NCBI GenBank assembly: GCA_009909085.1
Contig: JAAANX010000065.1
Location: forward strand, 62,001-126,000
Source: Cyanobacteria bacterium GSL.Bin1
Lineage (GTDB): Bacteria > Cyanobacteriota > Cyanobacteriia > Cyanobacteriales > Rubidibacteraceae
Direction of reading: 5' to 3'
Length of the DNA stretch: 64,000 nucleotides
Numbering within the stretch: the stretch's first letter is position 1; each line of letters starts with the position of its first letter. Position numbers and translations under genes: made by a program. Below the pieces are notes generated by a model, which was not told where the DNA came from, searched no databases, and saw only the letters and a list, made by a program, of their open reading frames with translations. Of this stretch, positions 1-64,000 are shown in pieces.

Positions 1-10
1 CTTCTATAAA

Positions 11-36
11 AACTGAGTCGTCATCCCGTCTCAGTT
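11..36. terminator. Weak hairpin, possible end of an upstream transcript
   Basis: A 7-bp stem (AACTGAG paired with CTCAGTT) encloses a 12-base loop, followed by a short T/A-rich stretch. It may terminate a gene lying outside the window to the left. There is no clean run of T residues, so this is tentative. Confidence 0.25.
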
Positions 37-112
37 ATTAAACTTAACTCAAGGGAGAATAGAAAAAAAACTGAACTCTCTTTTCAAGCTCAAGTTCCAA
101 CCAATCTAAACC

Positions 113-865
113 ATGGCTACTTCCTCCACTACACCAGCTTTCAAGGGAATAAGGGATGAAAAAATCGTCCTTTTTTCAGCGGTACAAGTTTCCAAGTGGT
201 ATCAAATGGGAGAGGTGCAGGTGCAAGCGCTCAAATCCGTGGATCTGCAACTGTACGAAGGGGAGTTTGTCGTGTTCTTAGGGGCATCGGGGAGCGGCAA
301 ATCAACTTTACTGAATATTTTAGGCGGATTGGATATTCCCAGTACGGGTGAAATCTTTTTTCGGGGAAATAACCTCACCACCGCCAGGGAAGCGGAGTTA
401 ACGCAATATCGTCGGGAAAATGTGGGGTTTGTCTTCCAGTTTTATAACTTGATTCCTAGTTTGACCGCAGCCGAAAATGTTGCCCTCGTGACCGAATTAG
501 CCCATCATCCTATGTCCCCGAAAGCTGCATTAACCTTAGTCGGATTAGAGGATCGCCTCAATCATTTTCCTGCCCAACTTTCAGGCGGCGAACAACAACG
601 GGTTGCGATCGCGCGCGCCATTGCCAAACGTCCAGAGGTCTTATTTTGTGATGAACCCACGGGCGCGTTAGATTTTCAGACTGGAAAGCGAGTGTTAGAG
701 GTGTTGAATCAGGTGAATCAAGAATTTGGCACAACCATTGCGGTCATTACCCATAATGCCGGGATTGCTGAAATGGCAGATCGCGTCTTGTTGATGCGCA
801 GTGGGGAGATTGTAGAGATTCGAGAAAATGAAACTAAAAAATCCCCTGACCAACTGGAGTGGTAG
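113..865 (+). CDS. ABC transporter ATP-binding protein (MacB/LolD/DevA type)
   Basis: This is the ATPase of a tripartite exporter. It shows Walker [10 protein letters not shown] near residue 57, the Q-loop in VFQFYNL near 108, the signature LSGGEQQR near 156, Walker [13 protein letters not shown] near 176 and an H-loop in VITHN near 215. The length (250 aa) fits the LolD/MacB-NBD subfamily that works with FtsX-type permeases. About 20 residues precede the usual domain start, so translation might begin further in, but no better ATG with a clear Shine-Dalgarno is seen. The next gene is an FtsX permease overlapping or abutting this one, and an HlyD adaptor follows, which supports one operon. The substrate cannot be read from the sequence; in cyanobacteria similar DevBCA-type pumps export glycolipids or other hydrophobic molecules. 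Confidence 0.93.
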
Positions 866-867
866 CA

Positions 868-3240
868 ATGATTTCGCCTTTAGATCGGAAACTTTTTCGG
901 GAGTTGTGGCAACAATGGGGACAACTGAGCGCGATCGCGCTAGTGGTGGCTTGTGGCATTGCTTGTTTTGTCTTGATGCGCAGTGGCTACCATTCCCTCA
1001 ATTTGACACAAAGGGCTTATTATGAGCAGTATCGCTTTGGAGAAGTCTTTGCCGAACTCAAGCGCGCCCCGCAATGGCTAGAGCAAGAAATTGCAGCGAT
1101 TGAGGGAGTCGCACAAGTGCAGACGCGCATTGTTGCTGATGTCACCCTTGATGTACCCGGATTAGATGAACCCGCCAGCGGACGCTTGATTTCTTTGCCT
1201 AAACACCGCGAAGGAATGCTCAATGATTTATTTATCCGTCATCCCGGAGAGTTTCCTGATCCGCAACACTCAGAAGAGGGATTAGTCAGTGAAGCCTTTG
1301 CCAAGGCCAATGATCTCAAGCTGCAAAGTAAAATTGGCGCAATTCTAAACGGACGCTGGCAAGCCTTACAAATCTCAGGCATTGCCCTTTCTCCTGAATA
1401 TGTCTATGCGGTTTCGGGTGCGGGGAGTCTTTATCCGGATGATCGACGCTTTGGGATTATTTGGATAAATGAAAGCGCTTTAGCCAATGCGTTTGATCTC
1501 GATGGCGCATTTAATAGCGTTTCGCTGACCTTAACCCCGAATGCAAATGAAACGGCTGTGATTGCGCAATTAGACGATTTGCTCGATCCCTACGGTGGAT
1601 TAGGGGCATATGGCAGAGACGATCAAGTGTCGCATCGGATTATTAGTGATGAAATCAAAAGTTTAGAAGTTTCCGCGACGATTCTGCCCACTCTCTTTCT
1701 CGCGATCGCTGCTTTTTTATTGCACGTTTTGCTCTCTCGCCTCATTGCCACGCAACGACAACAGATTGCAGTACTCAAAGCCTTTGGTTACAGCAACGGT
1801 CAAGTCGGATGGCACTACCTCAAGTTTATTCTGGTTGTCTTCAGTGCTGGGGCCATTTTAGGAGTCGGATTAGGATTGCAACTGGGATACGGCTTAACGC
1901 AAATCTATACGGATTTTTTCCATTTCCCCTTATTGCGTTACGAAGCTGGTTTACCGTTAGTGGTTGCTGCCTTATTGGTCAGTGGTGGGGCAGCTTGTGT
2001 TGGCGGTTTAATGGCAGTTCGCAGCGCGATCGCGCTTCCCCCCGCCCAAGGAATGCGACCGGAACCCCCCGCAACGTTTCGCCCGACTCTCATCGAACAA
2101 TTGGGCTTACAACAGTTCTTTTCTCCCGCCGGACGGATTATCTTACGCAACTTAGAACGTCGTCCCGTTCGCGCCGGTTTATCCATTTTAGGCATTGCTG
2201 TTTCTGTGGCGATTCTCCTCACCGGGTTTTATTTACGAGATGCCCTAGATTGGCTAATGACAGTGCAGTTTCAGGTGATCCAGCGTGAGGATGTCACCTT
2301 AATTTTCAATCAACCCCGTTCTCAACGCAGTCTATATGACCTCAATCATCTCCCTGGAATCCTCTATGCGGAAGAATTTCGGATGGTTCCCGCCCGTCTG
2401 CGCCACCAGCATTATCAACATCGTCTTGCAATTACTGGCTTACCACTAACAGGGGAATTGCGCCAACTTATTGATCGGCAATTGCATGAAGTTCCTTTAC
2501 CCCCAGACGGGTTAGTCTTAACCAATAAACTCGCAGCAATTCTCCATCTACAACCGGGCGATTTTGTGCAAGTGGAAGTCTTAGAAGGGGCACAACCCAA
2601 ACGACAGATCCAAGTGACGGGCTTAGTGGATGAAATGGTTGGGTTATCCGCTTACATGAATCTTGAGGCTTTAAACCAAATGATGCGCGAAGGTCGGACA
2701 ATTTCCGGGGCGTATGCGATTATTGATCAGGCACAAGAAGACAAGCTATACCATCAATTAAAACAAACCCCTGTTATTGAAGGCGTTTCCTTTCGGGATG
2801 CACTGATCGAGAGTTTTGAAGAAATTAGTGGGGAAAATATGCAAATGATGACGGGAATTCTCGTGATCTTTTCCTGCATCATTACCTTTAGCGTTGTCTA
2901 TAATTCTGCTCGCATTGCCCTTTCTGAACGAGGTCGGGAGTTAGCCAGTCTCAGGATTATGGGCTTTACGCAAACTGAAATTGCTCTGATTTTATTGGGA
3001 GAACAAGCGATTCTTACCCTGTTTGCCATTCCCGTTGGTATTGGCTTTGGTCTGGGGTTATCTGCTTTAATGGTCAAAGCCTATGATTCGGAATTGTATC
3101 GCTTGCCCTTCGTCATTAGTCGCGCCACCTATGGTTTCACCACCATCACCGTGATCATTGCGGGTCTAATTTCTGGTTTCATCATTTATCGTCAACTCCA
3201 AAAACTTGATTTAATTGCGGTTTTGAAAACTAGAGAGTAA
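868..3240 (+). CDS. FtsX-family ABC transporter permease, two-domain
   Basis: This long permease (about 790 aa) has an N-terminal membrane segment near residues 15-35, a large extracytoplasmic domain, and a membrane block near 270-390 (ATILPTLFLAIAAFLLHVLL and following helices). The layout then repeats: a second anchor near 430-455, a second periplasmic domain and three C-terminal helices, matching two tandem FtsX units as in LolE/YbbP-like proteins. A GTG at 859 is possible, but GGAG at 856-859 sits at ideal spacing before ATG 868, so I chose 868. The gene starts immediately after the ATPase stop at 865, which implies translational coupling. It should form the membrane pore of the exporter. 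Confidence 0.9.
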   Translation: MISPLDRKLFRELWQQWGQLSAIALVVACGIACFVLMRSGYHSLNLTQRAYYEQYRFGEVFAELKRAPQWLEQEIAAIEGVAQVQTRIVADVTLDVPGLDEPASGRLISLPKHREGMLNDLFIRHPGEFPDPQHSEEGLVSEAFAKANDLKLQSKIGAILNGRWQALQISGIALSPEYVYAVSGAGSLYPDDRRFGIIWINESALANAFDLDGAFNSVSLTLTPNANETAVIAQLDDLLDPYGGLGAYGRDDQVSHRIISDEIKSLEVSATILPTLFLAIAAFLLHVLLSRLIATQRQQIAVLKAFGYSNGQVGWHYLKFILVVFSAGAILGVGLGLQLGYGLTQIYTDFFHFPLLRYEAGLPLVVAALLVSGGAACVGGLMAVRSAIALPPAQGMRPEPPATFRPTLIEQLGLQQFFSPAGRIILRNLERRPVRAGLSILGIAVSVAILLTGFYLRDALDWLMTVQFQVIQREDVTLIFNQPRSQRSLYDLNHLPGILYAEEFRMVPARLRHQHYQHRLAITGLPLTGELRQLIDRQLHEVPLPPDGLVLTNKLAAILHLQPGDFVQVEVLEGAQPKRQIQVTGLVDEMVGLSAYMNLEALNQMMREGRTISGAYAIIDQAQEDKLYHQLKQTPVIEGVSFRDALIESFEEISGENMQMMTGILVIFSCIITFSVVYNSARIALSERGRELASLRIMGFTQTEIALILLGEQAILTLFAIPVGIGFGLGLSALMVKAYDSELYRLPFVISRATYGFTTITVIIAGLISGFIIYRQLQKLDLIAVLKTRE

Positions 3241-3309
3241 TCAGCACTTAAAATTAAACTATGAGAATTGAGCTGATCCATTCGTCTGTGGTTCAATCCA
3301 CTCAGTAAC

Positions 3310-4713
3310 ATGAAACTTTCCCAGTTCCGCCCTCGTTTATTCCGTTCTGAAGAAAGCTCAGAAAATGGTGTCACTCCCCCCAAAAAACGCTTTCGATTGC
3401 GACCTTGGCTTTATATTCTCGGTGGGTTAGGCATAACCGGTGCTGTGTTCTTCCTCTTTCGTCCCAGTCCGATTGTAGTCGATGTTGCAACTGTTAAACG
3501 GGAAGAACTCTCCGTAACCATTACAGAAGAAGGGGAAACCCGAGTGCGCGATCGGTATGTGGTTTCTTCGCCCGTTGCTGGCTATTTGCAGCGTCTTGAA
3601 TTAGATGAAGGCGATACCATTACTGCTGGCGAAACCATTGCTCAAATTGATCCGCTGATTCTCGACAGTGAAGTGCAATCTCTACTCGCTGAAATTGAAA
3701 GTCTCAAAGCCGAAAAATCCGGGGTTGCAACTCTCAGACCTAAAAGTGCTGCCCTAACTCAAGCCGAGGCAAATATTTCCGCCACAGAAAGCCAGATTTC
3801 TGCCTCAAAAGCAGTCATCCAAGAACTACAAGCGCGATTGCAACAAGCGAAACACGATCGCGCAAGAGCGGAATTTCTCCGCCAACAAGGCGCAATTTCA
3901 GAACAAGCCCTAGAATCAGCTCAACTCAATGAAACCGCGATCGCGCAAAGTTTAGCAGTTGCCCAACAAGACCTCAATCGTGCCCAAGCTGAACTTAAAC
4001 GGGCACAAGCGCGTCGGGAAGAATTACAAGCCGAACAACAAGATCCGGACTATCTCCTCAGTGTCTATGATTCACAAATTCGGAGTTTAGAAGCTCAACT
4101 CGCAGAACGAACGGATCGTGCCCAACGCACTAAGATTAACTCCCCTGCGAATGGTCAAGTGTTACGCATTCACCAAAAAAGTGAACAGTATGTGGAAGCG
4201 GGTGTATCGCTGTTAGAACTCGGTAATCCCAAAGATCTCGAACTGGTTGTTGATGTGCTTTCTACTGATGCGACTCAAATTGAACGCGGCGATCGCGTTT
4301 TAATAGAACAGTGGGGAGGGGATGAACCGTTAGTGGGAACCGTGAGACGAATTGAACCGGCAGCCTTTACGAAAGTATCAGCCCTTGGTGTAGAAGAACA
4401 GCGCGTCAATATCATTATTGATTTTGTTGACATCCCCAATCATTTAGGCGATCAATACCGCGTGGAAGCCCAAATTGTTGTCTGGGAACAAGAAGATATC
4501 TTACAAATTCCCATTAGTTCCTTATTTCGCTGCGAACAGGGCTGGTGTATTTTCACCGTAGAAAATGGCAAAGCAGAACGGATTCCGGTTGAAATTGGAC
4601 AACGGAATAACCTTGCAGCACAGGTCAAGTCAGGCTTAGAGGAAGGAGAACAAGTCATTCTTTATCCCTCCGAACGCATTGAAGCGGGAACGAAAATTAC
4701 CCCCTCACTCTAG
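3310..4713 (+). CDS. HlyD/AcrA-type periplasmic adaptor protein
   Basis: This membrane fusion protein has one N-terminal membrane anchor near residues 32-50 (PWLYILGGLGITGAVFFLF). A biotinyl-lipoyl half (VVSSPVAGYLQRLELDEGD) follows. Then comes a long Gln/Ala/Glu-rich coiled coil (about 110-265), a second lipoyl half (TKINSPANGQVLRIH) and a beta-barrel C-terminal region. The length (467 aa) is normal for the family. It lies 69 bases after the permease on the same strand and would link the inner-membrane ABC exporter to an outer-membrane channel; no TolC-like gene is present here. Its stop overlaps the 3' end of the convergent TPR gene by 9 bases. Confidence 0.92.
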   Translation: MKLSQFRPRLFRSEESSENGVTPPKKRFRLRPWLYILGGLGITGAVFFLFRPSPIVVDVATVKREELSVTITEEGETRVRDRYVVSSPVAGYLQRLELDEGDTITAGETIAQIDPLILDSEVQSLLAEIESLKAEKSGVATLRPKSAALTQAEANISATESQISASKAVIQELQARLQQAKHDRARAEFLRQQGAISEQALESAQLNETAIAQSLAVAQQDLNRAQAELKRAQARREELQAEQQDPDYLLSVYDSQIRSLEAQLAERTDRAQRTKINSPANGQVLRIHQKSEQYVEAGVSLLELGNPKDLELVVDVLSTDATQIERGDRVLIEQWGGDEPLVGTVRRIEPAAFTKVSALGVEEQRVNIIIDFVDIPNHLGDQYRVEAQIVVWEQEDILQIPISSLFRCEQGWCIFTVENGKAERIPVEIGQRNNLAAQVKSGLEEGEQVILYPSERIEAGTKITPSL

Positions 4714-5376
4714 TTTGTCGATAGTGTTTTGTACGGTTTCATACAGTGGTTGATTCCCTTGGTCTTGATATAATTGAGCCGCCTTTTCCAAATCCGCGAT
4801 CGCGCTCTCTTTTTCGCCCATCGCCGCCCGAGTGACACCGCGATTGGCATAAGCATCTGCTAAATCAGCATTTAAGTCTAGGGCTTGGTTATAATCGGCG
4901 ATCGCGCTTTCTAATTTTCCTTGTTGAGCATGAGCAATTCCCCGATTGAGATAGATTCGCTCTTGATCAGGTTTCAGCTCAATTGCGCGATCATAATCAG
5001 CGACGGCTTTTTCATACTGACGCAGTTGAGTATGTGCCAAAGCGCGATCGTAGTAAGCACCGGCATTCTTTGGATTCAGCTCAATTACTTGCGTTTGATC
5101 GGCAATGGCTTTGTCAAGTTCTCCCAATTCTAAATAACTAACGCCTCGAAAATAATAGGCTTTTTCTGCTGCTGGATCGTTATTAATTGCTTGCTCAAAC
5201 GCTTCAACTGCCGTTTGATAGTCCCCTTGTTGATAAGCTGTCATCCCTTGTTCGAGTGCAGAGGACTGCGTTTGCGCCCAACTCGGTGCAGCCGGCACAA
5301 TTGTAATCAACAACATGATCAAGGTGGAAATTAGAAGAATAGCCACTTGTCTTGGCTTTAGGAATTGAGGTGTCAT
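4705..5376 (-). CDS. TPR-repeat protein with signal peptide
   Basis: A signal peptide is visible at residues 1-34 (hydrophobic core VAILLISTLIMLLITIV, then a PSWA-Q cleavage region). It is followed by about five tetratricopeptide repeats with the typical spacing of A/Y/G residues (for example AYYFRGVSYLELGELDKA and AGAYYDRALAHTQLRQY). Secreted or periplasmic TPR proteins of this size are common in cyanobacteria and act as protein-interaction scaffolds. No catalytic domain is seen. The partner is unknown, and the gene is convergent with the HlyD adaptor rather than part of that operon. Confidence 0.85.
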   Translation of the reverse strand: MTPQFLKPRQVAILLISTLIMLLITIVPAAPSWAQTQSSALEQGMTAYQQGDYQTAVEAFEQAINNDPAAEKAYYFRGVSYLELGELDKAIADQTQVIELNPKNAGAYYDRALAHTQLRQYEKAVADYDRAIELKPDQERIYLNRGIAHAQQGKLESAIADYNQALDLNADLADAYANRGVTRAAMGEKESAIADLEKAAQLYQDQGNQPLYETVQNTIDKLE

Positions 5377-5442
5377 GGTGAGTTTTTTCTTGACGATTCG
5401 ACCCTGATTGTAAAACGAATCGGTTAGCAGGGAAACCTACTA

Positions 5443-6054
5443 TTAGTTAGTCAAACTCTCTTTGAGATAATCAATGAGACTAAACCCACCAATCAAAATT
5501 CCTGAGACAACAATCAAGGCGAGGAAACACACGACTAATCCAGCTAAACAAATCGCCCCGTCATCTTCTTGTAACCCAAAACCAATAATAAAAATGCCAA
5601 TTGCCGGTAAAGTATTGGTTCCCGGAATCGGAATCATCATCGAAATTGACATCAGCGCGATCGCGCTTCCTAAAATGACACGCCCCCCAAAACTGGTACA
5701 GATATAGCTCAAACGAGGACGAGATAGATTTTCTAAACGCTGCAGCCAAGGAACTCCTTTATTAATAAAACCTTGCACTTGTTTTAAATCTAACTGATGA
5801 TGACGAACCCGTTGCGGAAGCCAAGGTTCTTGTGCCCCGAACACCATTTGGCTGGCTAGTAAAAACATCACCACACCAAAAGGAATCGAATAACCGGGCG
5901 CTGGAACCGGTAGTGCAGACGGGAGAGAAAGAAGAACAAATAAAAAACCAAAAATGCGTTCTTTTGTTATTTCTAAGAAGTCAGCTAAATCAACTTGTGC
6001 GGCTCTCTCTTCTTCACAAAAATAACGGTATAACTCACGAGATAGTTTTGCCAT
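5443..6054 (-). CDS. ExoD family protein (exopolysaccharide synthesis)
   Basis: The 203-aa membrane protein matches the ExoD layout. A soluble N-terminal helix region (LADFLEITKERIFGFLFVLLS) leads into a Pro-rich LPSALPVPAPGYS turn. Hydrophobic helices and a second PIPGTNTLPAIGIFIIGFG segment follow, and a last membrane helix lies near residues 165-190. The two Pro/Gly-rich loops inside hydrophobic stretches are the family hallmark. ExoD was first linked to exopolysaccharide production in rhizobia; its biochemical activity is not established. It precedes the prenyl diphosphate synthase divergently in function but on the same strand, without evident coupling. Confidence 0.85.
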   Translation of the reverse strand: MAKLSRELYRYFCEEERAAQVDLADFLEITKERIFGFLFVLLSLPSALPVPAPGYSIPFGVVMFLLASQMVFGAQEPWLPQRVRHHQLDLKQVQGFINKGVPWLQRLENLSRPRLSYICTSFGGRVILGSAIALMSISMMIPIPGTNTLPAIGIFIIGFGLQEDDGAICLAGLVVCFLALIVVSGILIGGFSLIDYLKESLTN

Positions 6055-6139
6055 TCACCCTCATATTGACCACAATTATCTAATGCATAAGCTTTCAATG
6101 CTTACTCGTGAGCAATTATAGACAATTCTGACCTCATTC

Positions 6140-7114
6140 TTAATATAACCGTCGTAAAATATAGTCGGCGAGTTCTCGCAGCGCTTGGGTTGAAGCAGAA
6201 TCTTTTAAGGCATGGTCTAAACATTCTACAGCTACGTGGCTATGATGAGCAGCAAGTTCCCGCGTCCGTTCAATCCCACGACTTTCTTTTACGAGCGCGA
6301 TCGCGCGTTCTAACTCGCCTTCGCCCGTAAACTCATTTTCTACTAAATCTTTTAATTCCGGCTTTTCTTCAAAGGCATAGAGCACCGGTGCGGTTAAATT
6401 CCCACTTTTGAGATCCGAACAAGCTGGTTTGCCAAGGACTTCACTCGTTGCCGTAAAGTCGAGGATATCATCCACAATCTGAAACGCTAAACCGAAATTC
6501 CGTCCATAATGATAGAGTTGCTCACATACCTCGGGAGAGACCCCACTGAGCACGCCTGCCGCTTTTACGCTATTGGCAATCAAAGAGGCTGTCTTATAGT
6601 AACTCTTTTCTAAATAATCTGTAATCGATAGTTCTACATCAAACTGACTCAATCCCTGACGAATTTCACCTTCGGCAAAATCGCGAATGACCTCGGATAG
6701 CAGTTTGACAACTGCTAAATTATCCAAATTTGCTAAATACCAAGAGGATTGAGCAAAGAGAAAGTCTCCTGCCAGTACGGCAATCCGATTGCCAAATAAA
6801 CTATTAACAGTGGCAACATTCCGGCGGGTTTCTGAGTCATCCACCACATCATCATGAACTAAACTGGCGGTATGAATCATCTCCGTAATTTCTGCCAACC
6901 GTCTATGGTATGATGTTAGATCATTTCCAACCAGTGTTGCCCGAGAAGCTAATAAAACGATAGCGGGGCGCAAACGTTTTCCGCCAGCCCCAAATAAATG
7001 TTCTGCCGCCGCACCCAGGATCGGGTGACGCGCTCCAACGAGTTGTTTTAAGTTATCTGTCAATAAGCGCAGGTCTTCATCAACAGGAGCAAATAAGGAT
7101 GTTACAGAGGTCAT
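6140..7114 (-). CDS. sds: Solanesyl/polyprenyl diphosphate synthase
   Basis: This trans-prenyltransferase makes the long isoprenoid chain (probably C45) for plastoquinone side chains by adding isopentenyl diphosphate units. The first aspartate-rich motif DDVVDD is at residues 88-93 with downstream SETRR; the second, DDILD, is at 215-219. The substrate-binding GGKRLRP is near 44. The 324-aa length matches cyanobacterial SDS. Chain length cannot be fixed from sequence alone, and a geranylgeranyl synthase paralogue (CrtE) is the main alternative, but the overall sequence reads as the SDS type. Confidence 0.9.
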   Translation of the reverse strand: MTSVTSLFAPVDEDLRLLTDNLKQLVGARHPILGAAAEHLFGAGGKRLRPAIVLLASRATLVGNDLTSYHRRLAEITEMIHTASLVHDDVVDDSETRRNVATVNSLFGNRIAVLAGDFLFAQSSWYLANLDNLAVVKLLSEVIRDFAEGEIRQGLSQFDVELSITDYLEKSYYKTASLIANSVKAAGVLSGVSPEVCEQLYHYGRNFGLAFQIVDDILDFTATSEVLGKPACSDLKSGNLTAPVLYAFEEKPELKDLVENEFTGEGELERAIALVKESRGIERTRELAAHHSHVAVECLDHALKDSASTQALRELADYILRRLY

Positions 7115-7333
7115 CGGTAAGCCTATATAGGGCGCAGTAGTAGATAAATGTTTACATATCTTTATAACAATTCTAATCTAAGCTTTACCGACATGAAAAC
7201 AAGTACGAAAAGAAAAGCCACTCTCTTGTCAGTTCTTTCCCTTTTGGGCACTGAGTTTGAGAAGCTGACAAAAAATGATTGTCCAACCTAAAAATTTAGG
7301 TGATCTCTTTTCAGAATTGTGCTAATCTTATCA

Positions 7334-7362
7334 TTAAGGTTTAAATAAATTTTAAACCTTAA
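7334..7362. repeat. Perfect 12-bp inverted repeat
   Basis: TTAAGGTTTAAA (7334-7345) and TTTAAACCTTAA (7351-7362) form a perfect 12-bp stem with a 5-base loop in the 768-bp gap between the prenyl synthase and the uracil-DNA glycosylase. No T-run follows. It could be an operator or a weak terminator. Confidence 0.5.
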
Positions 7363-7450
7363 GCTAGTTAATCTAAATTGAGTTGTAGAGACAGCTAGGA
7401 CTTTTCTTCAGGGCGATTGAGAAAGTACCCCTTTACAAGGTTCTGTTACC

Positions 7451-7531
7451 ATGCAAATGCTTGGTCCACCGGAATTAGCCGCAGCTTTGCCAAGAGCAAG
7501 AAAAATTGGCAAGGAATATTTTCTAATTTGA
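7451..7531 (+). CDS. Possible 26-aa micro-ORF
   Basis: An ATG at 7451 opens 26 codons beginning MQMLGPPELAAALPRARKI and ending in TGA at 7529-7531. The composition looks protein-like (one Pro/Ala-rich helix with basic residues) and it is not a shadow of any longer gene, but there is no clear ribosome site. I do not recognise it. It may be a real micropeptide, an upstream ORF of the small membrane protein at 7672, or chance. Confidence 0.2.
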   Translation: MQMLGPPELAAALPRARKIGKEYFLI

Positions 7532-7671
7532 GTACGTCATAGATACTCACCTAGAATTGAAGACAAGCTGGTTAATTTAATCCCTAGTAAAGATTATTGT
7601 AAGCATTAGCCTCGCCAAAAGAAGGGAACTAGCAGACTCTTAATTAACTGTCCACTCCTCGCAACCACTTA

Positions 7672-7785
7672 ATGATGAATATGTCCATTCTGATTCCACT
7701 TCTTGCTATTTCCTACCTCACGATGGTTTACGGTGTTCTGTTTCTAGCGCAACGGGTGCGTGATGTCCAATCGAATCGCACCTAG
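7672..7785 (+). CDS. Small single-span membrane protein (37 aa)
   Basis: This ORF encodes a peptide starting MMNMSILIPLLAISYLTMVY, with one hydrophobic helix from about residue 5 to 26 and a charged tail (QRVRDVQSNRT). The shape, a short N-terminus, one helix and a basic/polar C-terminus, is that of the small subunits of photosystems, cytochrome b6f or NDH-1, but I cannot match it to a named subunit. Start candidates are ATG 7672, 7675 and 7681, all in frame. A strong intrinsic terminator at 7843-7870 follows, so a short dedicated transcript is likely. Confidence 0.55.
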   Translation: MMNMSILIPLLAISYLTMVYGVLFLAQRVRDVQSNRT

Positions 7786-7842
7786 TGCCAGCTAGCGAAG
7801 CAAGCATCACTCAATAATTAATCCAAATTAGGATAAAATGAT

Positions 7843-7870
7843 CACGGCTTAACTCTAGCCGTGTTTTTTT
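7843..7870 (+). terminator. Rho-independent terminator
   Basis: CACGGCT (7843-7849) pairs with AGCCGTG (7857-7863) around a 7-base loop and is followed by seven T residues. It ends transcription of the small membrane protein gene only 12 bases before the uracil-DNA glycosylase start codon. Confidence 0.85.
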
Positions 7871-7882
7871 GCTGGATTAAAA

Positions 7883-8572
7883 ATGAGTGACTCCCAACAA
7901 ACTAATCTTTTTGAGGATACTCCCTCTATTTCTCCACAGCAGTGGGAGCGAATCCCCTTTGATCCTCAAATCTCGATTCTCCCAGGAACCTACAAAAATT
8001 TGGATGAACTAGCCCATCATTGTCGCCAATGTCAACGTTGTGAACTGGCTCAAACTCGGACGCAAGTCGTTGTCAGTCGTGGTAATCCAAAAGCAGATGT
8101 CATGGTTATTGGTGAAGCCCCAGGGCAAAGCGAAGATGAGCAGGGTTTGCCGTTTGTCGGTAAATCAGGACAGTTACTCGATAAAATTCTCGCTTCGGTT
8201 GAATTAAGCCCTGAAGAAGATGTTTATATTTCTAATATTGTCAAGTGCCGTCCGCCCCAAAATCGAAACCCCTCGACCAAAGAAATCAATGCTTGTAAAT
8301 CTTATTTGTTAGAGCAAATTAATCTCGTTAATCCCAAAATTATTCTCTTTACCGGTGCAACGGCTTTGAAGGGGTTGACGGGAGAAAAAAAAGGAATCAG
8401 CAAAATTCGCGGTCAATGGTTGAATTGGGAAGGGTATTGGGCAATGGCAATTTTTCATCCCGCCTATCTGTTAAGGAACCCTTCGCGCGAAAAAGGGAAG
8501 CCTAAGTGGTTAATGTGGCAAGATATGCAGTTAATTCGACAAAAATTAGATGATCTGAGAAAAATTAAATAA
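7883..8572 (+). CDS. Uracil-DNA glycosylase, family 4 ([4Fe-4S])
   Basis: This base-excision repair enzyme removes uracil from DNA. Family-4 hallmarks are visible: iron-sulfur cysteines in CRQCQRC (residues 47-53) with further cysteines near 122 and 138, the catalytic region [20 protein letters not shown] near 77-96, [13 protein letters not shown] near 118, and the C-terminal [10 protein letters not shown] near 197. The 229-aa length is usual. Because a terminator lies directly upstream, its promoter must overlap the terminator region or expression depends on read-through. Confidence 0.93.
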
Positions 8573-8635
8573 GAAACAAAGTCACAAAATTAGGAGTGGT
8601 ACTTCAGTAAAGGCAGGGGCAGTTGGGTCCGTGTT

Positions 8636-8670
8636 TGAAAGTAAACGCACCTTCGGTGAAGTTACTTTCA
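8636..8670. other. Long hairpin upstream of the sigma factor gene
   Basis: TGAAAGTAA (8636-8644) pairs with TTACTTTCA (8662-8670). An inner stem, CACC (8648-8651) with GGTG (8655-8658), gives a compact stem-loop. There is no T-run. It lies between the glycosylase stop and sigF and could be a terminator remnant, an RNA processing site or a leader element. Confidence 0.4.
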
Positions 8671-8852
8671 GTCAATTGGAAAAGCACGTGAAAATACTGT
8701 TGTTTTCATACTTGGATCACATTAAAATCAAACCAAGAACAAGATATTCTGATTAAATTAATTTCTTATATTTAGTTCGGAAATCTTTGATCAAAGTGAT
8801 CTTAGTCTGAAAAAGAGATCGTTAGAAGCGAATTCCTGGAGTAAAAATAAAG

Positions 8853-9620
8853 ATGCCTGCCTTAACTTCTGGACACCTTAAACAAAATAGCTTGGAGTTA
8901 CTGAGGATTTACCAAAGTGACCAGAATCCAAAAATTCGGAATCAGATTGTAGAACTTAACATTGGTTTAGTTCGCAAAGAAGCGCATCATTGGGTTAACC
9001 AATGTAATGAAAGTTATGAAGATTTAATCCAGGTGGGATGTATGGGGTTAATCCGCGCGATCGAGCGGTTTGAACTCTCGAAAGGGAATGCGTTTAGTTC
9101 CTTTGCTGTCCCCTACATTCGGGGTGAAATTCAACACTATTTGCGCGATCGCAGCACATCCGTAAAAATTCCGCGACGGTGGCTAGAATTACGACAAAAA
9201 GCGACAAAAGTAACGTATCAATTACGAGAAGAATTACAACGCGATCCCACTGATTCTGAGATTGCAAGCCAACTTAACGTCTCTCCGAGTGAATGGCAAG
9301 AAGTTAAACTTGCGGCTAAAAACCGGGAACCCTTGAGTTTAGATATGCCAATGGGCTCGGGAGAGGGAGATGAAACCACTAGTCTTGGCGAGCTTGTACC
9401 CGATAGTCAATACCGTAGTTTTCAACTTGCTCTAGAAGACCAAATTCGACTACAACAAGGATTAATCGGACTTGAGGAGCGGACACGCAAAGTTTTAGAA
9501 TTTGTCTTCCTCCATGATCTGACCCAAAAGGAAGCTGCAGAGGTTCTTGGTGTGAGTGTAGTAACTGTTTCTCGCCGTCTTAAAAAGGGTGTCCAATTGC
9601 TTAAAAATAAAATGTTATGA
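8853..9620 (+). CDS. sigF: RNA polymerase sigma factor, SigF-like (group 3)
   Basis: This 255-aa alternative sigma-70 factor contains region 2 (DLIQVGCMGLIRAIERFELSK near 55-75, then FSSFAVPYIRGEIQHYLRDR). Region 3 follows with a TDSEIASQLN helix. Region 4 carries a helix-turn-helix (LTQKEAAEVLGVSVVTVSRR) near 225-245. The short length and the RDRSTSVKIPRRW sequence fit the SigF/SigB-type group 3 factors; in Synechocystis SigF controls type IV pilus and motility genes. The following lipoprotein gene lies 66 bases downstream on the same strand and may be co-transcribed. Confidence 0.88.
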   Translation: MPALTSGHLKQNSLELLRIYQSDQNPKIRNQIVELNIGLVRKEAHHWVNQCNESYEDLIQVGCMGLIRAIERFELSKGNAFSSFAVPYIRGEIQHYLRDRSTSVKIPRRWLELRQKATKVTYQLREELQRDPTDSEIASQLNVSPSEWQEVKLAAKNREPLSLDMPMGSGEGDETTSLGELVPDSQYRSFQLALEDQIRLQQGLIGLEERTRKVLEFVFLHDLTQKEAAEVLGVSVVTVSRRLKKGVQLLKNKML

Positions 9621-9686
9621 GTGAGGCATTTCAAAACTTGAAGGTGTTATACTCAACAGCAACCGAGTTGGAAGGAAGAATTAAGG

Positions 9687-10424
9687 ATGAAACAGCCATT
9701 ACTAATCCAGCTTTCAATTATTTTAGGATTGTCTTTAAGTAGTTGCCAGTTACTTCCCTTTGGTACAGAAACAGAATCAGTGAGTGACGGTGCTAACTCG
9801 ACCTCTTCTCCAGAGGAAGAATTGGCTTCGGAACCAGTGGATATTGAGGAAGAAAATCAAGCAGTAGAAACGAAAATTGAAAAAACAGCGCCTCCAACTC
9901 GAAAAGTTGCTGGATTGAAAAAAGCAACCGATCCAGAAGAATTTATTCAAGGGCGAGGGATTACTCCAGGAGAAAATCGTAGCGATCCCTTTAACCTCTT
10001 CCCCATTGCACCTGATGGAGAAGTGAGACGGCAACCCACTGCATCTAATTCACCGACGGAACCCTTACCCAGTTTACCGACCGATCAACCGGCACCGCCT
10101 CCAGAACCCAAATTAGCAAGAGCAGTGCAAGTGCAGGGAGCTGTAAAAATCGGCAATCAAGTAACAGCAATTTTAAGGGCTCCTAACGAACAAACCAGTC
10201 GTTACGTGCGTCCGGGACAGTGGATTGCTAATAACCAAGTATTAGTAAAGCGAATCAATATTGATCAAAGACCTACCCCTACTGTTGTTTTGGAAGAGCT
10301 AGGAATTGAACAAGAAGTCGTTAAAAGCGTGGAAGAAGGGATGGCAGTTGATGCGACCACGGTTGAGCAGAAGTCTATTGGGCAGCTCCCACCACTACCC
10401 CCACCTCCTCCATCTTCCATTTAA
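9687..10424 (+). CDS. Proline-rich lipoprotein of unknown function
   Basis: A short signal peptide ends in a lipobox (LSLSSC, cysteine near residue 20). It is followed by an acidic, low-complexity linker of about 60 residues and a Pro-rich stretch. A small folded region near 140-215 (VQGAVKIGNQVTAILRAPNE and onward) resembles the pilus-assembly accessory folds seen in type IV pilus lipoproteins. The tail is PPLPPPPPSS. I do not recognise a named family. Its position directly after sigF suggests co-regulation and, if SigF governs pili here, a surface or pilus-related role; that is inference. Confidence 0.75.
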   Translation: MKQPLLIQLSIILGLSLSSCQLLPFGTETESVSDGANSTSSPEEELASEPVDIEEENQAVETKIEKTAPPTRKVAGLKKATDPEEFIQGRGITPGENRSDPFNLFPIAPDGEVRRQPTASNSPTEPLPSLPTDQPAPPPEPKLARAVQVQGAVKIGNQVTAILRAPNEQTSRYVRPGQWIANNQVLVKRINIDQRPTPTVVLEELGIEQEVVKSVEEGMAVDATTVEQKSIGQLPPLPPPPPSSI

Positions 10425-10433
10425 GGCGAACTC

Positions 10434-10982
10434 CTAAACAGTGGCAATGTCTTCTTCTTTTGCTTTCAGGAGCTCATCCACCTTAGCGACATATTTATCG
10501 GTTAGTTTTTGGATTTTTTCCCGAATATCATGAGCTTCGTCTTCAGATAGTTCATGATTTTTTTCGGCTTTGCGCACCTCCTCAATCGCATCGCGACGAA
10601 TGTTGCGAATGGAAACTCGACCTTCTTCGGCATATTTGCCGGCAATTTTCACTAGTTCTTGCCGACGTTCACTAGTAAGAGGGGGAATATTCAGGCGTAC
10701 AATTTCACCATCATTGTTGGGGGTTAAACCCACATCGGACATCGAGATCGCTTTTTCAATTTGTTCCAAACTTCCCTTATCGTAGGGTTGAATGGTAATA
10801 GTTGTGGCATCAGGCGTGCTGATGTTCGCTAAAGATTTGAGGGGGGTTTCCATGCCATAGTAATCAACCATTACGCGGTCAAGTATAGAAGCATTTGCCC
10901 GTCCGGTGCGTAAGCTATTGAAAGACTGTTGCGTCGCATCAATCGCTTTTTTCATTTTACTTTCAACGTCTGATAATTTCAT
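10434..10982 (-). CDS. frr: Ribosome recycling factor
   Basis: The product splits post-termination ribosomes together with EF-G. The N-terminal [20 protein letters not shown] and the C-terminal [10 protein letters not shown]-like helix ([20 protein letters not shown]) are diagnostic, and the 182-aa length matches the family. The gene overlaps pyrH by 4 bases (ATGA), so the two are translationally coupled, the usual pyrH-frr order. Confidence 0.97.
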
Positions 10983-11692
10983 TTCGGCCCTCCGACCAAT
11001 GTTCCAACAGTTTCTCCTTGAACAACACGCATGATGTTGCCGCGTTGCAGAAGATTAAAGACGACAATCGGAATGTTATTATCCCGACACAGCGCGATCG
11101 CGCTCCCATCCATCACTCGTAAATTTTGACTCAGAACATAAGTATAGGTGAGATGTTCAAATAAACGAGCATCAGGATTAGTATGGGGATCACTATCATA
11201 GACCCCATCCACTTGGGTTGCCTTAAATAGGATTTCCGCGTCAATCTCTGCTGCTCGTAAAGCGGCAGTTGTGTCAGTAGTAAAAAAGGGATTCCCAGAA
11301 CCCGCAGCAAAGATGACCACTCGTTTTTTCTCCAAGTGCCGAATTGCCCGTCGCCGAATGTAAGGTTCAGCCACTTGTTGCATTGTAATTGCACTTTGGA
11401 CTCTTGTGGGAACCCCAACCTGTTCTAATGCATCTTGCAGGGTCAACGCATTCATTACCGTAGCAATCATGCCGATATAATCAGCCGTTGCTCGATCCAT
11501 TCCGGCAGATGCTGCTTTGACCCCTCGAAAGATATTCCCTCCACCAACGACAATCGCCATTTCGATGCCAGTTTTAACAATTTCAGCGACTTCTTGAGCA
11601 ATTTCACTGACCACAGTTGGGTCAATGCCGTATTGTTGGGTGCCCATCAAGGCTTCCCCACTTAATTTTAGTAAAACCCTTTTGTAACTCAT
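10979..11692 (-). CDS. pyrH: UMP kinase
   Basis: This amino-acid-kinase-fold enzyme phosphorylates UMP to UDP in pyrimidine nucleotide synthesis. The conserved start [13 protein letters not shown], the nucleotide site [10 protein letters not shown] near 50, the [19 protein letters not shown] segment near 68-87 and the [13 protein letters not shown] motif near 140 are all present. The 237-aa length is typical. It is the first gene of a two-gene unit with frr. Confidence 0.97.
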
Positions 11693-12124
11693 CCTTATGA
11701 TTAGCGCACACTGTTTAATGTAGGCTGATTTATAGAATAATAGTGTTCTGCCGCCACCTGATTGAGGAGGAGGATGAGGAGAGCATCCCCACAGAAATCT
11801 AACATACCAGTTTTAGGAGCTTTGACCAAGCGAAAGTGAATTCAGACAAAATTATAAACTCCCCTGGTCCAGAAAAAGGTTTTGTCTTCTTGACATCAAG
11901 GATAATCGAGAGAAATCATGGCTTGGAACTGGGTGTTTTCTTACCATCATTATTCCCCATTGACTTGGCGAGAATGATCTAACTTTCCTATGGCGATCCG
12001 ATTTCTTTCGGAACAACTTTTTTGATTGATCAATCCAAACTTTAATCTGAATCAGTGCCGAGGGTTTTGCGAGGATTGCTGGTTTTGTGCTTAAATGCAA
12101 AAGCACTTGCAGTTCAATCAAGTT
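11693..12124. other. Gap without recognised gene
   Basis: About 430 bases separate the divergent pyrH and glycosyltransferase genes. I see A/T-rich promoter-like sequence but no convincing ORF, RNA gene or repeat. A 101-codon reverse reading frame that runs into the glycosyltransferase start looks like noise. Confidence 0.5.
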
Positions 12125-13258
12125 ATGCCTCAATTTCCCAAATATGCCCTTGTTCACGAATGGCTGACACCCAAAGCTACAGGTGGATCAGAATTAGTAG
12201 TTAAAGCAATTCTCCAACGAATTGATGCTGATCTCTATGCTTTGATTGATTTTGAATCCACAAACCCGGAGAGTTATCTTTATGAGCAAAAAATTGGGAC
12301 AACTTTTCTACAACATTTCCCCTTAGCGCGTAATGGGGTGCAAAAATATCTACCCCTTTTACCCTTCGCAATTGAACAACTGGATCTCCACGAATACGAT
12401 ATTATCCTTTCCTCTTCTCATGCGGTTGCTAAAGGGGTGATTACCAGCCCCTACCAAACCCATATCTGTTACTGTCACACCCCCATGCGCTACGTTTGGG
12501 AACTGACATTTGAATATCTCAAACAAAGTAAAATTGGGACAGGAATCCCTGGGATCTTGACTCGCTATCTCCTTCATCAGTTGCGCCAGTGGGATGTCAT
12601 TAGTGCCAACCGAGTTGATTACTTTATCGCCAACTCCCACCACACGGCAAAGCGAATTTGGCGATGCTATCGTCGCCCTGCAGAAGTCATTTATCCCCCA
12701 GTTGATATCCAACGCTTTTCTTTTCAGGCTGAGAAAGAAGACTTTTACTTGACGGTTTCGCGCCTCGTTAGTTATAAACGAATTTCTTTGATTATTGAAG
12801 CCTTTAACCAACTGCAACGCCCGTTAGTCATTATTGGGAGTGGACCTCAATTTTCTGAATTACAAAAACAAGCTCAACCTAATATCAAACTTTTGGGAAC
12901 CCAACCCAATGCAGTGGTAGAAGACTATTTAGCCAAAGCTAAAGCTTTTGTTTATGCCGCTTGTGAAGATTTTGGTATTGCGTTAGTAGAGGCCCAAGCC
13001 TGTGGTACACCTGTCATTGCTTATGGTGCAGGGGGGGCAAAAGAAACAGTAAAAGATCTACAAGCGTATCCAGACACAGCAACAGGGTTACTGTTTTCTC
13101 CACAAACCTCCTCTGCATTAGTAGAAGCAGTAGAAATGTTTGAATCGAAGCAAGAGAAGCTAATTCCTGAACAAATTTATCAACATGCCACTCGCTTTTC
13201 AACTCAGCAGTTTCATACTGCTTATTGGCAGTTTATAGAAACAACTCAAAATGGGTAA
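12125..13258 (+). CDS. Glycosyltransferase family 4 (GT-B)
   Basis: This sugar transferase probably acts on polysaccharide or glycolipid. The N-terminal YALVHEWLTPKATGGSEL shows the usual GT4 gly-rich opening. The C-terminal half carries LTVSRLVSYKRISLIIEAF, VIIGSGPQ and the nucleotide-sugar binding ACEDFGIALVEAQACGTPVIAYGAGG (E-x7-E motif) near residues 280-310. An ATG at 12095 would add ten residues without family similarity, so 12125 is preferred, although neither has a strong ribosome site. It is convergent with the ParB-like gene. The acceptor is unknown. Confidence 0.88.
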   Translation: MPQFPKYALVHEWLTPKATGGSELVVKAILQRIDADLYALIDFESTNPESYLYEQKIGTTFLQHFPLARNGVQKYLPLLPFAIEQLDLHEYDIILSSSHAVAKGVITSPYQTHICYCHTPMRYVWELTFEYLKQSKIGTGIPGILTRYLLHQLRQWDVISANRVDYFIANSHHTAKRIWRCYRRPAEVIYPPVDIQRFSFQAEKEDFYLTVSRLVSYKRISLIIEAFNQLQRPLVIIGSGPQFSELQKQAQPNIKLLGTQPNAVVEDYLAKAKAFVYAACEDFGIALVEAQACGTPVIAYGAGGAKETVKDLQAYPDTATGLLFSPQTSSALVEAVEMFESKQEKLIPEQIYQHATRFSTQQFHTAYWQFIETTQNG

Positions 13259-13267
13259 AGTGAGAAT

Positions 13268-13963
13268 TTATACTTTATTTTGGGTTTGACTTAGGATTTT
13301 AATTAAATCAGCTCTCTTTGTCTTACTATAACCTTTAATTCCTCTTTTTTTAGCCATTTGCTTCAATTCTTTAGCATTAAACATTTCTAAGATATTTGTA
13401 TCAGTAATAATTTCAGGTAAAGGCTCTGGTGTCACATAAAAAACTTCCTTAAATATTTTTAATTTGCTACCTCGTGTAATGCCACATTTCAATTTAGTGA
13501 CATCATTTAAACTTTCTCGCCAATAACGACGGGGTGCTTCGTCGATGCGACTACTCGCTTTAGCAACATTAACACCTTTTAGAGAGGTTACAGGACGATG
13601 AACCAAATATTCAAGGCCTAGTTTAATTTCATCAAAGCTTGCTGTTGCTAAATTAATTTGAGGAACTTTTTCGTGAGCTAAAAGTTGCGAAGCTTCAGTA
13701 GTTGCAGGAGAATTATCAGCAATAATACACCAAACTTTGTCTAACCCCGCTTGTTCTGCAACTGCATAAGTAAAAGCATTACCAATGACTTGATATTGAT
13801 CTTCTCCCGTTTGCTTCACAATAATTGGAAGCCAATTTCGACTATTGGCTTGATTGACTGCTTGAGCGGCACCATAAATTAAAAATTCCGAGACTTCAAC
13901 GGGTTCATTAAGTTCAAGTTCATCAAAGTACAGATACATTAAAGACCCAACTTCTTGTTTCAT
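13268..13963 (-). CDS. ParB-like protein with C-terminal Rho-N/SAP-type helix domain
   Basis: The first about 90 residues resemble a ParB N-terminal fold (WLPIIVKQTGEDQYQVIGNA, then AVAEQAGLDKVWCIIAD). However, the ParB arginine motif (GxRR) is replaced by GNAFTY, so CTP or DNA chemistry may be altered or lost. The last 40 residues (LKQMAKKRGIKGYSKTKRADLIKIL) are a Rho-N/SAP-like nucleic-acid-binding helix-extended-helix. The start codon overlaps the stop of the ParA-like gene (ATGA), so the two proteins are made together. I infer a two-component partition-like or defence-like module; no function is proven. Confidence 0.65.
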   Translation of the reverse strand: MKQEVGSLMYLYFDELELNEPVEVSEFLIYGAAQAVNQANSRNWLPIIVKQTGEDQYQVIGNAFTYAVAEQAGLDKVWCIIADNSPATTEASQLLAHEKVPQINLATASFDEIKLGLEYLVHRPVTSLKGVNVAKASSRIDEAPRRYWRESLNDVTKLKCGITRGSKLKIFKEVFYVTPEPLPEIITDTNILEMFNAKELKQMAKKRGIKGYSKTKRADLIKILSQTQNKV

Positions 13964-15327
13964 GAGAGAAAATACTCCTTAGCGAAAGATTTGTAGTAAT
14001 TAAATGCAATTTTATATCTATAAACAGCTGGTATTCCATAAAATGCAGCTTTTGCTATGTAAGCATAATAAGGAATTTCATAAATTTCTGAATTTCTATG
14101 ACCTTGGGTGGTTTTAGGAAAAAAGTAGGGTCGTAAATCAACTCCTTTTTTACTTTTAGTTTCTTTTATCAGTTGAAAGAGTTGCTCTCTAGCTTGTTTT
14201 CGCTGCGCCTCTGTTATGTTTTCGCCATTATAAAAAATCGGTAAAGCAGTAGGATTAGCAACATCAATCGCATCATCAAATGCTTCGCGATGCTTTTTAC
14301 CTACTTCATCAAGAAAGTCTGTAATCACTTGTTGGGCATTTAAAAGAGAAGCAAAATTATTATGCTTAGTTGGAAGAAGAACTACATCAGCAGCAATAAT
14401 TGTTTCTTGACTAAAAAAATTCCAGCTAGGGGGAGCATCAATTAAAATGTAATCATAATCATTTCTAATATTTTTTAAGACGTTACGTAAACGACCTCTA
14501 GTGACTTCTGACAGTAACTCATTCTGTTTTTCGTTTTTCTCCATAAAAGTTTCATCAGCAGGAATGATATCAAACCCAGTTTCTGAACCTTTTTTATTAG
14601 CAATACGATAAGGGTAAATAGCCTTTTCAATTTTATAAGTTCTATAATTCTTCAGACACTCATAAAGTTTGTGTGTTCCCGGCTTTGCCTTTAAGATCTG
14701 AGTTAAATCTTTTTGGTTCGGATCAAAATCAATGACTAAAACCTTGTGATAAATCCCTAAATAGGCTGCTAAGTTAAGGACAGTTGTTGTTTTCCCAACC
14801 CCTCCTTTGTTGTTGTAGATAGTAATCGTCAGGGCTTGGGCTGGATCATCAATAATCTTTTTGAGTTGCTGAAATTTCTCATCGATATTATCTGCTTTCA
14901 AACGAATTAACTGGGTGACCGGATAAACGACTTTACGATGTTTGCGAAAGAGTTGAATGTAATCAGCATTCGTAATAATTCCCCATTTGGCTGTTTGGCA
15001 ATTGACAGCACTGGGAGCTAAGTAACGCTTAATTTGCTTAACGGTCTTTTTATATTCCCCATTGGCAAGATTCACGTCCCGCCCTTTTACTTCAACAATA
15101 AGAAAAGGGTTTTTCGGTGAATAAAAAAATAAATCTTCATCTGTATTTCTACGTGCTGCAAAGTCGACAGCTTGACCTCCTACACCAGTAGAAAACTCTG
15201 GATATCGCTCATTTTGAGTAAAGCCTAACGCTTCAAGGAATGCAGGTATAAAACGATGAGAGATAATTGTTTCAGGTGCTTCTTCTGGAAGGGATAAAAG
15301 GGCTTGCTTTAAAGGTGAGTCAGACAT
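13960..15327 (-). CDS. PD-(D/E)XK nuclease-like domain fused to a ParA-type ATPase
   Basis: The N-terminal 145 residues look like the HsdR-N/type I restriction nuclease fold: Asp55 in QAVDFAAR, Glu79-x-Lys81 in IVEVKGRD, Gln98-xxx-Tyr102 in KQIKRYL, then KWGIITNADYIQLF. A linker leads to a ParA/MinD ATPase: deviant Walker A NKGGVGKTTT near 173-182, Walker A-prime VLVIDFDPNQ near 205 and Walker B YDYILIDAPPS near 300. At 455 aa it is far longer than plain ParA (about 250-300). Its stop overlaps the ParB-like partner. ParA proteins pattern on DNA; coupling to a nuclease-like domain is unusual and could serve mobile-element maintenance or defence. Confidence 0.8.
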   Translation of the reverse strand: MSDSPLKQALLSLPEEAPETIISHRFIPAFLEALGFTQNERYPEFSTGVGGQAVDFAARRNTDEDLFFYSPKNPFLIVEVKGRDVNLANGEYKKTVKQIKRYLAPSAVNCQTAKWGIITNADYIQLFRKHRKVVYPVTQLIRLKADNIDEKFQQLKKIIDDPAQALTITIYNNKGGVGKTTTVLNLAAYLGIYHKVLVIDFDPNQKDLTQILKAKPGTHKLYECLKNYRTYKIEKAIYPYRIANKKGSETGFDIIPADETFMEKNEKQNELLSEVTRGRLRNVLKNIRNDYDYILIDAPPSWNFFSQETIIAADVVLLPTKHNNFASLLNAQQVITDFLDEVGKKHREAFDDAIDVANPTALPIFYNGENITEAQRKQAREQLFQLIKETKSKKGVDLRPYFFPKTTQGHRNSEIYEIPYYAYIAKAAFYGIPAVYRYKIAFNYYKSFAKEYFLS

Positions 15328-15354
15328 AACTCAAACAATAATTATGTATTAGTT

Positions 15355-15630
15355 GTGCGTAAAAACACAGAAAACAATGAACTTAATTTACAATCGTATT
15401 GTAGTAAATTTGTGTCTGATCTAGCTAGATATTGCCAGCAAACCTCAGTAAAAAATCGTTTTAGAGTAATCCAAGAAAATGATCATCCAGTAGCTATAGG
15501 CTGCTTAGGGAAATTTCAAGACATTATGGATGGTTTATTTGTTGCAGCACTCTTAGTGATTTTCTTGCCTGTTGCTTGTTGCCTATTCCCTCCCTTCAAG
15601 CAGCCAAATGACTTTTCCAGCAGACCCTAG
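15355..15630 (+). CDS. Possible small membrane protein (GTG start)
   Basis: A 91-codon frame with a GTG start runs divergently from the ParA-like gene. It has a polar N-terminal half and one hydrophobic segment near residues 57-80 (DIMDGLFVAALLVIFLPVAC). No family is recognised and there is no clear ribosome site. It may be a real accessory partner of the divergent operon or a chance frame. Confidence 0.3.
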   Translation: MRKNTENNELNLQSYCSKFVSDLARYCQQTSVKNRFRVIQENDHPVAIGCLGKFQDIMDGLFVAALLVIFLPVACCLFPPFKQPNDFSSRP

Positions 15631-15660
15631 ATTATGTTTATATCAATGAATTGAGTTGAT

Positions 15661-15948
15661 TTATGACAGGTAAATCGGGGCGTTGGGACCCAAAGGTAAG
15701 TCAAAAATCAGCCATAAGAAAAATAGCGCCAGCCAACTGACTAGAAACAGAAGGGAATAAGGTAACATCAGGGCAATTAACCGCCCAATTCCCAACTCTG
15801 GATCGTATTGCTGTCCAAAGGCAATGACTACAGGAAAATAGGGCATTAGTGGGGTGAGAATATTGGTACTGGAATCGCCAATGCGGTAAAGGGCTTGAAT
15901 AGCTTCGGGCGAATAGCCGACCAGCACTAGCATACACTGATTGACCAC
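15661..15948 (-). pseudogene. Truncated AbgT-family transporter, C-terminal end only
   Basis: About 90 residues match the last part of AbgT (p-aminobenzoyl-glutamate/antimetabolite exporters, normally about 500 aa): GYSPEAIQALYRIGDSSTNI, then TPLMPYFPVVIAFGQQYD and a final membrane helix LMLPYSLLFLVSWLALFFLW. Everything upstream is missing; the similarity stops a few bases before a Fur-box-like palindrome at 15951. This is a deletion remnant, not a functional transporter. Confidence 0.8.
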
Positions 15949-15950
15949 TC

Positions 15951-15967
15951 ATGAGAATTATTCTCAT
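15951..15967. promoter_or_regulatory. Fur-box-like perfect palindrome
   Basis: ATGAGAATTATTCTCAT is a perfect 8-1-8 palindrome, close to known cyanobacterial Fur sites. It sits at the broken edge of the AbgT remnant and 75 bases upstream of the RHH protein start at 16043. It may control that gene or be left over from a lost iron-regulated gene. Confidence 0.5.
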
Positions 15968-16042
15968 TCTGGGAACTGCTCTTGTTCAGTTAAGTCACTT
16001 TACAATATAAAGTAGTTGATATACGGTAATCTTTAATTGAGG

Positions 16043-16552
16043 ATGGCTAAACAGCAGATCAACTTTCGCATTGATCCAGCACTTTTACAAACCATTAAAA
16101 ATCGGGCGCAGAAAGAAGGAATTCCTTACACCCAGTGGATTAGAAATGCTTGTGTATCCCAATTAGCAGTGGATCCTGTGATCACGATTGATGAAGAAAT
16201 TGATCTTTACGCGCCTACTGCTATACATTATAGTGAAAGCAATATACAGTATAGTGATACGACTTTACAAAGTGATATACAGGATTGGGAACAAACAGAA
16301 AGTGAGCACACCCCCATTACCCTTGCCGACACGGTTCCGCAAGCCAAAGCAGAAAATACCCTCCAAGAGCAGATTAACCATCTCAAGACTCGTTTGCGAT
16401 GGGAAAGCCGATATCGTCAGACCTTAGAAACTCAGGTTTATTACCTCAAATCAATGCTAATGAATACAGTATCAGATCTCAAACAGAAAATCGCCTCCGT
16501 TGAGAAGCGCTTACCGACGAACAATGATGATGAGATAAAGAGTAACGACTAA
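16043..16552 (+). CDS. Ribbon-helix-helix (CopG-like) protein with coiled-coil tail
   Basis: The N-terminus QQINFRIDPALLQTIKNRA is an RHH strand-helix that normally binds operator DNA as a dimer. A variable acidic middle follows. A C-terminal coiled coil near residues 110-160 (LQEQINHLKTRLRWESRYRQ) could oligomerise it. An upstream TTG at 16037 is possible; ATG 16043 gives the natural RHH start. ATATAC-type motifs occur just upstream (16018-16024) and inside the gene (near 16241 and 16274), possibly self-operators. The target is unknown. Confidence 0.65.
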   Translation: MAKQQINFRIDPALLQTIKNRAQKEGIPYTQWIRNACVSQLAVDPVITIDEEIDLYAPTAIHYSESNIQYSDTTLQSDIQDWEQTESEHTPITLADTVPQAKAENTLQEQINHLKTRLRWESRYRQTLETQVYYLKSMLMNTVSDLKQKIASVEKRLPTNNDDEIKSND

Positions 16553-16645
16553 GCCAACTTAACCCGCTCTAGTTCCCTTCTTAACTCGTCTGCTTATGAT
16601 TAATCATTTTCTTGATTAGTTGCGCGTCGATCAAAGATCGAGCCG

Positions 16646-17017
16646 TCAAGCATCGCTGCTGAGTTCTTTTTGTAACGTCGGTGGGGGTTGGCTGGGTTCA
16701 AAGAGATAACTGGTATGAGTGCCATTAGGATACAAAAAAGTACAAACCACTGACACCTCAGGATTATATTTCACAATCATCTGCTGAATCCCTGCTTCTT
16801 TCCAATCACTCAGCATCAAGGGAATGAGACTGATGGGTTTATACATTAATTGCCACTGTTCTAACTGAGTCCCTTCATTTTCTAGTTGTCGTAATAAGAC
16901 CAAGGTTCCTTTTTCTTGGAACTCACAGTAATATTTGTAAGCAACTGCCCCTAAATAGTCAGCATTGGCTTCAATAATCGCAAGTTGCTGTTGTTTGGAT
17001 TCTAATTGCTCTGCCAT
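16646..17017 (-). CDS. Conserved hypothetical protein, 123 aa
   Basis: A soluble protein with an N-terminal helical stretch (EQLESKQQQLAIIEANADYL) and a mixed alpha/beta remainder; no catalytic motif or signal peptide is visible. Its stop side faces the RHH gene, and it starts 15 bases downstream of the Ycf51 stop, so it is probably the last gene of the FtsW-Ycf51 transcript. I do not recognise the family. Confidence 0.6.
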   Translation of the reverse strand: MAEQLESKQQQLAIIEANADYLGAVAYKYYCEFQEKGTLVLLRQLENEGTQLEQWQLMYKPISLIPLMLSDWKEAGIQQMIVKYNPEVSVVCTFLYPNGTHTSYLFEPSQPPPTLQKELSSDA

Positions 17018-17031
17018 GGCTTCTCAAACCG

Positions 17032-17565
17032 TTAATTTACTTTTGGTGCGGGTGCATCACTACTAGCGGGGAGTTCAGAAAAACGAGAGGAAAAAACTTC
17101 AAGATTTAAGTCTGTATCTTCTCGATTAGACAGCGATCGCTGCACTTTTCCTAAGTATAAGGGCTTAGAAACCCCCTCTTCCGGGTGAATTACCGTTCGC
17201 GCCCGAATCGTCATCTGATTGTCGCTGCCGCCTAAACGTCCGTAAGAATAAAGATCGGCACTCGCTTTGCGCAAACTAGCTGCCACTTCCGACTCAGTAA
17301 CCGTGGGAGGGAGTTTAATCACCACTTCGGAACCGCCGTTATCATAAACCACAGAAAATGACACTGCTCCCGGTACATCAGTATAGCTAAACAATCCTAA
17401 CGATAAACCAAACAACCCGGCGGTAAGAACCCCCATAAAACCAGTAATTCCCACTAGCCGGAACCGGAATCCCCAGTTAAAAATAAAGGCGATGAGGGTG
17501 AAGACAAAAACAGCAGCCGTCAGAATTGCCGACCACTTAATATAAACAGTAAAATCAGTGTTCAT
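17032..17565 (-). CDS. ycf51: Ycf51-family protein
   Basis: Two N-terminal membrane helices (about residues 10-32 and 38-62) surround NWGFRFRLVGITGFMGVLT. They are followed by a soluble domain with VVYDNGGSEVVIKLPP, RLGGSDNQMTIRARTVIHPE and PLYLGKVQRSL. This layout fits the cyanobacterial and plastid Ycf51 family (function unknown). The 177-aa length is in range. It lies between ftsW and the 123-aa hypothetical on the same strand with short spacers, suggesting one operon. Confidence 0.75.
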   Translation of the reverse strand: MNTDFTVYIKWSAILTAAVFVFTLIAFIFNWGFRFRLVGITGFMGVLTAGLFGLSLGLFSYTDVPGAVSFSVVYDNGGSEVVIKLPPTVTESEVAASLRKASADLYSYGRLGGSDNQMTIRARTVIHPEEGVSKPLYLGKVQRSLSNREDTDLNLEVFSSRFSELPASSDAPAPKVN

Positions 17566-17606
17566 TATCGAAAGAAAATTAGTTATTAATTGTCCATCCT
17601 CTATTA

Positions 17607-18755
17607 TTAACGTGAGGGCTTCGGAAACTCAACCACATTCCGTTGATGATTTTCAATAGCAACTCTCACCAAGAGCCCAGCTAAAAATAAACTTGCTAGC
17701 ATTGAGTTTCCACCATAACTGAATAAAGGTAAAGGCAAACCGGTTGTTGGTAAAGAACCCGTTGCAACGCCGATATTAATCAAAGATTGGCCCACCAAAA
17801 AGATGACCACTCCAATTGCAATTAAGCGGTGGACCGTTTTTTGGGCTTGCTGGGCAACGATTAAACCGACGGTCATGAAACTCGTAATTAAGGTCAATAA
17901 GACGATACAACCGACAAAGCCAAATTCTTCTGCAAACACCGCAAAAATAAAATCGGTGTATTGAAACGGCAAGTAGAATAACTTTTGTTGAGACAGACCT
18001 AAACTGGTCCCCCAAACGCCCCCAGACCCAATGGCAAGTAAACTCTGAACCAATTGATAGCCATCTCCTTGGGCTTGCAACCAAGGATTCATGAAGGAGG
18101 TCACTCGTTTCAGTTGGTACTCTTGAAAATAAATACTGATCGAAGCTAAACCGACGCCACTTGCAGCAACCATTGCTAAATACTGCCAGCGAATCATTGC
18201 CGCTAAAGCAATTAACCATAAACCCATGCCACATAAAGCAGTGTTACTCAAGTTAGGTTGAATTAAAATTCCCCCTAAAACAATCGCAAATGTCCCGAGC
18301 CAAAAGACTCGCCAACCATTGCTTAAACGAGACCAGCGACTGAAAAGAATGGCACTTTGCAAAACGAGAAAGGGTTTAATCAGTTCTGACGGTTGTAGTG
18401 ATATGGGACCGAGATTGATCCAACGTCTCGCACCATTAATCGGCTCAAAGAATTGGGTAGCAAAGATTAAGACGAGGAAAATAAAAAGAGCATAAGGAGC
18501 AACTTTTAAAACCGAAGAGAGCGGGTTCCGGGTCACCCACTTGAACAGAAGAAGTCCCAAATAAGCCCAGATGACTTGTCGTTGAAAGTAGTAGAGTCCA
18601 TTACCATGCTCAACATTAGCAATCGCATAAGAGGCGGAAAATAAGACAACTAAGCCAATGAGAAGCCAGAGAAACGTTAACCAACGGAGTAAACGAGCTG
18701 GAATTCCCCAACTCGCGATTTCGGGATTAAAAAATGGAATCCAGTACTTCAACAC
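17607..18755 (-). CDS. ftsW: FtsW/RodA/SpoVE-family peptidoglycan polymerase
   Basis: This multi-spanning SEDS protein polymerises lipid II into glycan strands during septation or elongation. Family signatures are visible: FYFQRQVIWAYLG-type early helix, GARRWINLGPISLQPSELIK near 105-125, then QGDGYQLVQSLLAIGSGGVWG and LPFQYTDFIFAVFAEEFGF in the second half, and PTTGLPLPLFSYGGNSML near 340. At 382 aa it is normal. The sequence does not settle FtsW versus RodA; the cyanobacterial single-copy pattern makes FtsW likely. Confidence 0.88.
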   Translation of the reverse strand: MLKYWIPFFNPEIASWGIPARLLRWLTFLWLLIGLVVLFSASYAIANVEHGNGLYYFQRQVIWAYLGLLLFKWVTRNPLSSVLKVAPYALFIFLVLIFATQFFEPINGARRWINLGPISLQPSELIKPFLVLQSAILFSRWSRLSNGWRVFWLGTFAIVLGGILIQPNLSNTALCGMGLWLIALAAMIRWQYLAMVAASGVGLASISIYFQEYQLKRVTSFMNPWLQAQGDGYQLVQSLLAIGSGGVWGTSLGLSQQKLFYLPFQYTDFIFAVFAEEFGFVGCIVLLTLITSFMTVGLIVAQQAQKTVHRLIAIGVVIFLVGQSLINIGVATGSLPTTGLPLPLFSYGGNSMLASLFLAGLLVRVAIENHQRNVVEFPKPSR

Positions 18756-18870
18756 GAGAGATCACTCCTACCCAACAACTTGAGCCAATCTTAGCAAAAA
18801 AGGGAATTGGCACGATCAAGGATTCACCCCTTATCGTTGAAAAGGGCTTTTTCGGTTGAAATGAAAGAAT

Positions 18871-19740
18871 ATGATTTATTTACAGTTGACCATTATGGCG
18901 TTCATTTGGGGAGGAACCTTTATCGCCGGACGGATTGTTGGGGAAAGTGTCGGAGCGTTTACCGCTGCCTTAACCCGCTTTACCATTGCTAGTGTTTGTT
19001 TATGGTTTATTACCCAGAGGTGGGAAGGTAAACTCCCTCTTTTAAGGCGAGAACAGTGGCTGCCAGTCCTAATGCTGGGCTTATCAGGGGTCTTTTTCTA
19101 TAATGTGTTTTTCTTTTTGGGATTACAAACGGTGAGTGCGAGCCGTGCGGCTTTGATTGTTGCCCTCAATCCGATCGCGATCGCGCTGGCTTCTACCATT
19201 GTTTTCAAGGATCAATTATCTCCCCTGAAAATCTTTGGCATTACCCTTTCTCTGATCGGTGCCACGATTGTGATCAGCGAAGGGAACCCCACTGTTCTTC
19301 TCTCTCAAGGTTTACAACTCGGCGACCTCTTTCTCATTGGATGTTTATTTAGTTGGGCACTTTACACCATCGTCGGCAAACAAGTGATGAGCAACTTATC
19401 ACCTGTGGTGACTGCCACCTATGCTTGCCTAATTGGCGCAATTTTACTGCTACCCTTTGGTTTGTGGGAAGGGTATCAAAGTGATTGGTTGCTTCCCTCA
19501 CCGAAAGCCTTATTTGCCCTCGCCTATTTAGGCATATTGGGGTCAGCTTTGGGCTTCTGTTGGTACTATATTGGGGTGCAACGCATCGGTGCCTCGCAAG
19601 CCGCAGTGTTTATTAATTTTGTCCCTATTGCCGCTACAATTTTAGGGGCATTAATTTTGTCCGAACCAGTTACTTCAACGTTAATTACGGGGGGTGGGTT
19701 AGTCATTACTGGTGTCATTTGCACTAACCGTGCGGGTTAG
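18871..19740 (+). CDS. EamA/DMT-family permease
   Basis: Ten predicted membrane helices are arranged as two EamA repeats, with IWGGTFIAGRIVG near the N-terminus and the second repeat starting around GDLFLIGCLFSWALYTIVGK. Members export amino acids, nucleobases or other metabolites; the substrate is not readable. The start MIYLQLTIMAFIWGG begins immediately with the first helix, typical for this family. It is convergent with the ABC exporter, and a shared repeat lies between them. Confidence 0.85.
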   Translation: MIYLQLTIMAFIWGGTFIAGRIVGESVGAFTAALTRFTIASVCLWFITQRWEGKLPLLRREQWLPVLMLGLSGVFFYNVFFFLGLQTVSASRAALIVALNPIAIALASTIVFKDQLSPLKIFGITLSLIGATIVISEGNPTVLLSQGLQLGDLFLIGCLFSWALYTIVGKQVMSNLSPVVTATYACLIGAILLLPFGLWEGYQSDWLLPSPKALFALAYLGILGSALGFCWYYIGVQRIGASQAAVFINFVPIAATILGALILSEPVTSTLITGGGLVITGVICTNRAG

Positions 19741-19867
19741 AAACTGGCAGAAACCCCTCTCTGAAACTCAATCAACCCATTGATTGATCGGCTTCCGCAC
19801 CGCTAGAAGCGAGTGAAGAGGCAAAAGGGAAGCAAAGATTCTCCTTATTTGCTCTGTCCCACCTCAA

Positions 19868-19896
19868 CCCATGATTTCAAAGTTGACAGAGGACTA
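19868..19896 (-). repeat. 3'-end repeat, copy 1 (partial)
   Basis: The sequence CATGATTTCAAAGTTGACAG and the following AGGACTA match the copies at 43929-44034 and 62789-62880. In all three, the CTA provides the TAG stop of a different reverse-strand gene. Confidence 0.6.
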
Positions 19897-21693
19897 GTCC
19901 TGGCTTGTTCTGACGTTGTCTGTAGGGTGAATCCCCGATTGGACCTGCCATAAAGCCGTGTAAATTCCGTTCAATTCTAATAAGTCTTCGTGCTTACCCT
20001 GTTCCACAATTTGACCCTGATCCATCACATAAATATGGTCACAATGGCGAATGGTGGAGAGGCGATGCGTGATCGCGATCGTGGTACGGTTGTGTGTGAT
20101 GACGTCTAAGGAACGCGCAATAGCAGCTTCGGTTTCATTATCAACCGCTGAGGTGGCTTCATCTAAAATTAAAATCGGTGGGTCTTTGAGTAAAGTCCGC
20201 GCAATGGCAAGGCGTTGTCGCTGTCCACCCGAAAGTTTTTGTCCTCGTTCCCCGACAATGGTGTCATAACCTTGGGGTAACTTTTGAATAAAGTCATGGG
20301 CTTCGGCAAGTTTGGCCGCGTGAATAATTTCGTTTTCAGTTGCATCAATCTGACCATAGGCGATATTCTCAGCAACAGTTCCCTGAAAAAGAAACACATC
20401 TTGGCTTACCCAACCGATACAACGGCGCAAATCATAAATATTCAGGGTTTGGATATCTTGTCCATCAATGAAAATCTGCCCCTGTTGCGGTTCGTAAAAG
20501 CGCAGCAGTAGCTTCACTAGCGTACTTTTCCCCGAACCAGTCGCCCCCGCAATGCCAATACTTTGTTTGGCCCCAATGTGGAGAGAAAGGTCTTGAAAAA
20601 CGGGGTGCTGACCAGGATAAGCAAACGTTACGCGATCCAGTTTAATTGCTCCTTCCACTGCTTCCACTGGAAAGGGTTGATCCCCAGTGGCAATCGCGAT
20701 TGGTGTATCTAAGACATTCATGACTCGATAAATCGAAGCCATCGCCCGTTGATATTCATCCATGAGTTCACTCAACTGGGTAAAGGGCCATAAGAGTCGT
20801 TGGACAATAAAGACAATAAAGCCGTAAGTTCCGGCTGAGAGTTCCCCATTCGAGACGGCTAATCCGCCTAAAAATAAGGTTGCGGTGAACCCCATTAAAA
20901 TCAAAATCCGAATCGAAGGGACAAACGCCGCACTTAAAGCAATCGCTTTGCGGTTACTCTGGCGGTAGGCTTCACTTTCTTTTTTAACGCGATCGCGTTC
21001 GTAAGTTTCTGCGGTAAAACTTTTAATGGTTGCAATCCCAGAAAGGTTATTACTGAGGCGACTATTGATTAATCCCGCTTTATCCCGCACCTCTGCATAA
21101 CGAGGGGCGAGCATTTTTTGAAACGCGATCGAGCCCCACAACACAAAGGGAATCGGTAACATCGCTAGCCAAGATACCCCAGGGGCTAAGGCAATAAACG
21201 TTCCCCCCACAAATAAAATCGTGGTGAAAAAGCGGAGGAGTTGATGCGCCCCAAAGTTCAAAAATCGTTCCAGTTGATTAACATCATCATTGAGAACCGC
21301 AAGGAAAAAGCCTGTACTCCGTTCTTCAAAATAGCTCAACTCTAGCTCTTGCAAATGGCTATAGGTTTCGACGCGCAGTTCATGTTGCAAGGTTTGGGCA
21401 AGGTTACGCCACAAGCGGCTGTAAGCATATTCTGTGAGCGATTCTAAACTCCAAATCAAAAACGTGATTAAAGAGACCACAGCCAGTTGAGCGGGTATGC
21501 TGGTGAAGCCGAGGCGTGCAATTAAAGAATTTTCTTCTTGCACGACCACATCAATGGCAATCCCAATCAAATAAGGGGGGGCGAGGTCAAAAATGGTGTT
21601 GAGAATGGAGCACGCGATCGCGCCAGCCACTTGAGCATGATAATCGCGACTATAACGGAAAAGGCGGGATAAGGGATGAGTAGCAGGAAACAT
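19894..21693 (-). CDS. ABC exporter, fused membrane and ATPase domains (MsbA-like)
   Basis: A half-transporter with six membrane helices (about residues 20-310) precedes a nucleotide-binding domain: Walker A GATGSGKST, signature LSGGQRQRL, Walker B ILILDEATSAVD and an H-loop in AITHRLST. It would act as a homodimer exporting lipids, peptides or drugs. A TTG at 21735 would extend it by 14 residues; ATG 21693 gives the usual short N-terminus before HPLSRLFRYSRDYHAQ, so I use it. The stop codon lies inside a dispersed repeat. Confidence 0.9.
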   Translation of the reverse strand: MFPATHPLSRLFRYSRDYHAQVAGAIACSILNTIFDLAPPYLIGIAIDVVVQEENSLIARLGFTSIPAQLAVVSLITFLIWSLESLTEYAYSRLWRNLAQTLQHELRVETYSHLQELELSYFEERSTGFFLAVLNDDVNQLERFLNFGAHQLLRFFTTILFVGGTFIALAPGVSWLAMLPIPFVLWGSIAFQKMLAPRYAEVRDKAGLINSRLSNNLSGIATIKSFTAETYERDRVKKESEAYRQSNRKAIALSAAFVPSIRILILMGFTATLFLGGLAVSNGELSAGTYGFIVFIVQRLLWPFTQLSELMDEYQRAMASIYRVMNVLDTPIAIATGDQPFPVEAVEGAIKLDRVTFAYPGQHPVFQDLSLHIGAKQSIGIAGATGSGKSTLVKLLLRFYEPQQGQIFIDGQDIQTLNIYDLRRCIGWVSQDVFLFQGTVAENIAYGQIDATENEIIHAAKLAEAHDFIQKLPQGYDTIVGERGQKLSGGQRQRLAIARTLLKDPPILILDEATSAVDNETEAAIARSLDVITHNRTTIAITHRLSTIRHCDHIYVMDQGQIVEQGKHEDLLELNGIYTALWQVQSGIHPTDNVRTSQD

Positions 21694-21756
21694 CAGTATT
21701 GTTGAGAAAAAAGTAGCCAAACCGATTTTAACCAACGGTCAGAGATTGTAATCCTC

Positions 21757-21800
21757 TTTTTAGACTAGGGAGAACGGGCTGCTACTGTCTAGACTAAAAA
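21757..21800. repeat. Imperfect inverted repeat upstream of the ABC exporter
   Basis: TTTTTAGACTAG (21757-21768) and CTAGACTAAAAA (21789-21800) pair with one mismatch across a 20-base loop. It may be an operator or terminator in the exporter's upstream region. Confidence 0.4.
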
Positions 21801-21886
21801 CGGCTTTTTTTGCTCCCTAAACGGACTTTTACGAGCGCGATCGCGCTCCGTTTTGCTCAAGTCTCGATCTTCATGGTCAGAGGAAG

Positions 21887-21921
21887 GCGATGCCCGAAGG
21901 GCAGTAGCTTTGCTACATCGC
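21887..21921. repeat. Compact three-stem palindromic element
   Basis: An outer stem, GCGATG (21887-21892) with CATCGC (21916-21921), encloses two hairpins: CCC-GAA-GGG (21893-21901) and GTAGC-TTT-GCTAC (21904-21916). This resembles small cyanobacterial REP-like sequences. The rest of the 570-bp gap (21694-22265) holds only a HIP1 site and a poor 69-codon reverse frame. Confidence 0.55.
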
Positions 21922-22265
21922 GCTATAAACTTGTTAAAGGTTGGGGTCGGGAATCTCACGGAGTGACAAGCATCCTAAAGCTCCTGTTGTATGAGTTTCA
22001 TAGCTCTCAACCCCCTTTGAGAAAAAGCCAATTTATTCGAATTTAATCTCATCAATTCCTCAACCCAATCTCGGACAAACCCCTGAAAAATCACCCAAAC
22101 TTGTCCATATAAACCCAATATAAATTTACTATTTTTGCTGAGCACCTGCTTCACTTTTCTCAACAGCCAGACTAAAATGATCAAATGAGATAGGATGAGT
22201 ATTCCAATTTGAGTTAGGATATTTTCTTACTCCAGTTTGACGAAATGGAATGTTATATTCAAATG

Positions 22266-23210
22266 CTATAGCTCATTATTGTTTTGCTCCTCTTCCAACA
22301 AATGAATCGATAAATCATCTAACACTTTGTTAGCAGCAATGGGACCGCGCCCAATCCAATATCCAGGAACCGGATAAACGTTTCCCGCTTGCACGGCACC
22401 CAATTGTGACCAGAGAGGGTCATTTTGTAAGCGTTTATAAGCACTTTCAGCGTCGTTGCCTAAACTCCAAACAAAGATGACATCCCCATCGGCGGCATCA
22501 AATCGTTCCCGAGAAATATTAATCCATAAATTATCTTTATCCTGACTCGGTGGACGAGATAAGCCGACATCTTCGAGAATACCGCCGACAAAGGTCTCCT
22601 TTTGATAAAGGCGCAACCCATCAGGAAACACACGCACCACAGAAACTTCAATTTCGGAAGGGTTTTCAAGGCGCGACCCGAGGTCTGCTGCACGTTGATT
22701 GTACTGATCGAGCAAGGCTTGTCCTTCCTTGGGTTTCCCTACTGCTTCGGCGGTGAGAAGGAGTTTCTGTTTCCAAGCACTGGTTCCACTTTTTCCTAAT
22801 AAAATCGTGGGTGCAATCTGATTGAGTTGGTTATATACTGCTTCGACATTTTTCCCGCCGATAATTAAGTCGGGGTTGAGTTGGGTAATAGTTTCTAGAT
22901 TTTGTTGGGTGGGAGAAAGTTTTTGCGTTCTCTCGGTCATTTGATCGCGCAGATGGACGGGAAATTGCCCTGTATTTTCATTAATTAATGCAGCGATCGG
23001 TTCTACATCCAAGGCGAGAACACTATCGAGAGCGATATTATCTAAAGCAATGACTCGCTCAGGATTGATAGGAACTGCCGTTTCTCCTTTCGTATGAGTG
23101 ACCATCCGCGCCGGATCAGGGATGGGTCGATTGAGGGTTTGGTTATTTTGGCATCCTGTGAGACTCAAAAGTCCCAGCAGGAAAAGCGATACGGTCAAAG
23201 GTCGAAGCAT
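22266..23210 (-). CDS. Iron-siderophore ABC transporter substrate-binding lipoprotein
   Basis: A lipobox (LLSLTGC near residue 20) is followed by a FecB/FhuD-type periplasmic fold: PERVIALDNIALDSVLALDV near 52, then LNPDLIIGGKN and ERFDAADGDVIFVWSLG. It captures ferric siderophore or a related chelate for an inner-membrane ABC importer not present here. It ends the unit 4 bases after the TonB receptor gene, so both are one transcript, likely iron-regulated, although I see no strong Fur box upstream of the receptor. Confidence 0.9.
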   Translation of the reverse strand: MLRPLTVSLFLLGLLSLTGCQNNQTLNRPIPDPARMVTHTKGETAVPINPERVIALDNIALDSVLALDVEPIAALINENTGQFPVHLRDQMTERTQKLSPTQQNLETITQLNPDLIIGGKNVEAVYNQLNQIAPTILLGKSGTSAWKQKLLLTAEAVGKPKEGQALLDQYNQRAADLGSRLENPSEIEVSVVRVFPDGLRLYQKETFVGGILEDVGLSRPPSQDKDNLWINISRERFDAADGDVIFVWSLGNDAESAYKRLQNDPLWSQLGAVQAGNVYPVPGYWIGRGPIAANKVLDDLSIHLLEEEQNNNEL

Positions 23211-23213
23211 GAT

Positions 23214-25859
23214 CTACCAGCTCAGTTGATATTGCAAGCTAATGGTACGTCCTAAAGCAGCAGCATATTCTCGGTTTCGGTCTTGGGTTTGGGAGTCAAC
23301 TGGGAAGTATTGGTTATCTAAAAGATTTTGTACGGCTAAGGTGAGGGTTCCGTTACCAAGTTGCAAACTGCTAATCCAGTCGAGGGTGGTGTAACTTTCG
23401 ATGGGGAAGGGATCAATGGGATCACCGTCAATGTCTTCTTCAAAGGCGCGATCGCGCGAACCCACAATTAATAACTGCAACCGATTCGACCAAGTGGGTG
23501 TCGTTTGATTTTGCACATACAACCCGACTTTAATAGGTTGAATATTCTCTGTACTCAAAGGAACAAAGTCATCAACACCATCGGGGCTGCTGTCTCCTTC
23601 CACCCAAGTGAAATTCCCGCCTAACTGCCATTGGTCATTGACTTGATAATCGGCTGTCGCTTCAATGCCATAAGTGCGCGTCGGTTCACGATTCGAGGTT
23701 AAAAAAGAACCATCCTCGCTCGATCGTTCATTTTGTCCCAATTCGGAGTAAGTAAAGAAACCGGCTAAGGAAAACTGCACTTGTTCCCAATTGCCACGAA
23801 CCCCAATCTCGTAATTATCAACAATGATTGGCTGAGTAACATCAATACTTTCATCCACAACTACGGGTCGTGTATTCACAGAAAACGGTAGGAAGCGCAG
23901 AAAACGGCGAAAATCTGGAGCAGAAAAGCCTTGAGCAAAATTCGCAAAGACACTGATTTCCTCAGTGACATCATAAATGGCTCCCACATTAAAGACCACA
24001 TCATCAAAACTGACTTGACCCCCTGTTACTTCATCGGGAATCGCTTCGCCAGCAAAGTCGATATCGCCCAAGACATTAAAATCATCCACTGACATATTAA
24101 AGCGTTCAAACCGTAATCCCCCACTGAGGGCGAGTTTTTCTGTTGCTTGCCAATCGAGTTGACCAAACGCACCAAAGGTTTCTAAATCGTAAGGCGGGGA
24201 GAAAAATTCCTCATCCACTTGTATCAATTCATTGCCACCACTGCTATCAAAGGCGTTTGCATCAAAAATATCTAAGGGTTGTTCAATGGATTCATCCGCG
24301 TAATCGACCCCCCACAGTAAATCTAAGTTATTACTTAAAGGCGTTTCAATATCCAAACGAGCGCCTATTTTTTCGGATTCTGTAACCGTGCGAGAAACGG
24401 ATTCAAAAATCGTATTTCGGTTATCAACTGGAATTGTAAGCGTTGTGGATTCTTTATAAAAGGCTTGTAAATCAAGCTGACTCCCCCAAAGATCATCATG
24501 GGAGTAATTGACGCTTAGGGTTAAATCTTCGCGACCGGGTAAATCTTCTAGTTCTAATTCTCCCGAGGCTTCTAAGGGCTGCGCTTTTGTGCGTTCATCC
24601 AGATTATCCACACTGGGATCGGAAATTGTGGGTGGATCTTGCTTGTCATCAAAGTAATTAACCGTTAACTGCAAGCGCTGGTTTGGGGTGAAATCAACGC
24701 CAGCTTTGGCAAGAATATTGAATGTTTCTAGGTTATCTAATCCTTGGGAGCGACCGACAGGGATAATATCGCCTTCGGCATCAAAGCTATTCCCGCTTTC
24801 TTCGTAGGATGCGGCGAGCAGATAATCAAATTGCCCGACTTGACCGGAGAAAAATTGCTCGACCCCTGCACCAAAACTCTGCTCAACATCAGACAGAGAC
24901 AGGCGAGGACCAATAGACACGGTCGTCCGAGCCGTAAAAACTTCTTCCGGTTGACGAGTAATAATGTTAATAATGCCACCACTAGCTTCTGCCCCGTAAA
25001 TAGAACTAGGACCGCGCACCACTTCTACGCGTTCCACTGCATCGGGGGCAATACTGCGTAAATCCTGAAAGACACTGAGGTTACTATCTACAGGAACGCC
25101 ATCAATTAAGACAGAGGGTTCCCGACCGCGCAACTTTTGTGCTCGATTCGAGGCAGTTTGACTGGGGGGACCTAACCCTGGAACCGTATTCCCTAAAATA
25201 TCAGGAAGGTTATTCGACAGTTGCGACTGTTGTTCAATTTCTTCTCGGCTAACAACTGTGGTGGAACGAGGAATGTCGCTGGCTTCTTCTTCTGTTCGTG
25301 TTGCGGTCACCACCAGTTCAATCACACCATCTTCAGTGGCACTTTCTTCCGGTGCCGGTGCAGCAAGCGTTGGTGCTGCTTCTGGCGTTGGTGAGGGAGA
25401 TGTCGTTTGGGCTAAACTGCCTTGTTCGGGAAGATTCACCGCGAGTCCTTCGGGAGTTGATTCAATGTTTACTTCTGGAAGTGTGGTTGCCCCACGGATA
25501 ATGACACGAATACTGTTGGGATATTTCTGAATCACCCTAATTTCAGCAATTTCAACAGAGGGATCGGAGATTTGAGCGCTGTCTCCTTCTGTTAACTGTA
25601 ATTGCGTATCAATAATGTCGATGAAAAGGGTATCTTCTCCCACTGGCGTTTGGAAGGTTTGTAGGGGTTCTCCTGTTGGCGTAATGAGCAATAGCTGGAG
25701 GTTATTTTCACCTTGACTTTTGACTTGGATGTCAGTAACGGGAGAAGGCGCAGCATGAACAACACTGGTTACTAACATTGATGTAATCGGAATTACGGCA
25801 TAACCAAGAAGGGATTTTTGAATCAGATTCACTGTTATCTTATTAAAAGCTAATGTCAA
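23214..25859 (-). CDS. TonB-dependent siderophore receptor with AMIN domain
   Basis: A signal sequence (about 1-37) is followed by an AMIN domain (near 45-145; VTDIQVKSQGENNLQLLL). A Pro/Ala linker leads to a plug domain (EGVIELVVTATRTEEEASDI-like TonB region, PSVLIDGVPVDSNL, RVEVVRGPSSIYGAEASGGI). A 22-strand barrel ending in a terminal aromatic (QYQLSW) completes it. The AMIN-plug-barrel order is characteristic of cyanobacterial receptors. The length (881 aa) is complete. The start is uncertain: TTG at 25859 or GTG at 25832, both before the signal peptide. It precedes the siderophore-binding protein. Confidence 0.93.
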   Translation of the reverse strand: MTLAFNKITVNLIQKSLLGYAVIPITSMLVTSVVHAAPSPVTDIQVKSQGENNLQLLLITPTGEPLQTFQTPVGEDTLFIDIIDTQLQLTEGDSAQISDPSVEIAEIRVIQKYPNSIRVIIRGATTLPEVNIESTPEGLAVNLPEQGSLAQTTSPSPTPEAAPTLAAPAPEESATEDGVIELVVTATRTEEEASDIPRSTTVVSREEIEQQSQLSNNLPDILGNTVPGLGPPSQTASNRAQKLRGREPSVLIDGVPVDSNLSVFQDLRSIAPDAVERVEVVRGPSSIYGAEASGGIINIITRQPEEVFTARTTVSIGPRLSLSDVEQSFGAGVEQFFSGQVGQFDYLLAASYEESGNSFDAEGDIIPVGRSQGLDNLETFNILAKAGVDFTPNQRLQLTVNYFDDKQDPPTISDPSVDNLDERTKAQPLEASGELELEDLPGREDLTLSVNYSHDDLWGSQLDLQAFYKESTTLTIPVDNRNTIFESVSRTVTESEKIGARLDIETPLSNNLDLLWGVDYADESIEQPLDIFDANAFDSSGGNELIQVDEEFFSPPYDLETFGAFGQLDWQATEKLALSGGLRFERFNMSVDDFNVLGDIDFAGEAIPDEVTGGQVSFDDVVFNVGAIYDVTEEISVFANFAQGFSAPDFRRFLRFLPFSVNTRPVVVDESIDVTQPIIVDNYEIGVRGNWEQVQFSLAGFFTYSELGQNERSSEDGSFLTSNREPTRTYGIEATADYQVNDQWQLGGNFTWVEGDSSPDGVDDFVPLSTENIQPIKVGLYVQNQTTPTWSNRLQLLIVGSRDRAFEEDIDGDPIDPFPIESYTTLDWISSLQLGNGTLTLAVQNLLDNQYFPVDSQTQDRNREYAAALGRTISLQYQLSW

Positions 25860-25917
25860 TTATTGGTTGTCACAGTCTCTCACTATATCACTTGAGAAAT
25901 CTTTTTAATAATAAAAA

Positions 25918-26310
25918 TCAAATGGGTTGAATTTTACGAAGTAACGCTGAGTTGAGAGACTCTAAAAAATCCCTTCCGCCGCTTCTTGCCATTCGTCTAA
26001 CTGGGTGAGTCTTTTTTTGCCTCGGCGTGGTTGCCCCAAATCCTCTAAAGCTGTTTGGGCTTTTTCTAACTGACTGCCCAGTACAAATCCTCAAGGTTGA
26101 CAATCGTTTCTCGGCCCAAAGTTGGACATAACTCAATCGATGGTCAGCCATCGAGGTGATGCTTATCGGTTCAGACATAGAGAATACCTTAACCGAATGG
26201 ATGCCCTTGGACAATCCCAAGTCCTTTTTGGGCCACTGTTCGCGAAAGCCAATAATGATCAGAAGGGGGTTGATGTCGAATGATTTCTCACGTATCCAAA
26301 TTCTACTCAC
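25918..26310 (-). mobile_element. Decayed transposase (IS1634/DUF4277-like)
   Basis: Read on the reverse strand, 26087-25962 gives QLEKAQTALEDLGQPRRGKK, continuing into RLTQLDEWQEAAEG before a stop. That is characteristic of IS1634-type transposases. The preceding part continues in another frame (DHRLSYVQLWAEKR), so frameshifts separate the pieces. Termini are not seen. The open frame that spans the region in a third phase is not the coding one. Confidence 0.6.
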
Positions 26311-26431
26311 ACCTCGCGTTAAAAAAAGACCTCTGCAGTTTTTCGTCTGGAAGTTGAATCCTTGGTGAGTTCCTCATTTTTTTTGTAGCAGTTAAAGTAG
26401 TTGCGCGATCGCGCTATCTTTTGAGTTACGC

Positions 26432-26503
26432 AGTAGGGTTTGCCTCGCCCACGAAATATCAAGGCTTATCGCATTTACTCATCAGAATTTGATAACGTAT
26501 TTT
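26432..26503. repeat. Dispersed intergenic repeat, copy A
   Basis: The block GTAGGGTTTGCCTCGCCCAC, then ATATCAAGGCTTATCGC and CTCATCAGAATTTGATAA, recurs with variations at 28196-28274, 29625-29687, 29956-30031 and 30667-30760. The remaining bases up to 26584 hold no gene. Confidence 0.65.
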
Positions 26504-26584
26504 GATAGTCATTCTAATTCAATTCCTGAGTGTAACTGTTTCAATCACTGTCCAATTTTGACCAATCAGATTAGGTAATTAAAT

Positions 26585-27151
26585 ATGACTGCTGCTAAGC
26601 CCACTTCTATAACGTTGGAAGAGTTTCTACAGTTACCAGAAACGAAACCGCCAAAGGAATATATTGGAGGAGAAATTATCTCAAACCCCATGCCAAAGAG
26701 TCGCCATTCTCGACTTCAGGGAAAGTTAATTTATGCGATTAATGAAGTCACAGAAGCAAGAGAAATTGCTTATGCCTTTCCAGAGTTACGCTGTACCTTT
26801 GGCGGGCGTTCAATTGTTCTTGATATTGCCGTATTTTGTTGGGAATCGATTCAGGTTGATGAGCAAGGAGAACCGTTAGATAATGTTATGGTTGCACCAG
26901 ATTGGAGTATTGAAATTCTTTCTCCCGATCAAAGTGCTAATCGCGTTACTGGTAATTTATTGCACTGTTTAAAGCATGGTTCTCAGTTAGGTTGGTTAGT
27001 TGACCCAGATGATCGCTCAGTTCTTGTTTTTCAACCGCAAAAACAGCCAGAAATATTTTATCAGCGCGATCGCGCACCGGTTTTAGAGGAGATTGATTTA
27101 AATTTAACGGTTGAAGATATTTTTAATTGGTTAAAAATGAAAACAGATTGA
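26585..27151 (+). CDS. Uma2-family (DUF820) endonuclease-like protein
   Basis: The 188-aa protein has the PD-(D/E)XK-like DUF820 layout: SITLEEFLQLPETKPPKEYI at the start, Asp in SIVLDIAVF near 83, VAPDWSIEILSPDQSANRV near 106-124 and LGWLVDPDDRSVLVF near 138. Uma2 proteins are highly multiplied in cyanobacteria; their cellular role is not settled. The last about 85 bases, starting at a HIP1 site at 27066, reappear twice downstream as tails of a truncated HicB-like gene. Confidence 0.85.
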   Translation: MTAAKPTSITLEEFLQLPETKPPKEYIGGEIISNPMPKSRHSRLQGKLIYAINEVTEAREIAYAFPELRCTFGGRSIVLDIAVFCWESIQVDEQGEPLDNVMVAPDWSIEILSPDQSANRVTGNLLHCLKHGSQLGWLVDPDDRSVLVFQPQKQPEIFYQRDRAPVLEEIDLNLTVEDIFNWLKMKTD

Positions 27152-27177
27152 GTGGATCGAGGCATAGGCAGCGCGAT

Positions 27178-27327
27178 TACCTGGGTTGGCTGATTAATCC
27201 CAAACAAAAAACAGTAGAAAGCTATTGCCTGCAAACAGGAACAGAAATTCTCAATGCGCCTTCTTCTCTGTCTGGGGAAAATATTTTATTCGGTTTTACT
27301 CTAGATTTAAAGAAAATTTGGTCATAA
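27178..27327 (+). pseudogene. Uma2/DUF820 C-terminal fragment
   Basis: Right after the intact Uma2 gene, a frame gives YLGWLINPKQKTVESYCLQT and ends FTLDLKKIW. This is the final third of another Uma2-family protein without its N-terminal catalytic part. It is a remnant left by duplication or recombination. Confidence 0.7.
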
Positions 27328-27403
27328 CTGTAATCGCGCTATCAATATGCTACTCTTTAGCTAAAAACTAGCTTAGAATCCAAGCAATAAGAAAAATGCT
27401 CTT

Positions 27404-27988
27404 ATGTCAATCATCACGGAAAAATTAGATATCCTAGTCCAATTTATTGAAAGCCAAGGGTTTCCAATTCGGTCGCAATTGCAACCTGGATTAAGTCGGA
27501 GTGAAATTGAACAAAAAACTAAAGTGCTTTCATTTCAACTGCCTGAAGAATTGTATGAACTTTATCAATGGCATAACGGACAAGGAGAGGAACTTTATTA
27601 TAACATCCCGCTTTTTCGAGATACTTTTTTTATTTCTCTAGAACAAGCGATAGAAGAGTATGAAGTAGTGCAAGAGTTCCGCGATGGCGAGGAAGATGAT
27701 TTTTTGATGACCAGTTTTCCTTTTTCAAGTTTTGAAGGAGCCTGGTATATTTTACCTTCCGATTCACAACCATTGCACCCTCAGCTCGAACACCCAGTAA
27801 TTTCAGTTTTTGAAGGAATTGACGTGATGTATTTGAGTTTTTCTATAATGCTAGAGACGCTGATTCGGTGTTTTTCTGAAGGGGCTTATCAGATTAATTT
27901 TGATCGCGAAAATATGCCGATTTTAAGGGTAGTCAATCATAGTCTTGAAATGACAATTATTAAAGCCCTTAATTCGGAAATTTATTAA
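27404..27988 (+). CDS. SMI1/KNR4 family protein
   Basis: The 194-aa protein reads as a SMI1/KNR4 (SUKH) domain: GLSRSEIEQKTKVLSFQLPE at 28-47, LYELYQWHNGQGEE, a mid domain with SLEQAIEEYEVVQEF, and PSDSQPLHPQLEHPVISVFE in the second half. In bacteria SUKH proteins often neutralise contact-dependent or polymorphic toxins. No toxin gene is adjacent, so this may be an orphan immunity protein or a cyanobacterial housekeeping member. Confidence 0.75.
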   Translation: MSIITEKLDILVQFIESQGFPIRSQLQPGLSRSEIEQKTKVLSFQLPEELYELYQWHNGQGEELYYNIPLFRDTFFISLEQAIEEYEVVQEFRDGEEDDFLMTSFPFSSFEGAWYILPSDSQPLHPQLEHPVISVFEGIDVMYLSFSIMLETLIRCFSEGAYQINFDRENMPILRVVNHSLEMTIIKALNSEIY

Positions 27989-28099
27989 AGATATTTTTTT
28001 ATAATTACTATCTTATATATTAAAAATTCAATGGCGTTTGAGAACCCAATGCCTATGGAGATACGAGAGGATGAAGCGCGTAGATTGAAAATCGAGCCG

Positions 28100-28190
28100 T
28101 AAGCTGTTCAGCATTTAAACTTCTGGATCAATCCAGACCATGACTGGGTTTCAGCAACTGAAATCCGCGGTTTAAATGCGTGTTAGCTTA
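28100..28190. other. Multi-stem inverted-repeat element (possible structured RNA or MITE)
   Basis: Nested pairings form a branched fold. Outer stem: TAAGCT (28100-28105) with AGCTTA (28185-28190). Second stem: GCATTTAAAC (28111-28120) with GTTTAAATGC (28170-28179). Inside are two hairpins: CTGGA-TCAA-TCCAG (28123-28136) and a 9-bp hairpin 28146-28154/28158-28166 that includes one G-T pair. Together they read as a three-way junction on a bulged stem. The surrounding gap 27989-28337 otherwise holds only repeat copy B. Confidence 0.6.
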
Positions 28191-28195
28191 GAACC

Positions 28196-28274
28196 TTACG
28201 CTATTCTTTAAATTAGATTGTAGGGTTTGCCTTGCCTACCATATATCAAGTGTAATCGCGCTTTACCTTGAACC
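28196..28274. repeat. Dispersed intergenic repeat, copy B
   Basis: CTATTCTTTAAATTAGATTG, TAGGGTTTGCCTTGCC and ATATATCAAG...TAATCGCGCTTTACCTTGA match copies D and E. It abuts the multi-stem element at 28100-28190. Confidence 0.6.
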
Positions 28275-28337
28275 AGTGGAGGAGGATATTAACCTAGGCG
28301 AAGGAGCAATCATTCAGGAAATAATGGAGGTTAAGCG

Positions 28338-29000
28338 ATGGTAACGCTACAAATTACAAAAGAGCAAGTTTTTAGTTTAATCGATCAACTATCACCTGAA
28401 GAACAAAAAGAAATCTTGCAATATCTCATTGAAAAAACAGACAACCAATTTGATCCTGATGATACCCCTGATGAAATTGCCATCAAACGCCTTAAAGAAG
28501 GATTAAAGGAAGCAATAAATGGGGAAACGATTCCTCGATCCCAAATGTGGGATTTAGCCGTTGAAAATCGAAACGGTCAACTAATTCTTATTGTAGAAGT
28601 CAAAATTAAAAACAATGTCTCTTCAGAATGGGCAAAAAGATATCGGCGCAATCTTATGGCTCGTTATACTTTTCTCAATGCTCCCTATTTTTTAATGGTC
28701 TTCCCAGAGAGAATTTATCTATGGACAAAGCATGATAAAAATTCCACTGATGACAGTGAACCTAACTACAGTATTGATGCAAAATCAATCTTCCAACCGT
28801 ACTTTGATCGAGCAGGAATCAAAGCTGAAGAAATTAGTGGACACAGCTTTCAGCTAATTGTTAACTCTTGGCTTTGGGAACTTATTATTACTGCTGAAAA
28901 TCGTCCAGAAAACCTTGATTCTTCTCAGCGTTGGTTAGTTGACTCTGGATTATATGCTGCTTTAGCGAGAGGAAGGTTAAAGCATGAGGTGGCTGCGTGA
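28338..29000 (+). CDS. Antitoxin-like N-terminus fused to a PD-(D/E)XK-like domain
   Basis: Residues 1-70 (ITKEQVFSLIDQLSPEEQKE, then IKRLKEGLKEAINGETIPRS) resemble short cyanobacterial type II antitoxins. From about residue 75 the protein changes to a nuclease-like fold: NGQLILIVEVKIKNN (E-x-K core), RYRRNLMARYTFLNAPYFLM and a late SLDSSQRWLVDSG-type end. The joined architecture looks like a chimera of two normally separate proteins. It overlaps the PIN gene by four bases (GTGA), a typical antitoxin-toxin arrangement. The domain calls are from motif reading. Confidence 0.65.
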   Translation: MVTLQITKEQVFSLIDQLSPEEQKEILQYLIEKTDNQFDPDDTPDEIAIKRLKEGLKEAINGETIPRSQMWDLAVENRNGQLILIVEVKIKNNVSSEWAKRYRRNLMARYTFLNAPYFLMVFPERIYLWTKHDKNSTDDSEPNYSIDAKSIFQPYFDRAGIKAEEISGHSFQLIVNSWLWELIITAENRPENLDSSQRWLVDSGLYAALARGRLKHEVAA

Positions 29001-29605
29001 ATATCTATGTTGAAACTAATTTTGTCTTAGAATTAACGTTTGAACAAGAGCAAGGTTCTAGTTGTAAACAAATTCTACAACTGTGTGAAATGAGAAAAGC
29101 AAAGCTCATTATTCCCGCCTACAGTCTTGCTGAGCCTCATGAAAAATTACATCGTCAAGCAAAGAACCGCGAAAAACTTCAGCGCTCCTTACAGACTGAA
29201 TTAAATCAACTTTCACGAACAGCTTCTTATCAAACTCGTCTCAAGAATATTCAAGAAATTAACACTTTGCTGACTCAAAGTAATAAAGAAGAAAGAGACC
29301 GCTTCATCAAAAATCGAGAACAAATTCTTAACTGTGGAGAAATTATTTCTCTTACTGCTAACCTTTTAAAGGAAGCAGCTTCCTGTGAACAGAATTATGA
29401 TTTAACCCCACAAGATGCACTGGTTTATGCTTCAGTCATCAACCATTTGCAAATTAATCAACCCCAACAAGCGTGTTTTTTGAATCGAAACTCAAAAGAT
29501 TTTGATAATCCTGATATTGTTGATGAACTTGCTCAATTTAACTGTAGGATAATTCCAAAATTTGATGATGGATACAATTTTATTTCCTCGCAGGTGTCAC
29601 CGTAG
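28997..29605 (+). CDS. PIN-domain ribonuclease, putative toxin
   Basis: A PIN fold is suggested by the first strand NIYVETNFVLEL (Glu instead of the usual first Asp), SLAEPHEKL with a second acid near 46, LTPQDALVYASVINH with an Asp near 142, and FLNRNSKDFDNPDIVDEL near 160 carrying the last acids. A helical insert of about 70 residues separates acids two and three, making it longer (202 aa) than VapC (about 130). The GTG start overlaps the upstream chimera gene. I infer an RNA-cutting toxin or RNase partner. Confidence 0.75.
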   Translation: MNIYVETNFVLELTFEQEQGSSCKQILQLCEMRKAKLIIPAYSLAEPHEKLHRQAKNREKLQRSLQTELNQLSRTASYQTRLKNIQEINTLLTQSNKEERDRFIKNREQILNCGEIISLTANLLKEAASCEQNYDLTPQDALVYASVINHLQINQPQQACFLNRNSKDFDNPDIVDELAQFNCRIIPKFDDGYNFISSQVSP

Positions 29606-29629
29606 AAATAGATTCAGTGCTTTGTCTCA

Positions 29630-29918
29630 CCCACCACAGATCAAGGCTAATCGCGCCTCCTCATCAAAATTTGATAAGATACTTTTAAGCATCAAAGCAT
29701 TAAATTTATGAAGTTACAAGTTGGTACTTGAACGAGCGCGACGAAGGCGGATATACAGTGTTTGTTCCTTCTCTACCCGATTATATCAGTGAGGGTGAAG
29801 ACGTTAATGAGGCTTTAGCGAATATTAAGAGCGCGATCGCGCACCGGTTTTAGAGGAAATTGATTTAAATTTAACGGTTGAAGACATTTTTAATTGGTTA
29901 AAAATGAAAGCAGGTTGA
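29630..29918 (+). pseudogene. HicB-like/Uma2-tail chimera, copy 1 (frameshifted)
   Basis: This begins with a repeat block (29630-29687), then an ATG at 29708 opening a HicB-type antitoxin that is frameshifted after a few codons. The HicB part resumes as YTVFVPSLPDYISEGEDVNE and runs to a HIP1 site (29833-29840). There the sequence switches to the last about 80 bases of the Uma2 gene at 27066-27151. It is a near-duplicate of 30703-30991. Confidence 0.75.
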
Positions 29919-29955
29919 GTGGATGGAGGCGCATAAATCGCACTGTAAAACCTCC

Positions 29956-30031
29956 CACTATCCTTTAAATTAGATTGTAGGATAGACAACGCCCACAATA
30001 TATCAAGGCTCATAGCGCTTTACCTTGAGCC
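29956..30031. repeat. Dispersed intergenic repeat, copy D
   Basis: CTATCCTTTAAATTAGATTG followed by TAGGATAGACAACGCCCAC and ATATATCAAGGCTCATAGCG matches copies A, B and E. Copy C is at 29625-29687 inside the chimeric unit. The rest of the gap 29606-30058 is chimeric debris. Confidence 0.6.
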
Positions 30032-30058
30032 AAAATAAGGGATAAAAGCGCGATCATC

Positions 30059-30355
30059 TTAGTTTCGAGTCTGCCATGATTTTGGATCGCGTCGAACATG
30101 GAAAATTGCAGTAACAACGACACGACTTGAGATGACTCGATAATACACAGCATAGGGAAAACGCTTCACAACTGCCCGTCGAACATCACGATAAGCCACT
30201 TGGTATGATTCAGGCATCGAGGAGACACGGTTCAGGGTTTGTTCTACAGAATCTAAAAATTCATCACCCAACCCTAATTTTTGCTTTTCATACCAGTTAT
30301 AGGCTTCATTCACTTCTTCTTGAACTTCAGGACGAAAAACCAAGACATAATTCAT
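30059..30355 (-). CDS. ParE/RelE-family toxin
   Basis: The 98-aa protein has the typical RelE/ParE start YVLVFRPEVQEEVNEAYNWY, GLGDEFLDSVEQTL near 28-41, then VKRFPYAVYYRV near 63-74 and a C-terminal VVTAIFHVRRDPKSW. It is encoded right after its antitoxin (start 1 base after the antitoxin stop). ParE members poison gyrase and RelE members cut mRNA at the ribosome; the ParE-type ending (RRDPKSW) is seen, so ParE is likely. Confidence 0.9.
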   Translation of the reverse strand: MNYVLVFRPEVQEEVNEAYNWYEKQKLGLGDEFLDSVEQTLNRVSSMPESYQVAYRDVRRAVVKRFPYAVYYRVISSRVVVTAIFHVRRDPKSWQTRN

Positions 30356-30583
30356 CTATTGTTCTTGATCTTTAACTGATGCTTTAATTTGCTCCCATGT
30401 CAATACGTTTTCTGGATTTTCTTCATACTTGCTAATGCGATGATCGAGTTCTTGTTTTTGTGCTTCTGTTAAATTAGGATAACTCTGTTCAACGGCTATA
30501 CTATCCCAAATCGCAAGGACAAGATCAATTCTTTCTTCAATGTTAAGAGAGTTGATTTCGTTTAAGGTTGCTTTGATATCCAT
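30356..30583 (-). CDS. Addiction-module antitoxin (TIGR02574-type)
   Basis: The 75-aa acidic protein reads IKATLNEINSLNIEERIDLV, IWDSIAVEQSYPNLTEAQKQ, then LDHRISKYEENPENVLTWEQ and IKASV. This is the pattern of the unstable antitoxins (Pfam addiction module component) paired with ParE-like toxins. It lies immediately upstream of the toxin gene on the same strand, in the standard order. Confidence 0.9.
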   Translation of the reverse strand: MDIKATLNEINSLNIEERIDLVLAIWDSIAVEQSYPNLTEAQKQELDHRISKYEENPENVLTWEQIKASVKDQEQ

Positions 30584-30666
30584 CGGAAAGAGTGGTTGGG
30601 TTTCAGTTCATTCTACTAGAAATTGTAGTTTAACCAGTCTAAAAAAAGACTGAGCTATCGAGCCTC

Positions 30667-30760
30667 GCGCTATCCTTTAATTTAACTTGTAGGGTGGGCA
30701 TCGCCCACCACAGATCAAGGCTAATCCCGCCTCCTCATCAGAGTTTGATAAGATATTTTT
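30667..30760. repeat. Dispersed intergenic repeat, copy E
   Basis: The best-preserved copy: TAGGGTGGGCATCGCCCACC forms a small hairpin, then AGATCAAGGCTAATC and CTCATCAGAGTTTGATAAGA follow. It leads directly into the second chimeric HicB/Uma2 unit. Confidence 0.65.
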
Positions 30761-30782
30761 TAAGCATCAAAGCATTAAATTG

Positions 30783-30926
30783 ATGAAGTTACAAGTTGTA
30801 CTTGAACCCAGCAACGAAGGTGGATATACAGTTTTTGTTCCTTCTCTACCCGATTATATCAGTGAGGGTGAAGACGTTAATGAGGCTTTAGCGAATATTA
30901 AGAGCGCGATCGCGCACCGGTTTTAG
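30783..30926 (+). pseudogene. Truncated HicB-like antitoxin, chimera copy 2
   Basis: An intact 47-codon frame starts MKLQVVLEPSNEGGYTVFVP, continues LPDYISEGEDVNEALANIKS and stops soon after a HIP1 site (30906-30913). HicB antitoxins share this N-terminal fold (normally 65-140 aa with a C-terminal DNA-binding part, absent here). Beyond the HIP1 site the DNA (to 30991) is the 3' tail of an Uma2 gene in another frame. No hicA toxin gene is nearby. Confidence 0.7.
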
Positions 30927-31007
30927 AGGAGATTGATTTAAATTTAACGGTTGAAGATATTTTTAATTGGTTAAAAATGAAAGCAGGTTGAAGAGTCAAG
31001 TAACGAG

Positions 31008-31226
31008 TCATGCTAAGCGCTTATAAAGTTCAGCATTTTTATTTACAACATAATTAGCTACTTCAGAAAACTCTTGAGCGTTGTGTGTTAACCATTCATT
31101 GATTTTTGTTTCTATGATTTCTTCAGTTGTAATACCTTTTTCCTTGGCTAGCTGTTGCAATTGTTGTAGTTTTTCGTCTGGGATTTGAATTGTGAGTGAG
31201 TTTATTATCGTTTTAGGAGCCGTCAA
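31008..31226 (-). CDS. Orphan RHH antitoxin-like protein
   Basis: The 72-aa protein begins with a ribbon-helix-helix-like segment (NSLTIQIPDEKLQQLQQLAK, then EKGITTEEIIETKINEWL) and ends with a short helix (VANYVVNKNAELYKRLA). This is the layout of VapB/ParD-type antitoxins that normally precede PIN or ParE toxins. No toxin frame follows on the reverse strand, so it is an orphan. It could cross-talk with the PIN protein at 28997, but that is inference. Confidence 0.65.
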   Translation of the reverse strand: MTAPKTIINSLTIQIPDEKLQQLQQLAKEKGITTEEIIETKINEWLTHNAQEFSEVANYVVNKNAELYKRLA

Positions 31227-31425
31227 TTGATTACCATTCTATAATCACCTCTCCATTAATAAGTTCATTGTTCGGTGAATTTTATGTTGGCAATGCCCAC
31301 CCTTAAAATGTGATATTTGTTGATGCAAAGCATTAGCGATCACTATACTCGTTCCCTTCACTACTGTCGTTATTGTCGAGTAGTATCGAAAATATAAGCC
31401 TTTCTCTCTTTGAGGAATTGAAGAC

Positions 31426-31932
31426 ATGATGGTAAAAATTAAATCTCTCGCTGTAGTATTATTTGGCTTGACAGTAGTGACGGGATTTTCTTCTCAAGCA
31501 GAAATGACCTATAAAGGTACAGTAGAGCGAGTGTGGGAAGATGGTTTTCGACTCAATACAGGCGATCACGTTTTAACCATTGATGCTTGGGATGTTTACG
31601 GAGACAATACTCCCCAATCCATCACGGTTGGCGATCAGGTTACCATAACAGGAGAGTTTGAGGGAAGACAATTCGACGCTTTCTCTATTGTCAAACAGAG
31701 GCAATCTCAGTCTTCGGATTCCCCATCTCAAGCAGAAATGACCTATAAAGGTACAGTAGAGCGAGTGTGGGAAGATGGTTTTCGACTCAATACAGGCGAT
31801 CGCGTTTTAACCATTGATGCTTGGGATGTTTACGGAGACAATACTCCCCAATCCATCACGGTTGGCGATCAGGTCACCATAACAGGAGAATTTGATGGAA
31901 AACAATTTGACGCTTTCTCTATTGTCAAATAG
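31426..31932 (+). CDS. Exported protein with two nearly identical OB-fold-like repeats
   Basis: A signal peptide (about 1-25) is followed by two copies of a 65-residue unit (AEMTYKGTVERVWEDGFRLN, DAWDVYGDNTPQSITVGDQV, TITGEF) joined by a Ser/Gln linker. The copies are 78 codons (234 bases) apart and nearly identical at DNA level, so the duplication is recent. The small beta-rich unit resembles bacterial OB-fold stress proteins; the function is unknown. The second copy gained a HIP1-like GGCGATCGCG where the first has GGCGATCACG. Confidence 0.75.
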   Translation: MMVKIKSLAVVLFGLTVVTGFSSQAEMTYKGTVERVWEDGFRLNTGDHVLTIDAWDVYGDNTPQSITVGDQVTITGEFEGRQFDAFSIVKQRQSQSSDSPSQAEMTYKGTVERVWEDGFRLNTGDRVLTIDAWDVYGDNTPQSITVGDQVTITGEFDGKQFDAFSIVK

Positions 31933-31989
31933 GAGGAATTTCACTCTTGCCTCTCTTGTTGGCTCGGTGAAATGAAAATCATAATTTTT

Positions 31990-32008
31990 AGGTGGGCAAA
32001 ACCCACCC
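31990..32008. repeat. Short hairpin downstream of the exported repeat protein
   Basis: GGTGGG and CCCACC pair around CAAAAC; the block resembles the GGTGGGC core of repeat copy E. It may act as a weak terminator between the two convergent genes. Confidence 0.4.
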
Positions 32009-32017
32009 TACCTTAAT

Positions 32018-33073
32018 CTAATAAACAGCTTCCCATTCACTGACTGCATCAATGGGCTTGATGAAATACAAGCGCACCAAATCTGCAAAAATAGCTGTAA
32101 TTAACGGGAGTTTCCGTAACCGTTTCAACCAACCGGGTGCATTGCTGTTGTCAATGTCGTTGATTTTCCGATTGCGTTCGGCGCAGGTTTCTAAACGTTT
32201 GAAAAATTCAGGATGATCCACGTTTAACATCACTGGGAAGGCACGTCCTGCGGTTTCGTTGGTTTTCCGGGTAATATGACGGTCAAATTCGGTTGCGTTT
32301 AAGCCTAAAGATTCATAAAAATCTTCCCGTTCATGGACGGTTAGGGTATGGGTTGCGAAAACCGTGAGTAAGAAGAAACGCGCCCAAAGTCTGCCATGCC
32401 AAGTTTGCCATAATTGGGGCTGCGATCGCAGCAAGGCCTTAAAGATATCACCATGACGGTTCTCATCCTGACACCAGCTTTCAAACATTTGGAACAGTGG
32501 ATAAAACTCGTATTCGGGATGCTGTTCTAAATGGCGATAAATGGTGATATAGCGCCAGTAGCCGATTTTTTCTGATAAGTAAACGGCATAAAGCACCCAT
32601 TCTGGCTTGAAGAAGGTATAAGTGCGATGTTTGGTTAAGTAGCCGAGATCAAGGGTGACATTAAAGTCTTTCATCGCTTTATTCAAAAACCCAGCGTGTC
32701 GGGCTTCATCTCGCGCCATGTAGTGGAAAATGTCAGCCAACAACGGATTCCGCCCTTTCAGTTTCCGAGACAGTTCCTTAAACAGCAAAAATCCCGAAAA
32801 TTCTGAGGTGCAAGACCGTTCTAAGAATTCTAAAAACGCTTCTCTTTTCTTTCCGTCGATATGTTCCCAAGATTTCTCAAATGCTTCGGTACGGACAAAG
32901 TGATGGCAATTATAATCCGCCTTCATTTCCGCCACCATCGCCTCTAACTCTGCTTTCTGACTCGATAAGTCCATCTCCGCCATCGCATCAAAGTCGGTGG
33001 TGTAAAAGCGAGGCGTGAGTAACGTTTCTTTCATCGAGGTTTTGATTTCCGGTTGGGAGACGGCTGTTGACAT
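32018..33073 (-). CDS. chlA: Mg-protoporphyrin IX monomethyl ester oxidative cyclase
   Basis: This diiron enzyme forms the fifth ring of chlorophyll. The ligand motifs are seen in ARDEARHAGF (E-x-x-H) near 123-132 and CQDENRHGD near 210, plus EFSGFLLFKELSRK near 90. The 351-aa length is usual for AcsF/ChlA. Because it is divergent from heme oxygenase and HemN, it corresponds to the low-oxygen-type copy (chlAII) known from Synechocystis, where the MarR-type ChlR activates the chlAII-ho2-hemN genes; assignment to that paralogue is by context. AAGGAGA precedes its ATG. Confidence 0.9.
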   Translation of the reverse strand: MSTAVSQPEIKTSMKETLLTPRFYTTDFDAMAEMDLSSQKAELEAMVAEMKADYNCHHFVRTEAFEKSWEHIDGKKREAFLEFLERSCTSEFSGFLLFKELSRKLKGRNPLLADIFHYMARDEARHAGFLNKAMKDFNVTLDLGYLTKHRTYTFFKPEWVLYAVYLSEKIGYWRYITIYRHLEQHPEYEFYPLFQMFESWCQDENRHGDIFKALLRSQPQLWQTWHGRLWARFFLLTVFATHTLTVHEREDFYESLGLNATEFDRHITRKTNETAGRAFPVMLNVDHPEFFKRLETCAERNRKINDIDNSNAPGWLKRLRKLPLITAIFADLVRLYFIKPIDAVSEWEAVY

Positions 33074-33104
33074 AAGTAATTTTTCTCCTTAAAGTTATCC
33101 AATG

Positions 33105-33121
33105 GATATCATAGACATATC
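33105..33121. promoter_or_regulatory. Inverted repeats in the chlA-ho divergent promoter region
   Basis: GATAT-CATAGAC-ATATC (33105-33121) is a perfect 5-7-5 inverted repeat, and TCATTAAATGA (33204-33214) is a second palindrome. Both lie in the 169-bp intergenic region between chlA and ho, so either may bind the low-oxygen regulator. No regulator gene is near, and the operator identity is inference. Confidence 0.35.
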
Positions 33122-33242
33122 TAATGGGTTAAGCACTCTCATTCTCAAATTTTGTAAAGAATTTTACGAATTTAAGTGCAATTAGTAATATATCACTTCA
33201 TAATCATTAAATGATATAAAAGATTTGAAGAGGGATTGAACC

Positions 33243-33965
33243 ATGAGTCATCTCGCTGAACAACTCCGTGAAGGAACGAAAAAGTCTCATACCGCCTCGG
33301 AAAATACTGCGTTTATGAAATGCTTTCTTAAAGGCGTAATGGAGAGAAAGCCCTTTGCTGAACTCACCGCAGATTTGTATTTTGTCTATTCCACCTTAGA
33401 AGCCGAAATCTATCGTCATCGGGAACATCCCGTGGTCGGGAAAATTTATTTCCCAGAGTTGGAACGGAAACAAAAACTGGAAGAAGATTTGGCCTTTTAT
33501 TTCGGAGAAGATTGGCCAAATAAAATTTCTGCGTCTCCGGCGGGACAAGTTTATGTCAATCGCATCAAAGAGATAAGTGAAACGCAACCGGAACGATTAA
33601 TTGCCCATTCTTATGTGCGTTATATGGGTGATCTTTCCGGTGGACAAAGTTTAAGAAATATTGCCCGTTCTGCGATGGATTTACCCCCGGATAAAGGAAC
33701 CGGTTTACATGAATTTGATGCACTACCAACAGTGGAAGCAAAACGAGAATTTAAACAAAAATATCGCCAAGCCCTTGATGAAATTAACGTTGATGAAGCA
33801 ACGGTTCAAGCCATTGTTGATGAAGCCAATGATGTCTTTCGGATGAATCGGGATGTCTTCCATGAATTAGAAGGAGAAATTAAAGAAAGTATTGGTGATC
33901 ACACCTTTGATCTCCTGACTCGTCAAGATAAACCCGGTAGTACCGAAAAAGCTGTTGCTGTCTAG
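33243..33965 (+). CDS. ho: Heme oxygenase (biliverdin-producing)
   Basis: The enzyme opens heme to biliverdin, the first step to phycobilins. The proximal His16 lies in GTKKSHTASEN, and the distal helix RYMGDLSGGQSLRNIARSAM is near 127-145. The 240-aa length is normal. AGAGGG 12 bases upstream serves as ribosome site. With chlA divergent and hemN downstream, this is the HO2-like low-oxygen copy by context; sequence alone does not separate HO1 from HO2. Confidence 0.93.
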   Translation: MSHLAEQLREGTKKSHTASENTAFMKCFLKGVMERKPFAELTADLYFVYSTLEAEIYRHREHPVVGKIYFPELERKQKLEEDLAFYFGEDWPNKISASPAGQVYVNRIKEISETQPERLIAHSYVRYMGDLSGGQSLRNIARSAMDLPPDKGTGLHEFDALPTVEAKREFKQKYRQALDEINVDEATVQAIVDEANDVFRMNRDVFHELEGEIKESIGDHTFDLLTRQDKPGSTEKAVAV

Positions 33966-34082
33966 AAATTAGTAACTAGCTAGCCGTTTGTTTTCCCTTG
34001 TTTCTCGTCTGTCCTTGGTAATTACAAGCCAGTTAATCACCAAGGACTAATCACTAATGACCAATGACTCATAACAAAAGAA

Positions 34083-35474
34083 ATGACCATCAAAACCGTT
34101 GAATTTAACACCGAACTTTTAAAGAAATACGCTCGTCCTTTACCCCGTTATACCAGTTATCCCCCAGCAACTGAATTAACAGAAACCTTTGATCCGCAAG
34201 CCTTTACGAATGCAATAAAAGTGGGAAATAAAAGCCAAACCCCTTTGTCGCTATATTGTCATATTCCTTTTTGTGAAACTCCCTGTTATTTCTGTGGTTG
34301 TAATACCTTAATTACCCAAAAAAAAGAAGTAGCCCAACCATATTTAGATTATGTGTTCCGTAATATCGATCAAGTGGCTGGTTTAGTGGATTCCAAACGG
34401 AAAGTAAACCAATTACATTGGGGAGGCGGAACCCCAAATTATCTCAATTTAGAACAAGTGGAAAAGTTATGGACAAAGATGAGTGAGACTTTTCCCTTTG
34501 AAGAGAATGCAGAAGTTTCCATTGAAATTAATCCCAAATATGTGGATAAGAATTATCTGTTGTTCTTGCGCAGTTTAGGGTTTAATCGCGTTAGCTTTGG
34601 CATTCAAGATTTCAACCCGGAAGTCCAAACGGCAATTAATCGGGTGCAAACGGAAACCATGCTATTTAATGTCATGGATTGGATTCGAGAAGCGGGATTT
34701 GAAAGTGTGAATGTGGATTTGGTTTATGGCTTACCTTATCAAACCTTAGAAACTTTCCGTAAAACCATTAATAAAACAGTAAAATTAAATCCAGATCGGA
34801 TTGCAGTCTTCAGTTTTGCTTATGTTCCTTGGTTGAAACCGGTGCAAAAACGACTTCCAGAAACCGCTTTACCCAATAGCGAAGAAAAATTAAGCATTTT
34901 GCGGATGTCAATTGAAGAACTAACTTCGCAAGGGTATGTTTTCATTGGCATGGATCATTTTGCCAAACCGGATGATGAACTCGCGATCGCGCAACGAAAA
35001 GGGGAATTACATCGCAATTTCCAAGGCTATACCACCAAGCCGGAATCCGATTTACTCTCCTTTGGAATGACGGGAATTAGTATGTTGCATGACGTCTTTA
35101 CCCAAAACCAAAAACGTCTCAAAGACTACTATCGTGACATTGATGCCAACAAATTTCCCATTGCAAAAGGAGTGCAACTGCACGAAGAAGACCATTTACG
35201 ACAAGCCATTATTGTTGAATTAATGTGTCAATTTCATATCTCGCCCAAACGATTAGAAGAGAAATATAACATCAAATTGAATGGGAAATTCTCAGACTAT
35301 TTTGCTGCTGAATTTGCCGATTTACAAGAATTAGCAAAAGATGGTTTAGTCGAAGTTCAAGAAGAAGAAATTGAGGTAACCCCAATCGGACGACTCCTGA
35401 TTCGGAATATTGCCAGCGTCTTTGATAGCTATTTAAAACAACGGCAAAGTAAAGCCTTTTCCCAATCCATTTAA
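34083..35474 (+). CDS. hemN: Oxygen-independent coproporphyrinogen III oxidase (HemN)
   Basis: This radical-SAM enzyme decarboxylates coproporphyrinogen III without oxygen. The [4Fe-4S] motif is YCHIPFCETPCYFCGCN (C-x3-C-x2-C) near 60-75; GGGTPNYL near 115 and NVDLVYGLPYQT near 212 bind SAM, and the C-terminal HemN domain is present. The 463-aa length is typical of bona fide HemN. It lies 117 bases after ho on the same strand. A HIP1-delimited piece of this gene reappears in decayed form at 35651-35715. Confidence 0.95.
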   Translation: MTIKTVEFNTELLKKYARPLPRYTSYPPATELTETFDPQAFTNAIKVGNKSQTPLSLYCHIPFCETPCYFCGCNTLITQKKEVAQPYLDYVFRNIDQVAGLVDSKRKVNQLHWGGGTPNYLNLEQVEKLWTKMSETFPFEENAEVSIEINPKYVDKNYLLFLRSLGFNRVSFGIQDFNPEVQTAINRVQTETMLFNVMDWIREAGFESVNVDLVYGLPYQTLETFRKTINKTVKLNPDRIAVFSFAYVPWLKPVQKRLPETALPNSEEKLSILRMSIEELTSQGYVFIGMDHFAKPDDELAIAQRKGELHRNFQGYTTKPESDLLSFGMTGISMLHDVFTQNQKRLKDYYRDIDANKFPIAKGVQLHEEDHLRQAIIVELMCQFHISPKRLEEKYNIKLNGKFSDYFAAEFADLQELAKDGLVEVQEEEIEVTPIGRLLIRNIASVFDSYLKQRQSKAFSQSI

Positions 35475-35475
35475 T

Positions 35476-35573
35476 CCCATCCAGTGGCAATCAAATATTG
35501 AAAGACCTTTTTCCTTAGCTTTTTCAAATAGATATTGCTCTAATTCTGGTGGGAGGTTTAAATTTATGGTCAT
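35476..35573 (-). pseudogene. Antitoxin-like remnant on the reverse strand
   Basis: From ATG at 35573 the reverse strand gives MTINLNLPPELEQYLFEKAK followed by EKGLS. This is the usual opening of short RHH-type antitoxins of cyanobacteria. The remainder runs into the hemN 3' end without further similarity, so only the N-terminal 25 residues survive. Confidence 0.45.
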
Positions 35574-35650
35574 ACGTTTCTTTCAAGATCCACTTAAGAG
35601 TTTAACCGATTAAAGTTTAAGATATAAGATTCAAATGAACCAATTGTGAA

Positions 35651-35715
35651 GCGATCGCGCAACGAAAAAGGAAACTGCAGCATCAGTTTCAAGGCTACCC
35701 GACAAACCCCGCATC
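35651..35715 (+). pseudogene. Decayed hemN fragment beginning at HIP1
   Basis: GCGATCGCGCAACGAAAA is identical to hemN 34983-35000, and the following about 47 bases align without gaps. The encoded AIAQRKRKLQHQFQGY matches HemN AIAQRKGELHRNFQGY. The homology starts exactly at the HIP1 octamer. It is a leftover of a second hemN-like gene or of a HIP1-mediated rearrangement. Confidence 0.65.
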
Positions 35716-35787
35716 TCATTCATCCCAACTGCACAAATAATATACTTTTACAGAGGCCCAATATTGGTTTGACAAGGTAAAGATTGA

Positions 35788-36738
35788 ATGAATACAGCAG
35801 CAACAGTCGCTTTAGGCAAAAATGGTCCGCAAGTGACGCCCCTTGGTGTCGGAACTTGGTCTTGGGGAGATCGTTTATTTTGGGATTATGGCAAAACCTA
35901 CGACCAAACCCAAGTGCAAGACGCTTTTCAAGCCTCTCTTGAGGCAGGAGTGACCCTATTTGATACAGCAGAAGTGTATGGTTTGGGGGAATCAGAACGG
36001 TTATTAGGCACGTTTACGCGAGAACCCAATTGCGCCGCCGCGATCGCGACCAAATATTTTCCCTTACCTTGGCGAGTATTTCCTCAATCAGTCACCGACG
36101 CTTTGAGTGAAAGCCTGCAACGCCTGCAAGTTGAAAGCATTCCTTTATATCAAGTGCATACTCCTTTTACGTTCTTCATGACGCAGGAAACGCTCATGGA
36201 AGCTTTAGCAGAAGAAGTGAAACAAGGGCGCATTGAAGCTGTTGGGGTAAGTAACTATTCCGCCAGTCAAATGCGGGAAGCCCATGAACACCTGCAAAAA
36301 CGGGGGGTTCCCCTAGCGAGTAACCAAGTGCCTTATTCTCTGCTCAATCGTAAAATTGAAAGCAATGGGATTTGGCAGACCGCCCAAGAATTAGGGGTTA
36401 CCGTTATTGCCTACAGTCCCCTTGCCCAAGGTTTACTCACCGGCAAATATACGGGTGAAGAACAACCCACTGGCGCTCGTCGCCTCGATCCCAAGTTTAA
36501 GTCCTCTGGTATCAATAAAGTTTCTCCAGTGATTGATTGCTTGCGACAATTAGCAGAAAAATATGAAAAAACCCCTGCCCAGGTCGCTTTAAATTGGCTC
36601 ATCACTCAAGGAACCATTCCGATTCCCGGGGCAAAGAATGCTAAGCAAGCCCAACAGAATGCCGGTGCTTTGGGGTGGGAACTAAGTCCAGAAGATGCGC
36701 AAGAGTTAGATCGGGTAAGCCAGCCTTGGAAAAGTTAA
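35788..36738 (+). CDS. Aldo/keto reductase
   Basis: This NADPH-dependent TIM-barrel oxidoreductase shows the tetrad residues: Asp in TLFDTAEVYGLGESE (with Tyr) near 57-71, Lys in IATKYFP near 86, His in YQVHTPFTF near 119. The coenzyme-binding end IPIPGAKNAKQAQQNAGAL is near 276-294. The 316-aa length is typical. The substrate is unknown. It is followed by a hairpin (36762-36792) that may end the transcript. Confidence 0.9.
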   Translation: MNTAATVALGKNGPQVTPLGVGTWSWGDRLFWDYGKTYDQTQVQDAFQASLEAGVTLFDTAEVYGLGESERLLGTFTREPNCAAAIATKYFPLPWRVFPQSVTDALSESLQRLQVESIPLYQVHTPFTFFMTQETLMEALAEEVKQGRIEAVGVSNYSASQMREAHEHLQKRGVPLASNQVPYSLLNRKIESNGIWQTAQELGVTVIAYSPLAQGLLTGKYTGEEQPTGARRLDPKFKSSGINKVSPVIDCLRQLAEKYEKTPAQVALNWLITQGTIPIPGAKNAKQAQQNAGALGWELSPEDAQELDRVSQPWKS

Positions 36739-36761
36739 CTTGGAAACAAGGCAATAACTAA

Positions 36762-36792
36762 AGGGCAGTCCCCCTTCGCTACATCCTGCCCT
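36762..36792. terminator. Hairpin after the aldo/keto reductase gene
   Basis: AGGGCAG (36762-36768) pairs with CTGCCCT (36786-36792) around a 17-base loop. The T-run is weak. The rest of the gap to 37030 holds a HIP1 site and a short frame with no recognisable protein. Confidence 0.4.
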
Positions 36793-37030
36793 AATGCTTT
36801 TGTAGAATTTGTAAGGGGATTTCTTGATTGTCTTGGGGGCTTCCCCAAAACTGTTCCAATGTGGGACCATTTTTGATGCGGCGATCGCGCTTCCCGATCC
36901 GCGAATTATTCAACAACCGGGCTGGAAAACTGTCATTCAGGAAAAGTTATTGCAACTCAGTCTGACTTGACCTTGTACCATAGAAAGTAACGGAGTCCTT
37001 GCCAATCAGTTTCCAAGTCAGTGCCAATCT

Positions 37031-38200
37031 ATGCAAATCTATCTTGATCACAGTGCAACCACGCCGCCTCATCCGGATGTTATTGCCAAAATGCAAGCGG
37101 TTTTAAGCGAGCATTGGGGTAACCCCTCTAGTCTTCATGCCTGGGGAGAACAATCCGCAATGGAAATTGAAATGGCGCGGGTCGAAACAGCGCAGTTAAT
37201 CAATGCCACGACACCAGAATCCATTATTTTTACCTCGGGTGGAACAGAAGCGGATAATTTTGCCTTACTTGGGGTTGCCGATCAATATGGGTCACCCCAA
37301 CATTTAATTATCTCTAGTGTGGAACATTCGGCAATTGAAAAGACAGCCCAGCGTTTAGAAGCTAGGGGATGGGAAGTGACTCGTTTGCCTGTGAATCAAC
37401 AAGGGCGGATTCATCCTTGGGATTTAGAACAAGCGATTCAAAGTAATACAGTCTTGGTTTCCATTATCTACGGACAAAGCGAGGTGGGAACCTTACAGCC
37501 GATCGCGCAATTGGGAAAAATCGCCCGCGCCAGAGGAATTTTATTCCATACCGATGCCGTGCAAGTGGCTGGACGATTACCCATCGATGTCCAACAACTC
37601 CCCGTCGATTTACTTTCTCTTTCCGGTCATAAAATGTATGGGGTGCAAGGGGCAGGTGCCTTATATGTGCGCGAAGGTGTAGCAATACAACCCTTGCTGA
37701 CAGGGGGCGGACAAGAAAGACAATTGCGATCCGGCACCCAAGCCGTGGGCGCGATCGCGGCGTTAGGGGTTGCGGCGAAACTTGCCCGGTTAGCCCTGCC
37801 CACAGAAACCCCACGTTTGGAAGGGTTACGGAACCAATTATTTGCGTTACTTGCCGATTGTCCCTATTTAATTCCCACTGGTGATTGCAGCGATCGGTTG
37901 CCTCATCATGTTAGTTTTGCCGTTCATAGCCCCACCGAACCGATTACCGGGAAAACCCTAGTGCGCCAATTAAACTTAGCCGGAATCGGGATTAGTGCGG
38001 GCTCAGCGTGTGATAGTGGTAAACTGAAACCGAGTCCTATTTTGCTGGCAATGGGCTATTCTCAAGCAATGTCTTTAGCCGGCATCCGGTTAACGTTAGG
38101 CCGCAGTACCACCGCAGCAGATATCGAGTGGACAGCACTGGTGTTAAAACAAGTTTTACAACGCTTAATTGAAGAATCAAGTTTGGTATTAGCAAGATAA
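37031..38200 (+). CDS. Cysteine desulfurase (NifS/IscS class)
   Basis: This PLP enzyme supplies sulfur for Fe-S clusters. Evidence: IYLDHSATTPPHPDV at the N-terminus, the PLP lysine in LSGHKMYGVQGAGALY near 203, the GGGQERQLRSGTQAVGAIAA segment near 229-248, and the catalytic cysteine in GISAGSACDSGKLKPS near 326. The 389-aa length fits. It could mature Fe-S clusters in general; the adjacent DUF1995 gene is 1-7 bases downstream, indicating co-transcription. Confidence 0.93.
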   Translation: MQIYLDHSATTPPHPDVIAKMQAVLSEHWGNPSSLHAWGEQSAMEIEMARVETAQLINATTPESIIFTSGGTEADNFALLGVADQYGSPQHLIISSVEHSAIEKTAQRLEARGWEVTRLPVNQQGRIHPWDLEQAIQSNTVLVSIIYGQSEVGTLQPIAQLGKIARARGILFHTDAVQVAGRLPIDVQQLPVDLLSLSGHKMYGVQGAGALYVREGVAIQPLLTGGGQERQLRSGTQAVGAIAALGVAAKLARLALPTETPRLEGLRNQLFALLADCPYLIPTGDCSDRLPHHVSFAVHSPTEPITGKTLVRQLNLAGIGISAGSACDSGKLKPSPILLAMGYSQAMSLAGIRLTLGRSTTAADIEWTALVLKQVLQRLIEESSLVLAR

Positions 38201-38204
38201 AGTG

Positions 38205-38966
38205 ATGATGGAGTTTCCAACAACCTTAGAAAGCGCGATCGCGCAAGCGAAACAGTCAACGCTCACTGCCTTAGAATCGGGCTTAACTCGTTTACAAGTC
38301 GAACTTAAAATTCCAGAAATCGCCCTGAAAGGAGAAGTCATTGCCAAAGAATTTGCCGATCTCTTTGAAGATGATTATGGATCAGGGTTAAAAGTTCTGT
38401 TTCCCGATACTGGTGCGGCGGCTTTAGCGCGACGGAATTGGTCAGAGGTTTCATTTCGAGTCAATGATTTAGGCAGTCGGAATGTTCCCATCGAAAATAA
38501 AGTATCAGAAGAAGACCAGCTTTTCTTACTGGTTTCTCCCTCAGCAGTAGAAGTGCAAAAAGTCGAGAAGCTTTGTAATCTCGCTGGTGATCGTCCGGTT
38601 ATTCTCTTGATTCCCCAGCTAGAAGATGTTGCTACGGTTGGTATTGGTTACGCCGCCCGTCAACTACGAGAACGATTTTTAAGTACCCTGGAAAGCTGCT
38701 ATTATTTGCAACCCCTAGATGAGGCTGCCATCCTAAAATCTTATCCTTCCGGTTGGCAAATCTGGATTGAAAAAGAAGAGAATAATTATGAATTCTTTTG
38801 CGAAGAACCAGAAAAACCAGTTGGTGATACGTTAGATCGCTTACTGCGAAAAGCAGCCGGAGAAGATGTTTCTGCAGAAGAAACTCCCGCATTTACGAGT
38901 AAATCGGCGAGAAAACAAGGAATTTTTGATAGTTTGCAACGCTTTTTAAAAGCCCTCAGCCAGTAA
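38205..38966 (+). CDS. DUF1995 family protein
   Basis: The about 253-aa soluble protein (MEFPTTLESAIAQAKQSTLT, then GLKVLFPDTGAAALARRNW, and RPVILLIPQLEDVATVGIGY) is a DUF1995 protein of cyanobacteria and plastids; plant members include LPA3, linked to photosystem II assembly. No catalytic residues are known. GTG 38202, ATG 38205 and ATG 38208 are alternatives. Close spacing to the cysteine desulfurase suggests shared expression. Confidence 0.8.
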   Translation: MMEFPTTLESAIAQAKQSTLTALESGLTRLQVELKIPEIALKGEVIAKEFADLFEDDYGSGLKVLFPDTGAAALARRNWSEVSFRVNDLGSRNVPIENKVSEEDQLFLLVSPSAVEVQKVEKLCNLAGDRPVILLIPQLEDVATVGIGYAARQLRERFLSTLESCYYLQPLDEAAILKSYPSGWQIWIEKEENNYEFFCEEPEKPVGDTLDRLLRKAAGEDVSAEETPAFTSKSARKQGIFDSLQRFLKALSQ

Positions 38967-39014
38967 TTAATAATTACTAATGAGGAGACAAAGTGAGGGG
39001 GAGTTGGAGTAAGG

Positions 39015-39059
39015 GGGAGACATGGGAGACATGGGAGACATGGGAGACATGGGAGACAC
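39015..39059. repeat. Tandem repeat of five 9-bp units
   Basis: GGGAGACAT is repeated four times exactly with a fifth unit GGGAGACAC. It lies between the DUF1995 and ABA4-like genes, in a 166-bp gap. Confidence 0.9.
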
Positions 39060-39074
39060 GGAGAGACAGTGAAC

Positions 39075-39137
39075 CAATGACCAATGACTAATGACTAATG
39101 ACCAATGACCAATGACCAATGACTAATAACCAATGAC
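39075..39137. repeat. Tandem heptad repeat reaching the next start codon
   Basis: Nine units of (C/T)AATGAC, one altered to TAATAAC, run to 39137. The last unit supplies a candidate ATG at 39133 of the ABA4-like gene. Related heptads occur near 34045-34065 after heme oxygenase. Confidence 0.85.
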
Positions 39138-39585
39138 TATGAATCTTGCATTTGATATTGCCAACCTGTTTGTTTTACCCTTTTGGGCATTAATGATCTT
39201 CCTTCCGAATTGGGGCGTTACGAAAAAAGTAATGTCTTCTTTTCTACCCTTTATTATTTTAGTCGGCTTTTATATTTTCTTTTTTGCTAATACCCTCAAT
39301 ACAGAATCAGCAGCAGCGTTATCCAATCCTGATTTACCGACCATTACCCAATTCTTTGGTGAAGAAAGTGCCGCTGCAACCGGATGGGCACACTTTTTAG
39401 TGATGGATTTATTTGTGGGGCGTTGGGTGTATTGGCAAGGACAAGAAAAAGGAATTTTTACCGTTCATTCCATTATTTTATGTCTATTTGCCGGTCCGAT
39501 TGGACTCCTGTCCCATATAATTACGGCTTGGATTACCGAACAATTCTTTAAAAAATCAGAAACCACAGAAGCAACTTCTAGTTAA
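39133..39585 (+). CDS. ABA4-like (DUF4281) membrane protein
   Basis: About four membrane helices: FVLPFWALMIFLP near 13-25, SSFLPFIILVGFYIFFFANT near 36-55, then ATGWAHFLVMDLFVGRWVYW near 82-101 and HSIILCLFAGPIGLLSHI near 111-128. The LFVGRWVYW and LFAGPIGLLSH signatures are those of DUF4281/ABA4; the plant protein is needed for neoxanthin formation, and cyanobacterial members are of unknown function. Start may be 39133 or 39139; 39133 lies inside a heptad repeat. Confidence 0.82.
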   Translation: MTMNLAFDIANLFVLPFWALMIFLPNWGVTKKVMSSFLPFIILVGFYIFFFANTLNTESAAALSNPDLPTITQFFGEESAAATGWAHFLVMDLFVGRWVYWQGQEKGIFTVHSIILCLFAGPIGLLSHIITAWITEQFFKKSETTEATSS

Positions 39586-39596
39586 GAGATAGACCC

Positions 39597-40010
39597 ATGA
39601 ATGATACTCTCCGGCGCTTTAAGTCGCAGCCTTGGAAACCCCTGTTTCTTGTTTCGTTAATTACAGTTGCTATTGCCAGCGCGATCGACTATTTACTGAT
39701 TTTCCTGATTTCTAATGTTCCGGGAATACAACAAAGTGTCTCCCTCCTTCTATCGCCCCCTCTCGGTATTTTACTGCCTTTAGCTGCCGCTGCTGGTGTC
39801 GGGGTATTGGGGGTTGCGGTTTGTGATCGCTTCCAATCTCAGATCTTCCTCAATGCAGGAAGTTTATGGGCATTAGTCCTATGTTTGGCGATTATTTTAG
39901 GGTTAAGCGGATTGTTGCCATTACCCAGCTTTTTAGTTCGTTTGTCTTATCCTGGGTTGCTGGGGATGATGGTAGGGGTTTTTTGGAAAGGACGCAATTA
40001 TTGGCGTTAA
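39597..40010 (+). CDS. Hypothetical membrane protein
   Basis: The 137-aa protein has four hydrophobic segments (about 17-38, 48-75, 82-103 and 108-130) and a positively charged C-terminus. It begins 11 bases after the ABA4-like stop, so the two form a transcript. No family is recognised. Confidence 0.7.
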   Translation: MNDTLRRFKSQPWKPLFLVSLITVAIASAIDYLLIFLISNVPGIQQSVSLLLSPPLGILLPLAAAAGVGVLGVAVCDRFQSQIFLNAGSLWALVLCLAIILGLSGLLPLPSFLVRLSYPGLLGMMVGVFWKGRNYWR

Positions 40011-40035
40011 TGAATCGTGTTTTTCAAACAAGAAA

Positions 40036-40069
40036 AAAAGGAGATGGGGTAAACTCCCATCTCCTTTTT
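40036..40069. terminator. Bidirectional terminator
   Basis: AAAGGAGATGGG and CCCATCTCCTTT form a 12-13 bp stem with a 7-base loop, flanked by A residues on the left and T residues on the right. It separates the convergent membrane-protein gene and ftsH and can work in both directions. Confidence 0.88.
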
Positions 40070-40087
40070 GTTTAGACCAGTAATTGG

Positions 40088-41989
40088 CTACTGATTCTGT
40101 TGCATTTGCGGAACATATTGTTCTTTTTCCGGGATATCTGTATATTCAGAAAGAATTTGACGGAACTCATCCCCATCAATGGTTTCTTTCTCAATGAGCA
40201 AGTCCACTAAACGGTCAATGGCAACGCGGTTGTCGCGAATAATTTGACGAGCGTTGTGATGACACTGTTCGATAATTTCCCGCACTTGGGAATCAATCCG
40301 AGAAGCAATTTCTTCAGAATACTCAGAGCGATTCATTAAACCGCCACCGAGGAAGACTTCGCTGTTTTGACTTTCTAAGGATAAAGGACCAAGATCCGAC
40401 ATACCAAAGCGAGTGACCATTTGACGGGCCATTGCTGTTAGCTGTTGTAAGTCGCCGCCAGCACCCGAGGTAACTTCCGCATCGCCAAAGACTTCCTCTT
40501 CAGCTGCACGACCGCCTAAAGCACCAGTAATGCGAGCTTTCAGCTGCGATCGCGAGACCAGGCTTTGTTCTTCACTGGGAGTAAACCAGGTTAGCCCTTG
40601 CGCTTGTCCCCGAGGAATCAAGGTTACTTTTTGTACCGGATCGTGAGCGGGGATTAAGGTCCCGATAATGGCATGACCCACTTCGTGGTAAGCAATCAAG
40701 CGTTTGCTCTTACTATCTACTAACGGGGTGCCTTCCATACCAGCAACCACCCGATCCACGGCATCGTCAATTTCAGCAAGGGTAATGGCTGATTTGCGAC
40801 GACGAGCGGTTAAAATCGCTGCCTCGTTGAGGAGGTTTGCTAAATCCGCGCCGGTAAAGCCAGGAGTGCGTCGGGCAATGGATTCTAATGAAACATCAGG
40901 GTCTAACTTCTTATTCCGAGCGTGAACATTGAGGATAGAAATCCGTCCTTTCACATCCGGTGCATCAACAGTAATCTGCCGGTCGAAGCGTCCGGGACGT
41001 AAGAGGGCTGTATCGAGAACATCCGGGCGGTTTGTCGCAGCAATAATGATGATACCAGTATTGCCTTCAAACCCATCCATTTCTGTCAGTAACTGGTTCA
41101 GGGTTTGTTCCCGTTCATCATTACCACCGCCGATACCTGCACCACGCTGACGACCAACGGCGTCAATTTCATCAATAAAGATGAGGCAAGGAGCATTTTC
41201 TTTTGCTTTCTTGAAGAGGTCACGAACCCGTGAGGCACCGACCCCAACAAACATTTCCACAAATTCAGAACCCGAGATACTGAAGAAGGGAACGCCCGCT
41301 TCACCAGCAATTGCTTTGGCTAATAAAGTTTTTCCGGTTCCCGGTGGTCCGATGAGTAATGCTCCTTTCGGAATTTTTGCCCCCACTGCGGTAAAGCGTT
41401 CCGGCTGCTTGAGGAAGGTGACCACTTCTTGCAGCTCTTCTTTCGCTTCTTCCACACCGGCAACATCATCAAAAAGAACGCCAGTTTTTGCTTCCATTTG
41501 GAAACGAGCGCGAGATTTCCCGAAGTTCATCGCTTGTCCGGGACCGCCACCAGCGTTGTTGGAGCGACGGAAGAGGAAAAATAGAGCCCCAATCAATAAA
41601 ATGGGGAAGATTAAATTGCCTAAGAAGCCCCACAGTGCGCCATTATCTCCGCTCTCATGGGAGTCAATCGCCACGTCAGCTTCTCGCATTTTTGTAATCA
41701 GTTCTGGGGCATTTTCTGGGAGGTCAACGCGATAACGTTGGGTACTGCCACTAATTTGCGGATCGCTCGCTTCGACAATCGCAGTTCTGCCATTATCGTA
41801 CAGATCAACGGCTTGTACGCGCTCCGATTCTAAATATTCTAAAAAGCGACCGTAGCTCAGTCGTGTATTTGCAGTGTTACCACCACTGAGGTCTCCACCA
41901 TTCGGAGAGAACGTTCCTTGCCAGAGGAAAAAACCAACGACAAGAATTGGTAATGTCCAGAGTAGAATTACCCGCCAAGGTAGTTTCAT
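40088..41989 (-). CDS. ftsH: FtsH membrane zinc metalloprotease
   Basis: Two membrane helices (7-27 and about 118-138) frame a lumenal or periplasmic domain. An AAA+ domain follows: Walker A GPPGTGKT near 215, Walker [13 protein letters not shown] near 270, the second region of homology [20 protein letters not shown] near 316-335. Then comes the zinc site HEVGH near 434. The 633-aa length is normal. In cyanobacteria FtsH oligomers degrade damaged photosystem II D1 and other membrane proteins; which of the usual four paralogues this is cannot be decided here. Confidence 0.96.
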
Positions 41990-42048
41990 TTTTTAAGTCC
42001 TTTTGTGTGTCTAACAATAATGCTTAAATTAAGCTTTTCTCTTGAACT

Positions 42049-42071
42049 TCTTCCTTCGGGAAGATTTTTTT
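42049..42071 (+). terminator. Terminator-like hairpin upstream of ftsH
   Basis: TCTTCC-TTCG-GGAAGA followed by seven T residues has intrinsic terminator form, but on the plus strand, antisense to both mocA (upstream) and ftsH (downstream). It could stop antisense transcripts entering from ftsH. Confidence 0.5.
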
Positions 42072-42159
42072 AAGGGTCTTGTAACCTTCTATTTTATTCT
42101 TTGACTATCTTAATTTAACTTAACATATTTCTCAGGCAGTTATCAAAATGAGGCATCAA

Positions 42160-42753
42160 TTATGTCTTAGGCGATAGACGGGCTAAATCATCAGGCGTAT
42201 CAATATCAATTAATCCCTCAGGAAAAGGAATTCTTAATACTTTTGATTGATTAGAATTAATAATTTGTCTAGCACCCCGATCACCCTCAATTATGGTTAG
42301 TTCTGGAAATAAGGTTTGATCGAATAGAGCTGGCACGCCGATTACTTCACCGTATTGAGACGCAACAATCGGATAATTTCCGGTTGCATAGCCATTGATC
42401 AATGCTTGAAGGAGAGGAGTTGAAACAAAAGGTTGGTCGCAAAGCATTAAGATAATGGCATTCAAGTCAGGCGCGATCGCGCGCATTTTTTTGAGTCCAC
42501 AGCGCAGAGAACTCGCCATCCCCGTTGACCACTGTTCATTCCAGGCAATCTCGATGTTGTAAGCCCTCAATTTGGGCTTAATTTGAGAGGCATTTGCTCC
42601 CAAAACCACTACAATGGGCTGACAATGAGAGGCGATGGCAACGCCTGTTATCTGTTCGATGAGGGATTTGCCCTGATAAGAGATCAGTTGTTTCGGTTGT
42701 CCGAAGCGGGTAGATGCCCCCGCTGCTAGGATAACGATGCCGATCTTGCCCAT
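42160..42753 (-). CDS. Molybdenum cofactor nucleotidyltransferase (MocA/MobA-like)
   Basis: The N-terminus IVILAAGASTRFGQPKQLIS is the nucleotide-binding LAAGxSxRxGxxK motif, followed by VVVLGANASQI, LMLCDQPFVSTPLLQ and the end region IDIDTPDDLARL. The 197-aa length and the location after xdhC identify it as MocA-type (adds CMP to make the cytosine dinucleotide cofactor for xanthine dehydrogenase-family enzymes). Its start overlaps the xdhC 3' end by 28 bases, indicating coupling. Confidence 0.88.
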   Translation of the reverse strand: MGKIGIVILAAGASTRFGQPKQLISYQGKSLIEQITGVAIASHCQPIVVVLGANASQIKPKLRAYNIEIAWNEQWSTGMASSLRCGLKKMRAIAPDLNAIILMLCDQPFVSTPLLQALINGYATGNYPIVASQYGEVIGVPALFDQTLFPELTIIEGDRGARQIINSNQSKVLRIPFPEGLIDIDTPDDLARLSPKT

Positions 42754-43901
42754 GACGATTGAGTGGAGGTGTGAATTGAACCAGCGCGATTGCGTAAAAA
42801 TCCCCCAGTTCGTCCGCCGAGTACCGCTTGAATTTCTGCGATAATCGAAAGCGCAATGGCTTCTGGGGTTTCTGCACCTAAATCTAAGCCCACCGGATTA
42901 TACACGCGCTGCTGTTGTTGTGGGGTTGGGATGATATTGTCGGCTGCTAAATCCTGCCACAATTGGTTCATACGGTGCTTGGGTCCTAAAACTCCCAGAT
43001 AACCGATAGAAGAAGGAATCAGATGTTTGAGGAAAGCGCGATCGCTGAGATAGCGATGGGTCATGACCACAGCAACCGCTTGCGGAGTGAGAAGATGCTG
43101 ATAAGAGTCCGCCGGATCTGGTTTACACTCCAACAGCTGATCGGCTTCCGGAAATCGATCGCGCGTTAGGTACTCCTCCCGATGATCAATTACCGTTACC
43201 TGCCAACCCAGTTGTTTGGCGAACTGCACCACAGGAATCGCATCATATCCGGCACCAAATACCAATAAGGGAACCGAGGGAGGAATGACTTCCAACAGGA
43301 CACTAATTTGACCTTCCGGGAAGGTATAGGATTGAATGCGAGTATGTTGCTCGTTGAGTGTTTTCTCCGTTTCTTTCCTCAGAATTTGAGCAATTTCAGG
43401 ATTTTCAATCTGGTTAATCACCATTCCATCTGCTTTCATCATCACTCGGGTGCCAACTTGGAGGTTAGAGACTCCTTCCACCGCAAAAACAGTTGCTATT
43501 ACACCCACCTGCTGGGATTGTAAACAGTCTTGGATGAAAGAGAGTTGTTCCCTTGCCGACGTTTCACTCAAAGATTCAATGAGAACATCCACCATGCCAT
43601 TGCATCCCATCCCAAAGCCGAATAACAGATCTTCCTCATGATTCATCGTGTCATATTGCACGACAACAGGAGAACCTCCTTCTTTGAAAAGGGATTGCGC
43701 CCGTGCTAGCACATCTGCTTCTAAACAGCCCCCACTAATCCCGCTAATCATCTCTCCCGCTTCGGTGAGTAGCATCCGCGCCCCGGCACGACGATACACC
43801 GAACCGCTGGTTTGCACAACCGTGGCTAAAGCAGTGCGTTGCCCTCTCTTTTGACTCTGTTCAAAGCCTTGCAGAATACGCTGTAACTCATTCATGGGCA
43901 A
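42726..43901 (-). CDS. XdhC/CoxF-family molybdenum enzyme maturation factor
   Basis: XdhC proteins bind the molybdenum cofactor and help insert its sulfurated form into xanthine dehydrogenase-type apoenzymes. Evidence: GQRTALATVVQTSGSVYRRA near 19-38, GGCLEADVLARAQSLF near 55-70, the C-terminal Rossmann part LVFGAGYDAIPVVQFAKQLG near 216-235, and a GLDLGAETPEAIALSIIAEI ending near 343-362. The length (391 aa) is complete. It belongs to the five-gene molybdenum hydroxylase operon. Confidence 0.92.
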   Translation of the reverse strand: MPMNELQRILQGFEQSQKRGQRTALATVVQTSGSVYRRAGARMLLTEAGEMISGISGGCLEADVLARAQSLFKEGGSPVVVQYDTMNHEEDLLFGFGMGCNGMVDVLIESLSETSAREQLSFIQDCLQSQQVGVIATVFAVEGVSNLQVGTRVMMKADGMVINQIENPEIAQILRKETEKTLNEQHTRIQSYTFPEGQISVLLEVIPPSVPLLVFGAGYDAIPVVQFAKQLGWQVTVIDHREEYLTRDRFPEADQLLECKPDPADSYQHLLTPQAVAVVMTHRYLSDRAFLKHLIPSSIGYLGVLGPKHRMNQLWQDLAADNIIPTPQQQQRVYNPVGLDLGAETPEAIALSIIAEIQAVLGGRTGGFLRNRAGSIHTSTQSSWARSASLS

Positions 43902-43928
43902 CTCTTTATTCCCTTGTTCTTCAAGACA

Positions 43929-44034
43929 CTCTAGTGGGCAAACAATTTTGTATTGAGGGAGGAGTTTGCTGATTTTTCCTCCCTTGTCTCCTTGTCCTCA
44001 CCCGACTTATGATTTCAAAACTGACGAACTACTA
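43929..44034 (-). repeat. 3'-end repeat, copy 2
   Basis: CAATTTTGTATTGAGGGA, ATTTTTCCTCC and ATGATTTCAAAACTGAC recur near 62789-62880, and the last part at 19868-19896. The terminal CTA is the stop of the molybdenum-subunit gene. Confidence 0.65.
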
Positions 44035-46215
44035 GGAAAGCAGCTGATCGGGGGTCAGAGGTAAACTGCGTAATCGCTTGCCTGTGGCATGATAAATGGC
44101 ATTGGCGACTGCGGCAGCAACCCCGGTAATCCCAATTTCCCCCACACCTCGCACGCCTAAGGGATTGAAATTATAATCCGGTTCTCCCACAAACGTCACA
44201 TCAATGCGGGGAATATCAGCGTGGGTGGGATAGTGATAGGTTGCCAAATCATAAACCACGGGATAACCGGTTGGGGGGTCAAAATGACACGCCTCCATCA
44301 AGGCTTCTCCAATCCCCATAATGACACCCCCTCGAATTTGACTTGCCGCAGCTTTCGCATTCAGCACTTGCCCAATATTCATCACCGAAACCCAGCGTGT
44401 AATCTGGACTCGTCCGATTTCTTCATCCACCGTGACCTCACAAAAATGAGCGCCCCAGGAGTGAAACGCCCATTGCTGGCCTTCTTTACCAGGGGCAGTA
44501 GAAGCAGTGGCTTCAAAATGAGTTTGTCCAGACTGTTGCAGGGCGGTACAGGCTTCAGCAACGCTCTGACAGTTTGCCACTTGTAGTACATCTTGACTTG
44601 CCTTAAACACCGTAGGCGCAAGAGAAGCCGTCATCATTGACCCTCCTGCCATCCCGCCATCGGGGAAATTGGAATCGCCCAGTTCCACCGTTACTTGCTC
44701 AACTGAAATGCCTAAGGCTTCCGCAGCAGTCATCGCAACCATCGTGTAAGCCCCCGTGCCAATATCATTGGCAGCGGTGAGGACATGAACCTTGCCATCT
44801 GGGAATAATTGCACCGTCACTGATGTCCCCATCCCTCGCAAAGCAGGAAAAGCCGACGCCGCCATGCCCCATCCCACCAATTTGCCATCGCGAGTTTGAC
44901 CAACGGTCTCAGCAGGCGCCTCCCGTTTAGGGAGGCGTAATCTGTGACTCCGAGGCTGAGGGGAACGGTCTTTCCAGCCGAAGCGTTCAGCACCGACTTG
45001 CAGACACTCTCTAAAGTGTTTTGCCGAGAAGGGTAAGCCGGTGCGCTGGTGTTCAGCGGTTTCATTTTGCAGTCGCAGTTCTACTGGATCGATCTCTAAC
45101 GCATAAGCGAGTTCATCCATCGCGGATTCGATTGCCCACATCCCTGGTGCTTCGCCGGGTGCGCGCATAAATGTAGGAACCCCAACGTTTAAGATCCCCA
45201 CTTCTTGATTAAGCTGAAGGTTGGGGGCTTGATACATCACTGGGGTAACACTGGTACACGGTTCGGGAAACATTTCCACCGGAGAAGTACACGATCGCGC
45301 ATTGTGAGAAATGCCCAGTAGTTTCCCTGCTGTTGTTGCTGCCAGGTGAAGCGTTTGTTCGGTTTCTGAACGATGTCCGGTATTAGCGGTCATTTGCCGA
45401 CGAGTCACCACCAACTTTAGAGGACGCTGGAGAATACGGGCAGCAGCAGCACAGAGAATGCCATGAGACCAAGGAAATGCCTTTGAGCCAAACGCGCCAC
45501 CAATGTAAGGAGTAACAATTCTGACATTTTCTGAGGGAAGGTTAAACAATTGGGCATAGGTGCGTTGCGTTCCCATGACAAATTGAGAGGGTTCGTAAAC
45601 TGTGAGGGAGTCTGCGTCTTGCCAATGAGCGATAATGGCATGAGGCTCCATCGGCGCGTGAAGTTCCGTGGAAGTGGTATAGGTGGCTTCAATCCTGGCG
45701 GTAGCATCAGCAATTCCCGCTTCAAAATTGCCAGTCGCAAATTCCCCCTTAGTAAAGGTCATTGCTTCCCCAAACATGGACATAGCTGTTTCATAAGTGG
45801 CGTCTTGCCCATCGATGACAGGGGATTCAACGTCATAGTCCACTTCGATTAACTGCGCTGCTTCTCGCGCTTGTTCCAAGGTATCAGCAACCACTAAGCC
45901 AATAATTTGTCCTGCATAGTGAATTTGGTTATCGGCGAGGGGGAGACGGCTTTCATAGATTTTGGAGTTGAGGAAGTTATTATCCGGCGGATGAATTGCT
46001 GGTGCGTTTTCGTGGGTAAAGACGGCAATGACACCAGGGCTTTGTTCCGCTCTTGAGGTATTGATCGCTCGGATCTGACCTTTAGCAATGGTTGAGGTAA
46101 CTAAATAACCATGAATGATTCCGGGAATAGAATGTTCAGCACTATAGGTCGCCGTTCCCAAAACTTTTGCTAAACCGTCTTTGCGACTAACAGATGTGCC
46201 AACCACTTTCTTCAT
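44032..46215 (-). CDS. Xanthine dehydrogenase-family molybdenum-binding subunit
   Basis: The large catalytic subunit of a molybdenum hydroxylase. It shows GLAKVLGTATYSAEHSIPGI near the start, GGAFGSKAFPWSHGILCAAA near 240-259, APGEAPGMWAIESAMDELAY near 351-370, and a terminal GVRGVGEIGITGVAAAVANA containing the usual catalytic Glu (GVGE) near 695. At 727 aa it matches the YagR/XdhA three-subunit class. The substrate (purine, aldehyde or other heterocycle) cannot be told from the sequence. Confidence 0.93.
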   Translation of the reverse strand: MKKVVGTSVSRKDGLAKVLGTATYSAEHSIPGIIHGYLVTSTIAKGQIRAINTSRAEQSPGVIAVFTHENAPAIHPPDNNFLNSKIYESRLPLADNQIHYAGQIIGLVVADTLEQAREAAQLIEVDYDVESPVIDGQDATYETAMSMFGEAMTFTKGEFATGNFEAGIADATARIEATYTTSTELHAPMEPHAIIAHWQDADSLTVYEPSQFVMGTQRTYAQLFNLPSENVRIVTPYIGGAFGSKAFPWSHGILCAAAARILQRPLKLVVTRRQMTANTGHRSETEQTLHLAATTAGKLLGISHNARSCTSPVEMFPEPCTSVTPVMYQAPNLQLNQEVGILNVGVPTFMRAPGEAPGMWAIESAMDELAYALEIDPVELRLQNETAEHQRTGLPFSAKHFRECLQVGAERFGWKDRSPQPRSHRLRLPKREAPAETVGQTRDGKLVGWGMAASAFPALRGMGTSVTVQLFPDGKVHVLTAANDIGTGAYTMVAMTAAEALGISVEQVTVELGDSNFPDGGMAGGSMMTASLAPTVFKASQDVLQVANCQSVAEACTALQQSGQTHFEATASTAPGKEGQQWAFHSWGAHFCEVTVDEEIGRVQITRWVSVMNIGQVLNAKAAASQIRGGVIMGIGEALMEACHFDPPTGYPVVYDLATYHYPTHADIPRIDVTFVGEPDYNFNPLGVRGVGEIGITGVAAAVANAIYHATGKRLRSLPLTPDQLLS

Positions 46216-47201
46216 ACAATGCCTCCTCCCTGTGCCGAAATCGTGAGTGCGCGTTTGATCGCTCTTTTGCTCATTTTGACTTTAAATTGATTGTGAGCGA
46301 GAGGTTGAGCATCCTCTAGGGCAACTTCTGCTGCTTGCTCAAAGGTGGTTGCTGTGGCGGGTTTTCCTTGTAAAAAGGCTTCGGTCTCTAATAAACGCCA
46401 CGGTTTATGGGCTACACCGCCTAACGCCAAATGAACTTGCTGAATCATGTCGTTTTGTACGCTTACCATTGCTGCAACGGAAACAAGCGCAAAGGAATAA
46501 GACGCGCGATCGCGCAATTTTAAATAAACCCCCGTTTTTGCCGCTGGATTTGGCGGTAACCTCACCGCAGTAATTAAATCCCCAGTTTCCAAGTTGGTAT
46601 CTTGCTGCGGGGTATCCCCCGGTAAACGATGAAACTCACTAAATGGAATTTCTCGCTTGCCATTTGTCCCTTCCACTTCAACCACTGCATCAAGGGCAGC
46701 CAGCGCCACACACATATCAGAGGGATGAACCGCAACACAATGCTCACTCGCTCCCAAAATGGCGTGCATTCGATTAATTCCTTCCCGTGCGGAACACCCG
46801 CTCTCAGGTTGCCGTTTATTACAAGCAAAAGCCGTGTCATAGTAATAAGGACAGCGCGTCCGTTGCAGTAAGTTTCCTCCCACTGTTGCCATATTCCGAA
46901 TTTGTTGGGAAGCACCGGCTAAAATGGCACGGGAGAGCAACGGATAATCTTGTCGGATTTGAGGATGATTGGCAAGGGCGGTATTCGTAACCATTGCACC
47001 GATTTTAACGCCCCCATCCGATAGAACATTAATTTCTTTGAGAGCAAGCCGAGAGACATCAATTAGTGTGGAAGTATCATCAAGGAAGGCTTTTAAGCGA
47101 TCCACTAAGTTCGTTCCGCCTGCAATAAAGCAGGTATCTTGATTAGCGTGTTCCACTGCTTCTTGTGTGGAAGTTGCCCGGAGATAAGAAAAATTCTTCA
47201 T
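46212..47201 (-). CDS. Xanthine dehydrogenase-family FAD-binding subunit
   Basis: CO-dehydrogenase-type FAD subunit: FIAGGTNLVDRLKAFLDDTS near 25-44, NMATVGGNLLQRTRCPYYYD near 103-122, with cysteines in TRCPYYYDTAFACNKRQPES and GCSA resembling the YagS-type extra [4Fe-4S] cluster. The 329-aa length fits. It overlaps both neighbours by 4 bases, confirming the operon order 2Fe-2S, FAD, molybdenum subunit. Confidence 0.93.
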   Translation of the reverse strand: MKNFSYLRATSTQEAVEHANQDTCFIAGGTNLVDRLKAFLDDTSTLIDVSRLALKEINVLSDGGVKIGAMVTNTALANHPQIRQDYPLLSRAILAGASQQIRNMATVGGNLLQRTRCPYYYDTAFACNKRQPESGCSAREGINRMHAILGASEHCVAVHPSDMCVALAALDAVVEVEGTNGKREIPFSEFHRLPGDTPQQDTNLETGDLITAVRLPPNPAAKTGVYLKLRDRASYSFALVSVAAMVSVQNDMIQQVHLALGGVAHKPWRLLETEAFLQGKPATATTFEQAAEVALEDAQPLAHNQFKVKMSKRAIKRALTISAQGGGIV

Positions 47202-47836
47202 TCTGGAGTTTGCTCCACAAAAATAGCGGCAGCGGGAGAGGGCGGAGTCTGCCCGGCAGCTTGTTGCACCGCAGCAACAATGCCATTGTAGGCACTACAG
47301 CGACACAGGTTGCCACTGAGTCGTTCTTTAATTTCTGCTTCTGATAAAGCTTCCAATGGCGGGGAAGAAGTTAAGTCAGGGGTGATGGCACTAACATTAC
47401 CGTGTTTAATTTCATCAAGCAAAGCAACAGCGGCACAAATTTGACCCGGTGTACAATAGCCACACTGAAAGCCATCATTTTCAATAAAAGCAGCTTGCAC
47501 CGGATGAAGTTGTTCAGGAGTTCCTAATCCTTCAATGGTGGTAATAGTTTTCCCTTCCTGCATGATGGCTAAGGAAAGACAAGAATAAATTCGTTCTCCA
47601 TCAATGAGGACAGTGCAAGCCCCACACTGCCCGTGGTCACATCCTTTTTTACTGCCAGTGAGTCCTAACTGCTCTCGCAGCACATCGAGTAATGTCACTC
47701 GCGGTTCAATCTTTACCGCGTAAGAGTTTCCATTAATGTTAAGTGTGACTCGGGTTTCTGCTTGAATCAGAGAATGACGTGCTGATGTCGCTGATTGAGT
47801 CTCAAGTTCTTCCGGGTTTGGATTGACCATTTCCAA
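47198..47836 (-). CDS. Xanthine dehydrogenase-family [2Fe-2S] subunit
   Basis: Two iron-sulfur domains: plant-type CDHGQCGACTVLIDGERIYS near 69-88 and C-terminal GFQCGYCTPGQICAAV near 121 with CRCSAYNGIV near 182. It transfers electrons from the molybdenum site to FAD. The 212-aa length includes an N-terminal 30-residue extension without a clear twin-arginine motif, so cytoplasmic location is likely. It is the first gene of the operon running to mocA. Confidence 0.94.
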   Translation of the reverse strand: MEMVNPNPEELETQSATSARHSLIQAETRVTLNINGNSYAVKIEPRVTLLDVLREQLGLTGSKKGCDHGQCGACTVLIDGERIYSCLSLAIMQEGKTITTIEGLGTPEQLHPVQAAFIENDGFQCGYCTPGQICAAVALLDEIKHGNVSAITPDLTSSPPLEALSEAEIKERLSGNLCRCSAYNGIVAAVQQAAGQTPPSPAAAIFVEQTPE

Positions 47837-47927
47837 TATTAATTGAGTGGTGATTGTATTTACTTGTAACCGCCAAGCAACAGGAGCATTTGTTAACTAT
47901 TTCAAAAATAACAAATCAACTACACTA

Positions 47928-47961
47928 AACCTCCCCTAAGCAAAAAAACAAAGGGGAGGTT
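47928..47961. terminator. Hairpin after petH
   Basis: AACCTCCCCT and AGGGGAGGTT form a perfect 10-bp stem with a 14-base A-rich loop downstream of petH. There is no T-run on the petH side, so efficiency is uncertain. Confidence 0.55.
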
Positions 47962-48003
47962 GATTATTAACGAGTTAGCAGTTATTAGTTGTTAGTTCCT
48001 GTC

Positions 48004-49239
<1,236 letters not shown>

Positions 49240-49377
49240 TTATTTTACAAAGATTATCTTTCAAAATGTGCGAAGAAGAATCCCGCTATAGCTTAGCTTA
49301 ACGGGTAAATGAGGCTGATAACCGAAGCTTTAGTCAAGAGCGACTAACCTGATACCATAACTTGATCTAAATTGACA

Positions 49378-49701
49378 CTATAGATGTTTTTCTAGTTCTG
49401 TGCTGTATTGGTCATAAGTTTTGGCACCGACAAGGGTTTCCACTTGTTCCCCGCCTTTGAAGAACATCACTGCGGGAATGCTTTTGATTTCAAAGCGTTT
49501 GGCAACGGATTTATGATCATCGAGATCGAGTTTCCGAATTTGAGCGCGATCGCTGTACGCTTCATTCAATTGATCGATCAAAGGCGCAACGAGTTTACAC
49601 GGTCCGCACCAAGTCGCTGTACAATCCACTACCAAAACCGATTCACTTGCAATCAGTTCATCTAATTCACTTTCACTTTGAATATAAGCTGTTTCTGCCA
49701 C
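49378..49701 (-). CDS. trxA: Thioredoxin (TrxA/m-type)
   Basis: A small redox protein with the active site ATWCGPCKLV near 29-38 and cis-Pro in SIPAVMFFKGG near 75. The 107-aa length is standard. It reduces disulfides of Calvin-cycle and other enzymes (phosphoribulokinase is encoded 8 kb away). Class: WCGPC with the m-type-like context. Confidence 0.95.
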   Translation of the reverse strand: MAETAYIQSESELDELIASESVLVVDCTATWCGPCKLVAPLIDQLNEAYSDRAQIRKLDLDDHKSVAKRFEIKSIPAVMFFKGGEQVETLVGAKTYDQYSTELEKHL

Positions 49702-50042
49702 GCTAGTCTCTCCAATGGTTGATGAGGTCTAAATTTAGTTAAATCTACCCTACCAGATTACTGAACACCACTCAATTTAACAACTTAATTGTTGTTTTTA
49801 TATGACTGCACTGATCTAGATTTTTCTTTAATACAAATTTAATTTTTTAAATCCTACAAAAAATAATTATTTATGAACTATTTTTAAGCTGAGTAAATAT
49901 GCTGACTGGACTCATTAGAATAGGAGGCGAGAGGAAAAACGTCAGTCAGAAAATTAAAGATTGCGTTGAAAACAAGAAGCCTTAAAAAATAAGAAGGACT
50001 TCTCCTCAAGCCACAAAAATCGGGAAATAAGGGGAATATCAG
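49702..50042. promoter_or_regulatory. Intergenic promoter region upstream of pflB
   Basis: This 341-base A/T-rich gap separates the divergent trxA and pflB. AGGGGAA ends about 6 bases before the pflB ATG and serves as ribosome site. No clear FNR-type (TTGAT-N4-ATCAA) box is seen; no other gene is present. Confidence 0.45.
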
Positions 50043-52271
50043 ATGCTAACAAAAACCGAACAATTTGTACCTGGTCAATGGATAGAAAATATTGACGTTC
50101 GCGATTTTATTCAAAATAACTATACTCCCTACACGGGTGACGAATCATTTGTAGCAGCGGCAACAGAAAAAACAAAAAATCTGTGGAAGAAAGTCCAACT
50201 CTTAATGGGAGTAGAACGAGAAAAAGGCATTTTAGATACCGATACAAAAACTCCGGCAGGAATTACCGCTCACGCACCCGGTTATATTGATCAAACCTTA
50301 GAACAAATTGTTGGTTTACAAACCGATCAACCTCTAAAACGGGCCATTATGCCCTATGGGGGAATTCGGGTTGTGAAAAAATCCCTGGAAGCTTACGGTT
50401 ATCAACTTGATCCCCAAACTGACGAAATTTTTACCAAATACCGTAAAACTCATAATGATGGGGTCTTCTCTGCCTACACGCAACAAATGCGTTTAGCCCG
50501 ACGTTCTGGCGTGATTACTGGCTTGCCCGATGCTTATGGGCGCGGTCGCATCATTGGCGATTATCGTCGCGTTGCCCTCTATGGCACTGACCATTTAGTC
50601 CAGGATAAAAAACATCAGCTTGAATCCCTAGAAGGGGAAACAATGACCGAAGATGTCATTCGTTTGCGAGAAGAGATTTCAGAACAAATCACAGCGCTGA
50701 AAGATTTGCAAACCATGGCAGCCAGTTATGGCTTTGATATCTCTCAGCCAGCAGAAACGGCGAAAGAAGCGATTCAATGGACCTATTTTGGTTATCTTGG
50801 TGCCGTCAAAGAACAAAATGGCGCTGCCATGTCCCTGGGACGAGTGTCAACGTTTCTTGATATTTATCTTGAACGGGACTTAGCCAACGGCTTGATTGAT
50901 GAAGTGCAAGCCCAAGAAATGATTGATCATTTCGTGATGAAATTGCGTATGGTCCGCTTTCTCCGGGCACCCGAATATAATCAACTCTTCTCAGGGGATC
51001 CGACCTGGGTCACCGAAGGCTTAGGGGGAATGGGCTTAGACGGTCGTCCTTTAGTGACGCGAACCAGCTTCCGTTTTCTCCATACTCTTTATAACTTAGG
51101 AGCCGCACCCGAACCTAATTTGACAGTACTTTGGTCAGAAAACCTCCCGGTTAATTTCAAACGCTACTGTGCCAAAGTTTCCATTGATACCAGTTCCATA
51201 CAGTATGAAAATGATGACTTGATGCGTGCCGAATACGGCGATGATTATGGGATTGCTTGCTGTGTTTCGGCGATGCGTATTGGGAAACAAATGCAGTTCT
51301 TTGGTGCGCGGGTCAATCTGGCAAAAGCGTTACTTTATGCCATTAACGGCGGCAAGGATGAAAAATCAGGGGATCAGGTGGCGCCTCCCAGTGAACCGAT
51401 TACTTCTGAGTACCTCGATTACGATGAGGTGATGGCAAAATTTGAAGGTTTGATGGGTTGGCTGTCGAAACTGTATGTAAACGCCCTCAATATTATTCAC
51501 TATATGCACGATAAATATGCCTATGAACGGCTGCAAATGGCGTTACACGATCGCGATGTTTATCGCACTATGGCGTGTGGTGTAGCCGGCTTATCGGTGG
51601 TGGCAGACTCGATTGCGGCGATTAAATATGCCAAAGTGAAAGTGCTGCGGGATGAAAATGGGTTAGCCGTCGATTATCAAGTGGAAGGGGATTATCCCAA
51701 ATTTGGCAATAACGACCCTCGCGCTGACAGCATTGCGATCAATCTGGTGACCGACTTGATGAACCACATCCGTCAACATCCCACCTACCGAGAAGCCGTT
51801 CCCACGCAGTCGATTCTCACCATTACCTCGAATGTGGTGTATGGCAAGAAAACCGGGAGTACCCCCGACGGACGCAAAGCTGGAAAACCCTTTGCACCGG
51901 GGGCGAATCCCGTACACGAACGGGATACCCAAGGCGCGATCGCGGCATTATCTTCAGTCGCGAAACTCCCCTATGAGAATGCAAAAGATGGTATTTCTTA
52001 CACCTTCTCCATTGTTCCCCAAGCCTTAGGAAAAGGTGAAGAAAACCGCATCAACAACCTCACTGGAATGTTAGATGGTTACTTCCATGACAGTGGACAT
52101 CATGTTAATATCAATGTCCTCAACCGAGAAACCTTACTCGATGCCATGGATCATCCCGAGAAATATCCCCAATTAACCATTCGTGTTTCCGGTTACGCCG
52201 TCAACTTTATTAAATTAACTCGAGAACAGCAAGAAGATGTGATTTCTCGAACCTTCCACAGCCGGATTTAA
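50043..52271 (+). CDS. pflB: Pyruvate formate-lyase
   Basis: Glycyl-radical enzyme converting pyruvate and CoA to acetyl-CoA and formate anaerobically. The active-site cysteine pair is in [10 protein letters not shown] near 404-413 and the glycyl radical residue in RVSGYAVNF near Gly717. [18 protein letters not shown]-like ([18 protein letters not shown]) is present near 610. The 742-aa length is typical. With pflA and adhE directly downstream, it forms an acetyl-CoA-to-ethanol fermentation unit, unusual among cyanobacteria. Confidence 0.97.
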
Positions 52272-52293
52272 ATGGTTCTGAACCTGTATCAAC

Positions 52294-52322
52294 ACTCCCC
52301 CTCTCATCAGGGGCGGGGGAGT
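52294..52322. terminator. GC-rich hairpin between pflB and pflA
   Basis: ACTCCCCC (52294-52301) pairs with GGGGGAGT (52315-52322), with no T-run. It may attenuate transcription or stabilise the pflB mRNA rather than end it. Confidence 0.5.
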
Positions 52323-52417
52323 CAGGGATAGGAATCAATTATTGGTTTTCTATCACTTATTCACTATTACATTCGTCAATTTGAGTATTAACAAAAATCA
52401 AGATCTAGAGGGAGGAA

Positions 52418-53182
52418 ATGCCAGATACGACCCTAACGACTATGCCGATACCAAGCAAAGGACGCATTCATTCCCTGGAAAGTTGTGGCACCGTTGACGG
52501 ACCAGGGATTCGGTTTGTCATCTTCACCCAAGGCTGTCCCCTTCGTTGTCTCTACTGTCAAAACCCTGATTGTCTTAATTTGGAAGACGGAACAGAAGTA
52601 ACCGTTGAGGAACTGATCACAGAAATCCAAAAATATCGTTCCTATATGCATTTCTCGGGTGGTGGCGTCACAGTAACGGGGGGAGAACCCTTAATGCAAC
52701 CCCAGTTTGTGAGTGAAATTTTTCAACGTTGCCAAGCCTTAGGAATTCATACAGCGTTAGATACCTCAGGTTATGTTCCCCTTGAAGCAGCAAAACCGGT
52801 GCTGAAAAATACAGACTTAGTTTTACTCGATCTCAAATCATTTGACCCTGAAATTTACCGCAAGGTCACCAGTGTTACTATTGAACCGACCTTAAAATTC
52901 GCTCGCTATTTAAGTGAGATCAATAAACCAACTTGGATTCGTTTTGTGTTAGTGCCAAATTTAACTGATCCCATTGATAATATTAAGAGATTAGCTGAAT
53001 TTGTTTCTAGTTTGCATAATGTAGAGATAGTAGAAGTTTTACCCTTCCATCAAATGGGGGAATATAAATGGGAAAAACTCGGTTATGACTATCAATTGCA
53101 AGATACAAAACCACCGACACCAGAATTAATTGCTAGTACCATTCATATCTTCCAAAGCTACGGAATTAAGGTTCAATCCTAG
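52418..53182 (+). CDS. pflA: Pyruvate formate-lyase activating enzyme
   Basis: Radical-SAM enzyme that abstracts hydrogen from the PflB glycine. The cluster motif is TQGCPLRCLYCQNPD (C-x3-C-x2-C) near 34-48; GGGVTVTGGEPLMQPQF near 82 binds SAM. The 254-aa length fits. GGGAGGA ends about 5 bases before the ATG at 52418. ATG 52442 is an internal alternative that removes eight residues. Confidence 0.95.
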   Translation: MPDTTLTTMPIPSKGRIHSLESCGTVDGPGIRFVIFTQGCPLRCLYCQNPDCLNLEDGTEVTVEELITEIQKYRSYMHFSGGGVTVTGGEPLMQPQFVSEIFQRCQALGIHTALDTSGYVPLEAAKPVLKNTDLVLLDLKSFDPEIYRKVTSVTIEPTLKFARYLSEINKPTWIRFVLVPNLTDPIDNIKRLAEFVSSLHNVEIVEVLPFHQMGEYKWEKLGYDYQLQDTKPPTPELIASTIHIFQSYGIKVQS

Positions 53183-53320
53183 TTGATTAGAGGTTACTAA
53201 TTACCTGTGTATTAATGTTTTTTAGTAGCCAATAATACAAATTCCATTGTTGGGGTTTACTGTGTTCTATCCAACCGACCTTTCTCTAGACGTTCAGTCA
53301 AACATTAGGAGAATTCATCA

Positions 53321-55963
53321 ATGACTGTTACCAACCTCCAAGAGCTCGAAACTCTGATTTCCAAAGCTAAAGCCGCTCAAGCCGAATATGCAACTTACAC
53401 CCAAGAACAAGTTGATAAAATCTTCAAAAAAGCAGCACTCGCTGCCAATATGAATCGTATTCCTTTGGCGAAATTAGCGGTTCAAGAAACAGGGATGGGT
53501 GTGCCAGAAGATAAGGTGATTAAAAATCACTTTGCTTCGGAGATGATCTATAACAAGTATAAGTATGAAAAAACTTGTGGCGTAATTGAATCCGATCCCC
53601 ATTATGGGATTCAAAAAGTAGCAGAACCCCTTGGTGTGTTAGCAGGAATTGTCCCCACCACTAATCCCACTTCTACTGCCATCTTTAAAGCACTTCTCGC
53701 TCTCAAAACCCGTAACGGAATTATTTTTTCGCCTCATCCTCGGGCTAAAGAATGCACCATTGCCGCCGCACAAATTGTTCGTAATGCAGCCATTGAAGCC
53801 GGCGCACCGCCTGATATTATTGGCTGGATTGATGAACCCACCATTGAACTTTCCCAAACCCTGATGCAGCACCCCAGTGTGAATTTAATTCTCGCCACGG
53901 GAGGACCAGGGATGGTGAAAGCCGCTTATTCTTCCGGTAAACCTTCTTTGGGCGTGGGTGCGGGCAATACCCCAGCGGTGATTGATGAAACGGCCCAAAT
54001 CCAAATGGCAGTGAGTTCCATTCTCATTAGTAAAACCTTTGATAATGGGATGATCTGTGCTTCGGAGCAATCCGTGATTGTGGTGGATGATGTGTATGAA
54101 CAAGTCAAGGAAGAATTCATCGCGCGGGGGGCATATTTCCTGAATGCGGAAGAGATGGAAGCCGTGCGCAAAGTGCTGATTATCGAGGGACGCATTAACG
54201 CGAAAATTGTTGGTCAATCGGTGGAAAAAGTTGCGGAACTGGCAGGCATTAACGTCCCTGAGAATGCCAAGGTCTTAATTGGGGAAGTGGACGACATCAA
54301 TCTGGATGAAGCGTTTGCCCATGAAAAATTGTCTCCCGTTTTGGCAATGTATCATGCTCAAGATTTTTCGGAAGCCACTAAAAAAGCACAAGAATTGATT
54401 AGCTTAGGGGGACGCGGACATACCTCGGTTCTCTATACTGCACAACAAAATCATTCGCGGATTCTCCATTTTGAAAGCATCCTGACCACAGGACGGGTAT
54501 TAATTAATACGCCTTCTTCTCAAGGGGCAATTGGCGACTTATACAATTTTAAACTTGATCCTTCCTTGACCTTAGGTTGCGGGACTTGGGGCGGTAATTC
54601 GGTGAGTGAAAATGTTGCCCCCCAACACTTACTAAACATTAAAACGGTCTCAGAACGCCGAGAAAATATGCTCTGGTTCCGAGTTCCCCCGAAAATTTAT
54701 TTCAAGTTTGGTTGTTTACCGATTGCCCTGGAAGAACTGAAAGGGAAAAAACGGGCGTTTATTGTCACCGATAAACCCTTATTTGATATGGGGTTACTGA
54801 AAGAAGTCACCGACGTTTTAGATGAAATCGGCGTCGAACATCAAGTCTTTTATGATGTGGAACCCGATCCGAAACTGGCTGAAATTAACAAAGGTGTGGC
54901 TGCCATGAACACATTTCAGCCGGATGTCATTATTGCCTTCGGGGGTGGTTCGCCTATGGATGCGGCAAAAATTATGTGGCTGATGTACGAACATCCGGAA
55001 GTGGAGTTTGAAGGAATTGCGACGCGCTTCATGGACATTCGCAAACGGGTGTATGACTTACCGCCGTTAGGAGACAAAGCGATGATGGTGGCGGTTCCGA
55101 CAACATCCGGCACGGGTTCGGAAGTGACCCCCTTTGCCGTGGTGACAGACGAAAAAACCGGGATGAAGTATCCCCTGGCTGATTACGCCCTGACTCCAAA
55201 TATGGCAATTGTGGACCCGGAATTGGTGATGCATATGCCAAAACGGTTGACGGCTTATGGGGGGATTGATGCCTTAACCCACGCTTTAGAAGCCTATGTT
55301 TCGGTCGTTGCAACTGAATTTACCCAAGGGCTAGCTTTAGAAGCAATCGAACTACTGTTTAAATATCTCCCTAATGCATATATCTATGGTGCTAATGACC
55401 CCATCGCCCGGGAAAAAGTCCATTATGCGGCAACAATTGCGGGCATGGCATTTGCCAATTCCTTCTTGGGGATTTGTCACTCGATGGCGCACAAATTAGG
55501 GGCAACGTTCCATGTTCCCCACGGCTTAGCCAATGCGCTGATGATTTCTCATGTCATCCGCTATAACACCACCGATGCGCCGTTTAAGCAAGCGATTTTC
55601 CCGCAATATGAATATCCTCACGCTAAAGAACGCTATGCGCGCTTAGCGGATTATCTCAAACTCGGTGGCGACACTCCAGATGAAAAAGTAGAGAATTTGG
55701 TGAACGCGATCGAAAACCTCAAACACAATCTTGATATTCCGCTGACCATCAAAGAAACCTTGCAAGGGGAAGATCGCGACTTCTATGAGAAGCTGGAAAA
55801 CTTAGCTGATCAGGCGTTTGATGACCAATGTACGGCAGCCAATCCCCGTTATCCGCTGATTAAAGACTTAAAAGAGTTGTATGTTCTGGCTTACCAAGGC
55901 TGTCGCGTCGATAGCATGATGTATCACACGGAAGAGGACAAAGCTGCCGATTCGGTTGCGTAA
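53321..55963 (+). CDS. adhE: Bifunctional acetaldehyde-CoA/alcohol dehydrogenase
   Basis: Converts acetyl-CoA to ethanol with two NADH. Residues 1-440 are the CoA-acylating aldehyde dehydrogenase domain (catalytic Cys in NGMICASEQS near 244, HEKLSPVLAM near 336). Residues 455-880 are the iron-dependent alcohol dehydrogenase (GGGSPMDAAKI near 543, TTSGTGSEVTPFAVV near 600, iron-site histidines in MAHKLGATFHVPHG near 727). The 880-aa length is complete. It follows pflA by 138 bases and ends in a strong terminator. Confidence 0.97.
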   Translation: MTVTNLQELETLISKAKAAQAEYATYTQEQVDKIFKKAALAANMNRIPLAKLAVQETGMGVPEDKVIKNHFASEMIYNKYKYEKTCGVIESDPHYGIQKVAEPLGVLAGIVPTTNPTSTAIFKALLALKTRNGIIFSPHPRAKECTIAAAQIVRNAAIEAGAPPDIIGWIDEPTIELSQTLMQHPSVNLILATGGPGMVKAAYSSGKPSLGVGAGNTPAVIDETAQIQMAVSSILISKTFDNGMICASEQSVIVVDDVYEQVKEEFIARGAYFLNAEEMEAVRKVLIIEGRINAKIVGQSVEKVAELAGINVPENAKVLIGEVDDINLDEAFAHEKLSPVLAMYHAQDFSEATKKAQELISLGGRGHTSVLYTAQQNHSRILHFESILTTGRVLINTPSSQGAIGDLYNFKLDPSLTLGCGTWGGNSVSENVAPQHLLNIKTVSERRENMLWFRVPPKIYFKFGCLPIALEELKGKKRAFIVTDKPLFDMGLLKEVTDVLDEIGVEHQVFYDVEPDPKLAEINKGVAAMNTFQPDVIIAFGGGSPMDAAKIMWLMYEHPEVEFEGIATRFMDIRKRVYDLPPLGDKAMMVAVPTTSGTGSEVTPFAVVTDEKTGMKYPLADYALTPNMAIVDPELVMHMPKRLTAYGGIDALTHALEAYVSVVATEFTQGLALEAIELLFKYLPNAYIYGANDPIAREKVHYAATIAGMAFANSFLGICHSMAHKLGATFHVPHGLANALMISHVIRYNTTDAPFKQAIFPQYEYPHAKERYARLADYLKLGGDTPDEKVENLVNAIENLKHNLDIPLTIKETLQGEDRDFYEKLENLADQAFDDQCTAANPRYPLIKDLKELYVLAYQGCRVDSMMYHTEEDKAADSVA

Positions 55964-55995
55964 TCATCGCTGATCCTAATTTGTCTTGGACAATC

Positions 55996-56028
55996 AGGTG
56001 CGGAGGAGTCCTCTGCACCTAGTTTTTT
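55996..56028 (+). terminator. Rho-independent terminator of adhE
   Basis: AGGTGC (55996-56001) pairs with GCACCT (56015-56020), and the inner GAGG with CCTC adds four more pairs around an AGT loop. Six T residues follow at 56023-56028. Confidence 0.88.
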
Positions 56029-56100
56029 ATCTTCTCGCAAAAAAAACTGAGAATTGAAAGACTAGAGCGCTATGATTGAATTGTGGTTCCAGCAAGAATC

Positions 56101-56391
56101 ATGGATAAAGAACAGGTTTTACGATTACTAGAGACTCATCGCGATCGCGTGGCTGAATTTGCAGTTAAGGCCCTGTTTTTGTTTGGTTCAGTAGCGCGAG
56201 GCGAAGCCACATCAGAGAGTGATGTGGATTTTTTGGTGGAGTTTAACCGTCCGGTGGGGTTGTTTACCTTATTAGGCTTGCAGTCTTATCTAGAAGAGTT
56301 GTTAAACTGTACAGTGGATTTGGGAACACTAAACTCACTGCATCCCCATTTACGGGAAACCGTATTGAAGGAAGCGATTCGTGCCCTCTAG
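56101..56391 (+). CDS. MntA-type nucleotidyltransferase antitoxin
   Basis: The minimal nucleotidyltransferase signature GSVARGEATSESDVDF (GSxARG-x5-DxD) is present near 32-47. In the HepT-MntA module MntA neutralises the HEPN toxin by AMPylating it. I use ATG 56101; a GTG at 56083 would add six residues. The stop overlaps the HepT GTG start, so they are coupled. A 101-bp stretch of this gene is duplicated at 56753-56853. Confidence 0.88.
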   Translation: MDKEQVLRLLETHRDRVAEFAVKALFLFGSVARGEATSESDVDFLVEFNRPVGLFTLLGLQSYLEELLNCTVDLGTLNSLHPHLRETVLKEAIRAL

Positions 56392-56731
56392 AAAGTTTGA
56401 GCGACGGGTAGGAGATATATTGGCTGAAATTGCAGTTGTAGAACAGACAATTGAAGGCTTGAGCTTTGAAAGGTTTACTCAAGATCAGCAAGCATTAAGA
56501 GCCGTGCTCTATAGTTTAGCGGTAATTGGTGAAGCAGTAGGGAGTGTCATCTCTGAGTTAGAGGTAGCAGACCCAACAATGCCGTGGCATCAGGTTCGAG
56601 CAATGAGGAATGTAGTCATTCATGAATATTTCCGAGTTGATGTTGAAGTCATTTGGGAAACGATTCGAGCCGATCTACCCGCTCTAAAGATGGCTTTACA
56701 AAGGATTTCACAGCATTTTGAAGCTGAATGA
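56381..56731 (+). CDS. HepT-type HEPN ribonuclease toxin (DUF86)
   Basis: A 116-aa helical protein with the HEPN catalytic motif RNVVIHEY (R-x4-H) near 87-94 and the DUF86 context VSVIGEAVGSVISEL-like (LAVIGEAVGSVISEL) near 46. It cuts RNA (tRNA in characterised HepT). The GTG start lies inside the end of mntA. Together the two genes form a complete type VII toxin-antitoxin module. Confidence 0.9.
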   Translation: MPSRKFERRVGDILAEIAVVEQTIEGLSFERFTQDQQALRAVLYSLAVIGEAVGSVISELEVADPTMPWHQVRAMRNVVIHEYFRVDVEVIWETIRADLPALKMALQRISQHFEAE

Positions 56732-56752
56732 AGTGTGATGGCAATCTTTGTA

Positions 56753-56917
56753 CAGATTTTACGATTGTTAGAGACTCATCGCGATCGCGTGGCTGAATTT
56801 GCAGTTAAGGCCCTGTTTTTGTTTGGTTCAGTAGCGCGAGGCGAAGCTACATTAGACTTAAGATCACCTCACGGAAAGATATCAAGAGACAAGATGCTTC
56901 CTTTGATTCTAAGCTGA
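56753..56917 (+). pseudogene. Duplicated mntA N-terminal fragment
   Basis: Bases 56753-56853 match 56113-56213 in mntA with five differences in 101. The frame keeps ILRLLETHRDRVAEFAVKAL and GSVARGEAT but then diverges and stops at 56915-56917, losing the DxD metal site. It is a dead partial duplication located after hepT. Confidence 0.85.
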
Positions 56918-57144
56918 CCAGGAGCAAGGATGTGAACTTGTAGAGAACATTCCCTTAATGGTAAGATGCAGATTTAGCACCCAACATAAGACTAAATACT
57001 TATCAACCCTCCCGGGCTACTCAAAAGAGATTGCTAGGTTTGTTAACTTTTCCTTCCTAAGAGCAAACTACGATAGCATTCCCGATTTCTTAAGAGTATT
57101 GGGTTAAAAATTTGTTTGATGACTTTTAATATAGGGAGAAATAT
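56918..57144. promoter_or_regulatory. Upstream region of prk
   Basis: This 227-base gap precedes prk, with GGGAGA about 7 bases before its ATG. No gene or clear repeat is seen. Promoter elements were not resolved. Confidence 0.4.
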
Positions 57145-58143
57145 ATGAAGACTGAATCTAATCGTGTGGTATTAATCGGTGTAGCTGGGGATTCTGGCTG
57201 TGGAAAATCGACATTTCTGCGTCGCCTCAAAGATTTATTTGGTGAACAGTTTATGACGGTGATCTGTTTAGATGACTATCACAGTCTTGATCGTAAAGGA
57301 AGAAAAGCCGCTGGTGTAACCGCCCTGAATCCCAAGGCGAACAACTTTGACCTCATGTATGAGCAAGTCAAAGCGCTCAAAAACGGTCAAGCGATTGATA
57401 AGCCGATTTACAATCACGAAACAGGGGAACTCGACCCCCCAGAACGCATCGAACCCAATAAAGTGGTTGTCATTGAGGGATTACATCCCCTTTATGATGA
57501 ACGGGTGCGAGACTTACTAGATTTCAGTGTTTATCTTGATATCAGCGATGAAGTCAAAATTAACTGGAAAATTAAGCGGGATATGGCCGAACGCGGTCAC
57601 ACCTACGAAGACGTTCTTGCTTCTATTAATGCGAGAAAGCCTGATTTCTCCTCTTACATTGAGCCCCAAAAAGAATTTGCGAATATCGTCATCCAAGTCT
57701 TACCGACACAACTAATTGAAGATAAAGAAAGTAAATATCTGCGGGTGCGTCTGATTCAAAAAGAAGGTGTGGAAGGATTCGACCCCGTTTACTTATTTGA
57801 TGAAGGTTCCACGATTGACTGGCGTCCTTGTGGTCGGAAGTTAACTTGCGCCTATCCTGGGATTAAACTTTTCTATGGTCCCGATAGCTACTACGGTCAT
57901 GAAGTCTCTGTATTAGAGGTTGATGGCTATTTTGATAATTTAGAAGAAATGATTTATATTGAAAGCCATTTAAGTAAAACGGCAACCAAGTTCTACGGTG
58001 AAATGACCGAGCTTCTCTTAAAACATCCTGATGCCCCAGGAGCAAATGATGGCACTGGTCTATTCCAAGTTTTAGTCGGCTTGAAGATGCGAGAAACCTA
58101 CGAGCTGTTGACTCAAGAAATCAAAGCAGCGGTGAGAGTGTAG
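57145..58143 (+). CDS. prk: Phosphoribulokinase
   Basis: Calvin-cycle kinase making ribulose 1,5-bisphosphate. P-loop GDSGCGKST near 13-21, ICLDDYHSLDRKGRK near 41-55, the Walker B-like VVVIEGLHPLYDERVRDLLD near 110-129. Cysteines near 17 (in the P-loop) and 41 match the redox-regulated pair controlled by thioredoxin and CP12. The 332-aa length is typical. A strong terminator follows directly. Confidence 0.97.
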   Translation: MKTESNRVVLIGVAGDSGCGKSTFLRRLKDLFGEQFMTVICLDDYHSLDRKGRKAAGVTALNPKANNFDLMYEQVKALKNGQAIDKPIYNHETGELDPPERIEPNKVVVIEGLHPLYDERVRDLLDFSVYLDISDEVKINWKIKRDMAERGHTYEDVLASINARKPDFSSYIEPQKEFANIVIQVLPTQLIEDKESKYLRVRLIQKEGVEGFDPVYLFDEGSTIDWRPCGRKLTCAYPGIKLFYGPDSYYGHEVSVLEVDGYFDNLEEMIYIESHLSKTATKFYGEMTELLLKHPDAPGANDGTGLFQVLVGLKMRETYELLTQEIKAAVRV

Positions 58144-58176
58144 TTCTTTGATTGAGGAGACATGACAATTAGTGTT

Positions 58177-58211
58177 CGCGGGGGAACGGTCAGACTCTCC
58201 CGCGTTTTTTT
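58177..58211 (+). terminator. Rho-independent terminator of prk
   Basis: CGCGGGGGA (58177-58185) pairs with TCTCCCGCG (58196-58204), with one G-T pair, followed by seven T residues. It shows that a longer reading frame starting at 58162 is unlikely. Confidence 0.9.
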
Positions 58212-58215
58212 GATT

Positions 58216-58455
58216 ATGCTAGAGACAAAATTAGATCCCAGTTCAGAAAAGATGATGTTACGCTTTTGGCTTGTTTGCTTTGCCCTTTTATTTGTGGTGG
58301 TGTCAATTTGGGAGTGGTTACGGGAATTAACCCTTGCCTTTCCCTTATGTCTTCTCGGAGGTGTGATTCTCGCGATCGCGTCGAATTTGAAATTTGTTGC
58401 TCCGCCCTCTCCGTCAAATCAAGTTACGCTTCCTCCTGATTCATCTTCGGATTAG
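58216..58455 (+). CDS. Small membrane protein, 79 aa
   Basis: Two hydrophobic segments (about 17-33 FWLVCFALLFVVVSIWEW and 39-57 AFPLCLLGGVILAIASNL) and a Pro/Ser-rich tail. Start at ATG 58216 just after the prk terminator; ATG 58252 is another option. Its 3' end overlaps the convergent znuB by 32 bases. No family recognised. Confidence 0.55.
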   Translation: MLETKLDPSSEKMMLRFWLVCFALLFVVVSIWEWLRELTLAFPLCLLGGVILAIASNLKFVAPPSPSNQVTLPPDSSSD

Positions 58456-59266
58456 TTCTTCCCCACTTCAAACTGGTTTTCAGGATTAAAGTCATTAAAT
58501 ACGCGATCGCGCTAACTAAAATAATCGTTGCACCTGAGGTTAAATTAAGCGTATAAGAGAGCCCTAAACCAACGGTGACAAACAGCAAACTCAAGATAAT
58601 ACCGAAGCCCATCATTACCTTTAAATCTTTTACAAATTGACTGGTCACAGCAGCCGGCATTGCTAACAAGGCAATCACTAAAATTAAGCCGACCACTTGC
58701 ATCATCATCGCTACAGCAAGGGCAATCATTCCCATTAATAATAAATAAATTTGATTGACTGGAACATTGCGAACTGTGGCAAATGTTTCGTCAAAGGAAA
58801 TGGCAAGTAGCTCTTTATAAAAGAGATAAACTAAGAGTAAAATAATTAGATCAATTCCCAACATAATCCAAAGATTACTGGTAGGAACCGCTAAAATACT
58901 GCCAAATAAATAGCTTTCTAATTCTGCTTTATACCCCGGTGTTAAATCCGTTAAAATAACGCCAATTGCCATCCCAATTGCCCACAGCATTCCAATTGCG
59001 GTATCGCGACGTAAATTTTTATTCCGTTGAACCGCTCCCATTAAGAATGCCGAACCTAAACTAAATCCTAAGGCACCAAAAACCGGATTAAAGCCAAAAA
59101 ATAATCCCATGCCAACCCCACCGTAAGCAGCGTGAGCAATCCCACCCGCAACAAAAACAATCCGATTCACGACCACTAAACTACCAATTATTCCACCAGC
59201 AATACTGACCAAAATTCCAGCAATAATTGCATTGCGAAAAAACTCATATTGAAGGGCTTCAATCAT
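58424..59266 (-). CDS. znuB: Zinc/metal ABC transporter permease
   Basis: Family-9 ABC-3 type permease with about 8 membrane helices; NAIIAGILVSIAGGIIGSLV near 12-31, GGIAHAAYGGVGMGLFFGFN near 41-60 and MALPAAVTSQF-like (LLAMPAAVTSQFVKDL) near 201 are typical. The 280-aa length fits. Overlaps znuC by 8 bases. Zinc is likely because of the Zur-type box upstream of the operon and the His-rich ZnuA; manganese import is the alternative. Confidence 0.92.
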   Translation of the reverse strand: MIEALQYEFFRNAIIAGILVSIAGGIIGSLVVVNRIVFVAGGIAHAAYGGVGMGLFFGFNPVFGALGFSLGSAFLMGAVQRNKNLRRDTAIGMLWAIGMAIGVILTDLTPGYKAELESYLFGSILAVPTSNLWIMLGIDLIILLLVYLFYKELLAISFDETFATVRNVPVNQIYLLLMGMIALAVAMMMQVVGLILVIALLAMPAAVTSQFVKDLKVMMGFGIILSLLFVTVGLGLSYTLNLTSGATIILVSAIAYLMTLILKTSLKWGRTNPKMNQEEA

Positions 59267-60080
59267 TATAATTTGTGTCCTTTTGATGTTGCGCTAAAAA
59301 TCGTTTTGGGACATGAACCAGTTGCTGCACGCGGTCGCCATAAGCTTGCTCTAGCATTTCAGATGTAATTTGATGACTACCATGATAATGGAGCGTGCGA
59401 TTTAAACAACCCACTGTTTTAACATAAGCCGAAACAGCACTAATGTCATGAGAAATCATAAGAATCGTGACAAATTCATTGAGTTGATGTAACAATTCAT
59501 AGAGAGTTGTGGACACAGTTTGATCTAAATTAGCGGTGGGTTCATCTAATAGTAAAATTTTCGGTTCAGTGGCTAAGGCCCGAGCAATATAAACCCGTTG
59601 TTTTTGTCCTCCCGAAAGTTCTGATAAAGCGCGATCGCGCCACTTTAATAATCCCACTTGCTCTAACACGCGCTCGACAACTTGTTCATCTCGCTTGCCA
59701 TAATGTTGCAGCAGTCGCCGTTTTCCTAAACGCCCCATTCGCACCACGTCCGCGACCGTAATCGGAAACGCAGGATCAAACTGCATAATTTGCGGAACAT
59801 AGCCAATATACTGTCTTCCTTTCTTCGCCGGTTGTCCAAGAATTTTTACCTCTCCTTTTTCAGGAGAAAGTAACCCCAAAATGACTTTAAATAAAGTGGT
59901 TTTTCCCCCGCCATTGGGACCAATAATGCCAATGTAATCTCCTTCCTGGACGGATAAATTTATTCCTTCTAGGACTAATTCTTGTTCATAACGAACCCAA
60001 AGATTTTTAATTTTAATAATTTCTGGGAGGGATTCTAAAGGAAGATGACTTCCCTGCGGATGCGCTGCACTCATCATCAA
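59259..60080 (-). CDS. znuC: Zinc/metal ABC transporter ATP-binding protein
   Basis: ATPase with Walker A GPNGGGKTTLF near 53, signature LSGGQKQRVYIARAL near 155 and Walker B ILLLDEPTANLD near 175. The 273-aa length matches ZnuC-type proteins. It is between znuB and znuA, 8 bases after the znuA stop, so a single operon is clear. Confidence 0.94.
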   Translation of the reverse strand: MMMSAAHPQGSHLPLESLPEIIKIKNLWVRYEQELVLEGINLSVQEGDYIGIIGPNGGGKTTLFKVILGLLSPEKGEVKILGQPAKKGRQYIGYVPQIMQFDPAFPITVADVVRMGRLGKRRLLQHYGKRDEQVVERVLEQVGLLKWRDRALSELSGGQKQRVYIARALATEPKILLLDEPTANLDQTVSTTLYELLHQLNEFVTILMISHDISAVSAYVKTVGCLNRTLHYHGSHQITSEMLEQAYGDRVQQLVHVPKRFLAQHQKDTNYND

Positions 60081-60088
60081 GTTTCAAT

Positions 60089-61045
60089 TTATCCTTGTTC
60101 TTGCTTCTCGTTCAAGGCGGTTTTAAAGGTCGTAGCCACTGATTGCATATTTTCTAGCCAGTTTTCTGCTAGAGGATCAATCTGCAAAACTTCTGCATCC
60201 ACTGATTGCGCGATCGCGTTGGCACTTTGAACCCCAAACTGGGGTTGGACAAAAATCACACTAATGTTCTCTTCCTTGGCTTGTTTTACAAACTGAGACA
60301 GTTCCGCGGCACTGGGTTCAGTTCCTTCCACCTCAATGGGAATCATTTCCAGGTTATAGGCTTCGGCAAAATACCCCCAAGACGGATGAAACACCATAAA
60401 GGTTCGTTGTTCTAAGTCAGCAAGGGTGTTTTCAATCGTTTGATCTAGGGCTTCAATATCCGCAAGAAAGGCATCTAAATTGTCTTGATACAAAGTTGCT
60501 TGATCGGGATTGAGTTCAACCAGTGTCTGATAGATGGTTTGCGCTTGCTGTTTCACTAACTCCGGTGATAACCAAATGTGAGGATCAAGGTTAGCGGTTT
60601 CTTCTTCATGATTATGGTTGTGATTCTCTTCCCCGTGATGATGGTGTTGCGCGATCGGCTGACGGTCAATCCCTTGGGTTAAATCAACAATTTTCATATC
60701 AGGATTTGCTCCTTCAATGCGCGACATCCACGCTTTCTCAAAGGGAACTCGGATTCGCAGATAGGCTTCGGCTTCACTTAAGGCTTTCATCTGTTGCGGC
60801 TTGGGTTCATAAGTGGCAGGAGAGGCAGCGGGTTTGACCATGACATTAACATCAACGGTTTCTCCTCCGATCCGTTCCACAAAGTATTTTTGGGGAAGAA
60901 TACTAACAGTAATATCGAGTTTTTCACTTACTGTATCTAGAGAAGAACCATCAGTTGTGCTTTCCATAGAGGAGGTGCCACAACCAACCCACAAGGTTGC
61001 ACTAGAGAGTAACGTAATCAGATAGGTTAGGGGAGATCGTTTCAT
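60089..61045 (-). CDS. znuA: Zinc ABC transporter substrate-binding lipoprotein
   Basis: Cluster A-I metal-binding protein with lipobox VGCG near the N-terminus, DITVSILPQKYFVERIGGET near 45-64, a His/Glu-rich loop HHHHGEENHNHNHEEE near 135-150 (typical of zinc rather than manganese binders), DPHIWLSPELV near 155, MVFHPSWGYFAEAY-like FMVFHPSWGYFAEAYNLE near 215. A longer frame would start at 61120 or 61111, but ATG 61045 gives a proper lipoprotein signal and lies just downstream of a Zur-type box, so 61045 is preferred. Confidence 0.93.
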   Translation of the reverse strand: MKRSPLTYLITLLSSATLWVGCGTSSMESTTDGSSLDTVSEKLDITVSILPQKYFVERIGGETVDVNVMVKPAASPATYEPKPQQMKALSEAEAYLRIRVPFEKAWMSRIEGANPDMKIVDLTQGIDRQPIAQHHHHGEENHNHNHEEETANLDPHIWLSPELVKQQAQTIYQTLVELNPDQATLYQDNLDAFLADIEALDQTIENTLADLEQRTFMVFHPSWGYFAEAYNLEMIPIEVEGTEPSAAELSQFVKQAKEENISVIFVQPQFGVQSANAIAQSVDAEVLQIDPLAENWLENMQSVATTFKTALNEKQEQG

Positions 61046-61058
61046 GAGCCAATCATAG

Positions 61059-61073
61059 TGATAATCGTTATCA
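61059..61073 (-). promoter_or_regulatory. Zur-type operator
   Basis: TGATAATCGTTATCA is a perfect 6-3-6 palindrome close to the TGATAAT-N-ATTATCA zinc-regulator consensus. It sits 14 bases upstream of the znuA ATG on the reverse strand, where repressor binding would block transcription of znuACB when zinc is sufficient. Confidence 0.75.
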
Positions 61074-61309
61074 TTATAAGCCACTGACGATCTAAGGGGA
61101 AATTTCTTCATCGTGACCAACGGTCAAAGATTACGAATCCGGTTCAAAATGAGTCCAAAAGCAAAGGTCGCCGTTTTTCTGCATCGAGATGACGATGTCT
61201 TTTTCCCGAACCCCGAAAACCTAACCCCGGTCTCAATCCAACTCGGCTTGTTACCCCTTGAGCTTTTGGTATAAGCCAGTGAAAAATAAAATAGAATACA
61301 AGGCAGACG

Positions 61310-61498
61310 TATATCTTGCAGAGCTTCATAGGTACTCGACCATTTTCTTCTAAATCAAGGAGATAGAGAGAATTCTCCTAGACAACTAGCATTTTTAGTT
61401 GTCATCACACTATCCATCAATTCAAAGGTGGCATCATGCGCTTTTCCTAACAATTGATATGTCTCTTGACGAAATTGTTTGAATCGTTCACATTTCAT
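61310..61498 (-). mobile_element. Transposase remnant with in-frame stop
   Basis: Reverse-strand ATG at 61498 reads MKCERFKQFRQETYQLLGKA, then HDATFELMDSVMTTKNASCL, a TGA at 61357-61355, then FRRKWSSTYEALQDI. This resembles the N-terminus of a putative DDE transposase family widespread in cyanobacteria. The remainder of the gene is absent. Other fragments in 61144-61763 (a 61-codon reverse frame) are not recognised, so the 643-bp gap is mostly debris. Confidence 0.6.
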
Positions 61499-61763
61499 TT
61501 TAGGGAGTTTTTGATTAATGAAGCAATTATCATTTTCTCCCTACTGGCAGTTCAAGGTATACCCTTGAGTGCCTTTTACTTGGAATTTAGTCTAAACTCC
61601 AGGAATTAAGTACTCGCTTTTTTGCCAAACCCCGTCGCAACATGAACAATAAGCTGATGCGTCTTCATGACAAGCTGTTATCCTATTTAGGAATCAAATA
61701 AACGCAACGATCGCGCAAAAACGTAATATGATGTCATTAATTATGGAACACTATTGATAATAA

Positions 61764-62744
61764 ATGCCATCTTTATCCAACCAACTCGCTCAATGCCAAT
61801 TCTGTTCTGATATTTCCCAAGCAGTGGGAGAAGTGCCCATTGGGACAGCAGGACATTATGATTACTGGTTAGTGGTGGAACTATCGCAACCGTGGTCAGA
61901 AATAGCCCTGGATCAAAACGAGGCGTTAAAGCCCTATTTACCAGCGATTAAATCACTGGTTTACGAAAAAGGAATCAAACTGCGTCCGCTCGCGATCGCG
62001 CCCGATCCAGACTATTCTCAAACCGGCTATACTAGAGTTCTCTTCTATCGTCGTCCAACTGAGTTATTTTCTCACTACACCCGAGAAGAATATCTTATTC
62101 CTAACCCTGAACTGGGAAACTTAGCCTCTGCACTCCTCTTAGAACCGGAAAAACTCCCTCACTTCAGTGACTACAAGCAAAATAACAATCATCAGTATGA
62201 TCTACTTGTTTGCACGCATGGGAATGTTGATGCAGCTTGTTCTCGCTATGGCTATCCTCTCTATAAAAATTGGCGACAACAAGCCAATTCTCAGATTAGG
62301 GTGTGGCGGTGTAGTCACTTTGGCGGACATCGTTTTGCACCGACTGCCATTAGCCTTCCCGATGGACGTTACTGGGGACGTTTAACCCCAGAAGCCATGA
62401 ATTTAATTACGAAACAGGAAGGCAATCTGAGCGATCTCAAACTGTATTATCGCGGTTGGACAGGATTAGACCAATGGACACAGATTGCCGAACAAGAAAT
62501 TTGGTTAAATCACGGTTGGCACTGGTTTTATTATTTAAAAACAGGAGAAGTAATAGAAACTGACAAAACCAATAAAGAATGGGCAAAAGTTCGCGTTCGT
62601 TATTCCTCTCCTGATGGAACCGCTCACGGCATTTACGAAGTAACAATTGAAAGCACTGGCGAACTAACCACTGCCGGTGAATCAGGATCGCCTCCCCATC
62701 AGGCAAGGGTTAAGCAGTATCAGGTTACTACTGTCGAAGAGTGA
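61764..62744 (+). CDS. Sucrase/ferredoxin-like family protein
   Basis: Suc_Fer-like protein with a C-terminal thioredoxin-fold ferredoxin-like domain: LVCTHGNVDAACSRYGYPLY near 149-168 and VWRCSHFGGHRFAPTAISLP near 178-197 supply the conserved cysteines and histidines. The N-terminal CQFCSDISQ may add ligands. At 326 aa it is typical for cyanobacteria. A role in iron or redox handling is probable but unproven. It starts after transposase debris and is convergent with the alpha/beta hydrolase. Confidence 0.82.
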   Translation: MPSLSNQLAQCQFCSDISQAVGEVPIGTAGHYDYWLVVELSQPWSEIALDQNEALKPYLPAIKSLVYEKGIKLRPLAIAPDPDYSQTGYTRVLFYRRPTELFSHYTREEYLIPNPELGNLASALLLEPEKLPHFSDYKQNNNHQYDLLVCTHGNVDAACSRYGYPLYKNWRQQANSQIRVWRCSHFGGHRFAPTAISLPDGRYWGRLTPEAMNLITKQEGNLSDLKLYYRGWTGLDQWTQIAEQEIWLNHGWHWFYYLKTGEVIETDKTNKEWAKVRVRYSSPDGTAHGIYEVTIESTGELTTAGESGSPPHQARVKQYQVTTVEE

Positions 62745-62788
62745 AAATAACAAATTCAGTTAATTTTAAGCAGTTTCTTCGTTTAAGC

Positions 62789-62880
62789 CCTACTCAGTAG
62801 ACAATCAATTTTGTATTGAGGGATGAGTGTGCTCATTTTTTCCTCCTTACAACTCATCATTTCAATTTAAGAGAGGACTA
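62789..62880 (-). repeat. 3'-end repeat, copy 3
   Basis: CAATTTTGTATTGAGGGA, ATTTTTTCCTCC and CATCATTTCAA...GAGAGGACTA match the copy at 43929-44034; the final CTA is the stop codon of the hydrolase gene. Confidence 0.65.
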
Positions 62881-63630
62881 AGGGCAATACTGTTCAAAAG
62901 AGGAGGTATAAATTTCCGTATTTCCCTCACTCGCTTGCCAAAATTCTAGGATTTGTTGTGCGATAAGGGAAGGATAAAAATAATGGAAAAAATGATGTCC
63001 ATAAGGCATTAACCAAACGCGATCGCGCCCTGATTTGAGATAGCAATGCCAACCTTTAATAGAAGTGGGTGAAACGACTAAATCATCCTCACTGCCGCAA
63101 ACGAATAAAGGAACATCAACCCCGCCTTTTTCATCACTCATTTGTTGATACAGAGAATGAGGAGAAGGAGAAGATAATAAATCTCGTCGTAATACTTCTA
63201 ACAAATAATAGGTCATCGTATTATTTTGCTCTCCAAACAAGTTATAAACCATTTGCTCGAGAATAATTTTTTTCGGGCAACGCAAGTGTTTATATAAGCT
63301 ATAGTAATAAGCCTGCCAATCTAAAGCCGGATCAGCACCAACACTTAACAGAGTTAAAGATTTTATCGGAGTCAAAAACTGACGACAATACCGTAGCCCT
63401 AACCAGCCGCCTAACCCATGTCCAATTAGATGCACGGGTTGGGAAAGTGTCTGTAAATAATCCTGTAAAGAGGCTAATGCATTATCTAAAGAACATCCTT
63501 CATCTTGGTTTTGTAAGTATTCCCAATGGGCAATCGATCCCAATTGAGAAAGATGATTGAGTAAAGGAGAATGAAAGGCATGAAAAACAGGATTGGGGGT
63601 TAACCAAACAGCAATCGGTTCTTTTGACAT
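62878..63630 (-). CDS. Alpha/beta hydrolase-fold protein lacking the nucleophile serine
   Basis: The fold is shown by HLIGHGLGGWLGLRYCRQFL near 67-86, SLTLLSVGADPALDW, CGSEDDLVVSPTSIKGW near 194-210 (acid) and MPYGHHFFHYF near 222 (histidine). The nucleophile elbow reads G-H-G-L-G-G where active enzymes have G-H-S-L-G-G, so serine is replaced by glycine. The protein may be non-catalytic, or use another nucleophile. The 250-aa length is normal for a single-domain member. Confidence 0.8.
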   Translation of the reverse strand: MSKEPIAVWLTPNPVFHAFHSPLLNHLSQLGSIAHWEYLQNQDEGCSLDNALASLQDYLQTLSQPVHLIGHGLGGWLGLRYCRQFLTPIKSLTLLSVGADPALDWQAYYYSLYKHLRCPKKIILEQMVYNLFGEQNNTMTYYLLEVLRRDLLSSPSPHSLYQQMSDEKGGVDVPLFVCGSEDDLVVSPTSIKGWHCYLKSGRDRVWLMPYGHHFFHYFYPSLIAQQILEFWQASEGNTEIYTSSFEQYCP

Positions 63631-63674
63631 GATTAATTACGACTTTAAGGAATACATTGAATTAAAGATGTGTT

Positions 63675-63971
63675 TTAGTTGATTAAATTTTCTTTATGGA
63701 AGCGTTGTTTAGAACAATTGAAACAAGGAGATTGACATTCTGCTTTTGGTTCAAAATCTCGGCAACCAATTGCTGACTCTGTTCCCGCTTCATAAGGATT
63801 AACCGTACATTTTAAGCGATGATCATTGGTAAAAAAGGCACAACGACTACACGGGATTTGGTGTAATGTCTTGAGATAATTTTTTCCTTTAAACGTAACT
63901 CGGCACGCATTCCAAATACAGAAAAGGATGAAACTCCAAGTAAAACAGAAACAGATTATTTGTAAAACCAT
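63675..63971 (-). CDS. Cysteine-rich hypothetical protein
   Basis: An N-terminal hydrophobic helix (VLQIICFCFTWSFILFCIW) anchors a short cytoplasmic or lumenal domain with HQIPCSRCAFFTNDHRLKCT, ESAIGCRDFEPKAECQ and SPCFNCSKQRF. The C-x2-C pairs and further cysteines suggest a metal or iron-sulfur site. The 98-aa length and spacing are like conserved cyanobacterial proteins of unknown function. Confidence 0.65.
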   Translation of the reverse strand: MVLQIICFCFTWSFILFCIWNACRVTFKGKNYLKTLHQIPCSRCAFFTNDHRLKCTVNPYEAGTESAIGCRDFEPKAECQSPCFNCSKQRFHKENLIN

Positions 63972-64000
63972 TATCTCTCATTAAATTGATTGCGCAATTA

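Follow-up and report, generated by a model that had tools for sequence, protein, structure and literature searches.

Organisation of the two-gene locus

We analysed a 64,000-nucleotide stretch of contig JAAANX010000065.1 from Cyanobacteria bacterium GSL.Bin1 (hereafter the window) and focused on two adjacent genes on its minus strand, A and B, together with their relatives in other genomes. The features of the locus are as follows.

13960..15327, minus strand: gene A (455 aa), a PD-(D/E)XK (HsdR-N type) N-terminal domain plus a ParA ATPase
14878..15327, minus strand: A residues 1-150, PD-(D/E)XK nuclease-like domain (HSDR_N_2, hhalign, model topology)
15163-15165, minus strand: codon of A D55
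15085..15093, minus strand: predicted active-site ExK of A (E79-V80-K81), near-invariant in 33 aligned relatives
15034-15036, minus strand: codon of A Q98
14782..14811, minus strand: deviant Walker A motif NKGGVGKTTT of A with the ParA signature lysine K174 (alignment)
13963..14841, minus strand: A residues 163-455, complete ParA/Soj-type ATPase domain (Soj fold match)
13960..13963, minus strand: ATGA, the stop of A overlapping the start of B (a -4 overlap in most relatives)
13268..13963, minus strand: gene B (231 aa), a degenerate ParB N-domain plus HhH-like and Rho_N/SAP-like domains
13667..13945, minus strand: B residues 7-99, ParB N-domain (Srx-like fold) without GxRR (fold search)
13430..13666, minus strand: B residues 100-178, helix-hairpin-helix-like domain (weak ComEA match)
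13271..13405, minus strand: B residues 187-231, Rho_N/SAP-like domain of nucleic-acid-binding type (Pfam, fold search)

The coordinates, lengths and motifs of both genes, as well as the ATGA overlap, were correctly given in the original prediction, which had described an HsdR-N-type domain fused to ParA and a ParB-like/Rho-N partner lacking GxRR. The fusion in one chain was borne out by motif conservation, HSDR_N_2 matches, profile comparison and a Soj match with Z of 27, and the structural model shows a PD-(D/E)XK topology in residues 1-150. The description of the partner held for the Rho_N domain, the ParB fold (Z 13.1) and the replacement of GxRR by GNAFTYA, but it had missed the middle domain at residues 100-178.

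Gene A combines a nuclease-type domain with a complete ParA ATPase

The motifs read from the A sequence comprise D55, E79-V-K81, Q98-IKR-Y102 and the deviant Walker A motif NNKGGVGKTTT. Alignment of A with its relatives revealed near-complete conservation of D55 (32/33), E79 (33/33), K81 (32/33) and Q98 (33/33), and the active-site residues are invariant across the alleles of one cyanobacterial genus, g23. The ExK motif is still present in plasmid versions of A at ~25% identity, and the active-site motif is retained in those partnerless versions that were examined. The near-invariance of the catalytic residues, together with the ExK of the plasmid and solo versions, argues for a working nuclease active site in A.

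Homology to known nucleases was found at several levels. Pfam HSDR_N_2 was detected in 26 of 32 A relatives (E of 0.01 or better), and A of the window scored 24.3 bits, just below the cut-off of 25. When 28 N-terminal domains of A were compared with ten independent HSDR_N proteins using hhalign, the two families matched with a probability of 98.7 (E = 1.8e-16) and the D, ExK and Q positions were aligned. The ten-protein HSDR_N family in turn matches solved nucleases (RM.BsaXI, an HsdR, BpuSI and Cas4); a profile of the A nuclease domain gave no direct match to PDB sequences, so that the solved nucleases were reached via these HSDR_N relatives. The AlphaFold2 model of A (pLDDT 91.9, pTM 0.92) places helices, three strands, a helix carrying Q and further strands in the nuclease half; D lies on strand two and ExK at strand three, and block pLDDT is 85-97 over this helix-three strands-helix-strands topology. 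Thus, on the model, alignment, hhalign and Pfam, A contains the alpha-beta-beta-beta-alpha-beta core with D...(E/Q)xK that is typical of HsdR-N-type PD-(D/E)XK domains. In the fold search with the whole chain, the matches were filled by the ParA half.

The ParA half matched AAA_31 in Pfam (E = 1.3e-31 for A of the window) and Soj of H. pylori in the fold search (Z 27.2 across 256 residues). G175, G176, G178, K179 and T180-182 are invariant among the relatives of A, and the signature lysine K174 is nearly so. This half therefore has the features of the ParA branch, namely KGGxxK[ST] with the signature lysine, Walker A' and B motifs, and the Soj fold. Taken together with the HSDR_N homology, this evidence identifies A as a nuclease-type domain placed ahead of a complete ParA.

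Gene B is a ParB-like protein without the CTP-binding motifs

The model of B (pLDDT 91.9) divides into three domains. Residues 7-99 matched the ParB N-domain of M. xanthus in the fold search (Z 13.1, 1.9 A over 89 residues), and the ParB_N match in Pfam (E = 7e-4) fell under its sequence cut-off. Residues 100-178 gave a weak to middling match to ComEA (Z 7.0, 61 residues), and residues 187-231 matched Rho N and SAP-like domains with Z of 5-7 (Rho, Z 6.9). Rho_N was also detected by Pfam in B of the window (E = 1.4e-6) and in 24 of 33 B relatives. The middle domain is duplicated at seven loci of other clades (L015, L017, L025, L026, L030, L033 and L085). One B clade lacks the Rho_N tail, and in its place most members of this clade have the middle domain twice.

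Several hallmarks of ParB are missing from B. The place of GxRR is taken by GNAFTYA (mostly GN-x-F-x-Y-A in aligned relatives), and neither the GxRR (Box II) nor the ENxxR (Box III) CTP-binding motif was present in B among the aligned relatives; binding of another NTP by B is possible. HTH_ParB had no Pfam match among 33 B members, and the model has other domains beyond residue 100. The consensus ParA-binding motif of ParB, [LFI]G[KR]G[LFI] in a 2025 survey (PMC12704722), is likewise absent from B in the alignment, and the N-terminus carries (V/I/L)G-x-L.

The same non-canonical ParB-type domain was observed within larger proteins on two viral contigs (L246:4834-6285 and L245:5590-6660), where its motifs read GNSFIYEAA and GNAFIYEAA. 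These proteins sit amid apparent terminase or virion-type genes, and the domain occurs twice in tandem on L245.

Distribution and pairing across cyanobacteria

Full-length A was found in 37 of 386 cyanobacterial genomes, spanning 27 genera; this count leaves out broken copies in G078, G133 and G145. B adjoins A in 32 of the 37, and the genomes with A and without B are G306, G280, G247, G179 and G089. The expected pairing of the two genes in other cyanobacteria is therefore well conserved. Presence varies strongly between genera, with A in 10 of 12 genomes of genus g23 versus 2 of 16 in genus g12. In three related genomes, a solo A lies beside rpsB-tsf (L087:9376-10767, L088:9305-10711 and L089:9247-10701).

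The module occurs in complete single-contig cyanobacterial genomes, and most copies are chromosomal; Nostoc plasmids carry it as well, so that the initial description of the module as chromosomal tells only part of the story. On these Nostoc plasmids the module coexists with ParM/StbA and with further ParA genes. Less closely related A-B pairs were seen on cyanobacterial plasmids and within the family to which the window belongs (G374). On the Pseudanabaena plasmid ABRG53g (12.6 kb), such a distant pair (L132:10781-12574) is the sole visible ParA-type gene. Existing plasmid records label the genes 'AAA family ATPase' or 'ParA family protein' and 'Rho termination factor N-terminal domain protein'. 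The search outside cyanobacteria covered plasmid, phage and IMG/VR collections plus one genome scan, and none of 50,697 phage records contained a near-full-length relative.

The module is a horizontally moving cassette

We compared separate trees of A and B and found the same main clades in both, including the clade with the duplicated domain. These clades cut across host taxonomy: the window and G121, which belong to one genus, fall in different clades (grouping rejected, AU test, P = 1.3e-4), as do the members of family f4 (P = 2e-16) and of family f22 (P = 1.6e-4). Within the window, GC content is lowest in the module (35.4% vs. a mean of 43.5%).

Within genus g23, the copies compared share one chromosomal place, and in G390 of that genus the left flank joins the right flank directly, with 3-4 bp shared (L262:3270-3400). 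The shortest filled allele carries an extra segment of 2188 bp containing A and B only (L078:8665-10854), and other alleles hold HicA/HicB-like or transposase-like genes (named by eye) within the same segment. This empty site may reflect either gain or loss of the module. Trees that cut across host families and the clean empty site in g23 together show that A and B form a self-contained cassette that moves horizontally. In the window's own genus, scrambled synteny ruled out comparison with an empty site. Phage origin was also considered and rejected: one IMG/VR contig has the module, but a single terminase family was searched for there, without a match, and matches to viral families were few.

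Unequal evolution of A and B

We then examined substitution patterns in genus g23, where the mean dN/dS of A (0.62) is the highest of 18 neighbourhood ortholog families (next, 0.38), versus 0.11 for B (seven alleles), at similar dS (0.087 for A and 0.080 for B). Across nine alleles, the amino acid varies at 101 of 444 codons of A and the change is silent only at 48, whereas 18 codons of B are amino-acid variable and 25 silent only (Fisher's exact test, P = 0.0025, a statistic that ignores relatedness). The changes in A are densest near residues 211-280 and 386-435, both in the ParA half. Elsewhere the dN/dS of A is ordinary (0.145 in the solo clade and 0.15 in the Nostoc group), and the high value in g23 could instead reflect relaxed constraint. 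One g23 copy of A, in G357, contains an in-frame TAA next to an intact partner (L068:9410-10749). In genus g12, dS was 1.15 for A vs. 0.28 for B, which suggests that A was replaced or exchanged relative to B.

Genomic context

Among 145 neighbouring genes, five matched tyrosine recombinases and the PADLOC matches were thin and mixed (raw counts). A defence island near the pair had been thought worth looking for, and no dominant defence signal stood out among these neighbours (raw counts). A small divergent frame of 91 aa at 15355, earlier put forward as a possible third component, had no convincing family match and a relative in none of the fetched loci, and its role as a component is not supported. 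The search near the genes, upstream and downstream, for parS-like or shared repeats and motifs returned only the HIP1 (GCGATCGC) background and lineage-specific arrays; a parS farther from the genes is possible. The window's genome encodes a conventional ParA/ParB pair elsewhere (C151), and the module is thus not its only such system.

Some further observations were made around the module. At L061, an 11-bp repeat (unit read AAGTTGGACGT) occurs 16 times in tandem within 400 bases upstream of the start of a partnerless nuclease-ParA gene. At six loci from several lineages (L065, L071, L068, L073, L077 and L078), the module lies a few kb from an apparent ATP synthase operon (named by order and sequence); because the ends and distances vary, this proximity was not counted as meaningful. 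In the window, a CopG/Arc-like protein (CopG_antitoxin, E = 1e-8) is encoded at 16037-16552 on the plus strand; its C-terminal part is long and possibly coiled coil, and a neighbouring toxin gene was not obvious.

Possible functions of the module

ParA proteins move DNA and cargo, and ParA with ATP dimerises on DNA. By extension from this biology, ATP-bound ParA halves of A would dimerise on DNA and bring two nuclease domains together. B could load onto particular DNA through its HhH-like and SAP-like domains, and its ParB-type domain could contact ParA and trigger ATP turnover, so that B would choose the place where the nuclease assembles and also reset it. In this reading the module would cut DNA that is foreign or in competition, be it of a phage, a plasmid or a rival element, and would not serve segregation. 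In general terms, A and B probably police or compete with DNA, rather than merely sharing it out at cell division. The original suggestion that positioning and cutting of DNA are combined, in defence or for maintenance of an element, is plausible. The specific form of a horizontally moving DNA-policing or competition module with an ATP-gated nuclease is plausible, if short of probable; we count it as the best reading because the active site, the ParA motifs and the pairing are conserved, the nuclease half is homologous to HsdR-N, the module is mobile and low in GC, A and B differ in dN/dS in g23 and in dS in g12, CTPase motifs, HTH and parS were not found, and a conventional ParA/ParB pair lies elsewhere in the same genome. 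Against it count the lack of a dominant defence signal among the neighbours (raw counts), the lack of a PADLOC model of this architecture among those found, the possible relaxed constraint on A in g23, the ordinary dN/dS of A in the solo clade and the Nostoc group, and the plasmid-borne relatives, which fit maintenance too.

The main rival, which we consider rather unlikely, is a divergent partition system for the maintenance of a plasmid or element, in which the replicon would be positioned by ParA and B, and chromosomal copies would be what remains of integrated elements. The nuclease domain would then either process DNA, by resolving joined copies or nicking a site, or serve as a DNA-binding arm in place of the HTH found in type Ia ParA; DNA binding alone, however, would not need the full active site that A has kept. 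A complete ParA fold with its signature lysine and overlapping genes in parA-parB order agree with partition, but B has neither an HTH nor the consensus ParA-binding motif, and A also exists without B. Likewise, the occurrence of the module on Nostoc plasmids fits maintenance too, but those plasmids have ParM/StbA and other ParA genes besides, and chromosomes hold most copies; ABRG53g, with the distant version as its only visible ParA-type gene, agrees with partition, a reading that is most plausible for plasmids. A CTP-independent ParABS system provides a precedent (PMC12260392), although no parS-like repeats were found near the genes here.

A chromosomal housekeeping or DNA-repair factor, in which the nuclease would be distributed across the nucleoid by ParA and recruited by B to damaged or joined DNA, appears improbable. 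It would account for the presence of A in most g23 genomes, several at the same chromosomal place, and for the solo version beside rpsB-tsf in three related genomes, but sits poorly with the patchy distribution (37 of 386 genomes, and 2 of 16 in g12), the horizontal spread supported by AU tests, the clean empty site, the pseudogene and the fast change of the A protein. A toxin-antitoxin-like addiction pair, with A as a self-targeting nuclease restrained by B, is highly improbable despite the two overlapping, mobile genes and their conserved pairing, since five genomes have A without B (those examined retain the active site), A differs from typical toxins in its large size and ATP dependence, and the putative toxin precedes its antitoxin in the operon.

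Relation to known systems

We compared the module with systems of related composition. Type I ParABS (Soj/Spo0J and P1 ParA/ParB) shares the ParA fold and motifs, the overlapping parA-parB order and the ParB N-domain fold, whereas A adds a PD-(D/E)XK domain and B is without GxRR/CTPase boxes, HTH and consensus ParA-binding motif, with no parS found. HsdR and HSDR_N_2 nucleases (type I restriction, RM.BsaXI and BpuSI) share the nuclease domain with D, ExK and Q; A, in contrast, has ParA in place of the SF2 translocase (ResIII scored weakly in only 1 of 32 A relatives), and no methylase or specificity gene (HsdM/HsdS) adjoins the module in the window. ParT/ParA of Streptomyces SCP2, the CTP-independent ParABS noted above, also combines ParA with a partner that acts other than via CTP, but ParT has a parS and no apparent CTPase domain at all, and a fused nuclease is not described (PMC12260392). 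The 2025 survey of ParB-CTPase-fold fusions likewise covers ParB-type domains that are fused to further nucleic-acid domains and frequently lie on mobile elements; it gives only the DUF3850 fusion as consistently beside parA, and Rho_N or HhH fusions beside a nuclease-ParA are not mentioned in the text consulted (PMC12704722).

No description of the A-B pair was found in open-access papers, and no PADLOC model of the nuclease-ParA plus ParB-like architecture was found. It is a reasonable possibility, advanced with caution, that A and B represent an undescribed class in which ATP-dependent ParA dimerisation on DNA activates a fused nuclease and a non-CTPase ParB-like adaptor, bearing HhH-like and SAP-like domains, selects the DNA, serving as a mobile, fast-evolving cyanobacterial system of defence or inter-element competition. 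If A cuts DNA, a nucleoid-patterning machine would have been turned into a DNA-cutting one. As a small two-gene module present in many cyanobacteria, including complete genomes, it can be tested directly.

The candidate defence system PDC-M28B in PADLOC also includes a ParA-superfamily ATPase of similar length, but the member examined has KGGVGR, compared with KGGVGKT in A, and no nuclease domain was recognised in it. Assignment of A to PDC-M28B was rejected: A matched with E of 1e-5 over residues 77-202, mainly through general ParA homology, versus ~1e-64 over the full length for true members. In another cyanobacterium, a PDC-M28B-type KGGVGR ATPase follows a small HEPN-like gene (by eye; L136:1066-2865), and this is a different ParA-superfamily pair.
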